This document shows positions 1 through 64,000 of a DNA stretch of 64,000 bases, piece after piece. The position numbers and the translations under genes were made by a program. The stretch covers positions 1 to 64,000 of the forward strand of contig PMSN01000025.1 of NCBI GenBank assembly GCA_003167555.1, written 5' to 3'. The number at the start of each line of letters is the position of its first letter. Within the stretch, counting starts at the first letter, position 1. This stretch comes from Spartobacteria bacterium (lineage in GTDB: Bacteria; Verrucomicrobiota; Verrucomicrobiia; Chthoniobacterales; UBA10450). The notes beneath the pieces are model-generated. The model made no database searches and was not told the DNA's origin. It saw nothing but the letters and a program-made list of their open reading frames with translations.

Positions 1-43
1 CACCTTCAGCAACTTGGGAACGAGGAGGGCAATCGATGCAACG

Positions 44-163
44 TCACGTTGCTCGCCGCTGGAGGCGGGCTTCGGCGAGATCAATATCACGCTGGATTCG
101 GCGCAGGACTTCGTCGTTGATGGCTTCGTCGTTGCGCAGGGCGATGACGGTGTCGCGTTCCGA
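44..163 (-). pseudogene. Duplicated 3' end of a Na+/H+ antiporter gene (remnant)
   Basis: Read on the minus strand this stretch encodes SERDTVIAL...LAEARLQRRAT then TGA. It matches almost residue for residue the last ~38 codons of the intact antiporter gene that ends at 780. An in-frame TAG lies immediately upstream (164-166), and no antiporter sequence continues beyond it, so only the tail is present. The nucleotide match to 780-900 is close but not exact, which suggests an old duplication or a decayed paralogue. It lies just ahead of the DUF2911 gene on the opposite strand. Confidence 0.7.
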
Positions 164-199
164 CTAGACGCACTCGCTGGACGGGACGAGTCTTGCGCT

Positions 200-736
200 A
201 TGCATTCACTTCGATCAACTCTCTTTATTCTCTCGGCCCTCGTCCTGACCGCGTCGCCGCTCCTCGCCCAGGAAAAACCGCGGGTGAGTCCGCATGAGAC
301 GGTGAACGCCACAGTCGCTGACGCCAAAATTACAATCGTTTACGGCCGGCCTTACTCGAAGGATCCGAAGAGCGGTGAGAAGCGCAAGATCTGGGGCGGC
401 CTCGTTCCGTTCGGCAAGGTTTGGCGGATGGGTGCAGACGAAGCCACCCTTTTCACGACCGATAAAGCGATCTCGATCGGCGGGACTTCCGTCGCGCCCG
501 GCACTTACTCTTTATACCTCCTGCCCGAAGAAGATGGCGCGAAGTTGATCGTGAACAAGCAGACGGGCCAATGGGGAACAAAGTACGACGAGAGCCAGGA
601 TTTGGTTCGGATCGATCTGAAAAAGCAGACGCTCGACGCGCCGGTGGATCAATTCACGATCGCTGTCGACAAGGGCGTGTTGAAGCTGATGTGGGAGAAC
701 ACCCAGTATTCAGCCGGGATCGCGGTCAAACAATAG
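200..736 (+). CDS. DUF2911 domain secreted protein
   Basis: Protein of 178 aa starting at ATG 200 with a signal peptide (MHSLRSTLFILSALVLTASPL, cleavage near LLAQ). A longer reading from position 14 is open but runs through the antisense antiporter remnant, so I reject it. The mature part has the DUF2911 pattern: N-terminal SPHETVNATVADAKITIVYGRPY, then KIWGGLVPFGKVWRMGADEAT, then APGTYSLYLLP, and a C-terminal beta-rich LMWENT motif. The family is common in Bacteroidetes, Acidobacteria and Verrucomicrobia; its molecular role is not established. Probably periplasmic. It is flanked on both sides by antiporter 3'-end sequence. Confidence 0.85.
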   Translation: MHSLRSTLFILSALVLTASPLLAQEKPRVSPHETVNATVADAKITIVYGRPYSKDPKSGEKRKIWGGLVPFGKVWRMGADEATLFTTDKAISIGGTSVAPGTYSLYLLPEEDGAKLIVNKQTGQWGTKYDESQDLVRIDLKKQTLDAPVDQFTIAVDKGVLKLMWENTQYSAGIAVKQ

Positions 737-779
737 GCTAGTCGGACCAGCCGGGCGCTGGGAAGGCCTCTGCGGTTTC

Positions 780-2378
780 TTATCGTCGCCGCTGGAGGCG
801 GGCTTCGGCCAGGTCGATGTCATGCTGGATGCGGCGCAGGACTTCGTCGTTGATGGACTCTTCGTTGCGCAGGGCGATGACGGTGTCGCGTTCTGTTTCC
901 AAGGCTTCCCGGGCCAATTCCTCAAAGTCCCGCGAGAACAACCGGCGGACGCTTTCTTCATGCGAAGTGTCCTTGCTCAATTGCCGGATACGGTCGGCGT
1001 ATTCCGCGCGCAGGCGTTCGATGCTCTCGGGCCTGGCCTGATTCGACGAGCCCATCTCTTCGATGCGAGCCAGCGCGGCTTCGTTCGCCTTCAAGCGCGC
1101 CAGTCTCTCTTCTTTTTCCGGAACGTGATCGTCCACAATTTTCAGCCAGCGAACGAGAGGCTTGAGCGTGAGTCCTTGCACGACGAGCGTTCCGAAAATG
1201 ACGCAGAACGTCAGTAACAGGATGAGGTCGCGGCCGGGGAAGGGCGTGCCATTGGCCAGGACAAATGGAATCGCGAGCGCGCCGGCCAGCGAATCCGCTC
1301 CTCGCATCCCGGTCCACGCGATCAAAGCCGTCTGTTGCCAGGGCGCGGGGTTTTTACGACGGAACGTTCGGCTCAAGAGCCGTGGCAAATAAGTGGCGCC
1401 GAACAGCCAGAGGAAACGAACGAGCACGATCATCAAGAGGACGAGCACGGCCAGCTTCGCGACAGCCATTGCCGAACCGGGAGGGAGCGCGTGGATCACC
1501 TCCGGCAGTTGCAGCCCGATGAGCATGAAAAGGATTCCATTGAGAATGAAGACGACCATTTGCCAAACCGGCACAGCCTGGAGTCGCATCCGTCCGCTCA
1601 AGACACGCGGGGCGCGCCACCCGTAATAGATGCCGGCAATGACTACCGCCAGGATGCCGGAGACGTGCAGCTTTTCCCCGCTGAAGTAGGCCACGTATGG
1701 AGTAAGCAGGGAGAACATGGTTTGCACCGGCGGATCGTCCAAACGCTTCTGCACTTGCGTTGCCAGCCAGCCGACGGCGAGACCAACAGCGATGCCGCCC
1801 GCGGCGACGAGAAGAAATTGCACGCCCGCCTGCCCGAGCGAAAAGGTCCCGGTCAGCACGGCGGCGATCGCAAAACGAAAAGAGATGAACGAAGTGGCGT
1901 CGTTGACCAGGCTCTCGCCTTCGAGGATGACAATGATCTTGCGGGGCACCTTCAGATGTTGAGTCACCGCCAGGGCGGCCACGGCGTCCGGTGGCGAAAT
2001 AAGGGCGCCGAAGACAAAGCCCGCGGCCAAAGGCAATCCCGTCAGGACATGGAACAGGTAAGCAGTCGCTGTCATCGTCAAGAGGACCAAGAAGATTGCC
2101 AGGGGGAGAATCGACCGAAGGTTTGCGCGGAAATCTCTCCAGGACGTGTAGACGGCCGCGGGATAAAGGAGAGGCGGGAGAAACAAATTGAAGACCAGTT
2201 GAGGATCGAGGTGAATCGCCGGAAGGCCGGGCACCAGAGCGAGAACCCCACCCCCGACGGTGAGCAGGATGGGATAAGGGACCCGGATTTTGCGCGCGAC
2301 GATCGCAAGCAGTGCGACGGCCACGAGGCAAATCAGAATTAGTTCGGTCTTGTCCACGATGGTTCCGATTGCGCCCAA
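780..2378 (-). CDS. Na+/H+ antiporter, CPA1 family
   Basis: 532 aa. About 12 hydrophobic segments fill residues 10-420, with the CPA1 hallmarks FGALISPPDAVA (123-134) and the EGESLVNDA motif (153-161), whose Asp residues form the cation/proton site in the family. A charged, coil-prone cytoplasmic tail of ~110 residues follows, as in YjcE/NhaP-type exchangers. Predicted role: Na+(K+)/H+ exchange across the inner membrane for pH and salt homeostasis. The start at ATG 2378 fits; a GTG eight codons in is an alternative. The last ~120 bp of the gene also occur at 44-163. Confidence 0.93.
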   Translation of the reverse strand: MGAIGTIVDKTELILICLVAVALLAIVARKIRVPYPILLTVGGGVLALVPGLPAIHLDPQLVFNLFLPPLLYPAAVYTSWRDFRANLRSILPLAIFLVLLTMTATAYLFHVLTGLPLAAGFVFGALISPPDAVAALAVTQHLKVPRKIIVILEGESLVNDATSFISFRFAIAAVLTGTFSLGQAGVQFLLVAAGGIAVGLAVGWLATQVQKRLDDPPVQTMFSLLTPYVAYFSGEKLHVSGILAVVIAGIYYGWRAPRVLSGRMRLQAVPVWQMVVFILNGILFMLIGLQLPEVIHALPPGSAMAVAKLAVLVLLMIVLVRFLWLFGATYLPRLLSRTFRRKNPAPWQQTALIAWTGMRGADSLAGALAIPFVLANGTPFPGRDLILLLTFCVIFGTLVVQGLTLKPLVRWLKIVDDHVPEKEERLARLKANEAALARIEEMGSSNQARPESIERLRAEYADRIRQLSKDTSHEESVRRLFSRDFEELAREALETERDTVIALRNEESINDEVLRRIQHDIDLAEARLQRRR

Positions 2379-2904
2379 ACTCGCTGGGAATCAGATCAGC
2401 AAAAGTTTTTCAGCTTCAGCCGGCTGCGAATGTGATCAGTGAGCGCGTTCACGGACTGATTGAGCAGATTTGAAACTGACGCGCCAGATTCATCCAGAAT
2501 TTCGCCGCGCTGTCGAGGATGGAAAGTGACGAGTGACGAGCGGGAAGAAGACGGAGCACGACGCTTCATCCATCATGAGAGGCTTCCTGGTTTCCTCGCT
2601 TCTTGATTCATCCGTCTCCGCAGTTTCTCCTAGGCTTGCGCTCGATCGCCGCAAAACGTTCTGGAGGTTGAAATCAAGGCCGGCGAAAAGCGTTACGATC
2701 ATTGATGGCAGTGGTGATGGTTGCAACTGGTGGATCGGGCGGTCCGCCGCGCGATGTTTATTTCGCTCCGAACGCTTTGAGGGCCATTCTGAAACATCGA
2801 GCGCGGAGCGCTCGATCCATCTTGAGCGAGCGACTCGTTTCGCATTGTAGTCTGATATCAGGGTGGATAGTGTGCGGTCGGAGAGCCAGCCTCACCAATT
2901 TCAT
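2379..2904. other. Gene-poor intergenic region with a palindromic repeat
   Basis: No convincing gene was found. On the minus strand a frame ending in TGA at 2396-2398 reads like a ~45-residue amphipathic segment (SVSNLLNQSVNALTDHIRSR), possibly the relic of a small gene, but it has no start or context. A phrase of direct repeats (GTGACGAGTGACGAGCGGG) lies near 2525. The palindromic element 2729-2821 is listed separately. Confidence 0.5.
2729..2821. repeat. REP/MITE-like inverted repeat, copy 1
   Basis: Imperfect inverted repeat with ~30-bp arms. The left arm starts GGTGGATCGGGCGGTCCGCC and ends GCGATGTTT (2729-2759). The right arm (2792-2821) is its near reverse complement, starting AAACATCGAGCGCGGAGC and ending GATCCATC. 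The spacer is ~32 bp. The same arm sequence and polarity recur at 51597-51681, so this is a dispersed family and not a chance hairpin. Confidence 0.75.
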
Positions 2905-3390
2905 ATGAAAAAGCGTAAACCATCTTCCAACGCGGCGCGGTCGGGGAAAAAGGCTGCGGCCAAACCGCGCGCGAAACAGGCGAGTCAGCCAGTCGGAGAC
3001 GAGGTCACGCAGAGCGCTGCTTTTCGCAGGGCGACGGCGGATGCGGAATCGTATCTCGGGGATTCCAGGCAGCTCCGCCAGCTGGTCGAGGATGCAGTGG
3101 GCAAGATCAACATTATTCCGCGCGGGCCGTTCGCTGATACCTGGCCTTATCTCATGGCGATGATCCGGGTGATCCGCGCGTATGACCGCGGCGAATATCG
3201 AGACATCTCATCGCCGAAGCTGCTCATTATCGTCGCGGCGATCATCTACTTCGTTTCTCCGTTCGATGTCATCCCGGATTGGATTCCGGTTTTGGGGCAT
3301 ATCGACGATGCCTTCGTTGTGAGCCTCGCGCTTAAGTCTGTCCGCGCTGATCTGGATACTTTTATGGCCTGGGAGACGTCGAAGGTGTAG
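2905..3390 (+). CDS. DUF1232 (YkvA-type) membrane protein
   Basis: 161 aa from ATG 2905. A lysine/arginine/alanine-rich N-terminus (residues 1-35) precedes a soluble helical part and then the DUF1232 signature YFVSPFDVIPDWIP (about 115-128) in a hydrophobic hairpin, followed by GHIDDAFVVSLAL. The family is found in many bacteria as small inner-membrane proteins with no settled function. I prefer ATG 2905 to an in-frame ATG at 2863, because the family normally starts with a short basic tail. It stands alone, with 61 bp to the next gene on the same strand. Confidence 0.85.
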   Translation: MKKRKPSSNAARSGKKAAAKPRAKQASQPVGDEVTQSAAFRRATADAESYLGDSRQLRQLVEDAVGKINIIPRGPFADTWPYLMAMIRVIRAYDRGEYRDISSPKLLIIVAAIIYFVSPFDVIPDWIPVLGHIDDAFVVSLALKSVRADLDTFMAWETSKV

Positions 3391-3451
3391 CACGCTGGTT
3401 GATGTTGATCGCGAAACCGGGAGAAAGGGCTCCGCAGTTGGAAATTGACCT

Positions 3452-3937
3452 ATGCGCAAAGTGAATTTGGCCGGTTTAGAGGAACAAGAGAGGCAATCCC
3501 CCAAGGGAAAATTCAATAAGTTTGTCAAAGATGTGTCGATCGCACTCGGGCGCGACCGCGAGTCGCTCGATCTGGCGAAGCGGCATCCGTTCGACCTGGC
3601 GATGGTCCGGATTCCGAAAGGTAAATCGTATTGTCCGTACCATTCCCACGGCGCGGAGTCGGAGCTTTATCTCGTCATCTCCGGCCGCGGAAGCGTTCGA
3701 GACAAGAACGGAACCACGGAGGTGACCGCGGGTGACGCGTTCTTTTTCGGACCGGGCGAGGCGCATCAACTCACGAACGCCGGCGAGGAGGATTTCGCCT
3801 ATTATGTTATCGCCGATAATCCACGCGGTGATTCCTGTTATTATCCAGACAGTGGCAAATGGGCGGTTCCGTGGGAAGGTTCCGACGAGGCCATCGTAAA
3901 GGGAAACGTAGCGGACTATTACGAGGGCGAAGAGTAA
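3452..3937 (+). CDS. Cupin-domain protein
   Basis: 161 aa. A single cupin barrel carries the metal-binding set His64-x-His66 (YHSHG), Glu71 (ESELYLV) and His105 (PGEAHQLTN). The motif-1 loop and the GDAFFFGPGE turn are canonical. About 45 residues precede the barrel and a ~30-residue acidic C-terminus follows. Cupins bind Fe/Mn/Zn and act as dioxygenases, isomerases or sensors; the substrate cannot be told from sequence. It heads a tight plus-strand run with the small basic protein at 3947 and the NYN protein at 4114, so these three may be one transcript. Confidence 0.85.
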   Translation: MRKVNLAGLEEQERQSPKGKFNKFVKDVSIALGRDRESLDLAKRHPFDLAMVRIPKGKSYCPYHSHGAESELYLVISGRGSVRDKNGTTEVTAGDAFFFGPGEAHQLTNAGEEDFAYYVIADNPRGDSCYYPDSGKWAVPWEGSDEAIVKGNVADYYEGEE

Positions 3938-3946
3938 GGATTACTT

Positions 3947-4117
3947 ATGGCGCGACCAAATTATTCGGGTGAAAAGCGCAGGAAAGACCTGGCGAAAAAG
4001 GCGAAGAAGGAAGAGAAACGCCTCCGCAAATTGCAGGCGAAAGAAAATCCAACTTCGGAGAATGCCGAGGCAGGGGAGCCGGACGACACCACCGAAGAGA
4101 CGAAGGACGAAGGATGA
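3947..4117 (+). CDS. Small highly charged conserved protein (56 aa)
   Basis: ORF from ATG 3947 with a good ribosome site (AAGGA, 6-7 bases upstream), ending in TGA 4115-4117. The sequence begins MARPNYSGEKRRKDLAKKAKKEEK, shown here in part; it is Lys/Arg-rich for ~35 residues and then acidic. Short proteins starting MARPNYSxEKRxKELAKK are widespread in bacteria and have no assigned function; a nucleic-acid or ribosome association is only a guess from charge. Its stop overlaps the next start (ATGA at 4114), which implies translational coupling to the NYN protein. Confidence 0.7.
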   Translation: MARPNYSGEKRRKDLAKKAKKEEKRLRKLQAKENPTSENAEAGEPDDTTEETKDEG

Positions 4118-4647
4118 CGAAGGGGGATGGGGGGCGAGTGTTAGTCTTGGTGGATGAAGCGAATGTCGTTAGCTCAGTTCGGGCCTTGGGACGCGGCCTT
4201 GATTGGTTGAAACTTCGCGACTTTCTGGCCGGCGCGAAGACCGGGCGGAGACTAATCGAGATGGTGGTCTATGCAGGGCTTCCGCCTGGCATCGCGGTCT
4301 GGCAGGAGGAGCGGGACAAGAAAAACAAGTTTGTCCATTGGCTGCGTTCCAACGGATTCCTTGCGGTGACGAAAGATGGCGCGCCTGCCGAAGAAGGCCA
4401 CTACAAGGCGAATGTGGACGTGATGATGGCGATCGACGCGGTCGAGCTCTCCACGCAGATGCGGCCCGATGCGATCGTCCTGGTGACGGGTGACGCCGAC
4501 TTCGCTTACCTGGCGCTGCAACTGAGGCGGCGCGGGATTCGCGTCGAGGTCGCCTCGGTCGCACAAAATCTTGGCAGCGCGTTGAAAGCCGCGGCGAATG
4601 CAGTCATCGACCTCGCGCCTTTGTTCGCGACGTTCGAGATTTTGTAG
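4114..4647 (+). CDS. NYN-domain (LabA/DUF88-like) putative ribonuclease
   Basis: 177 aa. A PIN-like NYN fold is indicated by VLVDEANVV with Asp14 and Asn17, an acidic site near Asp102 (KANVDVMMAIDA) and VTGDADFAYLALQLRRRG with Asp127 and Asp129. These are the conserved carboxylates that bind metal in NYN/LabA proteins. Known relatives are predicted or shown RNases; some are regulators. The start overlaps the stop of the preceding 56-aa ORF (ATGA), so the two are co-translated. No partner helicase or RNA-binding gene is adjacent. Confidence 0.85.
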   Translation: MTKGDGGRVLVLVDEANVVSSVRALGRGLDWLKLRDFLAGAKTGRRLIEMVVYAGLPPGIAVWQEERDKKNKFVHWLRSNGFLAVTKDGAPAEEGHYKANVDVMMAIDAVELSTQMRPDAIVLVTGDADFAYLALQLRRRGIRVEVASVAQNLGSALKAAANAVIDLAPLFATFEIL

Positions 4648-4686
4648 GGTCGAGACCAGCAACGAGATGCCGACCAGGTAGTCGGC

Positions 4687-4812
4687 CTACCTCTTCGGCT
4701 TCACCGTTTGCTTGGCAGCCCTGCTGTCATTTTTTTGTTTAGCCGCGGTGTTAGCTTTCGCTTGTTTCTGCGCCGCCTGTTTATTTTTTGTCTTCGGTGA
4801 TTTATCGCCCAT
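4687..4812 (-). CDS. Small lysine/glutamine-rich protein (41 aa)
   Basis: Starts MGDKSPKTKNKQAAQKQ at ATG 4812 and ends KQTVKPKR. It is extremely basic and hydrophilic with no hydrophobic core, so probably disordered. Very similar tiny proteins (MGDKSPK...KQAKxxxA) recur across Verrucomicrobia, Bacteroidetes and others, usually as orphan genes. A longer in-frame reading to 4920 lacks this conserved start. Function unknown. It is convergent with the NYN gene. Confidence 0.6.
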   Translation of the reverse strand: MGDKSPKTKNKQAAQKQAKANTAAKQKNDSRAAKQTVKPKR

Positions 4813-4967
4813 ATCTGTTGACTCTCGCAGACTCGCGCGCAATCGCGAGAGGGGATTGGCAGAATTCTGACTTGGCTCCGGGCTCGTCTCGGAACCGGCT
4901 TCCAGACCCGCTATTATCAAGAGTTGCGCGATGAATTGGTAAAGGGCGATCTGACGGGCAAGGGTTC

Positions 4968-7130
4968 ATGAACAGACGCGCAAGATTTTGTTCGCTGATC
5001 GGAATGAGCTGCCTTGCGCTGGTGACGCGGGTGCCGGCACAGGGCTTGGGATTCGGTGTCAACAGCACGGGAGACGGCGATAACGTTGGCTCGAGTAATT
5101 TCTGTGACGACGGCACCGGCCACTGCACTTTGCGCGCGGCGATCCAGGCCGCGAATGCCCACCCGGGCGCGGATTTCATCGGTTTCGTGATTCCTGCCTC
5201 GGACCCAGGCTGCGACGCCACTGGCAACTGCACGATCAACCTGCCCCGAGCGCTCCCCGATATCTCCGAGGGTGTCAGCATCAGCGGCCCTGGCCCGGGA
5301 AAAATCATCGTCCACAGGAACAGCAAGCAGACGGCCTATCGCATTTTCAATGTGACTGCTGCAACAGGCACGGTGGCGTTTTCGGGCATGACCATTGATA
5401 ACGGCACGGCCCCGAACAGCGGCGGCGCAGGCGGCGTCAACAATTTGAATGGCGCTACCGTCAACATCACCAACTGCGTGTTATCTCAGAATCATACTTT
5501 CAGTGCTGGCGGCGCTGTTTCGAACAACGGCAGTGCAACCCTCAGTATTTTCAACAGCACCCTGAGTAATAACAGCGCTCTTGTGGGAGGCGGCGCCGTT
5601 TATAGTGGCGTGAGCGGGACCGTAATTATCAATAACAGCAGTCTCAGCAGTAACACATCGACTGAAGACGGTGGCTGCGGTGGTGCCGTCTACAACGCCG
5701 GTGCCCTAACTATCACCAACAGCACCCTAAGTGGTAATAGCACTACTCAGAACCTCACTAATGACGGCGGAGGCGGCCTGCGCAACTCCGGAACTGCGAA
5801 TATCGTCAACACCACGATTGCCGGTAACTCAGTCCTTCGCCGCGGTGGCGGGATTTGCAACCTTGCCGGCGGCACCGTAAATCTTAGCAACAGCACAGTC
5901 AGCGGCAATTCCGCTAACGCGAGTAACGGCGGCGGCGGCATTTATAATGCCGGCACGATGACGAGCAAGAGCAGTCTCATAGCTCTCAACACCGCCTTTT
6001 TTGCTCCGGACGTTCATGGCACATTCAGCTCGCAGGGTTTCAATCTCATCGGCCAGTCCGATGACAGCACTGGCTTTACGGCGGCCACGGATCGGACGGG
6101 CACAATTAGTTCGCCGCTCGACCCGAAGCTCGATCCGAACGGGCTTCAAAGTAACGGCGGCGCTACCAAGACTGTGGCCATACTTTTCGGCAGCCCGGCG
6201 ATTGACAAAGGATCGAGCGCTGGGCTGACCGGGAACCTGGCGCTCGACCAGCGGGGTTCCGGTTTTGCCCGAATGTTTGACGACACTTCCATCGCAAACG
6301 CCGCCGGCGGAGATGGCACCGATATTGGCGCGTTTGAAGTGCAGACCGCGGCGCCGACCGTGCTCGCTAATATCTCCACCCGGCTACGGGTCGAGACGGG
6401 CGATAACGTTCTCATTGGCGGCTTTATTGTTACGGGTACGCAACCGAAGAAGGTGATCGTGCGTGCCATTGGCCCGTCGTTCCCTCTCGCTGGGGTGTTG
6501 GCTAATCCTAGCCTCGAGTTGCGTAACTCTTCCGGCGCTCTCCTTAACTCCAACGATAACTGGCGCAGCGATCAACAGGCGGAAATCATTGCCACCACCA
6601 TCCCGCCATCGAACGACCTGGAATCCGCCATCGTGACGACGTTGCCAGCTAATAACGCAAGCTACACCGCAATCGTTCGCGGCGTTAATAACGGGACTGG
6701 GGTGGGTTTGGTGGAAGCGTACGATTTGGATCGCTCGGTCGATTCGAAGCTGGCGAATATCTCGACCCGCGGGCTTGTTCAAACCGGAGACAACGTTCTG
6801 ATCGCGGGGACGATCGCGCTCGGGCAGGCGCCGCAAAGGGTGTTAGTGCGCGCGATTGGTCCCTCCCTTACCAGCGCAGGTGTCACGGGCGCGATGCAAA
6901 ATCCAATCCTGGAGTTGCGCGACCAAAATGGCACATTGCTTGGGCTGAATGATAACTGGCGGAGCGATCAGCAACAGGAAATCATCGATACCACGATACC
7001 TCCAAGCAACGACCTGGAGTCCGCGATCGTCCAGACGTTACCGGCCAGCGGCGCGTTCTGCACCGCGATCCTGCGCGGCGTTGGTAACACAACTGGCATC
7101 GCCGTGGTGGAAGTCTATGCTTTGAACTGA
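4968..7130 (+). CDS. Secreted parallel beta-helix surface protein (CSLREA / choice-of-anchor Q type)
   Basis: 720 aa. Signal peptide 1-25. A CSLREA-like segment follows (NSTGDGDNVG...CTLRAAIQAAN, ~30-62). About 250 residues of Asn/Ser/Gly-rich right-handed beta-helix rungs come next (NNSxLSxNSA, FNSTLSNNSA, ITNSTLSGNST). A choice-of-anchor-Q-like block (GSPAIDKGSS...DIGAFE, ~400-458) precedes two tandem ~128-residue C-terminal domains beginning LANISTR at ~465 and ~594 (GDNVLIxGxI, RAIGPS, NDNWRSDQQ, IPPSNDLESAIV). That pair is typical of secreted verrucomicrobial and acidobacterial proteins. Role unknown; adhesion or polysaccharide contact is an inference. Confidence 0.85.
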   Translation: MNRRARFCSLIGMSCLALVTRVPAQGLGFGVNSTGDGDNVGSSNFCDDGTGHCTLRAAIQAANAHPGADFIGFVIPASDPGCDATGNCTINLPRALPDISEGVSISGPGPGKIIVHRNSKQTAYRIFNVTAATGTVAFSGMTIDNGTAPNSGGAGGVNNLNGATVNITNCVLSQNHTFSAGGAVSNNGSATLSIFNSTLSNNSALVGGGAVYSGVSGTVIINNSSLSSNTSTEDGGCGGAVYNAGALTITNSTLSGNSTTQNLTNDGGGGLRNSGTANIVNTTIAGNSVLRRGGGICNLAGGTVNLSNSTVSGNSANASNGGGGIYNAGTMTSKSSLIALNTAFFAPDVHGTFSSQGFNLIGQSDDSTGFTAATDRTGTISSPLDPKLDPNGLQSNGGATKTVAILFGSPAIDKGSSAGLTGNLALDQRGSGFARMFDDTSIANAAGGDGTDIGAFEVQTAAPTVLANISTRLRVETGDNVLIGGFIVTGTQPKKVIVRAIGPSFPLAGVLANPSLELRNSSGALLNSNDNWRSDQQAEIIATTIPPSNDLESAIVTTLPANNASYTAIVRGVNNGTGVGLVEAYDLDRSVDSKLANISTRGLVQTGDNVLIAGTIALGQAPQRVLVRAIGPSLTSAGVTGAMQNPILELRDQNGTLLGLNDNWRSDQQQEIIDTTIPPSNDLESAIVQTLPASGAFCTAILRGVGNTTGIAVVEVYALN

Positions 7131-7425
7131 GAGAGGAAGACCTTCGGGTTGGCCTTTTGTTACAACTGGAGAGCTGCGTTTTCATGCGGGATGAGAGAAG
7201 GCCCATGGGGCCGTGGCGACAAAGGAGCACGAAATAATGTGTTGACGGTTGGGCAGCCAACTCTCAGTATCGAGCCTGCAACCGACGACGTTCGATCAGA
7301 GCGGGCGCTGTCTTGCAAGACACCCCAACCCCAACAACAAAAGCGCTGGCAGCCGCCGGCGCTTGCAGTTCACAACCCCAAACAAATCCAATCCAAGTAC
7401 GCATTGGAACCAACCGCTCCACATT

Positions 7426-8565
7426 ATGACAATTCCTCTTACATTCAGTAAACCGAAACGAGCTTTCAACGATCCGGTTTCGCCGCCTCCTCGCAGCCCG
7501 GCGTTCATTCGACCGCCGCTAACTAACAACGTTAACTTAAGTGTGCCGCTCGACGTTATCCTGCCTGGAGCGGATGCCAGAATAACAAAGGCCAAAGCGA
7601 TGGTCTTTCACGCGGTCGGAGACAGTGGTGGAATCCACGGCACGGAAACGCAGGAAGGGCTGGCTGGCGTGATGATGAAACAAATCGAAGACAGCCGCGC
7701 AAGTAATAAGCCTGCGGAGGAACCGCTGTTCTTTTATCACCTGGGAGATGTCGTCTACTTCAACGGAATAAGCCGGGATTATCCGGTGCAGTTCTATGAG
7801 CCATACCAGAACTTCGATGCCCCGATTGTCGCGATCCCGGGTAACCACGATGGCGATACGCGCACGCGCTCAGGCGATACGCCTGACGACGAGACGACGC
7901 TCTTCGGTTTCATCCAGAATTTCTGCGCACCGAGTCCGCAGTACATCTTCAAGCACCGCCCGACGATGACGCAGCCCTATGTTTATTGGACGCTCGACAC
8001 GCCGCTGGCGACGATCATCGGCCTTTACTCGAACGTGGATGGACAGCTGGACGGACAAGGCACCTTCGAGCAGCAACGTTGGTTTGCGCAACAACTCCAA
8101 GGCGCTCCTACCGACCGCGCGCTCATCGTGACGGTTCATCATGCTCCTTACTCGCTTGATTACGCTCACGGAGGTTACGCTGACATCGGAGATGCCATTG
8201 ACCGGGCAGGTACGGCGGCGGGCCGGATGCCCGACCTTGTTCTCTCTGGACACGTCCACAACTACCAGCGATTCACGCGCAAAACGAAGAAGAAGAAGGT
8301 TACCTATGTGGTCGCAGGCGCCGGCGGGTATGCCGATACGCTGCGAGCGATGCATCGGGTCGCGAAGGATCCGGCGACCGGCAAGACGATCAAACCTCCT
8401 TTCCAGACTTTGCGGCCGGATGTGAAGTTCGAGGCCTGTATCGACACTGAGCCCGGCTTCCTTCGGATTAAGGTGACGAAGAAAGCAGTTCGCTGCGAGT
8501 ACTACACCACCGACTTTAACGATAACCCACTCGGTATAAGGGATAGCTTCACAATTACCTTGTAA
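7426..8565 (+). CDS. Metallophosphoesterase (calcineurin-like)
   Basis: 379 aa from ATG 7426; an upstream extension to 7249 reads as non-coding sequence. All calcineurin-like metal motifs are in order: GDSG (65-68), LGDVVYFNG (GD at 107-108), PGNHDGD (GNHD 139-142), VHHAPYS (His238-His239) and SGHVHNYQRF (GHVH 275-278). The GHxHxYxR ending resembles purple-acid-phosphatase-like members. No signal peptide is evident, so cytoplasmic location is likely. Substrate unknown. Convergent with the amidase gene, with 3 bp between the ends. Confidence 0.9.
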   Translation: MTIPLTFSKPKRAFNDPVSPPPRSPAFIRPPLTNNVNLSVPLDVILPGADARITKAKAMVFHAVGDSGGIHGTETQEGLAGVMMKQIEDSRASNKPAEEPLFFYHLGDVVYFNGISRDYPVQFYEPYQNFDAPIVAIPGNHDGDTRTRSGDTPDDETTLFGFIQNFCAPSPQYIFKHRPTMTQPYVYWTLDTPLATIIGLYSNVDGQLDGQGTFEQQRWFAQQLQGAPTDRALIVTVHHAPYSLDYAHGGYADIGDAIDRAGTAAGRMPDLVLSGHVHNYQRFTRKTKKKKVTYVVAGAGGYADTLRAMHRVAKDPATGKTIKPPFQTLRPDVKFEACIDTEPGFLRIKVTKKAVRCEYYTTDFNDNPLGIRDSFTITL

Positions 8566-8568
8566 CGC

Positions 8569-9456
8569 TTAATTCTTCTTCTCCGGCGAGCTCTGCGTTG
8601 TCGCCGCCAGGTTTTCAACGGCGCTGCTGATCGCTTCGACCAGGCGGTTGCGGTAGGCTGGGTCGTTGAGCTTCGCTTCTTCTGCGCGATTCACGATCAC
8701 TCCGCACTCCAGCAGAACAGCTGGCATTTTTGCGGTCTTCAACACGATCAGGTCGTCGAACGCGTAGATGCCTTTCTCCCGGTCGAGAACAAGGCGGTTC
8801 TCTTGAGTCTCATGATGCAGACTGGGAGTAAAACCCGCGTCCAGTAAAGCCCGGCCGAGCGTGGTGGCAAAGCCGAGACTTTCAAGTGGCTTTGCGTTCT
8901 TGCTCGACATGAAGATGGAATAGCCATGGAAATCGTCGCAATACTTTTGCGTTTTTCCATCCACCTCCCATTTCTTGAGGTAGCTATCCTTGACCGAATC
9001 GTGATGGATCGCGAGAAACAGATCCGCCTTCTGGCGACTAGCCTCTTCCGCTCGCTTAGGCAAACTGATTTCCGCCCCGCCGGCATTGATGAGCACGGGG
9101 CGAACGGAACGCGAGGTTTTCAGCCTTTCGAACAACTCCTTCGCCAGGCGGCGATTGAATTCGTATTCGAAAACGCCGTGCGCGCTGATTGCTCCGCCTT
9201 TCCTGGGCAAGTGACCTATGTCAATCGCGATCGTGAACTTGGTAGAGGTCGCGATCTCTCCCGGAATAGTTGCGGGCGTGGCAGACGGCGACGGACGAGT
9301 CGTCGCCGGGCGTGACACGGCGCTCGCCTTCCAGTCCGGCGCCGCAGTTACTCTCTCGCTGGGACTCTTAGCGGGCTCGACCGCTAATGCTCCGGCGGAA
9401 AAGGTGCAGAGTCCCAGGGAGGCCGCCGCCTGCAAGAACAAGATTCGAATGCGCAT
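8569..9456 (-). CDS. N-acetylmuramoyl-L-alanine amidase (Amidase_3)
   Basis: 295 aa with a signal peptide (1-25) and a Pro/Ser/Thr-rich linker (to ~70). The zinc amidase domain has IDIGH (His82), FEYEFN (Glu97), IHHDS (His151/152) and the catalytic VLLECGVIVN (Glu250), the standard AmiA/CwlV-type set. It would cleave the amide between MurNAc and L-Ala of peptidoglycan in the periplasm. Unusually, GHLPRKGGA replaces the common GHGGxDPGA, and there is an insertion around 155-190 (KKWEVDGKTQ...HGYSIFMS). It is followed by the OPT transporter genes on the same strand. Confidence 0.9.
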   Translation of the reverse strand: MRIRILFLQAAASLGLCTFSAGALAVEPAKSPSERVTAAPDWKASAVSRPATTRPSPSATPATIPGEIATSTKFTIAIDIGHLPRKGGAISAHGVFEYEFNRRLAKELFERLKTSRSVRPVLINAGGAEISLPKRAEEASRQKADLFLAIHHDSVKDSYLKKWEVDGKTQKYCDDFHGYSIFMSSKNAKPLESLGFATTLGRALLDAGFTPSLHHETQENRLVLDREKGIYAFDDLIVLKTAKMPAVLLECGVIVNRAEEAKLNDPAYRNRLVEAISSAVENLAATTQSSPEKKN

Positions 9457-9480
9457 TGATAGTGCGTCCAGTTTTGTCGA

Positions 9481-11856
9481 CTAACTCCGCGCGCGTTTCG
9501 CTTTGGTGGCGAGCAGGACGTCGCGGCCGACGAGATAGAGAAGGACGCAGAGTGCGACGAACGGAATCATCGCGAGTAGATCGGACGAAGGACCCTCGAA
9601 GAACGGGTTGTGGGCGGTCGCCCACTTCTCGAAGCCATCGAGTCGATCCTTCATCGGGATGGCGAGGAAAGCGAACAGCACGCCTGCCAGCGTGCCACCA
9701 GCGATGTAGCCGGATGCGAGAAGCACGCCGTTGCTCTTGTCGCTTTCAGCCACGAGCTGATCTTCCGTCAGCCGTGCGCCGGCGTGTTTGCGCCGGGTGT
9801 ATTTGTCCACGAGCCAACGCACCATGCCTCCGACGTAGATTGGCGCCGAGGTGGAGATAGGCAGATAAACACCGACCGCGAAGGCGAGGGAAGAAACGCC
9901 GGAAAGCTCGAGGACGATAGCGATGAAAACGCCTAACAAGACCAACCCCCACGGCAATTGTCCGCCGAGGATTCCTTTGATGATGTAGGAGACGAGCGTG
10001 GCTTTTGGCGCGGTGAATTTTTGCACGCTCGAGCCGTCGGGCCGTTTGTCGTAGACGCCGTTGATGCCGGGGTCGGCGAGATAAACCGGCACGCTATCGT
10101 TGTTCACGAGATAACGACCGGCCGGGCCGTTGGCGGTGTTGGTCTTGTGGTAAACGAAGTACTCGTTAGGATCGGCGCCGGCTTGCGCACCGGACAAGCG
10201 CTCGCGTTTCGGTTGGCCCTTGCTGTCTTTAAGGTAATCGGCCGGATCGGCGTGAAAGCTCGAGGGGAAAGCGAAATCCTGGTTGCCGGCGACCGGAACG
10301 TAAACCGTGCCGGATTGATTCAGCTTCATTAGGATCGGACCGAGGATAATGCACGACGCGAGTGTGCCGATCAGGATCGCGATCTGTTGATACTTGGGCG
10401 TCGAGCCCACGAGGAAACCGGTCTTCAGATCTTGCGAAATGGTTCCGCCGTTCGATGACGCGATGCAGACGATGCCGCCGATGGAAAGCGCGGTGACAAA
10501 GTAGGGCGGCGCAGTCCAACCGATGATGAGGAAGATGAGACACGTCAGCAAGAGCGTCGCGATCATCATGCCTGAGGTCGGACAGGACGATGAGCCGACT
10601 TCGCCGGTCAGCCGCGACGAAACGGTCACGAAAAGGAAACCGAAGGCGATGATGAGGACCGCACCTAACAAGTTAAAGCGCAGATTCAATTGCGGCGCGA
10701 TCATGATGACGATGAGCAAGGCGATGATCCCGCCGATCACCCATTTCATCGAGAGGTCCTGATCCGTCCGCGGCACATCTTCGCGCACGACACCGGAGCC
10801 GCGGAGGTCTGTGAGTCCGCCTTTCAATCCATGCCAGATGAGCGGAAGCGAGCGAAAGAGACTGATGATGCCGGCGGCGGCGACTGCACCTGCGCCGATG
10901 TAGAGAATGTAGCCTTTCTGAATTTGCTCGACCGACATGGTGGCGATGCTGTGCGCCGTTTCCGGGGCGAGCGGCAGTGTTCCGGCGGAGCCGAAATACT
11001 TGATCGCGGGAATGAGGACGAGATAGGACAAGACGCCGCCAGCCATCATGAGCGCCGAGATGCGCGGACCGATGATGTAACCGACGCCGAGCAGCGCGGG
11101 ATTGTTCTCGAGGGAGATAGACGCGCCATCGAATGGCTTTCCGAAAAGTTTCTCCGGCGCTTCCTTCATGATTTTGAAAATCTGCTGGAGCCCGTAGTAG
11201 ATGAAGCCGATTGCGAAACCGCCGATGATGATCTTGCCACCGCTGACCGCTTCGTCCGCCGCGGCGCGCGCAACTGCATCGCCGGCATGCGCGGCATCGC
11301 GCGATTCAGGCGACGCGGCGGCCTTCAACACTTCGGCGCAGGCCGTGCCTTCCGGGTACTTCAAGTAACCGTGCTGCTGCACGATGAGCGCGCGGCGCAA
11401 TGGAATCATCATCAGGATTCCAATCAGGCCGCCGAGGATTGCGACCAGCATGACGCGCGTGATCTCGAGATCGAATCCGAGAATCATGATCGCAGGCATG
11501 GTCACGCCGAGACCGAAGGCGATTGATTCGCCGGCTGAGCCCGCGGTCTGCACGATGTTGTTCTCGAGAATGGTCGAATCCCGCAGGCCGAGCTTGGAAA
11601 GAACGCGGAAGATCGTGATCGAGATGACCGCGACAGGAATGGACGCACTCACCGTCAGCCCGACTTTGAGCACGAGATAAAGCGAGGACGCGCCGAAGAC
11701 CATCCCGAGCAGCGTGCCGATGATGAGCGGCAACGGCGTCAGCTCGCGCAGCCGCGCGCGCGGCGGAATGAACGGCCGGAAGCGGGCGAGGATCGGGTTT
11801 ACCGGATGAGGGCCGACGATGTCCGGAAACTCGTTAGGCGGATTATCAGTCGGCAT
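9481..11856 (-). CDS. OPT family oligopeptide transporter (1)
   Basis: 791 aa from ATG 11856; a TTG eight codons upstream (11880) is the alternative. About 15 hydrophobic segments carry the OPT features: FGASSLYLVLKVGLTVSASIPVAVIS near the N-terminus, NNIVQTAGSAGESIAFG, LKYPEGTACAEVL, and SSNGGTISQDLKTGFLVGSTP in the middle. A periplasmic loop of ~110 residues after TM ~11 (TVYVPVAGNQDFAF...FTAPKATL) is larger than in the neighbouring paralogue. Family role: proton-driven uptake of peptides or metal-chelator complexes. Directly downstream of the second OPT gene, in an apparent operon. Confidence 0.92.
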   Translation of the reverse strand: MPTDNPPNEFPDIVGPHPVNPILARFRPFIPPRARLRELTPLPLIIGTLLGMVFGASSLYLVLKVGLTVSASIPVAVISITIFRVLSKLGLRDSTILENNIVQTAGSAGESIAFGLGVTMPAIMILGFDLEITRVMLVAILGGLIGILMMIPLRRALIVQQHGYLKYPEGTACAEVLKAAASPESRDAAHAGDAVARAAADEAVSGGKIIIGGFAIGFIYYGLQQIFKIMKEAPEKLFGKPFDGASISLENNPALLGVGYIIGPRISALMMAGGVLSYLVLIPAIKYFGSAGTLPLAPETAHSIATMSVEQIQKGYILYIGAGAVAAAGIISLFRSLPLIWHGLKGGLTDLRGSGVVREDVPRTDQDLSMKWVIGGIIALLIVIMIAPQLNLRFNLLGAVLIIAFGFLFVTVSSRLTGEVGSSSCPTSGMMIATLLLTCLIFLIIGWTAPPYFVTALSIGGIVCIASSNGGTISQDLKTGFLVGSTPKYQQIAILIGTLASCIILGPILMKLNQSGTVYVPVAGNQDFAFPSSFHADPADYLKDSKGQPKRERLSGAQAGADPNEYFVYHKTNTANGPAGRYLVNNDSVPVYLADPGINGVYDKRPDGSSVQKFTAPKATLVSYIIKGILGGQLPWGLVLLGVFIAIVLELSGVSSLAFAVGVYLPISTSAPIYVGGMVRWLVDKYTRRKHAGARLTEDQLVAESDKSNGVLLASGYIAGGTLAGVLFAFLAIPMKDRLDGFEKWATAHNPFFEGPSSDLLAMIPFVALCVLLYLVGRDVLLATKAKRARS

Positions 11857-11883
11857 GAGGAAGCGGCTTGCAGTCGGCAACCG

Positions 11884-13968
11884 TTAGGCCGAACGCTTCT
11901 CCGCCATTCCCAGAATCCAGCGGTACATCAGGAAGCCGATTAGCGCGAAGGCGGCGCCGCCGATGATGATGGCAGCGGTTTCGAAGCTGGGGCCGACCAA
12001 TGCGAGTGGCGCCGCTTGACCGGAGAAGGCGGCGATTGCGGTAATCACGACGAGAATAACGCTTTCGCCGACGATAAGACCCGACGCCAATAACACGCCC
12101 AGTTGCTTCGTCGCTTCGGGTCTGGATGTCCGGTTGGCACGGCGATCAAAGATCCACCCGACGACTGCACCGACCACGATCATGAGGGTGCTCGCGGTCG
12201 GGAGATAAATCCCGAGGCCGACGGCCAGCGGGGGAAGGCTCATGTGTTTGGTTGTGCGCGACAGGGTTTCGTTCAGCGCGATGAGGGTGACGCCAATCAA
12301 GCCGCCGATCTTGATCAAACTCCAGTCGATGTTGCCGGAGATCACGCCCTGCGCGAGCGCAGAGATGAGGCTGGCCTGCGGCGCGGGTAAGGTGTGTTGC
12401 CGTAACTCCGAGCCCGGTGCGCCGGCGAAACCATACGCATGATTCACGAGGTCGAGCACGGGCGGAATCACGAGCGCGCCGGCGAGGACACCGATGATGA
12501 GAGCGACCTGTTGTTTCCAGGGTGTTGCATCGACCAGTTGCCCGGTCTTAAGGTCCTGGAGGTTATTGTTCGCGATCGCGGCGACGTTAAAGACGACGGC
12601 GGTGGTGAAAAGCGCGAAGGCGATCAAGGCTTGGTAAGCAGTGGGCGCAACGTACGGCTTTACGCCAAAGACTAGGAGCAAGGCGGCGCCGATCACGACC
12701 AGAATGCCGATGCCGGAAAGCGGGCTGTTGGAAGAACCGATGAGGCCGGCCATGTAACCGCACACGGTCGAGACGAAGAAGCTCATCAAAAAGATGTAGA
12801 ACACGCCGCCGATGATGAGCGTGGTCATGTGCTCGCCGAGGCCGCTCGTGTTGGCAAAGTAGCCTAGCACCCAGGCAATCGGCAGCATGCAAACCAGCGT
12901 GACCAGACCGACGATGCCGATCGGGATGTCGCGCTCGGTGATCGGCAACGTGGCGGCCTGGCCGGCTTTGCGCGCGCGGTTCGCGGCCATCGCGCTGGCG
13001 AGCCCTTGCACGACTGGCTTCACCAGCTTCAGCAATGTCCAGATAGCGGAAACGCCAATCGCGCCCGCGCCGACGTAGCGCACATAATTGCTCCAGGTTC
13101 CTTGTGCAATCGCCGGGACTTCACCCGAGCTCACAGCCTTGACGAGCGCTTCAAATGTTTTCGTAGTCGGCAGCGCAGCCCCGGAATGAATCAAGTCCGT
13201 CGCGATTTGTGCGTAATACGGCACTCCCCAGCCCCAGCCGATGAACGCGCCAACTAGCATCGCAATACCGACCGACAAACCGACCAGATGACCGACCCCA
13301 AAGAGCGCGAACGAAAGATTGAAATCGTAACCGGTCACCGAATCGCGCCGGCCGATCCGAAAAGTTTGCGCGACGTCCGCGGCGAACAGCTGCGTCGCGA
13401 CGATCACGGCAAACACCGCGGAAACAATCGATCCCCATAGTACCGCGAGCAGACCGGCACGACCCTGTTCGACTTCGGACGCGTTCGCCTTGTCGCCGCT
13501 GCCGACTTTGAGCATCTCGGCGCAGGCAACGCCTTCCGGATATGGCAGGTCGGAGTTGGTGACCAGGGCGCGGCGGAGCGGAATGGAATACATCACTCCG
13601 AGAATGCCGCCGAGGGCGCAAATCAGGAACGAGATCCAGAACGGGAAGGTGGTCCAATAACCGATCATAATGAGACCCGGCAGGACAAAGATGATCGACG
13701 ACAGCGTGCCCGCGGCTGAGGCCACCGTTTGCACAATGTTGTTTTCCTGGACGGTTGCGTTCTTGAAGCTGCGCAGGATGGCCATCGAAATCACCGCTGC
13801 CGGAATCGAGGTCGAGAAAGTCAGGCCGGCTTTGAGCCCGAAGTAGACGTTGGCGGCCGTGAAGACCAACGTGATGATCACGCCAACGATCAGTCCGCGA
13901 ACCGTCAGTTCAGGCCGCTTTTTCTCGTCGATGTCGAGGATAACGGGCGGCGGATTTCGTGGGTCCAT
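11884..13968 (-). CDS. OPT family oligopeptide transporter (2)
   Basis: 694 aa from ATG 13968 (MDPRNPPPVILDIDEKKRPE); an in-frame ATG at 14055 would add a hydrophilic stretch not typical of the family. Landmarks: NVYFGLKAGLTFSTSIPAAVIS, NNIVQTVASAAGTLSS, DLPYPEGVACAEML, SSNSPLSGIGI and NNNLQDLKTGQLVDATPWKQQ. It is clearly paralogous to the next gene (28 bp between them), and the two may form a heteromeric or duplicated uptake system. Divergent from the DUF3142 gene at 14093. Confidence 0.92.
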   Translation of the reverse strand: MDPRNPPPVILDIDEKKRPELTVRGLIVGVIITLVFTAANVYFGLKAGLTFSTSIPAAVISMAILRSFKNATVQENNIVQTVASAAGTLSSIIFVLPGLIMIGYWTTFPFWISFLICALGGILGVMYSIPLRRALVTNSDLPYPEGVACAEMLKVGSGDKANASEVEQGRAGLLAVLWGSIVSAVFAVIVATQLFAADVAQTFRIGRRDSVTGYDFNLSFALFGVGHLVGLSVGIAMLVGAFIGWGWGVPYYAQIATDLIHSGAALPTTKTFEALVKAVSSGEVPAIAQGTWSNYVRYVGAGAIGVSAIWTLLKLVKPVVQGLASAMAANRARKAGQAATLPITERDIPIGIVGLVTLVCMLPIAWVLGYFANTSGLGEHMTTLIIGGVFYIFLMSFFVSTVCGYMAGLIGSSNSPLSGIGILVVIGAALLLVFGVKPYVAPTAYQALIAFALFTTAVVFNVAAIANNNLQDLKTGQLVDATPWKQQVALIIGVLAGALVIPPVLDLVNHAYGFAGAPGSELRQHTLPAPQASLISALAQGVISGNIDWSLIKIGGLIGVTLIALNETLSRTTKHMSLPPLAVGLGIYLPTASTLMIVVGAVVGWIFDRRANRTSRPEATKQLGVLLASGLIVGESVILVVITAIAAFSGQAAPLALVGPSFETAAIIIGGAAFALIGFLMYRWILGMAEKRSA

Positions 13969-14092
13969 GGTGGTCGTCCAGTTGTGAATTCGGTTTCCGC
14001 CGAATGGTTGCGCTTGCCGGAGGAAAGCGATTCCCAGCGGGGAATGCAATCGCAAAGATTGTGCGCCGGGATCGATGCGTGGATGATTCGTT

Positions 14093-15478
14093 GTGCGAAT
14101 TCCAGTCGCGCTCGCCCTTGGAGCGGCTTTGTTTTGTTCTTCGGCGAGCGCGTTCGAAACCTCCTTTTGGGTTTGGCAACGCAGCGAGCCGCTCTCCGAC
14201 TCCGAGCGCGCCGAACTTTCCGCGCAAGGCGTCCACGCGATTTACTGGCAAATCGGCGAGCTGGAGAATGTGGGTGAAGCGTGGCGGTGGAAAGCGCGCT
14301 TTTCTTTTCCGGGATCGAGCGCGAGCGGCTTGCGCTTCGTTCCTGTCGTGCGCCTCGAGTCGCTTGAGCGCTCGCCATTTTCGAAAAGATCAATCGAGTC
14401 GCTGCTCGGCGCGCTCGCTGGCGCCGCGAAGGGCGCGGAGGAATTGCAGCTGGACTACGACGCGCCGGATCGGCTTATCGCGGAGTACGCGGCGGCGCTG
14501 AAGAAAATCCACACGCTCGTTCCGAAGCTCAGCATCACGGCGCTGCCGCATTGGGCGCGCGGCTCCGCGCTCAATGTTTTGGAAGGGAGCGTCGATGAAT
14601 TGGCGCCGATGCTCTACGACTTCGAGCCTGATCCCATTGTCGAAGGCGCCGCGCCGCTCCCGCTGCTCGACCCGGACAAGTTGGAGGCGTGGCTCGCCGA
14701 CTGGAGCAAATGCAAAACGGGCTGGCGCGCGGGGATGCCGGCGTTTGCGCGTGTGACTCTCTTCGATCCGAACGGCAAATCGCGCGGGCACGTCCGCGAG
14801 TGGAATTGGGACGATCTCTGTTTCAACAAATCGCTCGCACCGCTTCAGCCAACCGCGTTGGGTCTCACTCTTTTCAAGGCGCAAGCATCTACACGCATCA
14901 CGAACACGCCGGTGAAGACAGAGCAACGTATCGCGGTGCGTTGGCCGGATCGCGCTGCGCTGATTCGAGTAATCGAGCAGGTGCGAAAAACGAACGCGCG
15001 CGGCGTTGTTTTTTTCCGCCTGCCGGATTCGAGCGCGCCGAGCGGCTGGTCGCTCCGGCAGCTCGGGCATCTCGACGCGGCGCCGCATCTCGTTTTTCGA
15101 AAAGCGGAAGCGGCGCAGCAACTCGAATTGGTCAACGAGAGCGACGCCGACCTCGAGCCGCGCCTCGCCGGCGCGCACGACAAAGGCGGTCTCGAGCGCG
15201 GTTACGCACTCGAAGTGGACGCGCCGGCCGCGGTGTTTCGCGATGCGCACGAGGGAGATTTCTGGCGCGTCATCGGGCATGTCGATCCCGACGGCGCGCG
15301 GCAGGCGGTGGTCACGCCGCTGGCCACGCGGCTGACATTTTGGTTCAGTCATCTGCGCGCCCGGCAATCGTTGCGCACCGGAGTGATTCAACTCGCGCCC
15401 GGCGCTGCTTTTAGTCAGATTCGCTATCGCGTTCTCAGTGTGCCTGGAAATTCAGAATGGAAACAAATCGAAGAATAA
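14093..15478 (+). CDS. DUF3142 domain protein, probably exported
   Basis: 461 aa from GTG 14093, signal peptide 1-20. DUF3142 landmarks in order are FWVWQR (25-30), VHAIYWQIGELE (47-58), LQLDYDAP (118-125), SITALPHWA (147-155) and APMLYDFEP (171-179). These beta-strand ends suggest a TIM-barrel glycoside-hydrolase-like fold, with acidic residues in LDYD as possible catalytic positions. Residues ~330-460 form a separate beta-rich domain. The 3' end overlaps the next gene by 22 bp, and both encode exported proteins, so they are probably co-expressed. Confidence 0.8.
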   Translation: MRIPVALALGAALFCSSASAFETSFWVWQRSEPLSDSERAELSAQGVHAIYWQIGELENVGEAWRWKARFSFPGSSASGLRFVPVVRLESLERSPFSKRSIESLLGALAGAAKGAEELQLDYDAPDRLIAEYAAALKKIHTLVPKLSITALPHWARGSALNVLEGSVDELAPMLYDFEPDPIVEGAAPLPLLDPDKLEAWLADWSKCKTGWRAGMPAFARVTLFDPNGKSRGHVREWNWDDLCFNKSLAPLQPTALGLTLFKAQASTRITNTPVKTEQRIAVRWPDRAALIRVIEQVRKTNARGVVFFRLPDSSAPSGWSLRQLGHLDAAPHLVFRKAEAAQQLELVNESDADLEPRLAGAHDKGGLERGYALEVDAPAAVFRDAHEGDFWRVIGHVDPDGARQAVVTPLATRLTFWFSHLRARQSLRTGVIQLAPGAAFSQIRYRVLSVPGNSEWKQIEE

Positions 15479-18400
15479 AAATCGTCGCGACGGCCGTCGC
15501 GCTTCTCGTGGCTGCGCCCGTTTCAATCGTTCACGCCACCGGCGGCGATTCCTTTGACGAGCCGGCGCCGGTCCTGGCGGACTCGCTCGATTTCTTGCCG
15601 GGCAAATCGCTCGGAGAAATTTTCCTCGAAACGGCCGCGCAAGTTTCTGACAAGGAGACGCCGGATTTCGAAAAGGAAATCGTCACGATTTCGCAGCGTC
15701 TGCGCAGCGAGCCGGCCGCGCCATTGGTCGCGGTCGCGGATGGTTTGCTGGCGCAAGCGCGTCAGCATTATTCGAGCGGCGGCGACTGGTGCAACCTGCT
15801 CCACGATGTGCGCGATGTGCTGAGCGCATCGAGTGGCGACAAGAACGCGGCCGCGGATTACATCAAGTGGCGGATCGAGAATAAGCAGCGGTTTGGGTTG
15901 CAACCGAAACCGAAAGAGAGCGCGGACGAGACGGACAAATCGAAGGAGCCCGCCGCGTCCACGACCGATCTCGAGACCCGGGCGCGCGAAGCTTCGGGTC
16001 CGCTCAAGGCGCACTGGCTCTATCTCGTCGGCGCCACCACCTACAAAGCGGGCGACCGAAAAGATTGTCTGACGTGGTTCGAGCGCGTGGTGAAGGAATT
16101 TCCCAACCATCCGCGAGCGGAGATCGCGCTGTTCATGCAGGCGCGCTGCGCGTTTTCAGAATCGCGCCGCGGCATTGAGGCGCAGGACGAACGCACGGCA
16201 GAGCAGGCGAAGGAGCGCGGGCCCGCGCGAAAAAAAGGCGCGGAGATGTTCGAGCGTTACCGCAAACAATATCCGCATGGCCGCTTTGAAGCGGACGCGC
16301 TCGGCTGGCTGGGCGCGCTGGCTTTCGACGACGAAAATTATTTGAAGGCGCTCGAATGTTACATCGCGCAAGCCGAGACGCCGGGACATCCGGAGACAAT
16401 TAAGCCGGCGGTTTTCATGTGCGAGAAATGCCTGGTGCGCGTCGGTGAGAAACCGGACAGCGCGGCGGCGTTTGCCTTGATCGCCCGGCATCCGCGCATC
16501 GCGATGGGATTCACTTATCTCGTCCTGAGCGCGCCGGAGGCGAAGAACTACGACGGCAAATACGATCAGCCCGCCGACGTGAAGAAATGGCGGCGCACGA
16601 TGCTGCCGCGGATCGCCGCGGAAGTGGTGAAGCAAAAGCAGATTTATCAAGCGGGCGATTGGCAGCCGCGTTATCTGGCGATGCTGGCGCAGGCCGCAAG
16701 CGCGAGCGGAAACCAGGAGCAGGCGTTGCAGCTTACGAATCTCGCGCCCACCGATCTCGAGCGCAGCGACGACCTGCTCATGGTGCGCGCGCTGGCGTTC
16801 CAGCGAGCGGGCAAAGCGGCGGAAGCGATCGAAACGTATCGGAAATTGCTCGGCAATTTTCCGAAGTCGCCGATGGCTCCGGGCGTGCGTCTTCGTCTTG
16901 CTTTCGCGTTGCAGGATAATCACCAGGCTGGCGCAGCGGTCGTGGAGTTAAAACGTTTGCTGGCGCTGCAAACGAAGAGCGACACGAAGCCGGAAGCGGA
17001 GACGACGAAGAGCGATGATTCGAAAACAGAGGAGACCGAAACCGAACCGGCGTCGGTCGATAACGCGAGCAATTTTGAATTCGGAGAATCGCGCTACACG
17101 ACGGCGGAGACGTATCCCGAGGGAGAAGAGGGATGGGAGCTGAAAGAGAGCGCGGTCTATCCGAACATTACCGGCGCCGATCTGGACCAAGTCCAGCAAG
17201 CGATCGACACGCTCCTGAATTTTGCGCCTTTGACCGAGCTGGCGACGGCGGGCGATGACGCCGCCTTCGACGAAAAAGAGAAGAAGGAATTCCGTTCCGT
17301 CATCGCGCAACGTTATCTGGCGCAGGAAAATTTTGCCGAAGCGAAGAAATTCATCGCGCCGGATGAGTTCAAGCTCGTGGCCGCGAACCTGGAAACGTTG
17401 ACGCTGGCCACGGCCGGTTCGCCGCAGGAGAAGGCGGAAGATATGATGCGGCTTGGAGATGCCTGGGCCAATGCGCGAGGAAAGCTCTTGCGCGCGCCGC
17501 TAGACACGACGGTGCATTTTTTGAAGCGCTACCACGGGCTGGATGCGTTGAGCCGACGCGCGAACGGGCGCTCGCTGCGCCTCAAGGACGTCGACAACGA
17601 ACTCGAAGAGCGGGACGAATTGCGTCATGCCGCGCGCTGGTGGCTGAGCGCGGCGCGGGCGCGACCCGGCACACCGCTCGGGGCGCAGGCGCGCTGGAAG
17701 GCGCTCGAGACGATGCCGAAAGTCGCCGCGGCCTCGGAGTATGCCGAGCAATTGGCGCGCGAAATAAAAGGTGAGGCGGTTTCGCGCGAGATTTACACAA
17801 AGCTGCGCGCTGAATCTCCGGATTCCGTCGAGGCGAAACGGCTGGCGGCTTACTGGAGTTTTCCGCCTGCGCCCAAGATGGAGCCAGGGGACTACGACGA
17901 AAATTTTTCCCGACGCGACGCGAAGATTCTCGGATACCTCTACGACGACTTCGGGGCCTTCGGGGTGAAAAATCCAGATTATGATTACCAGGAGCGGACT
18001 GCCTGGAACGACCTCACCAAACGCGTCGCTTCGTTGCCCGAAAAAGCGGCGCTCGCGGAACCGGCGGCGATGGCAAAAGAAATTCGCGAGCTTGATGCGC
18101 TGGTGCGAAAGAACATCACGAGCATCGGCGACGCGACGTGCGCGAATTTTTTGGACGATCTCGCCCAGTTTTTCTCCGAGCCGAACCTCACGCGGGAGAT
18201 GCAGAAGACTTACGTCGGCATTCGGTTCGATGTGCTGGAGAGCAACGGATGGGATCAACCGGGTGGCGTTCCGGATTCTCCCAAGCAAACCGACGATGAA
18301 ATCCGCGCGAAGATCGATGCTGCGTTGAAAAATCCGGCAGTGAAGTCGGTGGCGGATTATCTCGAGTTTAGCCGGATCGGATTGAAGGCAGGAGATCGTA

Positions 18401-19068
18401 TTGCGGTCGAGACCGACATCGTGGATCCGAAGGCTGACAACGGCAAAGCCAGTTACACTTCGCGCGACCACGCCGGCATGGAAAAAATGGCGCGGGATTT
18501 TTTAAAGAAATATCCGCGCAGCCACAAACAGGAAGCCGCGCTTTTCGTCATTGCGCGCTCGGTCCAGGCGCTCTCGCGTCCCTACGTCTGCGACGTGGGC
18601 ATCCCGGCGCCGGGCACGGTGCCCGTGGACGCAAACTTCGACGTCGTTCAGAAATCGTATCAACGGGAAGCGTTCGATCCCAAGCGCGTGCTGGGGGCCT
18701 TGGATGACTACGACCGCGAATTTCCGCGGGGACGCTACGCGGCCGAGAACCGGAATCTCCGCGCCATGACGCTGTGGCGGATGCATCAGTGGGGACAAGC
18801 GCTCGATCTGACGCTGGCGCAATTGGATGACAAATCGAAACCGGATCTGCAACCGGAAGCCGCCGTGCGCTTGGCGAATATTTTCGCCGACATCGCGCAG
18901 GCCGAGTTCCGCGCGGATTTGATCGATGCGATTCGATCGCGCCCCGCGGCGATTTTGCGGCTGAAGCAGTTTCTCGAGAAGGGCCCCAAGGACCGCACCC
19001 ATCCGCTCCGCTATCTGGGCGCTTACCTCGGCGACCAGTTGAAAATAACGGGCGTCGCGAGCAATTAA
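15457..19068 (+). CDS. Large secreted TPR-repeat protein of unknown function
   Basis: 1203 aa. Signal peptide 1-27 (ends VHATG). The body is almost all helical, with TPR-like pairs: DCLTWFERVVKEFPNHPRAEIAL, FEADALGWLGALAFDDENYLKALECYIAQA, and DDLLMVRALAFQRAGKAAEAIETYRKL, each given here in part. A Lys/Glu/Asp-rich linker sits at ~505-535. The C-terminal third has another set (ALGALDDYDREFPRGRYAAENR, in part). Probably a periplasmic or outer-membrane scaffold; no enzymatic motif was seen. It overlaps the DUF3142 gene by 22 bp with a new start inside it, so the pair is translationally coupled. Confidence 0.8.
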   Translation: METNRRIKIVATAVALLVAAPVSIVHATGGDSFDEPAPVLADSLDFLPGKSLGEIFLETAAQVSDKETPDFEKEIVTISQRLRSEPAAPLVAVADGLLAQARQHYSSGGDWCNLLHDVRDVLSASSGDKNAAADYIKWRIENKQRFGLQPKPKESADETDKSKEPAASTTDLETRAREASGPLKAHWLYLVGATTYKAGDRKDCLTWFERVVKEFPNHPRAEIALFMQARCAFSESRRGIEAQDERTAEQAKERGPARKKGAEMFERYRKQYPHGRFEADALGWLGALAFDDENYLKALECYIAQAETPGHPETIKPAVFMCEKCLVRVGEKPDSAAAFALIARHPRIAMGFTYLVLSAPEAKNYDGKYDQPADVKKWRRTMLPRIAAEVVKQKQIYQAGDWQPRYLAMLAQAASASGNQEQALQLTNLAPTDLERSDDLLMVRALAFQRAGKAAEAIETYRKLLGNFPKSPMAPGVRLRLAFALQDNHQAGAAVVELKRLLALQTKSDTKPEAETTKSDDSKTEETETEPASVDNASNFEFGESRYTTAETYPEGEEGWELKESAVYPNITGADLDQVQQAIDTLLNFAPLTELATAGDDAAFDEKEKKEFRSVIAQRYLAQENFAEAKKFIAPDEFKLVAANLETLTLATAGSPQEKAEDMMRLGDAWANARGKLLRAPLDTTVHFLKRYHGLDALSRRANGRSLRLKDVDNELEERDELRHAARWWLSAARARPGTPLGAQARWKALETMPKVAAASEYAEQLAREIKGEAVSREIYTKLRAESPDSVEAKRLAAYWSFPPAPKMEPGDYDENFSRRDAKILGYLYDDFGAFGVKNPDYDYQERTAWNDLTKRVASLPEKAALAEPAAMAKEIRELDALVRKNITSIGDATCANFLDDLAQFFSEPNLTREMQKTYVGIRFDVLESNGWDQPGGVPDSPKQTDDEIRAKIDAALKNPAVKSVADYLEFSRIGLKAGDRIAVETDIVDPKADNGKASYTSRDHAGMEKMARDFLKKYPRSHKQEAALFVIARSVQALSRPYVCDVGIPAPGTVPVDANFDVVQKSYQREAFDPKRVLGALDDYDREFPRGRYAAENRNLRAMTLWRMHQWGQALDLTLAQLDDKSKPDLQPEAAVRLANIFADIAQAEFRADLIDAIRSRPAAILRLKQFLEKGPKDRTHPLRYLGAYLGDQLKITGVASN

Positions 19069-19070
19069 CA

Positions 19071-19440
19071 AACTGCCGGTCTACGTCTCCGGATTTTTTT
19101 TCCGGAGAGGTCTCCTGCCCAAGAAGATTTCCGACTGTGAGGCGTTTGTTCGGCTGCTCCAGACTCGCGACGAACTGCTGGAACCGCTCCGAGAACAGAT
19201 CGTGCCGGAGTCGCCAGTAGTAGATCAGGCCCGGCGAAGCCAGATAATGTTCGTAGAGATTGCGCCAGCCGCGCCAGACCTGTTCCTCCATCAATCCGTA
19301 GATGTAATGGAAATGGATCGTCTCCATCGCCTTGAGGAATTGAAACGCCACGTGAAAAAAGCGCGCCTTCTCTTCCGCCGTTAACGTCTCGATATCTTCG
19401 ATGCCTTTGCCCCAGAGCCGTCCCACCTCGGGATTCTCCG
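19071..19440 (-). pseudogene. Truncated remnant of a helical hypothetical protein
   Basis: On the minus strand, ENPEVGRLWGKGIEDIETLTAEEK continues through ARFFHVAFQFLKAMETIHFHYIYG and EEQVWRGWRNLYEHYLASPGLIYYW. It reads as real protein of a family of small membrane-associated hypothetical proteins (ENPELxxLWxxG...LTxEExxRF pattern). The frame is closed just upstream by TGA and has no sensible C-terminus before it runs into the TPR gene's antisense. The expected N-terminal membrane helix is missing. I read it as a gene fragment. Confidence 0.45.
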
Positions 19441-19503
19441 CGGAACGGGCGGGTCACATCGCGCAACGCGGTCGTGGCGGCGTCCTGCGCGGCCAGCTTG
19501 GCG

Positions 19504-19848
19504 ATGCGCGTGCTCGTCTTCGCCGTCTTCGGGTCCAACGCCTTCCTCCACTTCATTCCGATGCCGGAAATCCCAGGCGAGGCCGGCGCGTTCATGGGAG
19601 CACTCTTCAAGAGTGGCTTCATTTATCCCATCGCGGTTCTTCAGGTCCTCGGCGGTATCTGCCTGCTGATAGGCGCGCGCTTCGTTCCGCTAGGTCTCAC
19701 GTTGCTGGGACCGGTCATCGTGAACATCGTGCTCTATCACATCTTTCTCGATCGAAACGGTCTCCCGGTGGCCGCCCTGGTCTCGCTCCTCGCTCTCTTC
19801 CTCCTTTGGATCTATCGCTCCAAATTCCCGGCGATCTTTCGACCCTGA
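19504..19848 (+). CDS. Small DoxX-like membrane protein
   Basis: 114 aa from ATG 19504, with four hydrophobic segments. VFGSNAFLHFIPMPEIPGEAGAF, then FIYPIAVLQVLGGICLLIG, VPLGLTLLGPVIVNIVLYHIFL and VSLLALFLLWIYR give the four-helix DoxX-like layout. Function in this branch is unknown; relatives serve in respiratory or thiosulfate-linked membranes, but most are unassigned. An ATG ten codons upstream (19474) is possible but less natural. Confidence 0.75.
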   Translation: MRVLVFAVFGSNAFLHFIPMPEIPGEAGAFMGALFKSGFIYPIAVLQVLGGICLLIGARFVPLGLTLLGPVIVNIVLYHIFLDRNGLPVAALVSLLALFLLWIYRSKFPAIFRP

Positions 19849-19894
19849 TCTCCTTTGTGTCCTTCGTGGCCTCCGTGTGAGCTGATTGGTCCCG

Positions 19895-20614
19895 CTATTT
19901 GAAGATCAGGTGGGCCACGTCGGATTCGAGATTCCAATAGATAAACGCGAGCGCGGTCAGGTCGAAGGCAGCATGTGCAACCATCGGGAAAAAGATGCGG
20001 CCTGTGCGCGCGAAGATCGTTCCGAAGACAAGGCCGGTGATCATGGCCTGTTCGGTGCCGGCGAGACCTTGAACAGAATAATGAGCCAGGGCGAATAACA
20101 CAGAAGTAAACAACACGATGAATGTCCTGGCCCACGTGCTGGGTCCGAAAAGCTTGCCGAGCCGTTCGAACATCCACCCGCGAAAGAAGGTTTCTTCCCC
20201 GAAGCCCGCGACCACAATCATCGTGAAGATCATCCCTGGCATCGTGGCCGTGTTTCCGGCCAGATAATGGTAGGCCTCATTGATCGCGGGCGCGCCGAGC
20301 AGTGGCATCACGATCGCCTTCATCAAGAACTTGAACGCGCACCCGAATGCGACGCCCACCACCACGCTTCCGATCCAACTCTTAGGCCGCACGTACCCGA
20401 TCTCGCGCCAGGGCGTGCGCGATAGCCGCACCCACCCCAGCACCAGAATAGCGCTCAGCGGCGCGAAGAGGAAATTGCCCGCGAGGATGACGAGAATCGC
20501 GAGAATGCCGAGCGGCCCGAATCCACGCATTGCCCTGGCAACGGGATCGTCGGCGCCCGAAGGTGGATCGCCCGCTCCGTCGGGCGATGTTAGTTCACTT
20601 GGCTTCTCCGGCAT
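19895..20614 (-). CDS. CPBP family intramembrane metalloprotease
   Basis: 239 aa, with 6-7 membrane segments. The Abi/CPBP motifs are complete: GFGEETFFRGW (Glu140, Glu141, Arg145), FALAHY (His178) and VAHAAFDLTAL (His214, Asp218). Family members cleave prenylated or other membrane substrates, or serve in bacteriocin self-immunity; the substrate here is unknown. A Ser/Pro/Gly-rich cytoplasmic tail of ~25 residues leads the protein. The 3' end is convergent with the DoxX-like gene. Confidence 0.88.
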   Translation of the reverse strand: MPEKPSELTSPDGAGDPPSGADDPVARAMRGFGPLGILAILVILAGNFLFAPLSAILVLGWVRLSRTPWREIGYVRPKSWIGSVVVGVAFGCAFKFLMKAIVMPLLGAPAINEAYHYLAGNTATMPGMIFTMIVVAGFGEETFFRGWMFERLGKLFGPSTWARTFIVLFTSVLFALAHYSVQGLAGTEQAMITGLVFGTIFARTGRIFFPMVAHAAFDLTALAFIYWNLESDVAHLIFK

Positions 20615-20642
20615 TTGTTAAGAGCGCGTCCCGCGCCGCCAA

Positions 20643-21389
20643 TTACTTTGATTGTTTTTGTGCCTTAAGTCCACGAACATATTCGAGCTCGGCCGTTGCT
20701 TTCGTGTCGTTCGGATTATCTTTCAAACATTGTTGATACTTCTTCTCGGCCTCGTCCAACTTACCAAGCTCAACCAGGACGTAAGCTATTCCGCGGCGCG
20801 CCCTGCCTAGTTCGTCGACCTTCGCTTCATCGGGAGCTAACGGCGCGTTGTCCTCGGCCGCCTTAAAGCTTTCCATCGCCTTCGGCCAGTCCTTCTCAAG
20901 TAAATAAAGGCTGCCGAGCTCCGAAAGGTACTGAGAGCTCCATGGCGATAGTTCGAGCGCCTGTTTAATCGCCGACTTTGCTTCGGCGGGTCGACCCAAG
21001 TCCTGCAACGCGTAGCCTTTCATGAAGTAAGCGCCAGACCAGGTTGACGAAATGACAATGGCATCATGCTTGCCTGCTTCAAATGTACCCTTGTCCATCG
21101 CTGCGGCGGCCTTCACGAGGTAATCCAGGTTTTCAGCCGAGGTACGCGCGCAATAGATCTTGTGCTTGCTGCCGGCATAATATGTTTCGAAGAGCGCAAT
21201 GACCTTTTCGCATTTCTCGATTCCGGCCTGCGGTTTTTTCCCGTCGATGAGAGTGCGTGCCTCTTGGAGGAGCTTTAGAGTCTGAGGATCCTTGTCGGGA
21301 TCAGCGGAAGCAGCGCCGGCTTGCGGACTGTCGATCGTGGCCGCAAGGCACAAGGCAAGTCCCAGGACGAGTCGAACACGGAGAGTCAC
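20643..21389 (-). CDS. Exported TPR protein
   Basis: 248 aa from GTG 21389 (VTLRVRLVLGLALCLAA), which gives a signal peptide. The open frame extends to 21761, but that part overlaps the MOSC gene and is not protein-like. Three to four TPRs: AYFMKGYALQDLGRPAEAKSAIKQALELSP (partly quoted), YLSELGSLYLLEKDWPKAMESFK, RRGIAYVLVELGKLDEAEKKYQ. Probably a periplasmic scaffold. It follows the MOSC gene on the same strand with ~100 bp between. Confidence 0.78.
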   Translation of the reverse strand: MTLRVRLVLGLALCLAATIDSPQAGAASADPDKDPQTLKLLQEARTLIDGKKPQAGIEKCEKVIALFETYYAGSKHKIYCARTSAENLDYLVKAAAAMDKGTFEAGKHDAIVISSTWSGAYFMKGYALQDLGRPAEAKSAIKQALELSPWSSQYLSELGSLYLLEKDWPKAMESFKAAEDNAPLAPDEAKVDELGRARRGIAYVLVELGKLDEAEKKYQQCLKDNPNDTKATAELEYVRGLKAQKQSK

Positions 21390-21489
21390 TCGGGCGATTA
21401 TGCCTGCGATCTCGTCAGAATATCCAGAAATTAAATGGCGAGTGTCACAGCGGTCTGTTTCGTTTTGCCTTCGCCGGGATTCTCCCGAT

Positions 21490-22140
21490 TCAACGTCGCT
21501 GCCGCTTCTCCAGTTGATGTTGGAAATAGCTTTTCCAACTCTCCGGCAATGCCTCGAGTTCGACGACTCGGCGGAGTCCTTTGACATCATCCTTCTCGAA
21601 GGCATAGAGACGAGTGATGTCAGCCACGGCGGTCTCTTGCTGTTCATGACCGATGAATTGGATTTCATCTCCAGCAGCGACCATTCCCTCTCGCGCCACC
21701 GCGAAATAAAAACCGCTGCGGCGACTGGCGAGAAAACGCTTGATGATGTCGGCGCGGCCAAACTTCAGTCCCAGCTTGTAGCAAGGCAACCGTGGTTCCG
21801 TGACGATTACTTCAGTGTCGCCGATTCGAAATTTGTCCCCGATGCAAGCGGCTTCCTCGAGCAACCCCTCGGTCGTGAAGTTCTCTCCGAACATTCCCCA
21901 CGGCAAATCGACTCCTGGCAACTCGGCTCGCCAATAAGCGTAATGTTCCGATGGGTAAGCATAAACGGCCTTGTCTGCGCCGCCGCGGACAGTGAGATCC
22001 GCCTGCCGGTCGCCCTCCAGGTTTAACGTGCGCAACATGACTGGCCCATTGACCGGCTCCTTGAAAATTCCCGTCGTGACGAGCTTCCCCTGCCAGTTCA
22101 CCTGCCGCGGCAATCCAACGTTCACGGACAAAATTCTCAT
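21490..22140 (-). CDS. MOSC-domain protein (YiiM-like)
   Basis: 216 aa. MOSC landmarks: LEGDRQADLTVRGGADKAVYAYP (partly quoted, ~41-63), WGMFGENFTTEG (81-92), FRIGDTEVIVTEPRLPCYKLG with the conserved Cys120, and SGFYFAVAREG. This is the YiiM layout with a ~60-residue C-terminal helical extension. MOSC proteins bind the molybdenum cofactor; YiiM-type proteins reduce N-hydroxylated compounds such as 6-N-hydroxylaminopurine. The redox partner is not in view. Confidence 0.88.
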   Translation of the reverse strand: MRILSVNVGLPRQVNWQGKLVTTGIFKEPVNGPVMLRTLNLEGDRQADLTVRGGADKAVYAYPSEHYAYWRAELPGVDLPWGMFGENFTTEGLLEEAACIGDKFRIGDTEVIVTEPRLPCYKLGLKFGRADIIKRFLASRRSGFYFAVAREGMVAAGDEIQFIGHEQQETAVADITRLYAFEKDDVKGLRRVVELEALPESWKSYFQHQLEKRQRR

Positions 22141-22287
22141 GACGATCCAGCTGCGGGCCGGTGATTATGACATCCCCATGATCGCCAAAGCCAGCACGTT
22201 CCTTGATTGGCAATCGATGCCGGTAGTCGTTAGGGATTCTTGCCCTGAAGGGCGGGCCACGCTGGCGATAGGTTTACCAAAGCGAAA

Positions 22288-23613
22288 TTACCGCGCAATC
22301 CGCCGCCAGACCCAGAGCAAGGCGATGCAGGTAATGAGGGACGCCAACCCGGCTGTGCCCAGTATGGCAATAGTGCCAGCTATCTCGTGGATCCTTGCTG
22401 GCAGGATACTTAGCTTGGTTAACAGTAACACAGCCAGGCTCAAAAGGGCCGGGAACGCCAAGAATGGGAAAATTGTCCCGCGCACCAACCATGGAAATTG
22501 CTTCCAAGCTTTCGAAGGATTTATCCGGTCTGGCACCTGCCCAAGCTCTGCGCTCGGGAGAGTGAGGAACGGCTTCCAGTATTGCGTGTAGGCAAATTCC
22601 AAGTGGGTTACCCGATCCACACCTGCGTTTCGCTGAAAGAACCCGCTCTTGTCGGCAAACTGCGTGATCGAAAATAGATCGCTATGCCCGCAACCTTTCG
22701 CCCGGACATTGATTACCTCTCGGCCGTCAAAACCTCGGCGACCCGAAGGGCCTGAGTCGTGGATTGTCGCCTGGGCAAGCGGCACGACCGAGTCCTTTGT
22801 TCCATAGTGGTTTAAAACTTCTTCAACCAGGCCCGTCTCTTTGATTTTTCGCCAATTGAAATCCGGACGAAGGATGCAGCCAGTCAGAATAACCCGGCCG
22901 AAATGCAGCGGCGCGTCTTCGCGGGTGAGCTCTTTTTCCAAAAGGTGACCTAACAGCCAGGTGCCAAAACTGTGGGCGATAACGTCCGGTTTGCCGCGGA
23001 ATCCGCGCAGTCTTGCTTCATCGCGGAGAGCCGCGAGTTTGATCCGGAGATTCTCCCGAAGCTTGTGTCGGCGCCCCGCCATGATCACTCCGGCGATGAC
23101 GAAGCCATACTTATAAACGGCGACCGGGACCGATCGCCCCCACGTAGTGGCCAGATGCCAGGTAAACGCCTCCTGCCAGGCGCCGCGTGTGTTCATGCCG
23201 TGAATGGCTATTACCCAATCGACATCCCGAGTCTGGGGCAGATTGCGGCTGTAGAAGATTTCAATTGATACGCCGCCATGGTCACTGAAAGCCTCATTGC
23301 AGTGAACGCACACTTCTTCCCCGGCTTCGGTCGCGGTGAGGTCTTCCTTACATTGGGGACACCTTTGCCGCTGTCGACGCTCGAGCCAGCCGTCTGCCGC
23401 GACGCGGTCCAGGAGTTCGGTGGCTGAAGCAACCGGTACCGGAAGAGCAGTGGGGGTGAATTCGATGAGACGCGCGTCAGATAAGTCCCGCAATCGATTC
23501 ACCTGGTCTGCGGGAAACCTACTTGCGAGGTCCTGCCAGTAAGCTGCCGGAGGCAACCGCGAAATGCTTCCCTTGCCTGCCGGAGCAGTAGCAGTTTGAG
23601 AAGAAGGGGGCAT
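22288..23613 (-). CDS. Zinc-ribbon / alpha-beta hydrolase / membrane-anchored protein, function unknown
   Basis: 441 aa with an unusual domain string. Residues 1-80 are helical. A zinc ribbon has Cys85-x2-Cys88 (CPQC) and Cys102-x2-Cys105 (CVHC). An alpha/beta-hydrolase core follows: WVIAIHGMN (oxyanion loop, 133-141), VIAHSFGTW with nucleophile Ser215 in AHSFG, Asp274 (YGTKDSVVP) and His310 (GCGHSDLF). Two membrane helices end it (379-400 and 411-436). The triad is complete, so a serine esterase/lipase-type activity at the membrane is plausible. It starts 5 bp after the stop of the upstream gene, so the two form one unit. I cannot name the family. Confidence 0.7.
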   Translation of the reverse strand: MPPSSQTATAPAGKGSISRLPPAAYWQDLASRFPADQVNRLRDLSDARLIEFTPTALPVPVASATELLDRVAADGWLERRQRQRCPQCKEDLTATEAGEEVCVHCNEAFSDHGGVSIEIFYSRNLPQTRDVDWVIAIHGMNTRGAWQEAFTWHLATTWGRSVPVAVYKYGFVIAGVIMAGRRHKLRENLRIKLAALRDEARLRGFRGKPDVIAHSFGTWLLGHLLEKELTREDAPLHFGRVILTGCILRPDFNWRKIKETGLVEEVLNHYGTKDSVVPLAQATIHDSGPSGRRGFDGREVINVRAKGCGHSDLFSITQFADKSGFFQRNAGVDRVTHLEFAYTQYWKPFLTLPSAELGQVPDRINPSKAWKQFPWLVRGTIFPFLAFPALLSLAVLLLTKLSILPARIHEIAGTIAILGTAGLASLITCIALLWVWRRIAR

Positions 23614-23618
23614 TGGGC

Positions 23619-24701
23619 CTACCTCGGCAGGGATGCATCGATCTGGCCAAGGATGCTCCAGACCTCATCTGCGTCCATCTGGGCCCAAAGCCGGACCCGC
23701 TTCTCCGCCCCATACAATTGGACGCGGAGCGAGCGGGCATCCGAACCCGATCCTCCCGGGAAAATGAACGATCCCTCGGTACCTTGAAAGACACGCAGTT
23801 GTGCGAGACCTACCGATTTGCGCACATCTCTCACAGCGGTTTCCTCCCAAAACGCTCTGTCCGTTGAGGTCGCTGCGAACTCAACATAGGCGCCGCCGGA
23901 CGTTAGCCTGGACTTCTGAGTTTTGATCTCCGGCGTCGGTGCAGCATTTGTAGGAAGGTTTTGTTGATCGAGGTTTTTGGACACGATAGAAATATCCAAC
24001 TGTTCTTTTTCGAGCGCCTTCAGATCCATCACCAAGCCGATCACGCGCTTTGCTTCCACAACTGCGGCTTGGTGTTCGCTCCCTTGAATCGGACTTGGGA
24101 TAAACAATCCGGCGATACCTTTATCGAGGTGCGCTTCGAATCGAGTGAAGATTCGCCGCTCGACCCACAAAAAGGCACGGTATTCGTACAAGTCGAGACC
24201 TTCCTGCCTCGGAAAGTTCTTCTTCGGGACGGGAGTCCACATTGGGGAGGCTTCTTGCCAGATGAGCCGGAGCACTGAGTCGGTGAAGGAGATTGAAGTA
24301 AGGTTCGGTTCGTTGGGAAATGCTAACACCGTCGACGCCTCCCAAACCTTTGCCAGGCTGGCGTTCGCCTGGACCCGCTGACGAATCCTACGCGTGGTCA
24401 GATCGCTCCGCAGCGGCGGTGAGATTCGGTATAAATACACATGCTGGTTTCCCCATCCTTCCACGCTTTTCAACCACTCCGCCACCTCATGCAGCCTAAG
24501 TTTGCCATCTTCAATCGCGCCGTTGAGGTTCACCAGGAAATCCTCTTTGGTATCGCCAATTCGGATTTCTCTTTCGCGCAGGAGTTCTTTGATAAACCGG
24601 TTACCTTGCGCGCGAATGACGCCCTCGACCAGCCGCTTGAGCGCAGCGATCTCGCTCGCGGTAGGCGGCAATGCTGGGGAGTCTTCGTCGTGCGCAATCA
24701 T
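23619..24701 (-). CDS. Unknown protein, partner of the downstream hydrolase
   Basis: 360 aa; I recognise no family. Residues 15-92 form a helical module ending in VAEWLKSVEGWGNQHVYLY (the WGNQHVYLY stretch at 83-91 looks like a conserved signature). The centre has aromatic-rich stretches (YEYRAFLWVERRIFTRFEAHLD) and the C-terminus is a beta-rich part with alternating hydrophobics (RVFQGTEGSFIFPGG, RVRLWAQMDADEVWSIL). No signal peptide or membrane helix. It lies 5 bp upstream of the hydrolase gene and is divergent from kmo. Such two-gene units with a membrane hydrolase effector are seen in defence loci, but that role is my inference. Confidence 0.65.
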   Translation of the reverse strand: MIAHDEDSPALPPTASEIAALKRLVEGVIRAQGNRFIKELLREREIRIGDTKEDFLVNLNGAIEDGKLRLHEVAEWLKSVEGWGNQHVYLYRISPPLRSDLTTRRIRQRVQANASLAKVWEASTVLAFPNEPNLTSISFTDSVLRLIWQEASPMWTPVPKKNFPRQEGLDLYEYRAFLWVERRIFTRFEAHLDKGIAGLFIPSPIQGSEHQAAVVEAKRVIGLVMDLKALEKEQLDISIVSKNLDQQNLPTNAAPTPEIKTQKSRLTSGGAYVEFAATSTDRAFWEETAVRDVRKSVGLAQLRVFQGTEGSFIFPGGSGSDARSLRVQLYGAEKRVRLWAQMDADEVWSILGQIDASLPR

Positions 24702-24870
24702 ACCGTCTCTCCGGACTCTTTCGGTTCGGGAAATATGGAGCGATCTCCGCGCTCTTAGCCGAATCGACCGTCAAGTGTTATGTGCTTGGCTCCAGTTTTG
24801 CCTTTGGAGCCTTGGAGACGCAAGCCTTTTTCGTGCTTTCCTGGTTTCCTGATTCGGCGATTCTTCCGAC

Positions 24871-26211
24871 GTGGCGAAATTTGTGCTCATCGGCAGTGGC
24901 TTAGCTGGCGGCTTGCTTGCCGCGTACTTCGGCCGGCGCGGCTACGAAGTCGATTTGTACGAACGACGAGCCGATCCGCGGGCGGGCAACTTCGTGGGCG
25001 GACGGTCGATCAACCTGGCGCTTTCGACGCGGGGAATTCAAGCGCTCGATCATCTCGGCATCGCCGACGAAGTGATGCGGCACGCGATCCCGATGCGCGG
25101 CCGGATGATCCATCCCGCAGGCGCGGGATCCGGCGATCTCCATTTCTCGCCCTACGATCGCGATCCGAACAAGTGCATCAACTCGATCGGCCGCGCCGCG
25201 CTCAACACGACGGTGATCGAAGCCGCGCTGCGTCATCCCACCGTGCGCGTCCTGTTCAATCACCTTTGCACCGATGCCGATCTTGATTCGGCAACCGCTC
25301 AACTTCTCAACACCTCAACCTCTCAACCGGTCCAGGCCTCCGGCGATGCCGTCATCGGTGTCGACGGCGCTTTCTCTGCGGTGCGCCAGGCGATGCGGAA
25401 AAAACTCAACGGTTTTGATTACGACGAGAGTTATCTCGCCCACGGCTACAAGGAACTTACCATTCCGCCAGCGGCTAATGGTTCGTGGGTGATGGAAAAG
25501 AACGCGCTCCACATCTGGCCGCGCAAAAGTTTCATGATGATTGCGCTGCCGAACCCCGACGGCTCATTCACCTGCACGCTCTTCTGGGAATTCAAAGGGC
25601 CGCGGAGCTTTGAGACCACCACGACCGATGACGAGGTCCGCCGCTTCTTCGACGAAGAATTCCCCGACGCCGTTCCGCTCATGCCGGCGCTGCTGGAGGA
25701 GTACCGCGAAAATCCAACCGGCTCACTGGTGACGATTCGCTGCGCGCCGTGGTATTACAAAGGCAAGGTCGCGCTCGTCGGCGACGCCGCGCACGCGGTC
25801 GTGCCGTTCTATGGCCAGGGGATGAACGCCGCCTTCGAAGATTGCGTCGTGCTCGATGAATGTCTGGCCGAGTTCCCCGGTGACCGGGAGCGCGCTTTCG
25901 TCGAATACTTTTCCCGGCGCAAAGAGAACGCCGATGCGCTCGCCGATCTCGCGGTCGAAAACTTCGTCGAGATGCGCGACAAGACCGCGTCGAAAACATT
26001 TCGCGCCAAGAAGAAGCTCGATCGCTTGCTCGAAGGTTTGCTGCCCGGGATCTACCTGCCGCTTTATACGATGGTTACTTTCACGCGAATCCCATATGCG
26101 ACGGCAGCGCGTCGCGCGCGCCTCCAGGACAGGATTGTTTACGGCATCTTGGCGGCCGCGACTGCTTTGGGCATTGCGGTAATCGTTCTGCAACTCATGA
26201 GTCGCCGTTAA
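24871..26211 (+). CDS. kmo: Kynurenine 3-monooxygenase
   Basis: 446 aa from GTG 24871. FAD-binding GSGLAGGLLAAYFGRRGYEV (8-27), GGRSINLALSTRGIQAL, NSIGRAALNT, the DGAFSAVR stretch, and the second FAD motif VALVGDAAHAVVPFYGQGMN (~299-318) match KMO closely. A C-terminal membrane helix (~426-444) corresponds to the membrane-anchoring region of eukaryotic KMO. Reaction: L-kynurenine + NADPH + O2 to 3-hydroxykynurenine, in tryptophan degradation or de novo NAD synthesis. No other kynurenine-pathway gene is in the window. Confidence 0.93.
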   Translation: MAKFVLIGSGLAGGLLAAYFGRRGYEVDLYERRADPRAGNFVGGRSINLALSTRGIQALDHLGIADEVMRHAIPMRGRMIHPAGAGSGDLHFSPYDRDPNKCINSIGRAALNTTVIEAALRHPTVRVLFNHLCTDADLDSATAQLLNTSTSQPVQASGDAVIGVDGAFSAVRQAMRKKLNGFDYDESYLAHGYKELTIPPAANGSWVMEKNALHIWPRKSFMMIALPNPDGSFTCTLFWEFKGPRSFETTTTDDEVRRFFDEEFPDAVPLMPALLEEYRENPTGSLVTIRCAPWYYKGKVALVGDAAHAVVPFYGQGMNAAFEDCVVLDECLAEFPGDRERAFVEYFSRRKENADALADLAVENFVEMRDKTASKTFRAKKKLDRLLEGLLPGIYLPLYTMVTFTRIPYATAARRARLQDRIVYGILAAATALGIAVIVLQLMSRR

Positions 26212-26682
26212 GTGGACATGAGGCGGGCTGTCGATCTCTCAACGCCGATCGCCGGCGCGTCGGTTTCTTCCTAGACCACATCGAACTCAGTTCCGCTCGC
26301 GCCTTAGAACTCGACTGGATAAACCAGTCGAGTTTGCCGAGGGTGCGGTGTTGCGCTCCGATTCAATATCGTTGCAATGGACATGAGACGAGCGGAGCTC
26401 TTCTCGAGCGGCGAGCTAGTGTCTTGCTGAATTGGTCCTACCCATCTGACACCACTTCTCAGTCTTGGACCCGGAATGCTTAGGGCTGCTCCACATCGGC
26501 GCTAGAAACTCGACTGGATAAACCAGTCGAGTGTGCAAGGGCTGGATTCTCTTCATCGTGAAGGCGTGGGGTGCGGTATCCAAGAAAGAATCATGTTCCG
26601 ATGACCAAAGCGGAAGTGGAAGGACGCTTTTGAGCTTTTCGCTTCTTTGCGATTGGGATGTTGGCCGCCTACACTGCAACGC
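26212..26682. repeat. Intergenic region with repeated hairpins
   Basis: No gene was found. Two near-identical stem-loops occur: 26308-26334 (AACTCGACTGG, loop ATAAA, CCAGTCGAGTT) and 26507-26533 (same stem, last base G). Each is preceded by a CTAG/TTAG-like stretch. A second repeated phrase, TGGACATGAGRCGRGC, occurs at about 26214 and 26378. The spacing of ~165-200 bp suggests duplicated intergenic segments; transcription terminators or a small mobile repeat are possible. Confidence 0.65.
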
Positions 26683-27201
26683 ATGAACACGGATCTAGCG
26701 CAACTGGCCTGCGACCGGTATGAGATTGCGGATGCGCTGCATCGCTACGCCTTTGGTCTCGACCACGGCGATGCCGATTCGCTCGCGTCGGCCTTGACCG
26801 AAGACTGCCTTTTCGATTTCAGACCCGCGGGCCGCAAGCTCCGGCTCGATTTCCCCAAGCTCGCCGGCCGCCAGGCTATCTTGGACACAGTTCTTCCGCT
26901 TATCGGTCCGCTCGACACCAGTCACACCGCCAGCAATCTCCAAATCGAAATCAGTGACGATTCGGCCACGCTGTCGGCGTTTGTGATGTCGCAACATTTC
27001 ATGCCGCGGGAAGGATCGCGCCGCGGATCGGAGAACGCGCTCTTGATGAACCGCTACGATTGCGAGCTGGTGCGCGACGGCCAGAAATGGCGCTTCAAGT
27101 GTATAACGATCGACAATGCCTGGGCGCAAGGCGACCCGGAAATCCTCAACGCGCTGGCCACTCACCGAGCTTTGACTTCGAAACCGAAGCCGCCGAAATA
27201 A
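26683..27201 (+). CDS. SnoaL-like (NTF2 fold) protein
   Basis: 172 aa from ATG 26683. YEIADALHRYAFGLDHGDADSLASAL is the typical first-helix pattern of SnoaL_4-type NTF2-like proteins, with the following EDCLFDF strand; FPKLAGRQAI, TSHTASNLQIEI, RYDCELVRDGQKWRFKCITIDNAW complete the fold (segments partly quoted). Members are small hydrolases, isomerases or ring-hydroxylation-associated proteins, and the reaction cannot be inferred. It stands alone between repeat-rich spacers. Confidence 0.82.
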   Translation: MNTDLAQLACDRYEIADALHRYAFGLDHGDADSLASALTEDCLFDFRPAGRKLRLDFPKLAGRQAILDTVLPLIGPLDTSHTASNLQIEISDDSATLSAFVMSQHFMPREGSRRGSENALLMNRYDCELVRDGQKWRFKCITIDNAWAQGDPEILNALATHRALTSKPKPPK

Positions 27202-27235
27202 CTCCGGGCCCATCTGCGGGTAATTAGATTCATTT

Positions 27236-27350
27236 GAACCGCGGATTACGCGGATGGACACGGATTAATCTAGACGGGAAGGGGAAGGCCAGTTCCGTAA
27301 TTCCCTTATCAGTCCCAATCCGTTTAATCCGTGTTATCCGCGGTTAATTC
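27236..27350. repeat. Inverted repeat of CGCGGAT/ACACGGATTAA modules
   Basis: The left arm begins AACCGCGGATTACGCGGATG and continues through ACACGGATTAAT. The right arm contains ATCCGTTTAATCCGTG then TTATCCGCGGTTAATT, its near reverse complement. The arms are themselves made of short GGATTA-type units. The element fills most of the gap between the SnoaL gene and the end of the membrane-protein gene and may act as a bidirectional terminator or a miniature repeat. Confidence 0.65.
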
Positions 27351-27369
27351 TCTTCCTTGGGCGTGAGAG

Positions 27370-28035
27370 TTACTCGCGTTCGAAGCGCTCGATCTCGTCG
27401 AGCATAGCTTGCGCGCGGTTAACGCTGCGGCCGGCTGAGCTGTTCTCAAGATTCTTAGCGAGCTTCTCCCGGCCGGGGCGACGGGACCAGAAAACGATCC
27501 CATAGAGGAGCCCAAGGCAGACAAAACCGCTCAAGACAAACCAGCCAACAACGTCCGGATTCCGGATCCAAACATCGGCGCCGAGTTTGTAAAATATAAT
27601 GAGCATCAGTGGAATCCAAATGAAGCAACCCGCGATGCCGAACCAAATGGCGGCCCGCACGTGCCACGCGCGCAAATCGGCGATCTGCTTTTGGAGCGTG
27701 AGCACCGGCGCGGCGTAGTTCAAACGTGAAATCAGAAAGAGATCGCGCGCCGCAAAGACAATGAACATGATTCCGTAGACGTGGAGGGAGATGCCGTAGA
27801 GCATCAGGTGTGCGACGCCCATGTGGGCCACCCAGAAGTTTCCCGCGAAGATGGAAAGGAGCACGCCGCAGATGAGTTGGATGATTTGCCCGACTATCAG
27901 CGGACGAAAGCCGGAGCGGAACCGGTCGAGCTTGCTCTCCTTGAACTGGTGCAAGGCCAGCGTGTGCTGCCGCTCCAGGTTCCGGTTCAGGTTCTGCCAG
28001 ACGAGTTTTAGGTCATCGAGTTCTGTAGTAGGCAT
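27370..28035 (-). CDS. Four-helix membrane protein linked to ECF sigma factor
   Basis: 221 aa. A soluble N-terminus (LDDLKLVWQNLNRNLERQHTL...) precedes four membrane helices (~45-64, 70-92, 127-149, 160-178), and a charged C-terminus ends in a coil (QAMLDEIERFERE). The gene starts 2 bp after the stop of the sigma-factor gene, so it is almost certainly co-transcribed; by position it could be an anti-sigma factor or a sigma-controlled membrane protein. No zinc anti-sigma (HxxxCxxC) motif is present. Family unrecognised. Confidence 0.72.
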   Translation of the reverse strand: MPTTELDDLKLVWQNLNRNLERQHTLALHQFKESKLDRFRSGFRPLIVGQIIQLICGVLLSIFAGNFWVAHMGVAHLMLYGISLHVYGIMFIVFAARDLFLISRLNYAAPVLTLQKQIADLRAWHVRAAIWFGIAGCFIWIPLMLIIFYKLGADVWIRNPDVVGWFVLSGFVCLGLLYGIVFWSRRPGREKLAKNLENSSAGRSVNRAQAMLDEIERFERE

Positions 28036-28037
28036 GA

Positions 28038-28571
28038 TTATTCTCCAGTGATTTGCGTGATGTCCCGGCGGACACGTTGTTTGAGCCGGTTAAGTTTGGT
28101 TGCGACATTTGTCTCGGTAATTCCGAGGATGGAACTGATTTCGCGGTAACTGTGGTCGTCGAGGTAAAGGAGGAGCAGAGCGCGATTGAGCGGATCGAGC
28201 CCCGCGATGACGCTCTGAAGAATCGGGATACGCTCGTCAGGCTCGCGTGAACCGGCGGCTTCATCGGCAATATCGATTTCGTCCAGCGGCACGGTTTGCC
28301 GCACGGGACGAGTGTTGCTGCGCAGGAACGAAATCGCGACGTTGAGCGCGATCCGGTACATCCAGGTCGAGAAAGGCCGCTCCGGCGAATAGCGCGGGTA
28401 GGCCTTCCACAATTGCAGATTGATCTCCTGCATCAGGTCATGCCGGTCGGCGAGGCTGCTGCTGTAACCAGCCGCGACCTTGCGGATGATCCCGGCGTGC
28501 TGATCGAGCAGACGCAGGAACGCCTCCTTCTCGTCGATCGTTAGGGTCATGGCAGCCGTATCTTGATACAT
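28038..28571 (-). CDS. ECF-type RNA polymerase sigma factor
   Basis: 177 aa. Region 2 is HDLMQEINLQLWKAYPRYSP...FSTWMYRIALN (~44-78). Region 4 is LDPLNRALLLLYLDDHSYREISSILGITETNVATKLNRLK (segments partly quoted, ~124-164) with its helix-turn-helix. The sequence is group-4 (ECF) in length and lacks regions 1 and 3. A second in-frame ATG seven codons in (28550) could be the true start. It directs transcription of a stress or envelope regulon, likely including its own operon with the membrane protein 2 bp downstream. Confidence 0.9.
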   Translation of the reverse strand: MYQDTAAMTLTIDEKEAFLRLLDQHAGIIRKVAAGYSSSLADRHDLMQEINLQLWKAYPRYSPERPFSTWMYRIALNVAISFLRSNTRPVRQTVPLDEIDIADEAAGSREPDERIPILQSVIAGLDPLNRALLLLYLDDHSYREISSILGITETNVATKLNRLKQRVRRDITQITGE

Positions 28572-28800
28572 TTGAATCGCACCTGGAACATTTCGTTACC
28601 AGAGTGATTCGCGCCGCCTCGCAAAAAATCACAGTGATTCCAGCCACCGCTGAAACATTTGCTCTCCACCTGATCGAGCGCGCGACGCCTTCGCTGCCAT
28701 CCTTACTTCATTTACTATCGAGTGAAGTCGGACGAGCGTGCCGTCGAGATCATGGAATTCTGGCATGTCGCGCGCCGCGATCCGCAACTCTGAAAAATCT

Positions 28801-29505
28801 ATGAAAACGAGCCAATCAGCTACGCGCAGAAAATTCATCAAGGCCGGCGGGATTTTGATCGCGGCCACGGCCATCGACGCGACCGCTCGCGTCTTCGCCA
28901 AGGAAGAGGAGAAGAAGGACAACGAAGTCTCCCCGCCCGAAGACCTCATGCGCGAGCATGGCGTGTTGAAACGCATCCTGCTCGTCTACGGCGAAGCGCT
29001 CCGGCGCATGGACGCGAAGGAAGACCTGCCGCCCGAGCCGATCTTGGAATCCGCCAGGATCATCCGGAGTTTCGTCGAGGATTATCACGAGAAACTCGAG
29101 GAGAATTTCCTCTTTCCGCGTTTCAAAAAGCCGAACAAGCTGACCGATCTGGTCGATGTGCTATTGCTGCAACATCAGGGCGGGCGCCGGCTCACCGACA
29201 TCACCATCCAGTTCGCCACGAATCAGGCGCTGAAGAATCCCGACGATCGGCTCAAGCTTGCCGACTCCATGCGGCAGTTCATCCGCATGTACAATCCCCA
29301 CGAAGCGCGCGAAGACACGGTCCTCTTCCCGGCCTTTCGCGGGATTGTCAGCGCGCACGAGTTCGATTCCCTAGGCGAAGATTTCGAGAAAAAAGAAGAC
29401 GAACTCTTTGGCGACGACGGGTTCGAAAAGATGGTCGATAAGGTTGCGAATATCGAAAAGAAGCTCGGCATCTACGATCTCTCGCAGTTCACGCCGAAGG
29501 TGTGA
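28801..29505 (+). CDS. Tat-exported hemerythrin-domain protein
   Basis: 234 aa from ATG 28801. Twin-arginine signal ATRRKFIKAGG at residues 7-17, then a hydrophobic stretch ending in AR-VFAK. The hemerythrin HHE set follows: His53 (REHG), His96-x3-Glu100 (DYHEKLEE), His125 (LLQHQGG), His167-x3-Glu171 (NPHEARE). Such proteins bind a di-iron centre for O2, NO or ROS sensing or binding; the periplasmic location is inferred from the Tat signal. It is divergent from the ECF sigma gene and may be its target. Confidence 0.88.
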   Translation: MKTSQSATRRKFIKAGGILIAATAIDATARVFAKEEEKKDNEVSPPEDLMREHGVLKRILLVYGEALRRMDAKEDLPPEPILESARIIRSFVEDYHEKLEENFLFPRFKKPNKLTDLVDVLLLQHQGGRRLTDITIQFATNQALKNPDDRLKLADSMRQFIRMYNPHEAREDTVLFPAFRGIVSAHEFDSLGEDFEKKEDELFGDDGFEKMVDKVANIEKKLGIYDLSQFTPKV

Positions 29506-29737
29506 CTGCGCGCCGGCTCCTCGCGCGTTCGGTCCTCCATCCCAGTCTTCCTTCCTCACGAAATGAGAGGGGTGCGGTCTCTCGGCCAAGTCTGCGCCCG
29601 ACCCCGCTACGAGCAGAACAATCTCCTTCACGATCGACGACACCCCTCCCTGCAAGGGCAAGAAATGCCTAGCAAATTGCAAGATCGGCAAAGCAATCGC
29701 CATTGCCGTTCATCACGTTTCAGGAGTCCCTTATTCT

Positions 29738-32533
29738 ATGAAGGCACTTCTCGCGATCGGAACCCTGTTTGTTTCGTGCCACCTCTACGCAGGCACAATC
29801 TCCTATGTGCCGATCCCCGCATCCAACAGCGATGCCGGATCGGGGATCAGCGACAAGAACTCCTACACTAGCGCGGTGGATTCCGGCGCCGCTCCCGATG
29901 CCACCGCGGTAATTAATGGAGTAACTCTGCATCCCGTGATCGGCGAAGGGCAGACTTCCACCAACAATGGCATCACGCTCAGCGTGGCCACTGGCACCTT
30001 GATGAACGCCGGCGGAAAGAGTGCGACCATTCAGGCTGACGGTGTGCTCGGCAGCGTCCTGAATAACACCGTGTCCAATAACGGCGCCGAGAATAACTCC
30101 GAACAGTATCTCGCTCTCGATGCGCAGAGCTTGCAACCCGGCGTCACCTACGACCTCCGGATTTATGTCGCTAACTCCGCCAGCCAGGACCGGCAGGTCA
30201 ATCTCTCTTTCGCAGGCGATGGCAACCCGGCGGTCGAAACAGATTTCTTCAACGAAGATGACGCCACCACTTCCGCGGGCGGATTCGCCGATCCCAATCA
30301 GGTCTACTACATTAACTATCGGTTCCAGTGGGACGGGCAGACCGTTCCGGGGGTCACGATCACGCAGAGGGACGGCGGCACCCCCTTCTGTCTTTATGCC
30401 ATAACCAATCAAGTCGCCCCCGCGGATGGCGCAGCCCCGCCGGCGCCGGCCATCTCCGAGGTCGCGCCCGCTGCCACGGAGCCCCCGTCCGCTCCCGCTC
30501 CGGAAGCGGAGACGGCGTCGGACGACGTGGGTGTTGCCAGTGAAGTTTTCTACAACGACCCAGGACTGAAGAAGCGTGGCCGCTGGGTCAACGTCGAAGG
30601 CCAGGGGACAGCCTGGGAGCCCGCGGGCGTATCACGCAATTGGACGCCGTATACGGATGGATCCTGGGCCTACTCGGATGACGCCGGCTGGACTTGGACC
30701 ACGGATGAAGAATGGGGCTGGGCTACGTATCATTACGGCCGGTGGGTTCGCGCCGGCCGCTGGTACTGGATTCCAGGAAGGGTCTGGGCGCCTGCCTGGG
30801 TTTCGTGGCGTTACGGAGGCTCGTATGTCGGTTGGGCGCCTTTGCCGCCCGACGCGGGATTTAGAAGAAGCATCGGGATCAGCAGGTGGGCCGATCGTAT
30901 CTACGACATCGGCCCTCTTAACTATAGCTTTGTGAGAGTGCGCGACTTTGGATCGGTCAACATATCCAGGGTTGTTATCAATCAGATCCAAAACGTGAAC
31001 ATCATCACGAAGACGGTCAACATCACCAACATCGTTAACAACAACACGGTGATCTACAATGGCGGTCCGAATCAAATCGTAGTTAACAAGATCATCCAGA
31101 ATACCGGCGGAAACCTCATTCCGACCATTAAGGTGAATCGCGATCCCGCGTCGACCCTTCCCGACGGCAAACATACCAACCTCAAGAACGGCATCCTTTC
31201 CATTACTTCTCCGGTGGTAAAGCCGGAGAAGGATCTGAAGAATCACGTGAAGCCGACGGAAACGATCGGAAAGACAAAGCTGGATCATGGTTGGAACGCC
31301 GTGAAAGATCCCAAGCTCGCGAATGACCTGAAAAATCACATCTCTTCCGAGACCAAGGGGCAAACGCCGGAGAACGCGCCTGCGAAACTTCCGAAAAACC
31401 TTACCAATAAGACCACTCCCGTGGTGGGCGGCACACCCGGCCCGGGAATCACCACGCCCAGCCCGGGAATTACCAAGCCTGGGACCACGCCGGGACGGTC
31501 ACCGGCTGTCGCACAAACGCCTAGCCCGGGAATTACTAAGCCTGGGACCACGCCTGGACAGTCACCGACCGCCATGCAAACGCCCAGCCCGGGAATTACG
31601 AAGCCGGGGACTACACCTGGACAGTCGCCGACCGTTGCACAAACGCCTAGCCCGGGAATCACGAAGCCGGGGACTACACCTGGACAGTCGCCGACCGTTG
31701 CACAAACGCCTAGCCCGGGAATTACTAAGCCTGGCACCACGCCTGGACAGTCACCGACCGCCATGCAAACGCCCAGCCCGGGAATCACCAAGCCTGGGAC
31801 CACGCCAAGACAATCACCGACTGTCGCGCAAACGCCTAGCCCGGGAATTACGAAGCCGGGGACTACACCTGGACAGTCACCGGCCGTTGCACAAACGCCT
31901 AGCCCGGGAATTACAAAGCCGGGGACCACGCCAAGACAATCGCCGACCGTCGCGCAAACGCCCAGTCCCGGAATCTTCAAGCCCGGCGAGAAGATCACCA
32001 AGCCTGGAACCACGCCGGTGCGGTCGCCGGCTGTCGTGCAAACCCCTGGCCCGGTAATCACCAAGCCCGGACCAGTCACAGTCCAGACACCTGCGGCAGT
32101 GCAAAAGCCGGTCGCGACCCCCAGTCCGCCCGCCGTTAGCACCGACAAACGCCCGCACCCAACCGTCACGCCGCTGCCCGCCGTCACGAAGCGTCCGGAA
32201 ACCAGCGTGCCTCCGGTGAAAAATGTCCGGACAACTCAAACACCGGTCCCGACGCAAGTCCCAAAGCCGCCGGCCATACCGGTTACCAAACATGTAGAAC
32301 CCCCGAAGGCGTCGGTAGAGAAGCCCGTTCCGGTCGTCAAAGCGCCGCCGAAACCTGCACGAGTTGTCAAAGCGCCACCGAAACCAGCGCCAGTGGTTCC
32401 AGCGCCACCGAAGGCGGCCCCGGTAGTGAAAGCGCCGCCGCCGAAACCGGCCCCGGTTATCCAGGCGCCACCGAAACCACCGCCACCAGCTCCCGCGGCC
32501 AAGCCAAAGCCCACGCCTACGCCGGCGAAGTAG
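29738..32533 (+). CDS. Large secreted repeat-rich protein with Trp-rich domain
   Basis: 931 aa. Signal peptide 1-19. A beta-rich N-terminal domain (~20-225) is followed by a Trp-rich segment of the DUF6600 type (RWVNVEGQGTAWEP, WGWATYHYGRWV, WYWIPGRVWAPAWVSW, GWAPLPP; ~275-371). An Asn-rich stretch (VKTVNITNIVNNNTVIYNG-like) comes next. Residues ~574-741 are eight consecutive 21-residue repeats (PSPGITKPGTTPGQSPTxxQT). The rest is Pro/Lys-rich (KAPPKPAPVV). Probably an extracellular or cell-wall stalk-like protein. Confidence is high for the gene, low for function. Confidence 0.85.
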   Translation: MKALLAIGTLFVSCHLYAGTISYVPIPASNSDAGSGISDKNSYTSAVDSGAAPDATAVINGVTLHPVIGEGQTSTNNGITLSVATGTLMNAGGKSATIQADGVLGSVLNNTVSNNGAENNSEQYLALDAQSLQPGVTYDLRIYVANSASQDRQVNLSFAGDGNPAVETDFFNEDDATTSAGGFADPNQVYYINYRFQWDGQTVPGVTITQRDGGTPFCLYAITNQVAPADGAAPPAPAISEVAPAATEPPSAPAPEAETASDDVGVASEVFYNDPGLKKRGRWVNVEGQGTAWEPAGVSRNWTPYTDGSWAYSDDAGWTWTTDEEWGWATYHYGRWVRAGRWYWIPGRVWAPAWVSWRYGGSYVGWAPLPPDAGFRRSIGISRWADRIYDIGPLNYSFVRVRDFGSVNISRVVINQIQNVNIITKTVNITNIVNNNTVIYNGGPNQIVVNKIIQNTGGNLIPTIKVNRDPASTLPDGKHTNLKNGILSITSPVVKPEKDLKNHVKPTETIGKTKLDHGWNAVKDPKLANDLKNHISSETKGQTPENAPAKLPKNLTNKTTPVVGGTPGPGITTPSPGITKPGTTPGRSPAVAQTPSPGITKPGTTPGQSPTAMQTPSPGITKPGTTPGQSPTVAQTPSPGITKPGTTPGQSPTVAQTPSPGITKPGTTPGQSPTAMQTPSPGITKPGTTPRQSPTVAQTPSPGITKPGTTPGQSPAVAQTPSPGITKPGTTPRQSPTVAQTPSPGIFKPGEKITKPGTTPVRSPAVVQTPGPVITKPGPVTVQTPAAVQKPVATPSPPAVSTDKRPHPTVTPLPAVTKRPETSVPPVKNVRTTQTPVPTQVPKPPAIPVTKHVEPPKASVEKPVPVVKAPPKPARVVKAPPKPAPVVPAPPKAAPVVKAPPPKPAPVIQAPPKPPPPAPAAKPKPTPTPAK
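31457..31960 (+). repeat. Eight tandem 63-bp coding repeats
   Basis: Exact 63-bp period: copies start at 31457, 31520 and so on to 31960, and a ninth, interrupted copy follows. Each unit encodes PSPGITKPGTTPGQSPTVAQT or a variant (G/R, VAQ/AMQ). Copies are nearly identical, including at synonymous sites, which implies recent expansion by slippage or unequal exchange, so copy number may vary between strains. Confidence 0.95.
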
Positions 32534-32611
32534 CCCCATCTGCAGGCTCATCTCACGGAATAACGGCGTTCGAAGGTTGCGCTGTCCCGTGCGGCCCTGT
32601 CACACTGCGCC

Positions 32612-32950
32612 ATGGAACAGCCGGAAAAAGCGGCGCTGATGCCGTCGTTGTGGAGACCCACGTTGATTTCGATCATTCACGTGGTCGCCGCGACCGCGGT
32701 CTACTGGCATCTTATCACGGGTGGCTGGTTGACGAATCATTACCAGCTCAACGATCCCAACATCGTGAACCTGGTGCTGGCCGTCTTTGAACCGATCGCG
32801 ATCGTCAGCGTTATCGCTTACTGGCTCTCGCGAAAACGTTTTCTCTACCGGCTCATGTTCGTCCTGTGTCTCGTCCAGATCCTCATCGGCGCTGGTGCTC
32901 TTGTTTTCATTCTGTTGTTCATGCTTACCTGGCATCCGAAAATGATGTAG
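32612..32950 (+). CDS. Small three-helix membrane protein
   Basis: 112 aa. Hydrophobic segments at ~16-34 (LISIIHVVAATAVYWHLIT), ~52-71 (VNLVLAVFEPIAIVSVIAYW) and ~83-105 (LMFVLCLVQILIGAGALVFILLF). The last codons (LTWHPKMM then TAG) lie in a sequence that recurs at 35286-35309 beyond the DUF4062-TPR gene. Function unknown; no recognised family. It sits just after the repeat-rich secreted protein on the same strand. Confidence 0.7.
   Translation: MEQPEKAALMPSLWRPTLISIIHVVAATAVYWHLITGGWLTNHYQLNDPNIVNLVLAVFEPIAIVSVIAYWLSRKRFLYRLMFVLCLVQILIGAGALVFILLFMLTWHPKMM
32927..32950 (+). repeat. Left copy of 24-bp direct repeat flanking DUF4062-TPR gene
   Basis: Begins ACCTGGCATCCGAAAATG and ends ATGTAG at the stop of the small membrane-protein gene. 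It matches 35286-35309 at 22 of 24 positions in the same orientation. It brackets ~2.3 kb that contains only the DUF4062-TPR gene and its upstream spacer. Confidence 0.75.
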
Positions 32951-32999
32951 GTGCGGTGGCCCGGCTCTAAGCCAAACGCCTGTTGTCGACTAAGAGTCG

Positions 33000-35144
33000 T
33001 TATTTCTTGGTTTCCAACTCTGCCAAAAGCTTTTCGTACTTCTGGGTGGAAGGATGCTTAGGTCCCAGGACTTTGCGCGCGCCTTCAGCCGCTCGCCGGG
33101 CAAACTCTTTCGCTTCCTGGAGCTTGTTCTGGCTCTTTAATCCAGAAGCAAAGTAGTAATAGGAATCCAGCGTTTGGGGATGCTGAGGTTCAAGTGCTTT
33201 CTCCTGGAGCCTGATTACCTCGCGAAAATCTGCTTCCGCCTCGGCATACTTGCCCTGTCCATAGAGCCCTCTTGCCAGAGTAGCGCGGCTCAAAAGCGTA
33301 TCCGGATGCTCGGGTCCCACGACTCTTTCCAGAATCTTGATCAGCGCGCGTTCTTCCGCTTCCGCCTCGCCATACTTGCCTTGATCATTAAGGGCAACGC
33401 CCAGGTTGTTGCGGCTCCAAAGCGTGTCGGGATGCTCGGGTCCCATTACTCTTTCTTCAATCTTGATCAGCTCGCGGTCTTGCGCTTCCGCTTCGCTGTA
33501 TTTGCCTTGATCATCCAGGACACCCGCCAGGTTGTTGCGGGTAAAAAGCGTATCGGGATGCTCCGGCCCCAGCACTTTCTCTCTTACCTTGATGATCTCG
33601 CGATATTGCGCTTCCGCCTCGCTAAATCGGCCTTGATCGTTAAGCTCAGCGGCCAGGTTGTTCCGGCTCCTCAGCGTGTCGAGATGTTCCGGCCCCAGCA
33701 CTTTCTCTCTCAGCTTGATTAGCTCGACGTCTTCTTTTTCCGCCTCGGCAAACTTGTCCTGGTCACGCAGAAGATTGGCCAGGACACTTCGCGCTGAGAG
33801 CGTATCCGGATGCTCCGGCCCCAGGATCTTTTCTTCCAGCTTGATCAACGCACGAGAATCCGCGTCCGCCTCCGTGTATTTGTATTCTTTCCAAAGAGCG
33901 CCGTCCAGGCGGCCCCGGCTCTTGAGCGTGTCGGGATGCTCGGGCCCCAGCACGCGAGTTCTAACTAAAACAACACTTCGCAGTATGTTCTCAGCGTCAT
34001 TGTAATGTCCCTGATCAATTAACAGATCGGCAATCGCGTATTGCACTTCCGCCCAATCCTCCGGAGTTCGCTCGCGATCGGTTAGCTTCTCAGCTTCGCG
34101 GAAGTGTTCCAGCGCTTCCGCATACTGGATCCGTTTCTGGGCCGATTGGCCCGCTAACTCATAGCCCTGGATCGCCTGCTTGCGCCGATCCTCTTGCACG
34201 CGCTGCGCCGCCTCATACCCTTGCCGGTCCTGCTTCGCGCCTTCCAGACTAAGCCGCTCCGCTTCCTCAAAGTGCCCGAGAGCGTAAGCCGCCCGCGCGC
34301 GCATGAGAGGGGTAGTATCGCTGCGATTGTAAAGCTCCAGCGCGAACCCGGGAAGTTCTTTCGCCAATGCTCCCGCCGGAAGACCAAGCTCCCTTTCCAG
34401 GAGACCGTAGGCATTGGCTCGTTGTTCCTCCGGCGACGCTTTGGAGCCGGGGGCCTTCGACTGGGCTTCGACATCAGCCAGGCGCACGAGTGCTTGCTGC
34501 ATCTTCTGATAGCGATCCACAATCGTGCTCACTTGCTCGCTCTGCTTCTGGATCGCGCCAGTTTGCCGGCGCTGCCCCTGCACAATCCAAACGCTGGCTG
34601 CTACCAGGACAAGGAGAAGCGCAATCACGGTGAAAGCCCATTGTTTGACCCCGCGGCGCAGGCGCGTGAGCTCGTCGCGGAGCTTGAGGACCCCTGCCTC
34701 CAGGGCTTCGCTGCTGTTGAGCGGATGGAACACGTGCGTTTCAGATTGCAAGCGACGACGATAAGCAGCTTGCAGCTCACGCACTTCGTCAGGCTCGACT
34801 TCACAAACGTCGCCAGGAAAGTGCTCATCGATGAACAAGTACCAGACTTTCTTCCCGCGCTTTCGCGCGTAAAGGGCTTCGTATTGCGTATAGCTTATCC
34901 GGCCTAACTCCTCATCAGCGGTGGGCGGCTCGGCGCCATAACATTGTCCCACGAGTTGAACGACTCCTTTGCATTGATCAATCTGCTGGCGAAGCAAAAC
35001 ACGCAGATCGCCAGTTTCGGTCCCAAAGATGTCTTGCCACACTGGTTGATAGCCGAGAAAAGTCAGCGTATTGGCGACGAGTTGCCGGGCGCTTTTCAGC
35101 TCACGACTGACTGCGGAAATGAAGATGAGCGGGCGTGGCGTCAG
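33000..35144 (-). CDS. DUF4062 - membrane helix - kinesin-light-chain TPR protein
   Basis: 714 aa if initiated at CTG 35144. Residues 1-140 are a DUF4062 domain (TPRPLIFISAVSRELKSARQ, then GYQPVWQDIFGTETGDLRxLL, QIDQCKGVVQLVGQCYG, YTQYEALYARKRGKKVW); an ATG at 35042 would cut this domain in half. A membrane helix follows (~168-188). The C-terminal ~330 residues hold eight 42-residue TPR_12 units with the phrase GPEHPDTLxSRNNLA. Proteins with DUF4062 at the N-terminus and TPR or STAND parts are suspected immune or signalling proteins. It lies on the opposite strand to the surrounding cassettes and between direct repeats, as if acquired. Confidence 0.82.
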   Translation of the reverse strand: MTPRPLIFISAVSRELKSARQLVANTLTFLGYQPVWQDIFGTETGDLRVLLRQQIDQCKGVVQLVGQCYGAEPPTADEELGRISYTQYEALYARKRGKKVWYLFIDEHFPGDVCEVEPDEVRELQAAYRRRLQSETHVFHPLNSSEALEAGVLKLRDELTRLRRGVKQWAFTVIALLLVLVAASVWIVQGQRRQTGAIQKQSEQVSTIVDRYQKMQQALVRLADVEAQSKAPGSKASPEEQRANAYGLLERELGLPAGALAKELPGFALELYNRSDTTPLMRARAAYALGHFEEAERLSLEGAKQDRQGYEAAQRVQEDRRKQAIQGYELAGQSAQKRIQYAEALEHFREAEKLTDRERTPEDWAEVQYAIADLLIDQGHYNDAENILRSVVLVRTRVLGPEHPDTLKSRGRLDGALWKEYKYTEADADSRALIKLEEKILGPEHPDTLSARSVLANLLRDQDKFAEAEKEDVELIKLREKVLGPEHLDTLRSRNNLAAELNDQGRFSEAEAQYREIIKVREKVLGPEHPDTLFTRNNLAGVLDDQGKYSEAEAQDRELIKIEERVMGPEHPDTLWSRNNLGVALNDQGKYGEAEAEERALIKILERVVGPEHPDTLLSRATLARGLYGQGKYAEAEADFREVIRLQEKALEPQHPQTLDSYYYFASGLKSQNKLQEAKEFARRAAEGARKVLGPKHPSTQKYEKLLAELETKK

Positions 35145-35285
35145 GGCAGGAAGGACGTATCAGATTGCGCTCGTTTATCAAGCTGGATCGGGCAATCGCC
35201 GGCGCTCCGCCGATCCTCACTCCTCTATCTTCACCCGCGATCCTCTATCCTCGATCCTCGCTGCTCAACCCTCGCTCCTAAACTC

Positions 35286-35309
35286 ACCTGGCATCTGAAA
35301 ATGATGTAA
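35286..35309 (+). repeat. Right copy of 24-bp direct repeat flanking DUF4062-TPR gene
   Basis: Begins ACCTGGCATCTGAAAATG and ends ATGTAA, 22/24 identical to 32927-32950. It no longer terminates a recognisable gene here. It is probably the product of a duplication during insertion of the DUF4062-TPR segment, or of recombination between cassettes. Confidence 0.75.
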
Positions 35310-35640
35310 CGCATGTTCCTCGTCAAATCCGCCCGTGCAGTTGGAGGAAACGATCATAAGCGAAGGCACTCTGAGCAATCTGGCGGCAGGTGCAGCCATC
35401 AAGGTCACGATCCGGTCCCGCAATTCCCGCGGAGGCGAAAGCGCCCCGAGCGCTCCCGCCTCCGGGACCGTGCCATAAGAGGCGGGTCCTTACGAAAAGG
35501 GCGGGGTCCAAGTCCCTATCTTTTGCATTGCGAGGCTTTGCTGAATTCACTACGGTTGAAATCGTGCACCTTCCTCCCTTCTCGAATCGTGATAGACGAA
35601 AAAATGTCCGCCTTTAATTACGAACATTCGTCTAATTCTC

Positions 35641-35647
35641 GTTAGGT
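35641..35647 (+). other. attC-like core GTTAGGT before cassette gene 1
   Basis: GTTAGGT fits GTTRRRY, the R' core of integron attC sites, and is preceded by ATTCTC, as at 38075-38087 and 41355-41367. The following GTG start at 35655 lies 8 bp away, as expected for a cassette. The core motif alone is weak; its support comes from recurrence at successive gene starts. Confidence 0.4.
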
Positions 35648-35654
35648 CTTTACC

Positions 35655-36299
35655 GTGCGTCTTCTCTTCACCATCGCGCTACTCGAAGCCAGCACGATCG
35701 GATTCGCTGTGGCTAATCCGATCGCGATCGATTTGGGTGAACCGATTTCGCTGATCGCGGAGAGCGTCGATATCGCCATTCATGAGAGTCAGTCAGTTGT
35801 ATCAGGAACGTACTCTTTTCGCCAGGTGCAAGGACGACTGGTTGCACCAGACGACGGAATCTTGATCCAGGTGCCGATCATAGTTCACGGCCCGCAGAAT
35901 TTTGCGTCGCTCAAATCGTCCACCGCTGCTTCCCTCAGTATCGGACGACGAGTGTTTCATCCTTCACGGGCGTCCGTCGGCTCGCCGCTATACGACTTGC
36001 CCTCGGGCTGGAAGCTCTATTACTTGGAGTTCGAGATTCCGCGTCCTGCTGTTCGCTCCGTTTTCACCCTCGCTATTCGCTATATTCAACCGCATCTACC
36101 GGGTAATGTCGTACCGTATTATCCTATCCATCCGCCTGAGCGGTGGGCTCCGAGGTCTATCGTCCGTTACTCGGTGGCAGGGCCCGCCTCGCTAGCACTA
36201 GATTCGAAGGGCGAGAAGGTTATCGAGGCCCAGCGCACGCGCATATCCGTTCAGCCGCAGCACCACAAACTGATCTTGGTTCGCGTGAACAAGACCTAA
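35655..36299 (+). CDS. Secreted protein of unknown function (cassette-like gene)
   Basis: 214 aa from GTG 35655, signal peptide 1-20 (ends VAN). The rest is beta-rich with no recognised family: IHESQSVVSGTYSFRQV, GILIQVPIIVHG, WKLYYLEFEIPRPAVRSVF, LPGNVVPYYPIHPPERW, and a C-terminal QPQHHKLILVRV. The stop codon lies within ACCTAAC (36294-36300), which looks like an attC R'' box. The 3' flank is interrupted by the IS110 element 20-40 bp downstream. It looks like a gene-cassette ORF. Confidence 0.65.
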   Translation: MRLLFTIALLEASTIGFAVANPIAIDLGEPISLIAESVDIAIHESQSVVSGTYSFRQVQGRLVAPDDGILIQVPIIVHGPQNFASLKSSTAASLSIGRRVFHPSRASVGSPLYDLPSGWKLYYLEFEIPRPAVRSVFTLAIRYIQPHLPGNVVPYYPIHPPERWAPRSIVRYSVAGPASLALDSKGEKVIEAQRTRISVQPQHHKLILVRVNKT

Positions 36300-36319
36300 C
36301 CAAGCGATGCAGACAGGCT
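36294..36319 (+). other. attC-like site, left part, interrupted by IS110
   Basis: ACCTAACCAAGCGATGCAG then ACAGGCT directly follows the preceding gene. It aligns with 41177 (GCGTAACCGGGCGATGCCG...GACAGGCT) and 42045 (GTCTAACCGGACGATGCCG...GACAGGCT). Similarity ends at about 36320, where IS110 sequence begins, and seems to resume at ~37836. Confidence 0.5.
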
Positions 36320-36338
36320 ATGACTGGTTGCAAGGGTT

Positions 36339-37565
36339 TTATGCAGCATTTTTGAGCGGAAGGTTAGGGTTAGACTGATAAGGTTTTCCGGAGCGCAAGA
36401 CGGCCACTAATCTGCGGGTGAGGATGCGCATGAGATGGCTGAGAGCGACGTGGTGAGTTTTGCCTTCGGAGCGTTTGCGCTGGTAAAAGGCCTTTAGCTC
36501 TGGGTCATGTTGGGCGGCACTGAAGGCGGCCTGGAAGAAGGCGGTGCGCAAGGTTTCCACCCCGCGCTTGCTCATTTTGGTTTGTCCTTTCCACTGGCCA
36601 CTTTCCTTGAGCCTCGGGTCGTTGCCCATGAAGGCCTGAAGACGGGCGGCCACTTTGCGATTGCTGCCAGAGTGCAAGAGTGCGCTGGGAAGGTAAGCCA
36701 GGACTTTGGCGGCAGTGGTTGGACCCAAGCCGGGCATTGATTCCACCAGCGCTTTGGTCTTTGGGTCCACGCTTCGGTCGGCGAGGGTTTCGATCTGTTG
36801 ATCCAGGCTGCGCAGCCGCGTTTCCATCGCGCCCAGGGCCTGGAGGATGGCTTGCAAGGCTGGGGCACTGGCCGCGCTGAGCTCTCGATCGGCCAGAGAG
36901 TCCGCCGCCAGCGCTTTGAGCGCCGCCGCTTTGGGTCGAAGCATCCAGTTCTTCTCCAAGGTGGAGAGGCGCACCCGCGCGATCGCGGCCGGGGTGGGCG
37001 CCCGCTCAAGCAGAGCGCGGATACCCACCCCGTCCACTTCGAGGAGTTGGCCCAGCTCCGGGAAGCTTAACTCCAGCACGCTTTGATAGGTCTTCTTCAA
37101 ATTGGTCAGAGCGTTGCGCAAGGCTTTGCGGACAGTTTGCAAGCGCTGCAGAGCGAACTGCTCTGGCTTTAAGCCAAAGCGATAGTGCGCCAGGAGTTTT
37201 TCCCCATGGAGTGCTCCGATGGCGCATAACCCGCGTGCATCAATTGGATCGGTCTTGTTCTCGCGCAGGGAGTTTTCCACCGTGTAAAGCCGCCGCGCCA
37301 TGAGCGGATTGATCACCGCCACGGCATAACCCGCTTTGGCCAGCGCCGCGGCCCAGTTGAGATGCAGCACACCGGTCGCTTCGATCAGCACCAATAATTG
37401 CGGCCCCTCCGCGACAAACTGCTTCAAACTTAAAAGCAGTTCGCGCAGACCGGCCGCGCTCGCCGCCAGATCTTTTTCGAAGAGAAAACGTTCGTCTGCT
37501 CCGCTCAGAGCGGCCCGAACTTTGTGTTTGGCTGTATCAATTCCAAGGATATAAGTTGTTTTCAT
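36339..37565 (-). CDS. IS110 family transposase (DEDD)
   Basis: 408 aa, full length. The N-terminal RuvC-like DEDD domain has Asp10 (GIDTAKH), Glu62 (LIEATG), Asp106 and Asp109 (KTDPIDAR). A coiled middle section follows (~170-280), then the C-terminal Transposase_20 domain with SMPGLGPTTAAKVLAYLPS and the conserved GNDPRLKESG/KMSKRG region that contributes the nucleophilic serine in the family. It is intact and so possibly active. Known IS110 enzymes recombine DNA with a bridge RNA made from the element's non-coding end. Confidence 0.95.
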   Translation of the reverse strand: MKTTYILGIDTAKHKVRAALSGADERFLFEKDLAASAAGLRELLLSLKQFVAEGPQLLVLIEATGVLHLNWAAALAKAGYAVAVINPLMARRLYTVENSLRENKTDPIDARGLCAIGALHGEKLLAHYRFGLKPEQFALQRLQTVRKALRNALTNLKKTYQSVLELSFPELGQLLEVDGVGIRALLERAPTPAAIARVRLSTLEKNWMLRPKAAALKALAADSLADRELSAASAPALQAILQALGAMETRLRSLDQQIETLADRSVDPKTKALVESMPGLGPTTAAKVLAYLPSALLHSGSNRKVAARLQAFMGNDPRLKESGQWKGQTKMSKRGVETLRTAFFQAAFSAAQHDPELKAFYQRKRSEGKTHHVALSHLMRILTRRLVAVLRSGKPYQSNPNLPLKNAA

Positions 37566-37835
37566 TGAGGTGGGTGGTTTCTGAGTTTTTAAACAAATGG
37601 CCTCGGTGGCTTTAGCTTATAGCCAGGTGAACGATTCCTTTGCTGGGTTCGTTTCAGGCGATCAAAGCTCAGCGTGGCCGGTGAAAAAAGGGGCCGGCAG
37701 GTCTCCTCTGCGTCCAATGCTCCCACGAGGGGGCGATGGCGAACGGGCAAAGACTCTGCCGACCCAAAACCCACTAAACCAGAACCGCCCCCTCAATCCA
37801 CTTTCCCATGAGAGAGAAGCGTTCACACCAGACAC
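37566..37835 (-). ncRNA. Candidate IS110 bridge-RNA region
   Basis: About 270 bp between the IS110 transposase start and the inferred element end contain no gene. On the transposase strand it is G-rich and structured; one clear stem is GCCGG/CCGGC at 37677-37681 and 37694-37698 with a T-rich loop. Position and length match the leader that encodes the bridge RNA in IS110-group elements. Its target- and donor-binding loops were not resolved by eye. Confidence 0.4.
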
Positions 37836-38087
37836 ATAAGCGAGCGGCTACCCGCCTCGCGATCACGTTTCCCCATGACTAAATCACTTCCACCTCGATT
37901 GACGCTCGCTCCCGGTAGCCGTCGCTGATCTAATTGATTCACTCATGCCATTCGTTCACCCTTCGGGCTTGACTCGTTCGCTCCCGCTCACTCGGCCTCT
38001 CGGCTTGCCCATCTACGTCGCTCGCGTCCCCGCGGCTCCGTTCCCGTCTATGTCACGGCTTGGCAGTCCGTTCCATTCTCGTTACGC
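37836..38087 (+). other. attC-like site, right part, ending in GTTACGC core
   Basis: It resumes with GCGAGCGGCTACCCGC and CGATCA, as in the site at 42045-42136. It continues through a C/T-rich stretch and CCCGTCTATGTC...GGCAGTCCG (38043-38070; repeated at 43356-43383), and ends ATTCTC-GTTACGC directly before the next cassette gene. At ~250 bp it is long for an attC, so it may be a composite of decayed sites. Confidence 0.4.
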
Positions 38088-38103
38088 CTACAACCGCCCA
38101 TTC

Positions 38104-40515
38104 ATGAACGACCTGCTGCTGGATATTCGTTATGCGCTGCGCGGGCTGTGGAAGTCTCCCGCGTTCACGCTCGTAGCCACCCTCACTCTGATGCTGGGGA
38201 TTGGGGCAAATGTCCTCGTCTTCGGAGTAGTGAATGCGGTGCTGCTGCGTCCGCTGGATGTGAGCGAGCCTCAGAACCTCTACGAGATTCGTCTCAAGCC
38301 GTGGACGCATTGGAAACTACTGACGACGTCGTATCCTGCGTTTGAAGACTACCAGCAGCGAAACACCACCTTCAGCGGTCTGGCCGGCTATGATGGATAT
38401 TCAGGGGGGAGATTGCGCTGGGGTGACACGGTGAAAAAGGTCTCCGGCTATTCGGCTACCGGCAACTATTTCGATCTGCTCGGAGTGCAGCCGGCACTAG
38501 GGCGGTTCTTCCACGAAGCGGACGTCCACGGTCCGAATTCAGCGCCCTATATGGTGTTGAGCGATCGCCTTTGGCGAAGCGCATTTAACGCCGATCCCGG
38601 CGTGGTCGGCTCCAAGGTGCGGCTCGGCAAAGATCCGTTCACGGTCCTGGGCGTGGCCCCGCCGCGGTTTCACGGCACGGAGCGATTTGAATGGCCGGAC
38701 TACTGGATACCCGTTGTGAACCATATCGACGCGGAGCACCTGAAGGACCGGACGGGCCATCCTTTGACGGTGCTGGGCCGGCTTAAGCCAGGCGTGACGC
38801 CCCAGCAGGCTGCGGAGAATCTCAGTGCGATCACGGCCCAGCTGGCGAAGGAGTATCCAACCACGGAGACCGGAGTGCCGCTGCGGCTGATCCGTCCCGG
38901 ACTTCATGCCGACGAAGGTGACGTCACCCGCGGATTTCTTTACAGCGTGACCGCGCTCGCCCTGCTGGTGTTGCTCGCGGCGTGCGCGAATCTGGCCAGC
39001 CTGTTTGCGGCGCGCGCGGCGGATCGCAGCCGGGAACTGGCGCTCCGTGTCGCCTTGGGAGCGAGCCGGTGGCGGTTGGTGCGGCAACTATTTACCGAGG
39101 CGATGGTGTTGTCGATGCTGGGTGGCGCTGCGGGGATGGCGGCCGCAGCTCTGTTGCTGGGCGCGCTCAACCGGTGGGGATTGCCGGGCTACGGCGACCT
39201 GGCAGCGGAGGTCGATCTGTCTGTTTACCTGGTGGCCCTGATCTTGACGCTCGTCAGCGGGCTGCTCTTCGGAATGATTCCGGCGAGAAACGTTTGGCAG
39301 AGCAGTCCGTTGCAAGCGCTGAAGAGCGGACCGGTGGATGCAACGCCCCGGCGCCAGTTAGGCCTGCGGGACCTGCTCCTCGGCGCGCAAATTGTAATCT
39401 GCACGTTGCTGGTCATCGCCTCACTCGTCGCCGTGCGAGGCATGGTGCGCCTGCTGCACGCGCCGCTGGGCTTCCAGCCGCAGGGGGCGATGGTGGCCGA
39501 GATGGATCTGAGCGAGGTGGAAGGCGACGTGCCGCTGGAGAAAACGAAAGCGATGATCGACGCCCTGCGAAGCATCCCTGGTGTGACGTCCGCAGGAACG
39601 GTAAACAGAGTACCCTTTACCGGCGGGATCCGGGGCATTCCGGTTTTTCCGCCGGGGACAACAGAGCTCACGTTGAACAATTCTGTGCTGTCGCCGTACG
39701 GGTTCACGCTATCCCCAGGCTACCTCGAGGCTGCCGGCACCCGGCTCCTGCGCGGCCGGGATGTCTCATGGCGTGACACCACCAAGACGCCGTATGTCGC
39801 GATCGTGAACGAAACTTTTTCTCGGAAGATGTGGGGCGACACGCCGGCGATTGGACAACGCTTTATTTTCCTGGACCACTTGAGGGAAGTGGTCGGCGTG
39901 ACGGAGGACGGCAAGTATCACGCGATTCAAGATCCGCCCCAGCCTGTGGTCTTTCTGCCGTTGCCGCAAAACGAAAAGGCCAACACGGTTTTCGTCGTGC
40001 GATTGGACCGGGCGCAGAACGAGATCGCGGCCGCGATGGAACGCACTCTAAACGGATTTGAACCGAATGCGCAGATAACGGTGCAGAGCTGGCCGGATGT
40101 GATCGCGGGTGCGCTCTTCCCGGCCCGGGCGGCGGCAGCGGCACTGGGCGTCATGGGCCTGCTGGCGGTGGTGGTGGCGGTAACCGGCATCTTCGGCATG
40201 GCTACCTACAACGTGAGCCGCCGGATGAAGGAACTGGGTATCCGCGTCGCCTTGGGCGCGCGCACGAAGCACGTGATGAGTGTGGCGGTTCGGCGGCCCA
40301 TCGTGCTGCTTGGGCTCGGATCGTTAGCGGGGCTGCTGATCGGAGTCTTCGCCAGCCCGTTACTGGAACAGTTCGTGTATCAGGCGAATCCGCGGGATCC
40401 CGTTGTGTTGGGGGGCGCGGTGTTAACGATGGCGCTGCTGGGTCTTGCCGCGTCCGCCATTCCAGCCCTACGAGCGCTTGCAATCGATCCATCCAAACTC
40501 ATGCGGGAAGAGTAA
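38104..40515 (+). CDS. ABC transporter permease, ADOP family (MacB/FtsX-like)
   Basis: 803 aa from ATG 38104 (MNDLLLDIRYALRGLWKSPAF), the canonical ADOP opening. The frame is open upstream to 37945, but that part is attC-like repeat, not protein. Layout: membrane helix, MacB periplasmic core (~45-240), three-helix FtsX domain (~275-400), a second helix and periplasmic core (~430-650), and a final FtsX domain (~665-800, GIFGMATYNVSRRMKELGIRVALGA). ADOPs are orphan duplicated permeases without their own ATPase; exact substrates are unknown. At 2.4 kb it would be a very long cassette gene. Confidence 0.9.
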   Translation: MNDLLLDIRYALRGLWKSPAFTLVATLTLMLGIGANVLVFGVVNAVLLRPLDVSEPQNLYEIRLKPWTHWKLLTTSYPAFEDYQQRNTTFSGLAGYDGYSGGRLRWGDTVKKVSGYSATGNYFDLLGVQPALGRFFHEADVHGPNSAPYMVLSDRLWRSAFNADPGVVGSKVRLGKDPFTVLGVAPPRFHGTERFEWPDYWIPVVNHIDAEHLKDRTGHPLTVLGRLKPGVTPQQAAENLSAITAQLAKEYPTTETGVPLRLIRPGLHADEGDVTRGFLYSVTALALLVLLAACANLASLFAARAADRSRELALRVALGASRWRLVRQLFTEAMVLSMLGGAAGMAAAALLLGALNRWGLPGYGDLAAEVDLSVYLVALILTLVSGLLFGMIPARNVWQSSPLQALKSGPVDATPRRQLGLRDLLLGAQIVICTLLVIASLVAVRGMVRLLHAPLGFQPQGAMVAEMDLSEVEGDVPLEKTKAMIDALRSIPGVTSAGTVNRVPFTGGIRGIPVFPPGTTELTLNNSVLSPYGFTLSPGYLEAAGTRLLRGRDVSWRDTTKTPYVAIVNETFSRKMWGDTPAIGQRFIFLDHLREVVGVTEDGKYHAIQDPPQPVVFLPLPQNEKANTVFVVRLDRAQNEIAAAMERTLNGFEPNAQITVQSWPDVIAGALFPARAAAAALGVMGLLAVVVAVTGIFGMATYNVSRRMKELGIRVALGARTKHVMSVAVRRPIVLLGLGSLAGLLIGVFASPLLEQFVYQANPRDPVVLGGAVLTMALLGLAASAIPALRALAIDPSKLMREE

Positions 40516-40705
40516 GGCAGCGTCGGAAATGATGAAGGATGAATGGAGTGAAATGGGGATGAGCGACATAGAAGGTAAAGCCGTAAGGGAAAACGGCGAC
40601 TGAGCGGGGAAGCGAAGGAGTTTCAATTATGAAGGATGAAACTGCAGTCAAGCGCCACAAAGTTTACCCGCCGCGGCGGGCTAGCGGTCCCTGATCTTGC
40701 GTCTC

Positions 40706-40712
40706 GTTAGGC
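40706..40712 (+). other. attC-like core GTTAGGC before SnoaL cassette
   Basis: GTCTC-GTTAGGC lies 3 bp before the ATG at 40715. It fits GTTRRRY perfectly. A matching RYYYAAC box at the end of the ADOP gene was not seen; the intervening 190 bp instead hold ATGAAGGATGAA-type repeats and a GCCGCGGCGGGC palindrome (~40671-40682), so the site may be degenerate. Confidence 0.4.
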
Positions 40713-40714
40713 CT

Positions 40715-41182
40715 ATGAAAACCACACTATCCATTTTGATCGCCGCAATGCTGGCGGGCGCAGCGTTTGCTGAAACTCCAGTTGAAGAGAAACGGGTGCG
40801 CGAAGTTGTGCAATCGTTCTACGCTGGCTTTAACTCCCATGGGTGGACGCACGCAGCGGATTACACGACCGAAGATTGGAACCACATTAATCCGGGAGGC
40901 GGCTGGGCGCGTGGACGAGCCGCCGTGCTCAAAGAATTGGAGGAGGTGCACAGCACCTTTTTGAAAGGCGTCTCCGATACGATCGAAGAGATGGCCGTGC
41001 GGTTTGCGAGTGCGGACGTCGCAGTCGTTACCGTCACCAGCCGGATGAGCACATTCACGATGCCCGACGGTGTCAGACACGAAAACGAGCAACACATCCG
41101 GACGTTTGTTGTGGTGCAGCGAAATGGCCACTGGTTGATCATGCAAGATCAGAACACCGCTGTCGCACGCCCGAAGGCGTAA
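40715..41182 (+). CDS. Secreted SnoaL/NTF2-like protein
   Basis: 155 aa from ATG 40715, signal peptide MKTTLSILIAAMLAGAAFA. NTF2-like core: VREVVQSFYAGFNSHGWTHAADYTTEDWNHINPGGGW (segments partly quoted), RGRAAVLKELEEVHSTFLKGV, VAVVTVTSRMSTFTM and HIRTFVVVQRNGHWLIMQDQNT. Typical of the DUF4440/SgcJ-type secreted NTF2 proteins; substrate unknown. The TAA stop is embedded in GCGTAAC, the first box of the attC-like site that follows. Confidence 0.85.
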   Translation: MKTTLSILIAAMLAGAAFAETPVEEKRVREVVQSFYAGFNSHGWTHAADYTTEDWNHINPGGGWARGRAAVLKELEEVHSTFLKGVSDTIEEMAVRFASADVAVVTVTSRMSTFTMPDGVRHENEQHIRTFVVVQRNGHWLIMQDQNTAVARPKA

Positions 41183-41367
41183 CCGGGCGATGCCGTTTCG
41201 ACAGGCTCAAGGCTCCGAGCATTTGGTCCAGGGGCAGCGAACCCCGAAAGCATTCGCGAGTAGGCCGGCTTGCCAGTCTGCTCCATTGATTCACTCCCTC
41301 CCGCTCGTTCACATTCCATGCTAGGGTCTATCTCGCTCTGCTCCCGCAGGCTCGATTCTCGTTAGAC
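41177..41367 (+). other. attC-like site between SnoaL and methyltransferase-like genes
   Basis: It starts GCGTAACCGGGCGATGCCG, continues GACAGGCTCAAGG, and ends CTCGATTCTCGTTAGAC. The ends are imperfect complements: the reverse complement of the right end, GTCTAACGAGAATCGAGCC, pairs with GCGTAACCGGGCGATGCC allowing one bulge, as in attC sites. Length 191 bp is longer than usual. The next gene starts 19 bp downstream. Confidence 0.5.
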
Positions 41368-41386
41368 ACGCAGAAGCCACGTGTAA

Positions 41387-42034
41387 ATGAATTACATCCA
41401 AGACTTCATAGCTGGATTCAAAAGTCTTCCGGCGCACGGCCTTGCTGCTTTGGGGGTTCTTTTGCTCTATGCGGTCGAATCCGAAATCCGGTTCGGCGCA
41501 AAAGCGCGCACCATGAGTGCGGGGCCGGCTGACCGTTGGAGTACGATCGCGGTTTCCTTCGCGTCAGCCGTACCGGTGCTTGGTTTCATCCTCGCGATGC
41601 GGGGGGGCAACTCCACGCTTCTGCGCACTTTACCACCTTGGCTGCGCGATCCCGGCACCATGCCTGGCATGCCGCTGATTGCCTGGTTGGGGGTGGGACT
41701 TGGGGTGACCGGGCTACTTTTGCGATTATGGGCACTCCTCACCCTGCGGCAGCGATATACCCGCACGTTGCGCGTCGACGAAGGTCATTTGGTTGAGCGT
41801 GGCGCTGCGTATAAGCTTGTTCGACATCCAGGTTATCTTGGTTCTCTCATGTGCCTCAACGGCCTTGGCCTGGCCTCCGGCAACGCGGTAGTTTTCCTCG
41901 CGACCCTTGTCGCGACGATTACGGCCTACACCTACCGAATCCACGTAGAGGAAGAGATGCTAGTTACAGCATTTGGAGCTTCCTACGAGCGTTATCGGCG
42001 CGAGGTTCCAGCGCTTTTGCCATTCCTGCGATGA
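41387..42034 (+). CDS. Isoprenylcysteine carboxyl methyltransferase-like membrane protein
   Basis: 215 aa, with five or so membrane helices. The C-terminal ICMT/PEMT signature is present: AYKLVRHPGYLGSLMCLNG (~144-162), then RIHVEEEMLVTAFGASYERYRREVPAL, containing the Glu/Arg/Tyr residues that hold S-adenosylmethionine in the family. In bacteria such proteins methylate unknown lipids or small molecules; no prenylated protein substrate is implied. It sits between two attC-like sites as a cassette gene. Confidence 0.85.
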   Translation: MNYIQDFIAGFKSLPAHGLAALGVLLLYAVESEIRFGAKARTMSAGPADRWSTIAVSFASAVPVLGFILAMRGGNSTLLRTLPPWLRDPGTMPGMPLIAWLGVGLGVTGLLLRLWALLTLRQRYTRTLRVDEGHLVERGAAYKLVRHPGYLGSLMCLNGLGLASGNAVVFLATLVATITAYTYRIHVEEEMLVTAFGASYERYRREVPALLPFLR

Positions 42035-42044
42035 GCGTAAAGTG

Positions 42045-42136
42045 GTCTAACCGGACGATGCCGTGTCGACAGGCTCAAGGTCCTGAGCGTGCCGAAGGAC
42101 AGCGAGCGGCTACCCGCTGCCCGATCAAGGTTGAGG
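42045..42136 (+). other. attC-like site after methyltransferase-like gene
   Basis: It begins GTCTAAC (fits RYYYAAC), continues CGGACGATGCCG and GACAGGCTCAAGG, has a central CAGCGAGCGG/CCCGCTG stem, and ends CCCGATCAAGGTTGAGG. The end GTTGAGG is a near match to GTTRRRY. At 92 bp it has normal attC length, and its two ends can pair along ~16 bp with a bulge. Best of the candidate sites. Confidence 0.55.
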
Positions 42137-42178
42137 GATGAATTATGAAGGATGAAATGTTTTGACCGCCATCACCCC

Positions 42179-42673
42179 ATGAGCAAAGACGAAACAAAAG
42201 ACTTGGTTAAGTTTCTGAAACCCTTTCCGGATGAGATCACGAAAAGAGCCTTGTGGTTAAGAGGGTTCGTTTGGGACCTGTATCCGGACTGCAACGAACT
42301 CATTTACGATAACTACAACGCGGTGGCCGTGGGCTGGTCTCCCACCGATAGAGTCGGACACACCTTTTGTTCCATCGCGGTGGGGAGAAGCTCCCATAAT
42401 GTCCATTTCGGTTTTTACTGGGGCTCGCAAATTGCCGATCCGAAAAAAATCCTCCTGGGAGAAGGAAATCAGTATCGATACATCCTGGTTAAAGACTTGG
42501 ATGACTTTCCCGAGACCTATATCAAAAAGCTGTTAAGAGAAGCCTTCGCAAATTCACTCGCGAAAGTGAAAGACAAGAACCAGTTAATGAAGGGCGCGAC
42601 CATCACGAAATCCATCTCGGCGAAGAAGAGGCCCGCGGGACGCGTTACAAAGGGGACGAAGAAGAAAGGATAA
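42179..42673 (+). CDS. DUF1801-like protein
   Basis: 164 aa from ATG 42179; an ATG nine codons upstream (42152) is possible. YdhG/DUF1801-like pattern: WLRGFVWDLYPDCNELIYDNYNAVAVGW, CSIAVGRSSHNVHFGFYWG, ADPKKILLGEGNQYRYI, VKDLDDFPETYIKKLLREA (segments partly quoted). It ends with a Lys-rich tail (AKKRPAGRVTKGTKKKG). Family members include iron chaperone frataxin-like folds, but most are unassigned. Last plus-strand member of the cassette-like run. Confidence 0.72.
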   Translation: MSKDETKDLVKFLKPFPDEITKRALWLRGFVWDLYPDCNELIYDNYNAVAVGWSPTDRVGHTFCSIAVGRSSHNVHFGFYWGSQIADPKKILLGEGNQYRYILVKDLDDFPETYIKKLLREAFANSLAKVKDKNQLMKGATITKSISAKKRPAGRVTKGTKKKG

Positions 42674-42717
42674 GGGACGCTCCGTTATCGCCAGGCCCCC
42701 GCTTTCTTCTTGAGAAC

Positions 42718-43311
42718 TCAGTTGCTCGCAACCACCGGCGTGTAGGAGGAGTGGAAATAATTAGCGCGGTACTTGTGGGCACCGTTGTACGCGTAGAGCG
42801 GGATGTAGGTTGCCGGGTCGTGCTCAGTGGCTCGTTCGACGGCGGTGTTGAAGGTGGGATCGAGAAGGTAGGTGCCACTGGTCGTGTCCCACTCCAACCA
42901 GGCGTGGGTCCTCAAATCATCGATACGGTGTTTGCCAATCACGAAGCGAACATGCGTCGCCCCATGGGCCCGCATCGTTGCATAAAGCAGCATGGATTTG
43001 CCCTTGCAATCCGCCGCGAGAGCTGATCTGAGTTGTGCCGGTGTTTTCCACTGAACGGAATATTGGTACGGGATAGTGCGCAGATGGATCATCCATTGGT
43101 TGATAGTGGTCAGGGACATCTGGCCGGACAAGCGGCGAGGGGCCGAGTTCAGAACGCATGAAATCGGACTCATTTGATGATCGTATGGCGTGGAGGCGAC
43201 CGCCAACAAGCTGGGTTGTGCGAAGCAGGAGACGGAGTTCAAGCCAAGACAGGCAGCGAGCAGCGAAACAGATCGCAGGAGGCGAAAGGGAGAAAGCGAT
43301 ATGAAGACCAT
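42718..43311 (-). CDS. Secreted transglutaminase-like cysteine proteinase
   Basis: 197 aa from ATG 43311, signal peptide to ~32 (SLLAACLGLNSVSCFAQ). The upstream in-frame extension to 43455 is unlikely. The catalytic set is read as Cys in ADCKGKSMLLYATMRAHG, His in RTHAWLEWDT and Asp in YLLDPTFN, the order of the transglutaminase/BTLCP fold. Predicted periplasmic protease or amidase. Its 5' end is divergent from the next small gene and overlaps no other real frame. Confidence 0.75.
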   Translation of the reverse strand: MVFISLSPFRLLRSVSLLAACLGLNSVSCFAQPSLLAVASTPYDHQMSPISCVLNSAPRRLSGQMSLTTINQWMIHLRTIPYQYSVQWKTPAQLRSALAADCKGKSMLLYATMRAHGATHVRFVIGKHRIDDLRTHAWLEWDTTSGTYLLDPTFNTAVERATEHDPATYIPLYAYNGAHKYRANYFHSSYTPVVASN

Positions 43312-43408
43312 CTCAAGTGAATGTTCAAAGCATCCCCCGTGCCCGTTCCGGGCTCCCCGTCTATGTCGCGGATTGGCAGTCCGCTCCGTGGATTTGGCTT
43401 CATCCACA

Positions 43409-43876
43409 ATGCGTAATTCATTAATTGTTCTTCTCCTCGCCCTGCCGTTGTCCACGCAGGCAGGGGGTGGGAAGCCGATGCCAGCAAAAGAACTCGCGGA
43501 GTTCCTGGGGCCGGTGTCGCCGAAAGCGATCGCGTGGACGAAGAGTGTGGGAACTGACTTCGACGCCTATTCCGGTCGTGCGATGCCGCCATTGGCTGGG
43601 ACGGTGAATCTCTACATCGGTGGCTGGCCGCATTTCAAAGCCAGCGCGGCGAGCAAGACTGTAACTGGCCGGCTGGGTTTGTTTCCGGTGACGTGGCACA
43701 GGAAAGTCGCGCCGGACGGAACCATCAGTCAGGAGACGGTGTTTCGGCTTTACGGACTTTGGAAGGTCGACATCTGGCTCGAAGCGAAGCGGCAATCAGA
43801 CATTGATGGAATGATCGCCATTTTGACGAAGATGCCGACCTTCACGGAGAAGCCGAAGCCGGTTTCTTCGCAATAA
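43409..43876 (+). CDS. Small secreted protein of unknown function
   Basis: 155 aa from ATG 43409, signal peptide MRNSLIVLLLALPLSTQAGG. Then AKELAEFLGPVSPKAIAWTKSVGTDFDAYSGRAMPPLAG, followed by beta-strands NLYIGGWPHF, GRLGLFPVTWHR, QETVFRLYGLWKVDIWLEA (segments partly quoted). No recognised family. The 50 bp before it contain a copy of the CCGTCTATGTC...GGCAGTCCG repeat found before the ADOP gene. Confidence 0.65.
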   Translation: MRNSLIVLLLALPLSTQAGGGKPMPAKELAEFLGPVSPKAIAWTKSVGTDFDAYSGRAMPPLAGTVNLYIGGWPHFKASAASKTVTGRLGLFPVTWHRKVAPDGTISQETVFRLYGLWKVDIWLEAKRQSDIDGMIAILTKMPTFTEKPKPVSSQ

Positions 43877-43877
43877 G

Positions 43878-43955
43878 ACCGCCCGCGTCGCCCACAGGGC
43901 GACGGCTACAGCTGCAGCCGCTTCGCTATGCGAAGCGATCGCTCTTTGGGCGGCT
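43878..43955. repeat. REP-like nested palindromes after secreted-protein gene
   Basis: An outer pair CCGCCC/GGGCGG encloses two hairpins: CGTCGCCC-aca-GGGCGACG (43886-43904) and CTTCGC-tat-GCGAAG (43921-43935). It fits a REP or BIME-type element or a terminator between the small secreted protein and fabI. Confidence 0.6.
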
Positions 43956-43996
43956 CCGATTTTGCGGCGGGGAAAAGGTGGGTATGGTGACGCGTT

Positions 43997-44773
43997 ATGG
44001 CGAACCAGGTTTTGGCGGGGAAAATTGGTGTGGTTTTCGGCGTCGCGAATAAGCGGAGCATCGCCTGGGCGATCGCGAAAGCTTGGGCGGCGGCGGGGGC
44101 GCGTCTGATTTTCAATTATCAGGGCGAGCGGCTGAAAGAGAATGTCGAGGAACTCGTCGGCGAGTTTGGCGAAGGGACGCCGCTTTATCCGTGCGATGTC
44201 TCGAGCGACGTGGAGATCGCGGAGTTTTTTAACAAAGTCCGCGGGGAAACGGACCGGCTCGATCTGATGCTGCACTCGGTAGCGTTCGCGCCGAAGGAAG
44301 CGCTCGAAGGCGATTTCGTCAGCACGACGCGCGAGGCGTTTCGGACGGCGCACGATATCAGCGCGTATTCGCTCGTGGGCCTCGCGCGGGAAGCGGCGCC
44401 GATGATGACGAACGGCGGGAGCATTGTCGCGATGACTTATTACGGCGCGGAGAAAGTGGTGCCGCACTACAACGTGATGGGCGTGGCGAAGGCGAGCCTG
44501 GAAGCTTCGACGCGTTATCTCGCTTATGATCTTGGTCCGAAAAAAATCCGGGTGAATTGCATTTCGGCGGGACCGGTTCAGACGCTGGCAGCGCGGGGAA
44601 TCAGCGGATTCAGCGCGATGCTGAAGCATTATCAGGAGCACGCACCGCTGAAACGAAGCTGCGATCCGGCCGAGCTGGGTGAGACGGGAGTTTTTCTGGC
44701 GAGCGACGGCGCCGCGGCGATCACGGGGCAGGTGATCTACGTCGATGGCGGGTATCAGGTGATGGGAATGTAG
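43997..44773 (+). CDS. fabI: Enoyl-[acyl-carrier-protein] reductase (NADH)
   Basis: 258 aa, classic FabI. The divergent SDR nucleotide loop GVANKRSIAWAIAKAWAAAG (~14-33), LDLMLHSVAFAPKEAL (~93-108), and the catalytic Tyr-x6-Lys in YNVMGVAKASLEAS (~156-169) are followed by GPKKIRVNCISAGPVQTLAARGI (partly quoted). It reduces trans-2-enoyl-ACP in fatty-acid elongation in the cytoplasm. The next gene begins 48 bp after its stop. Confidence 0.96.
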   Translation: MANQVLAGKIGVVFGVANKRSIAWAIAKAWAAAGARLIFNYQGERLKENVEELVGEFGEGTPLYPCDVSSDVEIAEFFNKVRGETDRLDLMLHSVAFAPKEALEGDFVSTTREAFRTAHDISAYSLVGLAREAAPMMTNGGSIVAMTYYGAEKVVPHYNVMGVAKASLEASTRYLAYDLGPKKIRVNCISAGPVQTLAARGISGFSAMLKHYQEHAPLKRSCDPAELGETGVFLASDGAAAITGQVIYVDGGYQVMGM

Positions 44774-44820
44774 CGATCGCGGATTGCGGATCGCGGATTT
44801 CGGAAGGAAGAAACAGCAGA

Positions 44821-46185
44821 CTGAAGGCGCAACTAATCGAACTGCTGGGCGCGGAGGCCGTGTCGGATGACGCGGCGGAATTGGAAGCGCATGGTGGCGA
44901 TAAATGGTTCGCGAACCATCCGCCGGAACTTGTGGTTTTCGCGCAGTCGACGGAAGAGGTGAGCAAGCTGCTCCGGTTCGCGTCGCAGGAGAAAATTCCG
45001 GTGACGGCGCGCGGCGCGGGGTTTGGGTACGTGGGCGGTTGCGTGCCGGTGCGCGGAGGGATCGCGCTTTCGCTGGCACGGATGAATCGGATCAAGGAGA
45101 TCAGCTTTGCGGATTCGATCGCGATCGTGGAGCCGGGTGTGATCACGGCCGAGCTGCAAGCGAAAGCGCGAGAACAAAAGCTTTTTTATCCGCCGGACCC
45201 GGCGAGCAAGAAGGATTGCAGCATGGGCGGGAACGTCGCGACGAATGCGGGCGGACCGCGTTGTTTAAAATATGGAGTGACGCGCAACTACGTGATCGGG
45301 CTGGAGGTCGTGCTGGCGAGTGGCGAAGTCTTACGCACGGGTGGGCGCGTGCACAAAAATAAAACGGGCTTCGATCTCATCGGGCTGTTCGTCGGCTCGG
45401 AAGGAATGCTCGGAGTGGTGACCGAGATCACGGTGAAGTTGCTGCCGATGCCGCCGGCGCGCGCGACGTTATCCGCTTCGTTTGCAAGCATGCCGGAGGC
45501 CGCCGCGACTGTGCAGAAAATTTTCGCGGCGGGATTTTTGCCGTCGTCGCTCGAGCTGGCGGATCATTTTACCCTGGAAGCGGCGCGGCGAGATTCCGGC
45601 GGAGCGGATGTGCCGGCGGGGAACGCGCACCTGCTGGTGGAGTTCGATGGGCAACAAGAGTCGGTGAAGTTGGAAATGGAAAAACTGCGCGGACTGGTGA
45701 GCGAACGCGTGCCGACAACGCTGCAAGTCGCGACGACTGAGCCGGAGTGCGAACGGCTCTGGGCGTTGCGCCGCGAGTTCAGCAATTCGCTCCGGGCCAC
45801 GGGCCTGACGAAATTGAATCAGGACATCGTGGTGCCGCGGAGCCGGCTGGTGGATTTGGTGGAATTTGCGGAAGCGCTTTCGAAGCGTTCGGGGTTTCCG
45901 ATCGCATGTTTCGGTCATGCCGGCGATGGCAACATGCACGTCAACATTATGGCGGACCGGTATAACCGCGATGCGGCCGTGCGGGACAAGGCGGAGCAGG
46001 CGCTCGACGAATTATTCGCGCAAGTGCTGGCGTTCGGCGGGGTGATCACGGGCGAACATGGAATCGGACTCGCGAAAAAGCGGTGGTGGCCGCAGGCGAC
46101 GAGCGAGGTCGCGCGCGAGGTGCATCGGGCGATCAAGGATGCGCTCGATCCGGCGGGGATATTGAATCCGGGAAAATTTTTGTAG
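44821..46185 (+). CDS. FAD-linked oxidase, GlcD type
   Basis: 454 aa from CTG 44821, preceded by GGAAGGAAG at a spacing of 10. A GTG at 44860 is the first conventional start but would drop LKAQLIELLGAEAV, which belongs to the family's N-terminus. PCMH FAD domain: PPELVVFAQSTEEVSKLLRFA, VTARGAGFGYVGGCVPV, SMGGNVATNAGG (segments partly quoted). C-terminal FAD-oxidase domain: FGHAGDGNMHVNIM, GVITGEHGIGLAKKRWW. Oxidises a 2-hydroxy acid, glycolate or D-lactate being most common. The glcE/glcF subunits are not adjacent. Confidence 0.88.
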   Translation: MKAQLIELLGAEAVSDDAAELEAHGGDKWFANHPPELVVFAQSTEEVSKLLRFASQEKIPVTARGAGFGYVGGCVPVRGGIALSLARMNRIKEISFADSIAIVEPGVITAELQAKAREQKLFYPPDPASKKDCSMGGNVATNAGGPRCLKYGVTRNYVIGLEVVLASGEVLRTGGRVHKNKTGFDLIGLFVGSEGMLGVVTEITVKLLPMPPARATLSASFASMPEAAATVQKIFAAGFLPSSLELADHFTLEAARRDSGGADVPAGNAHLLVEFDGQQESVKLEMEKLRGLVSERVPTTLQVATTEPECERLWALRREFSNSLRATGLTKLNQDIVVPRSRLVDLVEFAEALSKRSGFPIACFGHAGDGNMHVNIMADRYNRDAAVRDKAEQALDELFAQVLAFGGVITGEHGIGLAKKRWWPQATSEVAREVHRAIKDALDPAGILNPGKFL

Positions 46186-46225
46186 GGAACGTCAACGAGC
46201 GGACGCCGCAGCGCAGCGTCCCTAC
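46182..46225. terminator. Palindromic repeat between convergent genes
   Basis: An outer pair GTAGGGA/TCCCTAC (46182-46188, 46219-46225) encloses an inner pair GGACGC/GCGTCC (46201-46206, 46216-46221, overlapping the outer arm). It lies exactly where the GlcD-like and EEP genes converge and overlaps both stop codons, so it probably serves as a bidirectional terminator. GTAGGGACGCTGCG...GGCGTCC is a typical REP-like phrase. Confidence 0.55.
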
Positions 46226-47139
46226 CTGAGGTTCAGCACAGCATTCACGGCGCGGTGATCGCTGGATTGCACAGAGGTGGGAGCGACCCACGCTTTGCTC
46301 AGCGTGGCGCCGCGATAAAATATTTGATCGAACGCAGCAGCGGGATAGCGGGCGTCGGCGGGCATCGTGATGCGAGAGGAAAGGGGAATGCCCTGCCACA
46401 CCCAGCTGAAGCCGTCGGCCAATAAACCGGGCACCGTTTTTTCGCCGGCGAAGCGCGGCTCATCGGGCGCGGTGTTGAAGTCGCCGCCGACAATCCACGT
46501 GAGCGCGCCGATTTTGCCGTAGGCGGCGTTCATCGCTTTCATGTGCGTGCGCAACTGCTGCATCGACTCTTCGCGAATGCGGATGTCTTCGTGAACTTCG
46601 CCGCGATTGCTTTTCAGATGGAGCGCGTAGACGAGGAGAACTTGTTTCGGCGAAAGTTGATAGGCCGCAAAGGCGAAACCGCGTGGAGGCGTAATGGCCG
46701 CGCCCGGTTTCCAAGGTTCGGCCCAGGCGCTCAGCGCGGGCCAGCGGCTGGCAATCGCGATCTGTTGCGCTTCGTTCTGGCCTTCGCGCGGCGGAAAATT
46801 TGAGCAGACGTCGACTTTGAAATCGCGGAGTGGCTGAAGGGCAAGTGCCGCATGCTCGAAGTCGCGCACTTCTTCGAGGCCGATCACATCGGGTGTGAGC
46901 TGCGCGATGTCGCGATGGACGGAGCGGACCTGCCGATCCTCTTCGGCGCGCGAAGCGTTCGGGCGCCGGCCGGGGAACCATTGGATGTTCCAGAAGGTGG
47001 CGGTGATCGAGGTGGGAGAAGAGGTCGAGCGCGGGGACGGGGAGAGAGGAGGGAAAGGCCAGGGAGATGTTTCGGCGAGGAGGGAGCCGGCGATGAACGC
47101 GATCGGAAGAAGCCGGAAGAAGAATCGGCGGGTCATCAA
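46222..47139 (-). CDS. Exported endonuclease/exonuclease/phosphatase-family hydrolase
   Basis: 305 aa, signal peptide 1-23. EEP motifs: ATFWNIQWF (Asn), VIGLEEV (Glu), LHLKSNRG (His/Asn), WIVGGDFNTAPDEPR (Asp/Asn), FDQIFY and SSDHRAVNAVL (Asp/His catalytic dyad). These cover the full metal-dependent DNase I-like site. Extracellular or periplasmic DNase, or sphingomyelinase/inositol-phosphatase-like activity, is possible. Convergent with the GlcD-like gene. Confidence 0.88.
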   Translation of the reverse strand: MMTRRFFFRLLPIAFIAGSLLAETSPWPFPPLSPSPRSTSSPTSITATFWNIQWFPGRRPNASRAEEDRQVRSVHRDIAQLTPDVIGLEEVRDFEHAALALQPLRDFKVDVCSNFPPREGQNEAQQIAIASRWPALSAWAEPWKPGAAITPPRGFAFAAYQLSPKQVLLVYALHLKSNRGEVHEDIRIREESMQQLRTHMKAMNAAYGKIGALTWIVGGDFNTAPDEPRFAGEKTVPGLLADGFSWVWQGIPLSSRITMPADARYPAAAFDQIFYRGATLSKAWVAPTSVQSSDHRAVNAVLNLR

Positions 47140-47223
47140 TGCACGTTAGTTGTCCCCCAGAAAGGAGAGAAACAAGAAAACGTCGAACGCCCAACATCCA
47201 ACGTCCAATTGAAGAGGAGAGAA

Positions 47224-48780
47224 TTATCCGCGCTGGACGATTTTGCGCAGTTGTTCGATGGCGGCTTGCTCGGCTTTTTCATCCTGATCGTAGCCCCACG
47301 CTACGATCTCGAGCATCTGCGTTCCGACGTCGCGTTTGCCGCGGCGCACAGCATCAAGGCGACCGGCGATGGTCCAGTCTTCCTGGTCGAGCATGCCGGG
47401 CTCGGGCGGCGTTCCATCCCAGTAGCAATAGAAGACGTGGAGCAATTGTCCGCCATCTTCGAAAACATACGAGCGGATGGGGAGGGGAACGCCATTGACG
47501 GTGAGCAGTTTGTTCTGCACGCCGCCGCGCAGTTTCATGCCGCTCGCGGGCAGGCAAACATCGGGGCGATGGTTTTTTATGAAAAGGCCGGCGGTGCGGC
47601 CGGGGAGCCAGCGAAAAAAGTACATGGTCCAATCGTGGCCGTCGTCGCCGGTCCACATGCCGCCGCCGCCTTCGTTGTAGCGGAGCAGTCCCTGGGCGCT
47701 CTCGGCGATCGGCACGGTCTTCCAATTCTGTGCTTGAGACGGCCACGTCACGCTCCACGGTTCGACGCGAGCCGTCTGCGCTTCGTGCGCGCGATACCAA
47801 ACCTGAGTGCCGGCTTCAGCCAGAACGGTGAAGCCCAGCAAACAACCGAGCACGAGCCGCGGCACGCGGCATGAATGCGCCGGTCGTGATGGTTGCGGAA
47901 TTGCGGTGTCTTTTCCGCGGAGGAAAATGCTCACGCCCCAAAGGGCCAGCAAACAAATGATGAGAATCGTGTGGCCGGCCGGGTCGTGCCAGCTTTGGAT
48001 TGTCGCGGAGCCATGTTCGGCGCCGAGCCAGACGAGGAGGAACGTGCGCCCGAGATTGCAAACGAACGCGAGCAGCGCACCCAGGCCAACGAGAAGAAGC
48101 CGGCGCAAGGTGGAGAAATCGTAGAATTCACCGAGGAAGAGCGACACCATGAAGGTCGCCTGGAGCGATCGAATACCGGTGCAGGCTTCGTCGATTCCGA
48201 CAAAACCGGAGCCGACCTCGATGACATTTCCCAATTGCACGGCGGGAATGCCGATGGCGTTGAGGATTTCGACGTTGAGTGACGCGTCCGCGCGCATCAA
48301 GCCCTGGATCACGAACTGCTCGAGACCCGTCGGCCACGGCACTGCCACGAAAAAAAATAGAATGGGAAACGCGAAGTGCCGCAGCCATGGCTTTCCCCCG
48401 GACAAATAAATTCCGGCCGCCGTGATGACCGCGGCAGAGCCGGCCATTGCCCAACTGAGCAAGCGCCAATCCGGACTCGCTTCCTGGATGAGGCGGATCG
48501 GGATTAACAACGCGGCGGCTGCAATAATCAGCAGCGCGGAAAACATCCGGAATTTCGGGGGTAATGCCGGCGGCGCGTTTTCGTAACGTCGCCAAAAAAG
48601 ATATGCGGCGAGGAATGGGACGGTCCAGCCGTAGGCGTACTGCGGATTGATCGACCATTCGAAACGGAGCCGCGAGATGAGCTCGACCCAGACGAGCAGG
48701 AAGACGGCGATCGGAAACCAATTCAGCGCGCGCGCGATCTTCTCGACTTGAGGCTGGGCAACAGCGGTGGCGGCGTTCAT
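47224..48780 (-). CDS. Exosortase fused to EpsI-type domain
   Basis: 518 aa. N-terminal exosortase with eight or so helices. The active-site set is Cys200 (DEACTGIRSLQ), Arg245 (NLGRTFLL) and His265 (WHDPAGHTI). After ~290 residues a C-terminal EpsI-like domain (~335-515) carries WTMYFFRWLPGRTAGLFIKNHRPDVCLPASGM (partly quoted), which is the EpsI signature. Exosortases cleave and process PEP-CTERM-type proteins at the membrane, often with exopolysaccharide genes. No PEP-CTERM substrate was seen in the window. It is divergent from a TPR gene (48923) and lies 5 kb from the pepCTERM-type CAAX protease. Confidence 0.93.
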   Translation of the reverse strand: MNAATAVAQPQVEKIARALNWFPIAVFLLVWVELISRLRFEWSINPQYAYGWTVPFLAAYLFWRRYENAPPALPPKFRMFSALLIIAAAALLIPIRLIQEASPDWRLLSWAMAGSAAVITAAGIYLSGGKPWLRHFAFPILFFFVAVPWPTGLEQFVIQGLMRADASLNVEILNAIGIPAVQLGNVIEVGSGFVGIDEACTGIRSLQATFMVSLFLGEFYDFSTLRRLLLVGLGALLAFVCNLGRTFLLVWLGAEHGSATIQSWHDPAGHTILIICLLALWGVSIFLRGKDTAIPQPSRPAHSCRVPRLVLGCLLGFTVLAEAGTQVWYRAHEAQTARVEPWSVTWPSQAQNWKTVPIAESAQGLLRYNEGGGGMWTGDDGHDWTMYFFRWLPGRTAGLFIKNHRPDVCLPASGMKLRGGVQNKLLTVNGVPLPIRSYVFEDGGQLLHVFYCYWDGTPPEPGMLDQEDWTIAGRLDAVRRGKRDVGTQMLEIVAWGYDQDEKAEQAAIEQLRKIVQRG

Positions 48781-48922
48781 GCGTGGCGCGGAGGAATCAG
48801 CAGGTTACAAGCCGGGAGGCACGGGCGGCGACATCGTGGCTCGGTGGCTGCTTCGCAGGTAGATTCATTGTTCACTTCGGTCGCGCCCTTGACTTAGAGC
48901 CGGCATAGAAAGCTTCCTCAAC

Positions 48923-50629
48923 TTGGAACATCCTCACGACAAAATCGAGCGCTCTCTCTTCAAGGTCGTGGCGTGGACCGTGGGAGTGATCGTGCTGCTG
49001 GTGGCGGGTGGCGTCCTCGGGCATCGATCGTTTAGGAACTGGCAGCAACGGCGGCTCGTCGCGCAGGCGAACGCGTTCGTGAATGAGGGCGATTACAAGC
49101 ACGCCAGCCTGAATGCGCGGCGATTACTTCAGATCAATCCCGAGAGCGTGGAGGCGTGTCGCATTATGGCCCGTCTGGCGGAGAAAGCCGGGTTGCGTTC
49201 GGCGATCGAGTGGCGGCGCCGCGTCATGGAACTCGGCGCGGCCGCGCCGGGCGATCTCCTCGCTCTGGCGCGCGATGGCGTGCGCTTTGACGAACGCGCC
49301 ATCACGGAGTTGGCGATCAGCCGTTTGCCGGAAAGCGCGAAGACGACGGCGGAATATCACGCGCTCCTCGCCGATATCGCTTTCGCGAAACGCGACGGCG
49401 TCGAGATGGAACGGCAGTTGAGCGAAGCGCACAGGATCGAGGCCGCGAACAAGGATTACACGCTGCGGCTCGCGGCGCTGCGAATGGGATCGAATGATTA
49501 TGCGATGAGCGTTCGAGGGAAGGAAACCCTGGTCGAGTTGCAGAGCGAACCTGCTCTTCGCCGCGATGCCACGCGTTATCTCGCGGAGGATGCCCTGCGC
49601 CATTTCGATTTCAAGGAGGCGCTCAGACTGGCGCGGCAACTCGATGGGTTCCCGGAAAAGAATTTCACGGATCGCCTCGTCCTCCTGGCCGCCATGCAGG
49701 CGGCGAGCGATCCGGAATTTCAACCTTTACTCGAGGAATTGCAAACCGTTGCCGCGGACGATCCCGAGCGGGCCGCCGCGCTCATGACCTGGATGAACAT
49801 CCACCAGATGTCGACCCTGACGATTGCCTGGAGCGCGAAGCTTTCTCCCAGCGTCATCGGCAGCAAGCTCGTGCCGATCGCGTTGTCGGACGCTTTCGTC
49901 GCCGTGCGCGATTGGTCGGGGTTGCAGCGTCTGGTTAAGTCGGGCAACTGGGGAGATCTCGATTTTATCCGGAACGCTTTGTCGGCCCGCGCGCTGCGGG
50001 AGTTGGGCAACGAGCCCGACTCGGCCGCGCAATGGAATGAAGCGGTGAAAAAGGTCACCGCGAGTCCGCCCTACATTCTGATGCTGGCGGAAACGGTGGA
50101 GAAGTGGGGATGGCGGAACGAAGCGATCGACCTGCTCTGGCTGGCCGCGAAAGATCCGCTGAAAGGCGATGACGCTTTGATCACGCTCTACCGCTACTTC
50201 GCGCAGAAGGGAGAGACGCAAAATCTTTACCGCGTCATGCTTCACCGCTCCGAGTTGCACCCCGACGATCGCAACATCCAAAATAATATCGCGCAGCTCT
50301 CGTTGCTCCTGAACTTGAATATGGATCGCGGCCAAAAGATCGCGCGCGAGCTTTTCGAAAAAGAGCCGGCGAATGCGGCGTATGTTTCCACCTACGCGTT
50401 CGCCCTTTACAGCCAGGGCGATTTCAAGGGGGCGGTCAAGGTTCTCGGCGCCTTGACCGACGCACAGTTGCATCAACCCGACGTTGCGGCGTATTACGGA
50501 ATCATTCTCGCGGCGGCGGGCGATCAGGCCCGGGCCGGCGAATTCCTCGATCTGGGAGAGAAAGCCACGCTCCTGCCCGAGGAAAAAGCGCTGTTGGAAA
50601 AAGCGCGACGATCCCTGGCGCAACGCTGA
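48923..50629 (+). CDS. Membrane-anchored TPR protein next to exosortase
   Basis: 568 aa from TTG 48923. One N-terminal membrane helix (~15-33, VVAWTVGVIVLLVAGGVLG) is followed by TPR-like helical pairs through the protein (NEGDYKHASLNARRLLQINPES, AYHALLADIAFA..., FALYSQGDFKGAVKVLGAL, in part). No catalytic motif. TPR proteins of this kind (PrsT/XrtA-system type) accompany exosortase clusters and are thought to assist export or assembly. Divergent from the exosortase-EpsI gene with 142 bp between them. Confidence 0.78.
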   Translation: MEHPHDKIERSLFKVVAWTVGVIVLLVAGGVLGHRSFRNWQQRRLVAQANAFVNEGDYKHASLNARRLLQINPESVEACRIMARLAEKAGLRSAIEWRRRVMELGAAAPGDLLALARDGVRFDERAITELAISRLPESAKTTAEYHALLADIAFAKRDGVEMERQLSEAHRIEAANKDYTLRLAALRMGSNDYAMSVRGKETLVELQSEPALRRDATRYLAEDALRHFDFKEALRLARQLDGFPEKNFTDRLVLLAAMQAASDPEFQPLLEELQTVAADDPERAAALMTWMNIHQMSTLTIAWSAKLSPSVIGSKLVPIALSDAFVAVRDWSGLQRLVKSGNWGDLDFIRNALSARALRELGNEPDSAAQWNEAVKKVTASPPYILMLAETVEKWGWRNEAIDLLWLAAKDPLKGDDALITLYRYFAQKGETQNLYRVMLHRSELHPDDRNIQNNIAQLSLLLNLNMDRGQKIARELFEKEPANAAYVSTYAFALYSQGDFKGAVKVLGALTDAQLHQPDVAAYYGIILAAAGDQARAGEFLDLGEKATLLPEEKALLEKARRSLAQR

Positions 50630-50722
50630 AACTGCGCCATATTACACCCGCGACGGCCCCGCAGATCGATTCTTAAGAAAGGATCTCATTTCTGCGCTTT
50701 TAGCTGGCGTCGCTTTTTTCCG

Positions 50723-51589
50723 ATGAAACCCGGAACTCTCACTCACACCATCGCGGTTATCCTTTCGTCTGTGTCGTCGCTCTTCACCCCGAGCGCGCCC
50801 GCCGCCGTGCCTGCGGCGAAAGTGAAGCTGAGCAATAAGTCGAGCAAACCGCAGGACGACAACCTGCTCAAAGTAGGTCCGATTTCTTACTCGCCGGCGG
50901 CCAAGGCAGATCCGCCGCTGGTGAAACCGGCCGAGCGTTATCCCTGGAAAAAAGAAATCGTCACGACCGTTTTCTGGATCGGGGAGAAACCGACCGGCAG
51001 CAATCCGGTCCCGAATCGATCCAGCTCCTGGGACGCGAGTTGGACGAGGAACTATGGCGGCTTTGACGATCCCGAGAGCTCGCATCGGCACGATTTCATT
51101 CCGGCCAGGTTCACGCCGCGGCAAAATCCATTTTATTGTGCGCTGCCTTACAACGACAAATCGACCAACGGCCACCGGGCTGAGGCGCCGCGGGTCGTGC
51201 CGTGGTTCAAGGAAGCGTATCAAGGGCCGGGCGTCTCCACCTGCAAGGGCCGGTGGATTGCGATTCGAAAGGGGAACAAAACCGTTTACGCACAGTGGGA
51301 GGATGCTGGGCCGTTCCGGACCGATCATTGGCAATACGTCTTTGGCAACGAACGTCCGAAACCAAATCTAAACAAGGGCGCCGGTCTCGATGTTTCACCG
51401 GCGGTGCGGGACTATCTCGGCTTGGAGGATACGGACGTGACCGATTGGAAATTTGTCGACTTCAACGAAGTGCCACGCGGCCCGTGGTCGAAGCTTGGCG
51501 ACAACAACACCTTCGTCATTAATCAGCGCAAGAATGACAAGGCGCTGGTCGAAGGCCCAAAGCCCGGCGGCATGACGATTCTGCCGTAG
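50723..51589 (+). CDS. Exported protein with RlpA-like double-psi barrel features
   Basis: 288 aa, signal peptide 1-27. The C-terminal third has GNKTVYAQWEDAGPFRTDHW and, after ~20 residues, AGLDVSPAVRDYLGLED, the DxGPF...LDxS-xAxxxLG pattern of the RlpA/barwin double-psi beta barrel. The middle has YPWKKEIVTTVFWIGE and SWDASWTRNYGGFDDPESS. Probably a periplasmic cell-wall or cation-binding protein; the match is partial and the family is not certain. Confidence 0.65.
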   Translation: MKPGTLTHTIAVILSSVSSLFTPSAPAAVPAAKVKLSNKSSKPQDDNLLKVGPISYSPAAKADPPLVKPAERYPWKKEIVTTVFWIGEKPTGSNPVPNRSSSWDASWTRNYGGFDDPESSHRHDFIPARFTPRQNPFYCALPYNDKSTNGHRAEAPRVVPWFKEAYQGPGVSTCKGRWIAIRKGNKTVYAQWEDAGPFRTDHWQYVFGNERPKPNLNKGAGLDVSPAVRDYLGLEDTDVTDWKFVDFNEVPRGPWSKLGDNNTFVINQRKNDKALVEGPKPGGMTILP

Positions 51590-51596
51590 GAATATT

Positions 51597-51681
51597 GGTG
51601 GATCGAGCGCTCCGCCGCTCGATGGCCGAAGTGCAGGCGCAGCCGGGAGAAGAAACATCGCGCGACGGAGCGCGATCCACC
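51597..51681. repeat. REP/MITE-like inverted repeat, copy 2
   Basis: Left arm GGTGGATCGAGCGCTCCGCC then GCTCGATGG (51597-51625). The right arm (51653-51681) is AAACATCGCGCGACGGAGCG then CGATCCACC. Same arm sequence, orientation and total length class as 2729-2821. It fills the gap between the exported protein and the end of the histidine-kinase gene. Confidence 0.75.
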
Positions 51682-51686
51682 TGCTC

Positions 51687-53591
51687 TCAGAACAATTCCG
51701 GGTGCTCGTCGGCGACTTCCTCCGGCCCGATCACCGATCGGATCTTCGCGAGCAGAACGTTGAAGTCGTACGGCTTCTGGATCGTATCGAGCACGCCGGC
51801 CTTTAGCATCTCGGAGCGAATCGCCGGCTCGAGATAACCGCTCGCGACAATCACCCGCACGGCCGGTTTCATTTCCTTCATTTTCAGAAACGCTTCGCGC
51901 CCTCCGAGCCGCGGCAAGCCCAGATCGCAAATCACCAGCCCGATCTCATCACGGTTCGCCTCGAAGAACTCGACGGCTTCCATCCCATCTTTCGCGGCGA
52001 TGACGCGGTAGCCTTCGCCCTCCAGGATTTCCACGCCAAGGTCGCGCAGCATTTCTTCATCTTCGACGAGGAGAATCGTCTGCGGCGCCGTTTGTCCGCG
52101 CGGAATTCTCGACCCTCCTTCGCCGCCACGTTCAGCGGCGGAATGCTCGACCGGCAGATAGACAAGAAACGTGGTGCCCGCATTCGGTTCGCTTTCCACC
52201 TGCACAAAACCGCGATGATTATTCACGACCCCGTACACGACGGACAACCCGAGCCCCGTTCCTTTGCCGCGTTCCTTTGTCGTAAAGAACGGCTCAAAAA
52301 TATGAGACTTCACCTCGCGACTCATGCCGCTGCCCGTGTCGCGCACGCGGATGCAGGCGTAATTCTGCGCGGCGACACCCGTAAATGTTTCCATGAGCTG
52401 CGGCCCCGGCACCATCGCGGTTTCGAGCGTGAGGGTCCCGCCCTGCTGCATGGCGTCGCGCGCGTTCACACAGAGATTCAACACGACCTGATGGATCTGG
52501 CTCCGGTCGGCTGTGATCGGCGGCAAGTCCGACTGCAAATGCAGCTCGAAGTTGATCATTTTCGGGAAGGTGGCTTGCAGCATTTTTTCCAGCTCGCGCA
52601 CGAGTGCGTTTAGATCGAGCGAAGAAAAGCGCGCCTCGGTTTGCCGCGCGGAAGTCAGCAATTGTTGCACGAGCGCGGCGCCGCGTTCGACTGCTTCCTT
52701 GATCACCTTGATCGCGCCGGGGACATCCTTGGGTTTCGTGCGGAAACTTTCCAGCCGGTTGGTGTAGCCCAGGATGATGGCGAGAATGTTGTTGAAATCG
52801 TGCGCGATCCCGCCCGCCAGAGTGCCGAGGCCCTCCATTTTTTGCGCCTGCACCAACTGCTGCTCGAGGCGTTTTCGTTTCGTGTCGTTAAAAAGGTAAA
52901 CCTGCAGCTCGGTCAGCTCGCCGTTGCTGAATCGCCCGATGACGCGCGCCACCACATAGACGGGGTCGCCATCGCGCTGGAGCATCTCCAGCTCGTGCCG
53001 GTCGACAATTCCTTGCTGACGCACCATCTCGAGTAATTCGACCGCGTCCTGCCGGGTGCGAAGCAAGGCCACGAAGTTCCCGGAAAGCGCTTCTTCGACG
53101 GAATCGAAACCGAAAGTGTTGGCGAACGCCGGGTTGCACGTGACGATCTGGCCGTCCGGCCTAACGATCAGATTGGCCGTGAAATCTTCCGTGACGAAAC
53201 GCCGGTAGCGTTCTTCGCTTTCGCGCAACGCTTCCTCGACCCGTCTCCGCGCGGTGATGTCGGTGTTGATCTGCAACCGCGGCGAGCCGGCGCCGGCGGT
53301 CGTCCACCGGCTCGCCACCAGAATGCGTTCGCCGTCCCGGCGGGACTGGTGAAGGTCGCCCTCCCAATGCGAACTATCCCCCATGATTGTTTCGAGCTTT
53401 TGCGTGGGATCGGGAGGCTCCGTGCGAAGCAGCGCGTGCACATTTTGGCCGAGCGCATCCTTTTTCTCCCAACCGTACATCCGTGCCGCGCCCCTGTTCC
53501 AGTAGGTGATGGCGCCGGAAGCGTCGGTGAGAATAATCGCGTCGTCCGCGAGTTCGAGGAGGTCCGCCGGATCCATGAAGTCGTCAGGCAT
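51687..53591 (-). CDS. PAS-PAS hybrid histidine kinase with C-terminal receiver
   Basis: 634 aa, no membrane helix. Two PAS domains (~5-115, YWNRGAARMYGW; ~122-240, NLIVRPDGQIVTCNPAF) precede HisKA with the phospho-acceptor His in GGIAHDFNNILAIILGYTNR (~250-270) and the HATPase domain (NLCVNARDAMQQGG, DTGSGM, KGTGLGLSVVYGVV). A receiver follows (~507-625) with the acidic pair VEDEE, Asp in VICDLGLPRLGG, and Lys in IQKPYD. Cytoplasmic sensor; partner and target unknown. Its start overlaps the stop of the small membrane protein upstream (TAATG at 53589-53593). Confidence 0.9.
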   Translation of the reverse strand: MPDDFMDPADLLELADDAIILTDASGAITYWNRGAARMYGWEKKDALGQNVHALLRTEPPDPTQKLETIMGDSSHWEGDLHQSRRDGERILVASRWTTAGAGSPRLQINTDITARRRVEEALRESEERYRRFVTEDFTANLIVRPDGQIVTCNPAFANTFGFDSVEEALSGNFVALLRTRQDAVELLEMVRQQGIVDRHELEMLQRDGDPVYVVARVIGRFSNGELTELQVYLFNDTKRKRLEQQLVQAQKMEGLGTLAGGIAHDFNNILAIILGYTNRLESFRTKPKDVPGAIKVIKEAVERGAALVQQLLTSARQTEARFSSLDLNALVRELEKMLQATFPKMINFELHLQSDLPPITADRSQIHQVVLNLCVNARDAMQQGGTLTLETAMVPGPQLMETFTGVAAQNYACIRVRDTGSGMSREVKSHIFEPFFTTKERGKGTGLGLSVVYGVVNNHRGFVQVESEPNAGTTFLVYLPVEHSAAERGGEGGSRIPRGQTAPQTILLVEDEEMLRDLGVEILEGEGYRVIAAKDGMEAVEFFEANRDEIGLVICDLGLPRLGGREAFLKMKEMKPAVRVIVASGYLEPAIRSEMLKAGVLDTIQKPYDFNVLLAKIRSVIGPEEVADEHPELF

Positions 53592-53866
53592 TAGCGCGAA
53601 GGCGAAGAAGCAGGTGTGGCGGTGACCGGCGGGCCATTGCGAGAACGCATCTCATCCAGGCGACCGGAGGAAAAAACGAAATAGAGGGCAAAGCTGGCGG
53701 CGAGAAGGACGATGAAAAGGAAAAGAAAACTCGCAGCCCGCCAGGTGTTCCGTCGCGCGCTGGCTTGCTGGCGCGCCGCCCGTTTCTGGATCATCTCGAT
53801 CTCCAGCATGCGCACGAGCATTTCCGGATCGACCGGTTCGGGCTTGCTCTCGCCATTGGAATTCAT
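53591..53866 (-). CDS. Small single-helix membrane protein coupled to histidine kinase
   Basis: 91 aa from ATG 53866. Soluble N-terminus (MLVRMLEIEMIQKRAARQQ), one membrane helix ~50-70 (ASFLFLFIVLLAASFALYFVF) and a short Pro/Ser-rich tail. The frame is open further upstream to 54064, but that region overlaps the CAAX protease gene on the other strand. TAATG overlap with the kinase start indicates coupled translation, so it may tether or tune the kinase. No family recognised. Confidence 0.65.
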   Translation of the reverse strand: MNSNGESKPEPVDPEMLVRMLEIEMIQKRAARQQASARRNTWRAASFLFLFIVLLAASFALYFVFSSGRLDEMRSRNGPPVTATPASSPSR

Positions 53867-53901
53867 CGAAAAGAATCTTAACCATTCAACCGAAAGACCA
53901 A

Positions 53902-54588
53902 ATGGATTCTGAGAGCGAAGAATCGGGCAAGCGAGCACTCGCCGCGTCCGTGCTGCCGATGGCGGCTTTTCTCGGGCTCCTTGTACTGGCGAGCCTCCTG
54001 CCCGGCGTCGGTAAAGGTTTCGGACTGGTCTCTCCCGAGTATTGGATTTACCCGGTCCAAACATTCATTTGCGGCGGACTGCTCATTTGGTTCTGGCGCG
54101 AATATCACTTTCGCCCGCCGGCGAGGATCTTGTTCGTGTCCGCGATCGGTCTGCTCGCTTTCGCCTGCTGGGTTGCGCCCCAGCAATTCTTCGGTTTCGT
54201 GCCGCGCCCAAAGGGTTTCAACCCGGACGTTTTTGCCGGCCCGGCATACTTGACGACGGTCATCCTCCGTTTCGTCCGCCTCGTGCTCGTGGTTCCATTG
54301 GTTGAAGAGATTTTTTGGCGCGGATTTTTGTTGCGGTATTTGATCAACGAAAAATTCCATCGCGTCCCGTTCGGAACATTTTCCTGGCTTTCCTTTACCG
54401 TGGTCACACTCGGGTTTGGATTCTCCCACTCGCCGGAGGATCGGATCGCGGCGCTCATCACCGGCGCGCTCTATAATTGCGTGGCCTACCGAACCAGGAA
54501 CCTGGCCTCGTGCGTCCTGGCCCACGCCGTCACCAATCTCCTCCTGGGCCTTTGGATCATGAAGACGCGGCAATGGGGCTTCTGGTGA
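53902..54588 (+). CDS. PEP-CTERM-associated CAAX protease-like protein
   Basis: 228 aa, seven or so membrane helices. VEEIFWRGFLLRYLI (Glu135, Glu136, Arg140), FGFSHSPEDR (His176) and LAHAVTNLLLG (His208, Asn212) form the CPBP/Rce1-like active site. The FKVPxGTFSWLSF-like segment (KFHRVPFGTFSW) is characteristic of the CAAX-prenyl-protease-related family that co-occurs with exosortases. It may process PEP-CTERM proteins or their anchor. It lies 5 kb from the exosortase gene and is divergent from the histidine-kinase operon. Confidence 0.85.
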   Translation: MDSESEESGKRALAASVLPMAAFLGLLVLASLLPGVGKGFGLVSPEYWIYPVQTFICGGLLIWFWREYHFRPPARILFVSAIGLLAFACWVAPQQFFGFVPRPKGFNPDVFAGPAYLTTVILRFVRLVLVVPLVEEIFWRGFLLRYLINEKFHRVPFGTFSWLSFTVVTLGFGFSHSPEDRIAALITGALYNCVAYRTRNLASCVLAHAVTNLLLGLWIMKTRQWGFW

Positions 54589-54628
54589 AGGGCGTCACTG
54601 GCACTGCTTCTGCTCCCTAGAGCAGGTC

Positions 54629-54793
54629 ATGCACGCGACCTTCCTTCAAAAAGTCATTCTTTGCATGATCGCCGGCTTTTTTGCGGCCTGCCTCATTCAA
54701 TGGGGAAAAGTCTTTGTCGAAGGCGCGGACGACGCGCTCAACAAAGGCTACAAGCATACTGCCCCCACGATGAGCCTTACGGCCAAGCCGTAG
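54629..54793 (+). CDS. Small membrane protein (54 aa)
   Basis: ORF from ATG 54629 with a weak ribosome site (GCAGG), ending TAG 54791-54793. MHATFLQKVILCMIAGFFAACLIQWG (residues 6-24 hydrophobic) then a polar tail. It begins 40 bp after the CAAX protease gene and ends 56 bp before nadE, on the same strand. No recognised family; the single predicted helix and good start make it a plausible small gene, but the evidence is thin. Confidence 0.45.
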   Translation: MHATFLQKVILCMIAGFFAACLIQWGKVFVEGADDALNKGYKHTAPTMSLTAKP

Positions 54794-54849
54794 CCGGGAT
54801 CGAAAGCGATTGCCGACCGGCGCGCCGCGCATAACCTGCGTAGCACGGC

Positions 54850-56499
54850 ATGAAGATCGGGTTCGCTCAAATCAATCCCACCGTCGGTGATTTGAACGGC
54901 AATTTTGAGAAAATTCTCGGTGCCTATGAGCGGCTCGCCGCCGCCGGTGCCGAGCTGGTCGTTACGCCGGAGCTCGCCATCACCGGTTATCCGCCCCAGG
55001 ACCTGCTCTTCAAGTCGCGCTTCGTTCCGCAGAACCTGGAGGTCCTGGAAAAACTGCACGCGCACGTCCGCGGCGTTGCTCTGCTAGTCGGTTACGTCGA
55101 ACGCAATCGGGGGCGCGGGAAACCTTTCCATAACGCCGCCGCCTTGCTCCAAGCAGGCCGGCCCATTTCCAAAACTCACAAATCGCTCCTGCCGACCTAC
55201 GATGTCTTCGATGAAGATCGCTACTTCGAACCTGCGCATAGTGTCGAGCCGTTGCTCCTGGGCGTGACGAAGATCGGAGTCACGATCTGTGAAGACATTT
55301 GGACCGAGCATTATCTGCCGCGCCCCTTCTATGACATCGAGCCGGTCCGCGCTTTGGTGGAGCAGGGGGCGGAGATCATCCTGAATCTGAGCGCGTCGCC
55401 GTTCAGTTTGAACAAGCCGGCCATCCGGCGCGAAATGGTCACGTCGCTCGCGTGCGCGCATCAACGGCCGATCTGTTATTGCAACGCGGTCGGCGGGAAC
55501 GACCAGCTGGTTTTCGATGGCAATTCGATTGCCGTGAACTCCGCCGGCGAATTGATCGCGCAGCTGCCTGCTTTCCGCACGGCGGAGGAGATTGTCGAGA
55601 CCGGCACTTCGCGGCCGATGGTTCTCGAAGAGCGCGATGTTTCCGCGGACTTGTTCGACGCGCTCTCGTTAGGTCTCCGGGATTACCTGAGCAAGTGCAA
55701 CTTCAAGTCGGCTGTGCTGGGATTGAGTGGGGGCATCGATTCGGCTGTGGTGGCGGCGATCGCGGTGGATGCGCTCGGCCCGGCGAACGTTCTCGGCGTG
55801 TCGATGCCGAGCCCTTACTCCTCGCGCGGAAGCATCGATGACGCGCTCGCGCTCGCGCGAAATCTGGGCATCAAGTGCCTCCAAATTCCGATCGCGAACG
55901 CCTTCGCCGCCTTCAAAGGACAATTCGCGGAAATTTTCACCGGCCTCCCCGAAGACACGACAGAAGAGAACATGCAGTCGCGCCTGCGCGGCATGATCCT
56001 CATGTCGCTCTCGAACAAGTTCGGCCACTTGCTTCTCACGACCGGCAACAAGAGCGAGCTGGCGGTAGGTTACTGCACCATTTACGGCGACATGGCCGGC
56101 GGCCTCGCGGTTATCAGCGATGTGCCCAAGACCATGGTCTATCAGCTCGCGCGCTGGATTAACTCGGACAAATCACCCCTAAGCGATGGTAGTGAAGTTA
56201 TTCCTCTCTCAACCATCGAGAAACCTCCGAGCGCTGAGCTGAAGCCCGGCCAGAAGGACCAGGATAGCTTGCCGCCCTACGATGTACTTGACGAAATCCT
56301 TCGGCTTTATGTCGAGGGAAACCTGAGCGCACGAGATATCATCGCCCACGGGTTCGAAGAGAAAACGGTGCGATGGGTGCAACGCCGCGTCGACATTAAT
56401 GAATACAAGCGCGAGCAGGCCGCTCCCGGCATAAAGGTCACCAGCCGCGCTTTTGGAGTCGGTCGCCGGATGCCTATCGCGCAGAAGTATGTCGAGTAG
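54850..56499 (+). CDS. nadE: NAD+ synthase, glutamine-hydrolysing
   Basis: 549 aa. The N-terminal nitrilase-type glutaminase has the catalytic Glu (VTPELAITGYPP), Lys (KTHKSLLPTYDVF) and Cys (VTICEDIW). The C-terminal ATP-PPase NAD synthase has the P-loop VLGLSGGIDSAVVAAIA and TGNKSELAVGYCTIYGDMAGG. It converts deamido-NAD to NAD with glutamine as nitrogen donor. Standard length for the two-domain form. The run of genes starts with the CAAX protease on the same strand, but a shared transcript is unproven. Confidence 0.97.
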   Translation: MKIGFAQINPTVGDLNGNFEKILGAYERLAAAGAELVVTPELAITGYPPQDLLFKSRFVPQNLEVLEKLHAHVRGVALLVGYVERNRGRGKPFHNAAALLQAGRPISKTHKSLLPTYDVFDEDRYFEPAHSVEPLLLGVTKIGVTICEDIWTEHYLPRPFYDIEPVRALVEQGAEIILNLSASPFSLNKPAIRREMVTSLACAHQRPICYCNAVGGNDQLVFDGNSIAVNSAGELIAQLPAFRTAEEIVETGTSRPMVLEERDVSADLFDALSLGLRDYLSKCNFKSAVLGLSGGIDSAVVAAIAVDALGPANVLGVSMPSPYSSRGSIDDALALARNLGIKCLQIPIANAFAAFKGQFAEIFTGLPEDTTEENMQSRLRGMILMSLSNKFGHLLLTTGNKSELAVGYCTIYGDMAGGLAVISDVPKTMVYQLARWINSDKSPLSDGSEVIPLSTIEKPPSAELKPGQKDQDSLPPYDVLDEILRLYVEGNLSARDIIAHGFEEKTVRWVQRRVDINEYKREQAAPGIKVTSRAFGVGRRMPIAQKYVE

Positions 56500-56685
56500 C
56501 TCGTGTCTCCTAAGGCTTAACTAGCGGCTGATGATTTCGCAAAATGATTTCAGCGCCGGTGGCTACTGGTAAGAAATCAAACCATTATCGGCTAAAAAGG
56601 CCATTATTAGAATGTTATCGAATTGAGTTCGAATGATGGTTGCAGGCGCTTCACTTCCTTATTCGAATGATACAGTGATCCTGGG
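56500..56685. other. AT-richer intergenic stretch
   Basis: No gene, RNA or repeat was recognised. The stretch around 56590-56680 is less GC-rich than its surroundings (TTATCGGCTAAAAAGGCC, TTATTAGAATGTTATCGA) and may carry a promoter for the following gene. Confidence 0.4.
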
Positions 56686-57985
56686 ATGAAAAAGGGACCT
56701 AACAAACCTACAACAGAGTCCATCGAGCATGGAGACACTTCCGTCCGACGCCAGGCGCGGAGGATCCCCAAGTGGCTCAACACTGCACTTACACTGGCGG
56801 CGCTTTATCTTCTGCTATTGCTGGGATTCTCGCGCCTCGCACCGCTTGTGACGGGTTCCCGATGAAGCGATCGCACTAACCCCAGCTGGCGGTGGCCTGG
56901 GCGCCGCGGTGCACCAATTTCTGGGGCGACCGGGCGGGACCGATTTCCTGGTTGATTATGCAAGCGCTTACGCGCTCGTGCATCACGGCGATGCCTACGA
57001 GATCACGGAGAAGCTTTCCGAGCGAGTCGGCGCACACTGGGAGGTCAGCACAGCCAACCCTCATCCGCCGACCATGCTGCCATTCATCCTCCCGTTTCTC
57101 GCCGGTGACTACCGCAGCGCGCTCGGCGCTTGGTCGCTGGCGATGTTGTTCGTGCTGATTTTGTCGATGCGATTTCTCGATGTGCCCTGGGCGGTCGCGG
57201 GCGGGGTCGGTGTGGCTCTCGCCGTCAGTTTTCCGGGAGCCTACGGCATCGGCAATCCCGTTCCTCTCATCGGCCTCGGCCTCGCCATCGCCTACCGATG
57301 GCGCAACCATCCGCTTCTCGCCGGGCTGGGTATCGCTCTCGCCGCGGCTCCGAAAATCTCGGGCATCCTGATCGTTATTCCATTCCTGCTCGCCCGACGT
57401 TTTAAAGCGGTCGCAGTCGCGGCTGGTGTCTACGGCGTGCTGGCTGGCCTGCCCGTGCTTTTCCAGTCCAACGTCTGGAGCCGCTACTTTCAGGCCGGTG
57501 TCCGGGCGGCGGTATTGAATGCCTCGCGCAGCGACAACGCGTCGTGGCTGCATCTTGCGGAGAGGTGTGGAGTTTCGAGCTTCGTGGTGATAGCCCTGCT
57601 GGGCGTACTCGCGATCGTCGCGGCCATTATCACTCGCGATACTTTTTGGCCGGCCGTTTGGCTGATCGTGGTTGCGTTGCCGATCGCGTGGATGTACTCA
57701 CTGCTGACGCTGCTCCCTCTCGCTGTCCACGTCGTCCGAAGAGGATCCCCCACATCCATCGGCCTCATCCTCGCAGCTGCGGGTCTTATGATCGGGAGTC
57801 CGCCATCCTCACACTGGCCGGTAGTGGTCTTCCCCTGGGTCACGATGCTCGCGTTCATCGGGCTTTTGCTGACTCGACCGATGACCGACGAACGCTTCTG
57901 GCTCCCTCATCGGGCCGCCACATTCGTGCCGCGGATCGGCTCGCTCAGTAGGACAGCGAGATCGCGCTTCCAGCGCACTTTCTGA
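56686..57985 (+). pseudogene. Frameshifted GT87/DUF2029-like membrane glycosyltransferase
   Basis: Two reading frames appear to form one gene. 56686-56865 encodes 59 aa ending in a membrane helix (LNTALTLAALYLLLLLGFSR) and TGA. The next frame from 56909 (GTG) encodes 358 aa of a polytopic protein beginning with the GT87-like pattern TDFLVDYASAYALVHHGDAYEI. In-frame sequence continues back to ~56852 (RVPDEAIALTPAGGG), so one indel near 56850-56863 would restore a full ~430-aa polyprenyl-phosphate-mannose-dependent transferase. It could also be a sequencing error or a bypassed frameshift. Confidence 0.65.
56909..57985 (+). CDS. GT87-like membrane protein, downstream frame
   Basis: 358 aa from GTG 56909, ten or so membrane helices. 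The periplasmic first loop resembles DUF2029/GT87 (TDFLVDYASAYALVHHGDAYEI, STANPHPPTMLPFIL). A family protein should have one more helix before residue 1, and that helix is found in the other frame at 56686-56865. If translated from here the product would lack its first helix. Likely role: mannosyl or arabinosyl transfer from a polyprenyl carrier during envelope glycan assembly. Confidence 0.65.
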   Translation: MHQFLGRPGGTDFLVDYASAYALVHHGDAYEITEKLSERVGAHWEVSTANPHPPTMLPFILPFLAGDYRSALGAWSLAMLFVLILSMRFLDVPWAVAGGVGVALAVSFPGAYGIGNPVPLIGLGLAIAYRWRNHPLLAGLGIALAAAPKISGILIVIPFLLARRFKAVAVAAGVYGVLAGLPVLFQSNVWSRYFQAGVRAAVLNASRSDNASWLHLAERCGVSSFVVIALLGVLAIVAAIITRDTFWPAVWLIVVALPIAWMYSLLTLLPLAVHVVRRGSPTSIGLILAAAGLMIGSPPSSHWPVVVFPWVTMLAFIGLLLTRPMTDERFWLPHRAATFVPRIGSLSRTARSRFQRTF

Positions 57986-58039
57986 ATATCCAACTTCTCG
58001 CAGCCTTGTTTACATTAGCTGTAGCAACACCTGCGTCGT

Positions 58040-58064
58040 GGAAACCTCACCCCGTCCCGGTGAG
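58040..58064 (-). terminator. Stem-loop between convergent glycosyltransferase genes
   Basis: On the minus strand CTCACC-ggacgg-GGTGAG (58046-58064) is followed by GTTTCC. It lies between the GT87-like gene end (57985) and the end of the GT2 gene (58073). The T-tract is short, so terminator function is tentative. Confidence 0.35.
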
Positions 58065-58072
58065 CAGCCCTC

Positions 58073-58777
58073 TTACTCGAAGCGAGGCGGCGAAGGCCGC
58101 AGGTTGTATTTCAGGATGGCGTAACTCGCCCTGAAGCCGTCACGCCAACTGATTTTTTTCCCTTCCGCGTAAGTTCGGCCGTAATAGGAAATTCCTACTT
58201 CATAGATGACGAAACCGCGGCGGGCCATCTTTGCAGTAATCTCCGGCTCAAATCCGAAGCGGTCTTCCTCAATGTGGATGGACTGGATTACCTCTCGCCG
58301 GAACACCTTATAGCATGTCTCCATGTCGGTAAGATTTAAGTTCGTAAACATATTCGACAAGAGAGTGAGAAATTTGTTTCCCACCATGTGCCAGAAATAC
58401 GCCACACGATGAGGTTGGCCTCCCATGAATCGAGAGCCGAAAACTACATCGGCGCCATGCTCGAGAATCGGCTCAAGTAATTTGGCGTAGTCCTTTGGGT
58501 CGTATTCCAAGTCAGCGTCCTGCACGATTACTATATCGCCCGTCGCGACTTTAAAACCGCTCCGGAGCGCGGCTCCTTTCCCGAGGTTTTCGCTGTGATA
58601 GATGACATGGTCGACTTCCTGCCCTAGGCGGTCGCGGAGCAGCTCGCGGGTGCCATCGGTCGAGCAGTCATCTACAACAATGATTTCGAGCGGATAGGAC
58701 ACCGCTTTGACCGCTGCCAGAAGACGCTCCAGGGTAAGGTGTTCGTTGTAGCATGGAATCACGATGGATATCTTCAT
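58073..58777 (-). CDS. Glycosyltransferase family 2 (dolichyl-phosphate-mannose-synthase-like)
   Basis: 234 aa, soluble. GT-A landmarks: [20 protein letters not shown] (~4-23), [15 protein letters not shown] (~33-47), [25 protein letters not shown] (the DxD motif), GSRFMGG, and [15 protein letters not shown]. The length is right for the soluble single-domain type that makes polyprenyl-phosphate sugars, the donors of GT39/GT87-type membrane transferases, which are its neighbours. Start at ATG 58777. Confidence 0.9.
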
Positions 58778-58900
58778 GGAGCGGAGCTAAACCTTCTTTA
58801 AACAAAGGGGCTGCAATCTGTCAAGGCGTGCAACGAGAGCTGGAATTTCGAATAGCATCTGTTGCCTTACCAGGGAGTCTGTCAGCGACCATCAATGTCC

Positions 58901-59248
58901 TTAAAGGAGCGCAACGTTAGCGCCGGTTAGTAATCCAAAGGCGCGCGCGAGCAGCCCGGTCCAAACGAACATGCCTTTCTCGACGCTTGGGTAATCATTC
59001 CAATTTGCCGAAAACGGCGCTCCCATCGATGCCGGGTACTTAGGCAGGATCGGAGGCGCCTCCCCGCTGGCGAACGCCTTAGTCGTAGCCAATTGGAACC
59101 ACGTATCTTCATCGTAGGAGACCGGCGTGGCCCAGGCAGCCGATGTCCAGCGGTTATAAGCGGCGCACCAAGTCACGGCCACGATACAGAGAAGGAGCGC
59201 CAGCCAATACCAATCGGTGCGTGCGCACAATCCCTCTTCGTGCTTCAT
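58901..59248 (-). pseudogene. Truncated N-terminus of a membrane glycosyltransferase
   Basis: 115 aa from ATG 59248, whose ATGA overlaps the stop of the upstream gene. One membrane helix (~13-32) and then a GT39/GT-C-like first loop: PVSYDEDTWFQLATTKAFASG, PPILPKYPASMGAPF, NWNDYPSVEKGMFVWTGLLARAFG. The sequence stops abruptly after GANVALL with TAA, where the second helix should begin. The rest of the gene is absent, and the 120 bp to the next gene show no continuation. I read it as a decayed fragment. Confidence 0.6.
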
Positions 59249-60771
59249 CAGTTTATGATTTCCTTGGGCCGCTTCCACCGGACTGTCCAATGCAGGTTTC
59301 CATACTTGATCTGACGCAATCCTGAAAGCGCTCCCGGGTCGACCTGTAATGGTGAGTAGCGTAGCTTTGTGGATAGAAGAATAATTGTTCCGTCCGGCCG
59401 AAGCGAATCTTCGAAATCACTCTTTCGAATCAACCGCCTGCCCGCGGCGACGAGGTCGGGACACGCGTAGGATCCCTCGAAGAATATCCAATCCACAGGC
59501 TGGGCCCCGACTTGGCCGCCAATTACTACGGGTAATGTGTTCGGCAACGAACCTATGGTCCGCTCCCTCAGGTAGACAAAGAACACAGGAAAAAGCAATA
59601 AAGGAACGGACAGATAGGTCCAACGCCCGATTTTGTATTTCCATGCTTTGGTCACGCTAAAATAAGTTGCCAACACCATTAACGGAATGGTCCAAAGCAG
59701 GTAATGAACGCCGTGATAACGATAAACCGTGCTGGGCCAAAAATCATTGTAAAGAAAATACAACCCGTAAGTGGCAAGAACACTCAAGATGACACCGAGC
59801 GCCCGCGTTCTGTATCGAAGTAACAGATAGACAACGCCCGGTAGAACAAAGATTGCCCACGGAAAGTGGCGCACGAGCGCCGCCTCGGGCTCGCGGAAAA
59901 TCGTATTGCCATCGATCAATAATCCGAAGATCTTGCTGGGCACTGAGTAAGAAGCAACACCCATCTCCTCGTGGAGCCTATCGTAAGGAGTCCGCCAGGC
60001 GCCAAAGACGGCATGATTGACAAATAAGATTATCAGGACGAACGCGCCAACTATGGCGATGCCAGCCGCTCCCACGAACACCCTGGTCTTCCAGCGCGTC
60101 AACCCTAGGAGTGCAATCGCAGGCACTGCTGCCATACAAAAGGCGTCCCCTGTCCGGCAGACGAAGATCAGACTAATACAGACGAAAGCCGCGAGTATTC
60201 TTCTCGGACTCGGCTGGCGGAATCCGACCAGGAAAATGATCAGGTAGGATAGGAAGAGAGTTGGGGTTGTGTTCCACGGCTCGACTAACGTCATCTGCAA
60301 GAGGCCAGGATAGGACCCGATAAAGACCAATATCAAGAGGATGGCTTCGAGAGGGCTTACGAGCCTGCGACTGATTTTGTAAAATAGGAAGGCACTGCCG
60401 AGGACACACGCGAGATTCGGAATCAGAAAAGCGTGTTGCGGCGCCCAGCGGTAAAATAAGGCGCCGATGAGCGGATAGCCCAACGGATACCAGTACGTAT
60501 CGGGAGTCAGTTGGCCGGCGGCGAGCGCCGCGGTGCATTTGAGGTATTGCCCCTGGTCCCACCATCCCCACCAACCTATCGGCGCGGATAGATCGTTGCC
60601 TGGCAACACAGGGTGTCCAAGATAGGCGAGTAGGTAAAGTATGGTAAGTCCGGTAAGGAACAGCACCATAAAGCCAAACGAATCGAAGTAATGGTTGACC
60701 TTTACCAGCCATCCGCCGAGATCGATTCCAAAAATCTTACCGTGTCGTCTAGATGCACTTTCGGTATCCAT
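59248..60771 (-). CDS. Polytopic membrane protein, GT39-like glycosyltransferase
   Basis: 507 aa, about ten membrane helices in residues 33-405. First periplasmic loop: GNDLSAPIGWWGWWDQGQYLKCTAALAAGQL, and then DTYWYPLGYPLIGALFYRWAP (segments partly quoted), with the acidic/Trp-rich pattern of GT-C enzymes that use polyprenyl-phosphate sugars. A soluble C-terminus (~420-507, WIFFEGSYACPDLVAAGRR) follows. Substrate unknown. The stop overlaps the start of the truncated gene that follows, so the two were once coupled. Confidence 0.78.
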   Translation of the reverse strand: MDTESASRRHGKIFGIDLGGWLVKVNHYFDSFGFMVLFLTGLTILYLLAYLGHPVLPGNDLSAPIGWWGWWDQGQYLKCTAALAAGQLTPDTYWYPLGYPLIGALFYRWAPQHAFLIPNLACVLGSAFLFYKISRRLVSPLEAILLILVFIGSYPGLLQMTLVEPWNTTPTLFLSYLIIFLVGFRQPSPRRILAAFVCISLIFVCRTGDAFCMAAVPAIALLGLTRWKTRVFVGAAGIAIVGAFVLIILFVNHAVFGAWRTPYDRLHEEMGVASYSVPSKIFGLLIDGNTIFREPEAALVRHFPWAIFVLPGVVYLLLRYRTRALGVILSVLATYGLYFLYNDFWPSTVYRYHGVHYLLWTIPLMVLATYFSVTKAWKYKIGRWTYLSVPLLLFPVFFVYLRERTIGSLPNTLPVVIGGQVGAQPVDWIFFEGSYACPDLVAAGRRLIRKSDFEDSLRPDGTIILLSTKLRYSPLQVDPGALSGLRQIKYGNLHWTVRWKRPKEIIN

Positions 60772-60798
60772 TGTGATGCTAGTTTCGCCGCTTAATGC

Positions 60799-62868
60799 TT
60801 ATTCGGAAGTTTGCGCCAGGTGGAAGCTTATCCGGATAAAGCCACAGCCAAGTATTCTCGGGTCCGCGGAAACTCCAGCGGTGCTTGGCGAAATCGCATC
60901 AGGGAATTCGAAAGCCATAGTCGCGACGGCGCGGCTATTCCATTTCTCGGCAGGGATGCGAAGCTTCAAGACGGAACGCTCGTTGACTTGAAACGATTGC
61001 AGGGGCGCGCCGTTAAACGAAATCGACATGCGCTGAGTCTTGGTGGTGGAAAACTCCTCGGGAAAGACCTCGAACGCAACCTCTACATCCTTGGAAGCGG
61101 GAAGACCCGCGAAATACAAAAGACCGCTGTTACCGGTGCTCCAGGAGAAAGGGCCTGTCGAAACGTCCCAGCCGGAAACAACAAAGGCTTTGGCGTTCGA
61201 CTCCGGTCCGGAGAAGGAAATCTCCGAGTCAGTCGGGTTCACCGAGGGCGGAGTGTAGGACACCCAGTCACCTCCAGCCACGGCCGGCGATCGAATCTTC
61301 CAGAAGGCGGTCGTGTGTTTGGCAAGCGTTTCGGTTACATTCGCCACATGCTGGTTGTCGAACATGAAAGCCCAATCCTGAGACACGGCATAGTCGCGGC
61401 CGATCCGTTGTAAGGCGAGCGCAACTCCGGCAGCCCAAGGCCAGTCGGCATGTTCGAAGGATAGGAACTTAACCGGAACGCCCTGCTTGTCCGAGCGGGC
61501 CGCGTGCCGTATCTGGTCAAACCAGGTTTTGGTCTCTCGCGACATTGTTGGGAAATCCGAGGCCCAGGTAAAATTCCTTGCCGTCATCAACCAAAGAGGA
61601 ACGGAAATGATGAGGAGGCCCCGGGAGATGTAAGTCGCGTGTTGCAGCCGAGGCAAGGTGGCCAGTGCGATGGCGAGCAGAATGAATGGAAGAAACAAAA
61701 GGGCGTAGTTGAAGTAGGAGTTAAAGGCAAACATTTGGCCGTTAATAAACGTCCCCCAAACGATGGTGAGCAAACAGGCCAGGGCGAAATAGATTGCCAG
61801 CCAGTGGACAAAGAGTCGGGAGCGAGGATCGCCTTGCGGGGCCCGGAAGCGTGGAAGGACTAAGGCGAGCGTCCCGACCAGGCACCACATCAACAGGAGA
61901 GGCCATCTGGATAGTAATTGAACGGCACTGGCGGCAGTCAGGCGATCGCAGATGATTTCTGGACTCGAGACATAACAGAAGAACGAGGCGAAGTAGGCGA
62001 ACGATTGAAGAAAGGTCTTGTGATCATCTGAATGCTTGCCAAAGTGCGCCAGAATCATGCTGAGGTTGCTTGGTCCTTCGCGGAAAACGTCGAGGGCGAT
62101 CGGCAGCAAGAACAAGAGCACGATGCCTGCCGCCGCGGCATGAGCATAAGGAGACGATCGGAGGAACCTCGAGAGTGATCGCTTATGGTGCAAGGCGAGG
62201 ACCGTATAAGCCAGGAGGGCGAGGGGAATGACAAATAGCGGTTGGGCGACATGGCCATGGACCAGGAAACTGCCCGCCAGAGCCAGGGGCACAAGATCGC
62301 TGGCATCGCCGCTCGCCACAGATGCACCGGCTACAAGAAAACAAAGGAATGGGCAAAGAAGAACATAGGGAGGCCAGATGCTTTCAAAAGCGCTATCGGG
62401 CATGCTGAAGTTCACCATCCCGAAATGCAATCCGGCGAAAACGAGGAGCAAGGGAACAAGCAATGGCCGGCGCACGTGTTTGGATACAATCGCCACGGCC
62501 CAGGTGAAGAAGAGCGACTGGAGGAGAACACCGACGAGCAAATGAGCATTGAAGGGGGATGGCACGACCTTGAGGCTATCGAAAAGCAATGCCTCTCCTG
62601 CCGCGTAAGCGTAAAAGAAAGCAGGTCCAGGATGGTGAAATCCCCACCTGGAATAATTGCCGTAAAGCTCGTGGAACACCTTTGCTTTTCTGATTTGCAA
62701 AGCATTGGCAGCAAAGTCCCCGCCTTCGTAATATGGTTGTTTGAAGTAGAAGCTCAAATGACTCCCGATCAACAACGCTGCGATGCAGGACCAAATGACG
62801 AAGAACCGTCGCCAGCACTGGATCGAGACAGCCGCGCGCGCCGGTGGCGGAGAAGGCTGCTCGATCAT
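60799..62868 (-). CDS. Large polytopic membrane protein, GT-C-like
   Basis: 689 aa from ATG 62868 (MIEQPSPPPARAA); a further 38 codons upstream are open but unlikely. About 11-12 membrane helices (~24-430). First loop: KQPYYEGGDFAANALQIRKAK and WGFHHPGPAFFYAYAAGEALLFD, the GxxPxxHPGPxFF motif typical of mannosyl-/rhamnosyl-transferase-like GT-C proteins. A soluble C-terminal domain follows (~555-689, beta-rich, FVVSGWDVSTGPFSWSTGNSG, VAFEVFPEEFSTTKTQ), perhaps a carbohydrate-binding module. Substrate unknown. Confidence 0.75.
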   Translation of the reverse strand: MIEQPSPPPARAAVSIQCWRRFFVIWSCIAALLIGSHLSFYFKQPYYEGGDFAANALQIRKAKVFHELYGNYSRWGFHHPGPAFFYAYAAGEALLFDSLKVVPSPFNAHLLVGVLLQSLFFTWAVAIVSKHVRRPLLVPLLLVFAGLHFGMVNFSMPDSAFESIWPPYVLLCPFLCFLVAGASVASGDASDLVPLALAGSFLVHGHVAQPLFVIPLALLAYTVLALHHKRSLSRFLRSSPYAHAAAAGIVLLFLLPIALDVFREGPSNLSMILAHFGKHSDDHKTFLQSFAYFASFFCYVSSPEIICDRLTAASAVQLLSRWPLLLMWCLVGTLALVLPRFRAPQGDPRSRLFVHWLAIYFALACLLTIVWGTFINGQMFAFNSYFNYALLFLPFILLAIALATLPRLQHATYISRGLLIISVPLWLMTARNFTWASDFPTMSRETKTWFDQIRHAARSDKQGVPVKFLSFEHADWPWAAGVALALQRIGRDYAVSQDWAFMFDNQHVANVTETLAKHTTAFWKIRSPAVAGGDWVSYTPPSVNPTDSEISFSGPESNAKAFVVSGWDVSTGPFSWSTGNSGLLYFAGLPASKDVEVAFEVFPEEFSTTKTQRMSISFNGAPLQSFQVNERSVLKLRIPAEKWNSRAVATMAFEFPDAISPSTAGVSADPRILGCGFIRISFHLAQTSE

Positions 62869-62880
62869 GCAAGCTTCGGT

Positions 62881-62899
62881 TACACCGCGTAACGGTGTA
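62881..62899. other. Inverted repeat in divergent promoter region
   Basis: TACACCG-cgtaa-CGGTGTA, a perfect 7-bp stem just upstream of the membrane-protein gene (ATG 62868). It sits close enough to the start to be an operator or a leader hairpin. No similar hairpin was noticed elsewhere in the window. Confidence 0.35.
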
Positions 62900-63123
62900 G
62901 CGTCAATCCGAAAAGAAGAGGGATCACTTCGCGTTGGAGTGCGTTTAAAAAGCTGACGGTGGTCTCTCCCCGCTCTTGACAAAGTTGACCGTGGAAATAG
63001 TCTGGCACTACAGACCGCTTAATTGGAAGGAGGCCGGTAACGAGTTCACTTGGGATAGAGCGATCTTCTCGTCTCATTTAAAGGTCCAAAGCTATTATGT
63101 ATTCCTCAACGAGCGAGCAGGCG

Positions 63124-64000
63124 ATGGATGTCACGTCGCCGGGCCAGACATCCTTACCTCGAGGCCCTGATCTCGCCAGTGAGATTGAATTGTCAATAGT
63201 CATGCCCTGCCTTAATGAGGCGGAGACGGTGGGCGCGTGTGTGGGAAAGGCGGTGGCATGGCTTGGGAGTAATGGTGTTAAAGGCGAAGTTATCGTCGCG
63301 GACAATGGGAGCACCGATGGCTCGCAACAAGTCGCGCGAGCTGCGGGAGCGCGCATTGTGGATATAGCGCCGCGAGGTTACGGGAGCGCGTTAATGGGCG
63401 GGATTGCGGCGTCGCGCGGGAAATTCATTATCATGGGGGACGCGGATGGCAGCTACGATTTCTCCGACTTGGGAAGCTTTGTCAGTCGGTTGAGGACGGG
63501 AGCGGATCTAGTGCAGGGATGCAGGTTGCCGTCGGGGGGAGGTCGGCTAATGCCGGGTGCAATGCCCAAGTTGCACCTCTGGTGGGGTAACCCAATGTTT
63601 TCCGCCATGGGACGGCTTTGGTTCAGAGCGCCGATTCACGATATCTACTGTGGGCTTCGTGGATTTACTCGTGAGTGTTACGACCGTCTGGGCTTGCGGT
63701 CCACCGGGATGGCGTTCGCCACGGAAATGATCATCAAGGCGAGTCTGTTCGGGAAGAAGGTAACTGAAGTGCCAATTGTCTTGTATCGAGACGGTCGCAA
63801 GAGTCACAAGCCGCACTTGAAGACATTTCGCGATGGCTGGCGGACGCTGCACCTTTTCCTGATGTACTCGCCGCGCTGGCTCTTTGTTCTTCCTGGATCG
63901 CTTTTGATCGCGCTTGGCGTAATTGCTTATGCGCTCGCGCTGCCGGGAGTTTCCCTATCCGGCGCCAAGCTGGACGCACATACACTCCTCTTCGGCAGTC
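63124..64000 (+). CDS. Glycosyltransferase family 2 with C-terminal membrane part (runs off window)
   Basis: Reads MDVTSPGQTSLPRGPDLASEI then SIVMPCLNEAETVGACVGKAV and is open to the window end (~292 codons, no stop). An in-frame ATG at 63097 is the alternative start. GT-A motifs: EVIVADNGSTDGSQQVARAAG, GYGSALMGGIAASRGKFIIMGDADGSYDFS (segments partly quoted; the DxD is GDADG), DIYCGLRGFTRECYD, EMIIKASLFGKKVTEVPI. A membrane segment begins near 63885 (FVLPGSLLIALGVIAYALAL). It resembles polyprenyl-phosphate glycosyltransferases that anchor at the membrane. Divergent from the large membrane protein. Confidence 0.88.
   Translation, partial: MDVTSPGQTSLPRGPDLASEIELSIVMPCLNEAETVGACVGKAVAWLGSNGVKGEVIVADNGSTDGSQQVARAAGARIVDIAPRGYGSALMGGIAASRGKFIIMGDADGSYDFSDLGSFVSRLRTGADLVQGCRLPSGGGRLMPGAMPKLHLWWGNPMFSAMGRLWFRAPIHDIYCGLRGFTRECYDRLGLRSTGMAFATEMIIKASLFGKKVTEVPIVLYRDGRKSHKPHLKTFRDGWRTLHLFLMYSPRWLFVLPGSLLIALGVIAYALALPGVSLSGAKLDAHTLLFGS

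What the first reader, a model, noticed from the sequence alone, without database searches (positions are those of the whole stretch)
35641..42136. Possible integron-type cassette array (attC-like sites) without a visible integrase
Seen: three successive plus-strand genes end in TAACC sequences that match each other well beyond a core. The pattern is nnnTAACCnnnCGATGCnG then GACAGGCT at 36294, 41177 and 42045. Four gene starts are preceded by (T)CTC-GTTA-type boxes (35641, 38081, 40706, 41361), three of which fit GTTRRRY. The genes are unrelated, short-spaced and same-strand: secreted protein, ADOP permease, SnoaL, ICMT-like, DUF1801-like. The site at 42045-42136 has normal attC length and pairing ends. 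Known: cassettes carry one ORF plus one attC. Inference: a CALIN or distal part of a chromosomal integron. Caveats: some sites are 190-280 bp long, the ADOP gene would be an unusually large cassette, and GTTAGG is frequent in this GC-rich DNA.
Basis: partly seen in the sequence, partly recalled or inferred. Interest (0 to 1): 0.82.

Follow-up and report, generated by a model that had tools for sequence, protein, structure and literature searches.

The report
Decaying integron array missing its integrase
This stretch is the decayed remains of an integron (a system that collects genes as movable cassettes) in a soil Verrucomicrobiota genome; it kept its docking site but lost its integrase, and across this bacterial family the joints between cassettes appear to double as tiny reading frames that hand ribosomes on to the next gene.

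Summary
The genome (Verrucomicrobiota, Chthoniobacterales) has two intact integron integrases elsewhere, and TTCTCGTTARRY occurs 43 times against 5 for the reversed control. A covariance model built only from attC sites outside the window finds an attC at 37839-37926 (53 bits, E 2e-14); its left end, 36294-36311, is split off by an IS110 element. The first box (35592-35647) is an attI: the same sequence lies directly 3' of an intact same-strand intI in a congener. So this is an attI-headed cassette array that lost its own integrase. The other attC sites are decayed. In relatives the ICMT and ADOP genes sit elsewhere, with homology ending at cassette boundaries. attC sites occur in 60 of 61 family genomes; orphan attIs of this type are common (30 of 39). 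Beyond the finding, most attC sites of this family carry a start codon 63/66 nt before the core, in frame with the core's TAG and open in 158 of 158 such sites; cassette genes usually start 0-8 nt after that TAG, almost never with a Shine-Dalgarno-like motif. This suggests built-in termination-reinitiation coupling at every junction, an extension of class 1 ORF-11.

The parts
35592..35647 (+). orphan attI: TAGACG...CGTCTA palindrome, TTCTC, core GTTAGGT
   Evidence: near-identical unit directly 3' of an intact same-strand intI in congener G005:C24; 7 exact and 2 near copies of its right end in own genome; 39 distinct in family loci
35604..35645 (+). 13-codon mini-ORF MSAFNYEHSSNSR* inside attI, stop TAG overlaps the core
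   Evidence: sequence; same frame and position in many attI copies
35655..36299 (+). cassette 1 gene, 214 aa, no Pfam match; GTG start 9 nt after the attI TAG, stop TAA inside R''
   Evidence: R'' ACCTAAC is the exact complement of the cassette's own start GTTAGGT
36294..36311 (+). attC1 left part (R'' + L'')
   Evidence: matches attC consensus; cut by the IS110 element
36312..37838 (-). IS110-family element inserted in attC1; transposase 36339-37565 (-), longer non-coding region 5' of it
   Evidence: Pfam PF01548 and PF02371; independent relative at the same attC position in G005:C20
37839..37935 (+). attC1 inner stem and right part; mini-ORF 37875-37928 MTKSLPPRLTLAPGSRR*
   Evidence: covariance-model hit 37839-37926, 53.3 bits, E=2.4e-14
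37936..38077 (.). 142-bp insert between L' and R' of attC1, flanked by ATT
   Evidence: 92% copy at C21:1421-1604
38081..38087 (+). core before the ADOP gene, GTTACGC (probably a mutated GTTAGGC)
   Evidence: homologous junction in another genus reads CTCGTTAGGCCTACAACC, preceded by an attC of 63.8 bits
38104..40515 (+). ADOP/MacB-FtsX permease gene, large cassette or part of a cassette fusion
   Evidence: Pfam PF12704, PF02687; attC or attC halves beside its homologue in several relatives
40629..40712 (+). right half of a decayed attC, core GTTAGGC at 40706; mini-ORF 40629-40694
   Evidence: sequence match to attC right halves; R'' half missing
40715..41182 (+). cassette gene, SnoaL/DUF4440, ATG right behind the core (GTTAGGCCTATG), stop TAA in R''
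41177..41367 (+). extended attC with inserts; R'' GCGTAAC to core GTTAGAC
   Evidence: not called by the model
41387..42034 (+). cassette gene, ICMT/PEMT-like methyltransferase
   Evidence: homologues elsewhere in G005 and G007, homology 41384-42042 only
42045..42132 (+). truncated attC: R'' GTCTAAC + L'', palindromic insert, part of the stem, no R'
   Evidence: R'' is the complement of its cassette start GTTAGAC (41361)

Best explanation
The region is a decayed chromosomal integron cassette array of a Chthoniobacterales bacterium. It belongs to an integron lineage in which intI lies on the same strand as the cassettes and attI follows directly at its 3' end. Here intI is gone, attI (35592-35647) remains, and three or four cassettes follow (unknown 214-aa protein, ADOP permease, SnoaL, ICMT). 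Shown: attI identity by comparison, attC identity by covariance model, integrases elsewhere in the genome, cassette genes in other contexts in relatives, IS110 in the first attC. Inferred: cassettes entered at attI by IntI recombination with folded bottom-strand attC; the integrase gene was later deleted; IS110 and small inserts hit the attC sites, so most can no longer be excised. Inferred expression: a transcript from upstream is translated by termination-reinitiation, with mini-ORFs in attI and attC ending at or just before the core and handing ribosomes to the next cassette gene (separate confidence about 0.6).
For: Two intact integron integrases in the genome, one with a full-length match to the Vibrio IntI structure 2A3V, E 7e-85. 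Textbook attC fold with R''/R' pairing, two extrahelical bases and 9 compensatory pairs in the genome's arrays. Independent window hit E 2.4e-14. attI directly 3' of an intact same-strand intI; co-oriented intI form one clade. R'' is the exact complement of the cassette's own start for the cassettes at 35641 and 41361. attC in 60/61 family genomes. Homology of ICMT and ADOP ends at cassette boundaries. Coupling: ATG 57-72 nt before the core in frame 0/1/2 = 104/10/3 in the genus and 39/5/6 in other genera; 0 of 158 sites have a stop in frame 0, shuffles expect about 46; 62 of 104 cassette ORFs start at most 8 nt after the TAG, 4 of 104 have an SD-like 4-mer.
Against: Only one attC in the window is called by the model; the others rest on partial matches. 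Core 38081 deviates from GTTRRRY, and the ADOP gene lacks an R'' half behind it. No empty site was found: the left and right flanks are on different contigs in congener G005. For coupling: codon position 3 is not clearly more variable, so there is no sign of selection on the peptide; shared ancestry of attC sites inflates the counts; the control set from other phyla was too small to use.
Confidence: 0.9

Rival explanations
1. The array arose without its own integrase: cassettes were inserted off-target in the chromosome (attG-type) by an IntI acting from elsewhere, and the attI-like head is only a favourable landing sequence.
For: Intact intI genes elsewhere; attG insertion is described in the literature (cited in PMC12901181); many scattered single sites in the genome.
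Against: The head is not a generic site: it is near-identical over about 55 nt to the attI beside intact intI, with homology starting at the intI stop codon. Some orphan attIs keep what look like the last codons of intI (C21 and C26 against C4), which points to deletion.
Confidence: 0.15
2. The attI itself is mobile: a cassette-like or transposed attI unit is copied around the genome and seeds new arrays.
For: 7 exact and 2 near copies in this genome, mostly without intI and with unrelated upstream sequence; attI-type cassettes are described in class 1 integrons (PMC12901181).
Against: No constant left end, target duplication or R'' partner seen; intI remnants at one copy (C4) favour deletion.
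Confidence: 0.15
3. Not an integron: dispersed palindromic repeats that resemble attC by chance in GC-rich DNA.
For: GTTAGG is common; some sites contain palindromic repeats.
Against: 43 against 5 control hits, covariance with extrahelical bases, integrases and attI beside the same sites, independent E 2.4e-14 hit.
Confidence: 0.02
4. The attC mini-ORFs are a by-product of stem sequence constraints and shared ancestry, not translated.
For: Peptide sequence shows no clear synonymous bias; stem positions are constrained by pairing.
Against: The start codon lies in the unpaired, variable loop yet stays in frame in other genera too; no stops in frame 0 while frames 1 and 2 have 17 and 50 of 158; cassette starts abut the TAG without SD.
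Confidence: 0.35

Closest known systems
CALIN (cluster of attC sites lacking an integron integrase) and inactivated chromosomal integrons, e.g. Xanthomonas (PMC12444791)
   Same: cassettes with attC, no adjacent intI, integrase lost in some lineages
   Different: here the attI is retained, attC sites carry IS110 and small inserts, and many orphan attIs occur per genome
Class 1 integron attI1 ORF-11 and attC short ORFs (reviewed in PMC8876359)
   Same: mini-ORF in the recombination site, stop TAG at positions 3-5 of GTTRRRY, translational coupling to the next gene; a short attC ORF relieving the stem-loop barrier is described for some class 1 attCs
   Different: ORF-11 is only in attI and has its own SD; here mini-ORFs are in most attC sites of a whole bacterial family and cassette genes lack SD
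attC-targeting IS1111/IS110 elements (ISKpn4, ISPst6; seekRNA, PMC11187229)
   Same: DEDD transposase element placed at a fixed position of attC
   Different: those named are IS1111 type with the non-coding region downstream of tnp; this one has it upstream (IS110 type) and sits beside L''

Membership tests
Integron | integron-type integrase (IntI) | tested here: met
   in the genome, two over the TIGR02249 cut-off, 2A3V homology; none at this locus
Integron | attI site | tested here: met
   35592-35647 matches attI directly 3' of intact intI in a congener
Integron | attC: R''/R' and L''/L' pairing with extrahelical bases on the bottom strand | tested here: met
   met for genome arrays and for 37839-37926; other window sites decayed
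Integron | R'' complementary to the cassette's own start | tested here: met
   exact for cassettes 35641 and 41361; one mismatch for 40706; the ADOP cassette has no R'' of its own
Integron | cassette presence/absence at exact boundaries in relatives | tested here: met
   ICMT and ADOP elsewhere, homology ends at boundaries; no empty site seen
Integron | recombination activity | not testable with these tools
   needs an excision/integration assay
CALIN (IntegronFinder definition) | at least two attC sites close together, no intI nearby | tested here: inconclusive
   no intI nearby; only one site is called by the model, others partial; IntegronFinder itself not run
attC-targeting IS110/IS1111 | DEDD transposase element inserted at a fixed attC position | tested here: met
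   two independent insertions at GCGATG[C/G]A^GACAGGCTATG; guide-RNA match not tested

The most novel reading that the evidence does not exclude
In the integrons of this Verrucomicrobiota family every recombination site is also a translation relay: attI and most attC sites encode a mini-ORF whose stop lies in or just before the core, so that any cassette landing there is translated by termination-reinitiation without needing its own ribosome-binding site. The window array is a fossil of such a system.
Probability: 0.6. Interest if true: 0.75.

Novelty: new variant of a known kind. Interest (0 to 1): 0.58.

Why it matters
Integrons are best known from Proteobacteria; here they pervade a family of soil Verrucomicrobiota, with two integrase lineages sharing one attC type and many attI sites left behind without integrases. 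If the attC mini-ORFs are translated, they would explain how SD-less cassette genes far from the promoter are expressed through attC stem-loops, and this is directly testable.

Tried and rejected
Rfam gathering scan: no hit. A generic attC detector on contigs of other phyla gave too few sites for a control of the mini-ORF, and it scores both strands of each palindrome. Stop codon of the upstream gene inside R'': 42 of 128 against 15 and 19 in shifted frames, suggestive only. Cassette 38081 to 41177 (GTTACGC/GCGTAAC) as a single cassette: set aside because a relative has GTTAGGC at the same junction, but a fused ADOP-SnoaL cassette is not excluded. The 110-aa ORF 35313-35645 shows no intI motif and was not pursued.

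Full report
Observation. The window is contig C12:1-64000 of a 4.2-Mb genome. The composite R''-L'' motif YAACCnnnCGATGC has 16 hits genome-wide against 1 for the reversed pattern; 7 of these begin with T and three of those seven lie in this 6 kb. TTCTCGTTARRY has 43 hits against 5, and many lie next to integrases and at contig ends.

The genome has integrons. Two integrases exceed the curated integron cut-off (C18:344046, C14:89276), and one aligns full-length to the Vibrio IntI structure 2A3V. Beside them lie attI-type cores and complete attC sites of about 124 nt. Eleven such sites from this genome fold on the bottom strand with R''/R' pairing, an unpaired spacer, L''/L' pairing and two extrahelical bases, with nine pairs showing compensatory change. 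The nearest named integrase relatives are Candidatus Udaeobacter and other Chthoniobacterales, so the genome belongs to Verrucomicrobiota, order Chthoniobacterales (inference from these hits).

The window site. A covariance model of those eleven sites, none from the window, hits 37839-37926 with 53.3 bits, E 2.4e-14. This is the inner part of an attC whose R''/L'' end lies at 36294-36311. The two pieces are separated by an IS110-family element (transposase 36339-37565, Pfam PF01548 and PF02371). A diverged relative of that element sits at the same position of an attC in congener G005, as known for attC-targeting IS1111 elements (PMC11187229). Further decay: a 142-bp insert at ATT^CTCGTTA, a short palindromic insert at two sites, and loss of R'' or R' at others. 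R'' is the exact complement of the cassette's own start for the cassettes starting at 35641 and 41361, and differs at one position for 40706.

The head is an attI. In G005:C24 an intact intI is followed on the same strand, from its stop codon, by TAGACGAAAAATGTTCGCCTTTAATTACGAACTTTCGTCTAATTCTCGTTAGGT and then by cassettes with attC. Window 35592-35647 is that sequence with two substitutions and a small length difference in the A run. Of 39 distinct copies collected in family loci, 9 lie at an intI 3' end and 30 do not (only about 400 nt upstream were inspected). Co-oriented integrases form one clade and divergent ones group apart. In this genome the co-oriented type survives only as a fragment at C4, so the window array has lost its cognate integrase. 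Whether the two divergent-type integrases act on it is unknown.

Relatives. attC sites occur in 60 of 61 family genomes, up to 125 in one genome, and integrases in 32 of 61. ICMT homologues lie at unrelated loci, and one of them has no attC at its ends. The ADOP gene lies beside attC sites or halves in several relatives, and in another genus its homology starts exactly at the core. Congener G002 has an attI of this type and a different gene in front of the window's right flank. No empty site was found.

Mechanism of expression (inference). In attI a 13-codon ORF ends with TAG inside the core GTTAG. In attC an ATG lies 63 or 66 nt before the core TAG and in frame with it: frame counts are 104/10/3 in the genus and 39/5/6 in other genera. 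Among 158 sites with that ATG none has a stop in frame 0 before the last five codons, against about 46 expected from composition shuffles and 17 and 50 in the other frames. Many of these ORFs end at a TGA five codons before the TAG, others at the TAG itself. Cassette ORFs start at most 8 nt after the TAG in 62 of 104 cases, and 4 of 104 have an SD-like 4-mer. The amino acids show no clear selection, as expected if only the act of translation matters; amino acid changes also had only slight effect in ORF-11 of class 1 integrons, whose TAG likewise lies at positions 3-5 of GTTRRRY (PMC8876359). That review also mentions short ORFs within some attC sites that relieve the stem-loop barrier. New here is the systematic presence across a family. 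Caveats: shared ancestry of the sites, no usable control set from other phyla, and no expression data.

Verdict. The integron interpretation is supported and refined: an attI-headed, integrase-less, decaying cassette array. Integrons in Verrucomicrobiota are listed in the literature (PMC8618304), and searches of the held library showed no detailed account of them. The class of thing is known; the attI placement, the number of orphan attIs and the attC mini-ORFs make it a new variant.

Noticed in passing
37936-38077 and about 41287-41357: An insert of about 70-140 bp at ATT^CTCGTTA just before the recombination core, also in C21 and C20 of this genome, in other genera, and in an attI of G005 (L347) in tandem; origin unknown.
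   Followed up: partly
41194-41240 and 42062-42100: Short palindromic insert TCGACAGGCTCAAGG...CCTGAGC; four of the six best copies in the genome lie next to cassette cores (window, C21).
   Followed up: partly
L011 (G000:C4:1-3300): Fragment of a co-oriented integron integrase with a GIY-YIG-like ORF inserted at the conserved LGH / TTMIYTH site, between two attI-type cores.
   Followed up: partly
29738-32533: DUF6600 protein with about eight 21-residue repeats (63 bp) near its C-terminus.
   Followed up: no
33000-35042: TPR protein (minus strand) with 126-bp (42-residue) repeats.
   Followed up: no
ends of contigs C4, C12, C14, C18: Several contigs end at or near the same IS-like end sequence (CCTAGGCTCAACTTTGTAGTG) directly beside cassette arrays, so the assembly probably breaks one or more larger arrays.
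   Followed up: no
family-wide intI tree: Two integrase lineages, co-oriented and divergent with respect to cassettes, coexist in one bacterial family and share the same attC type.
   Followed up: partly
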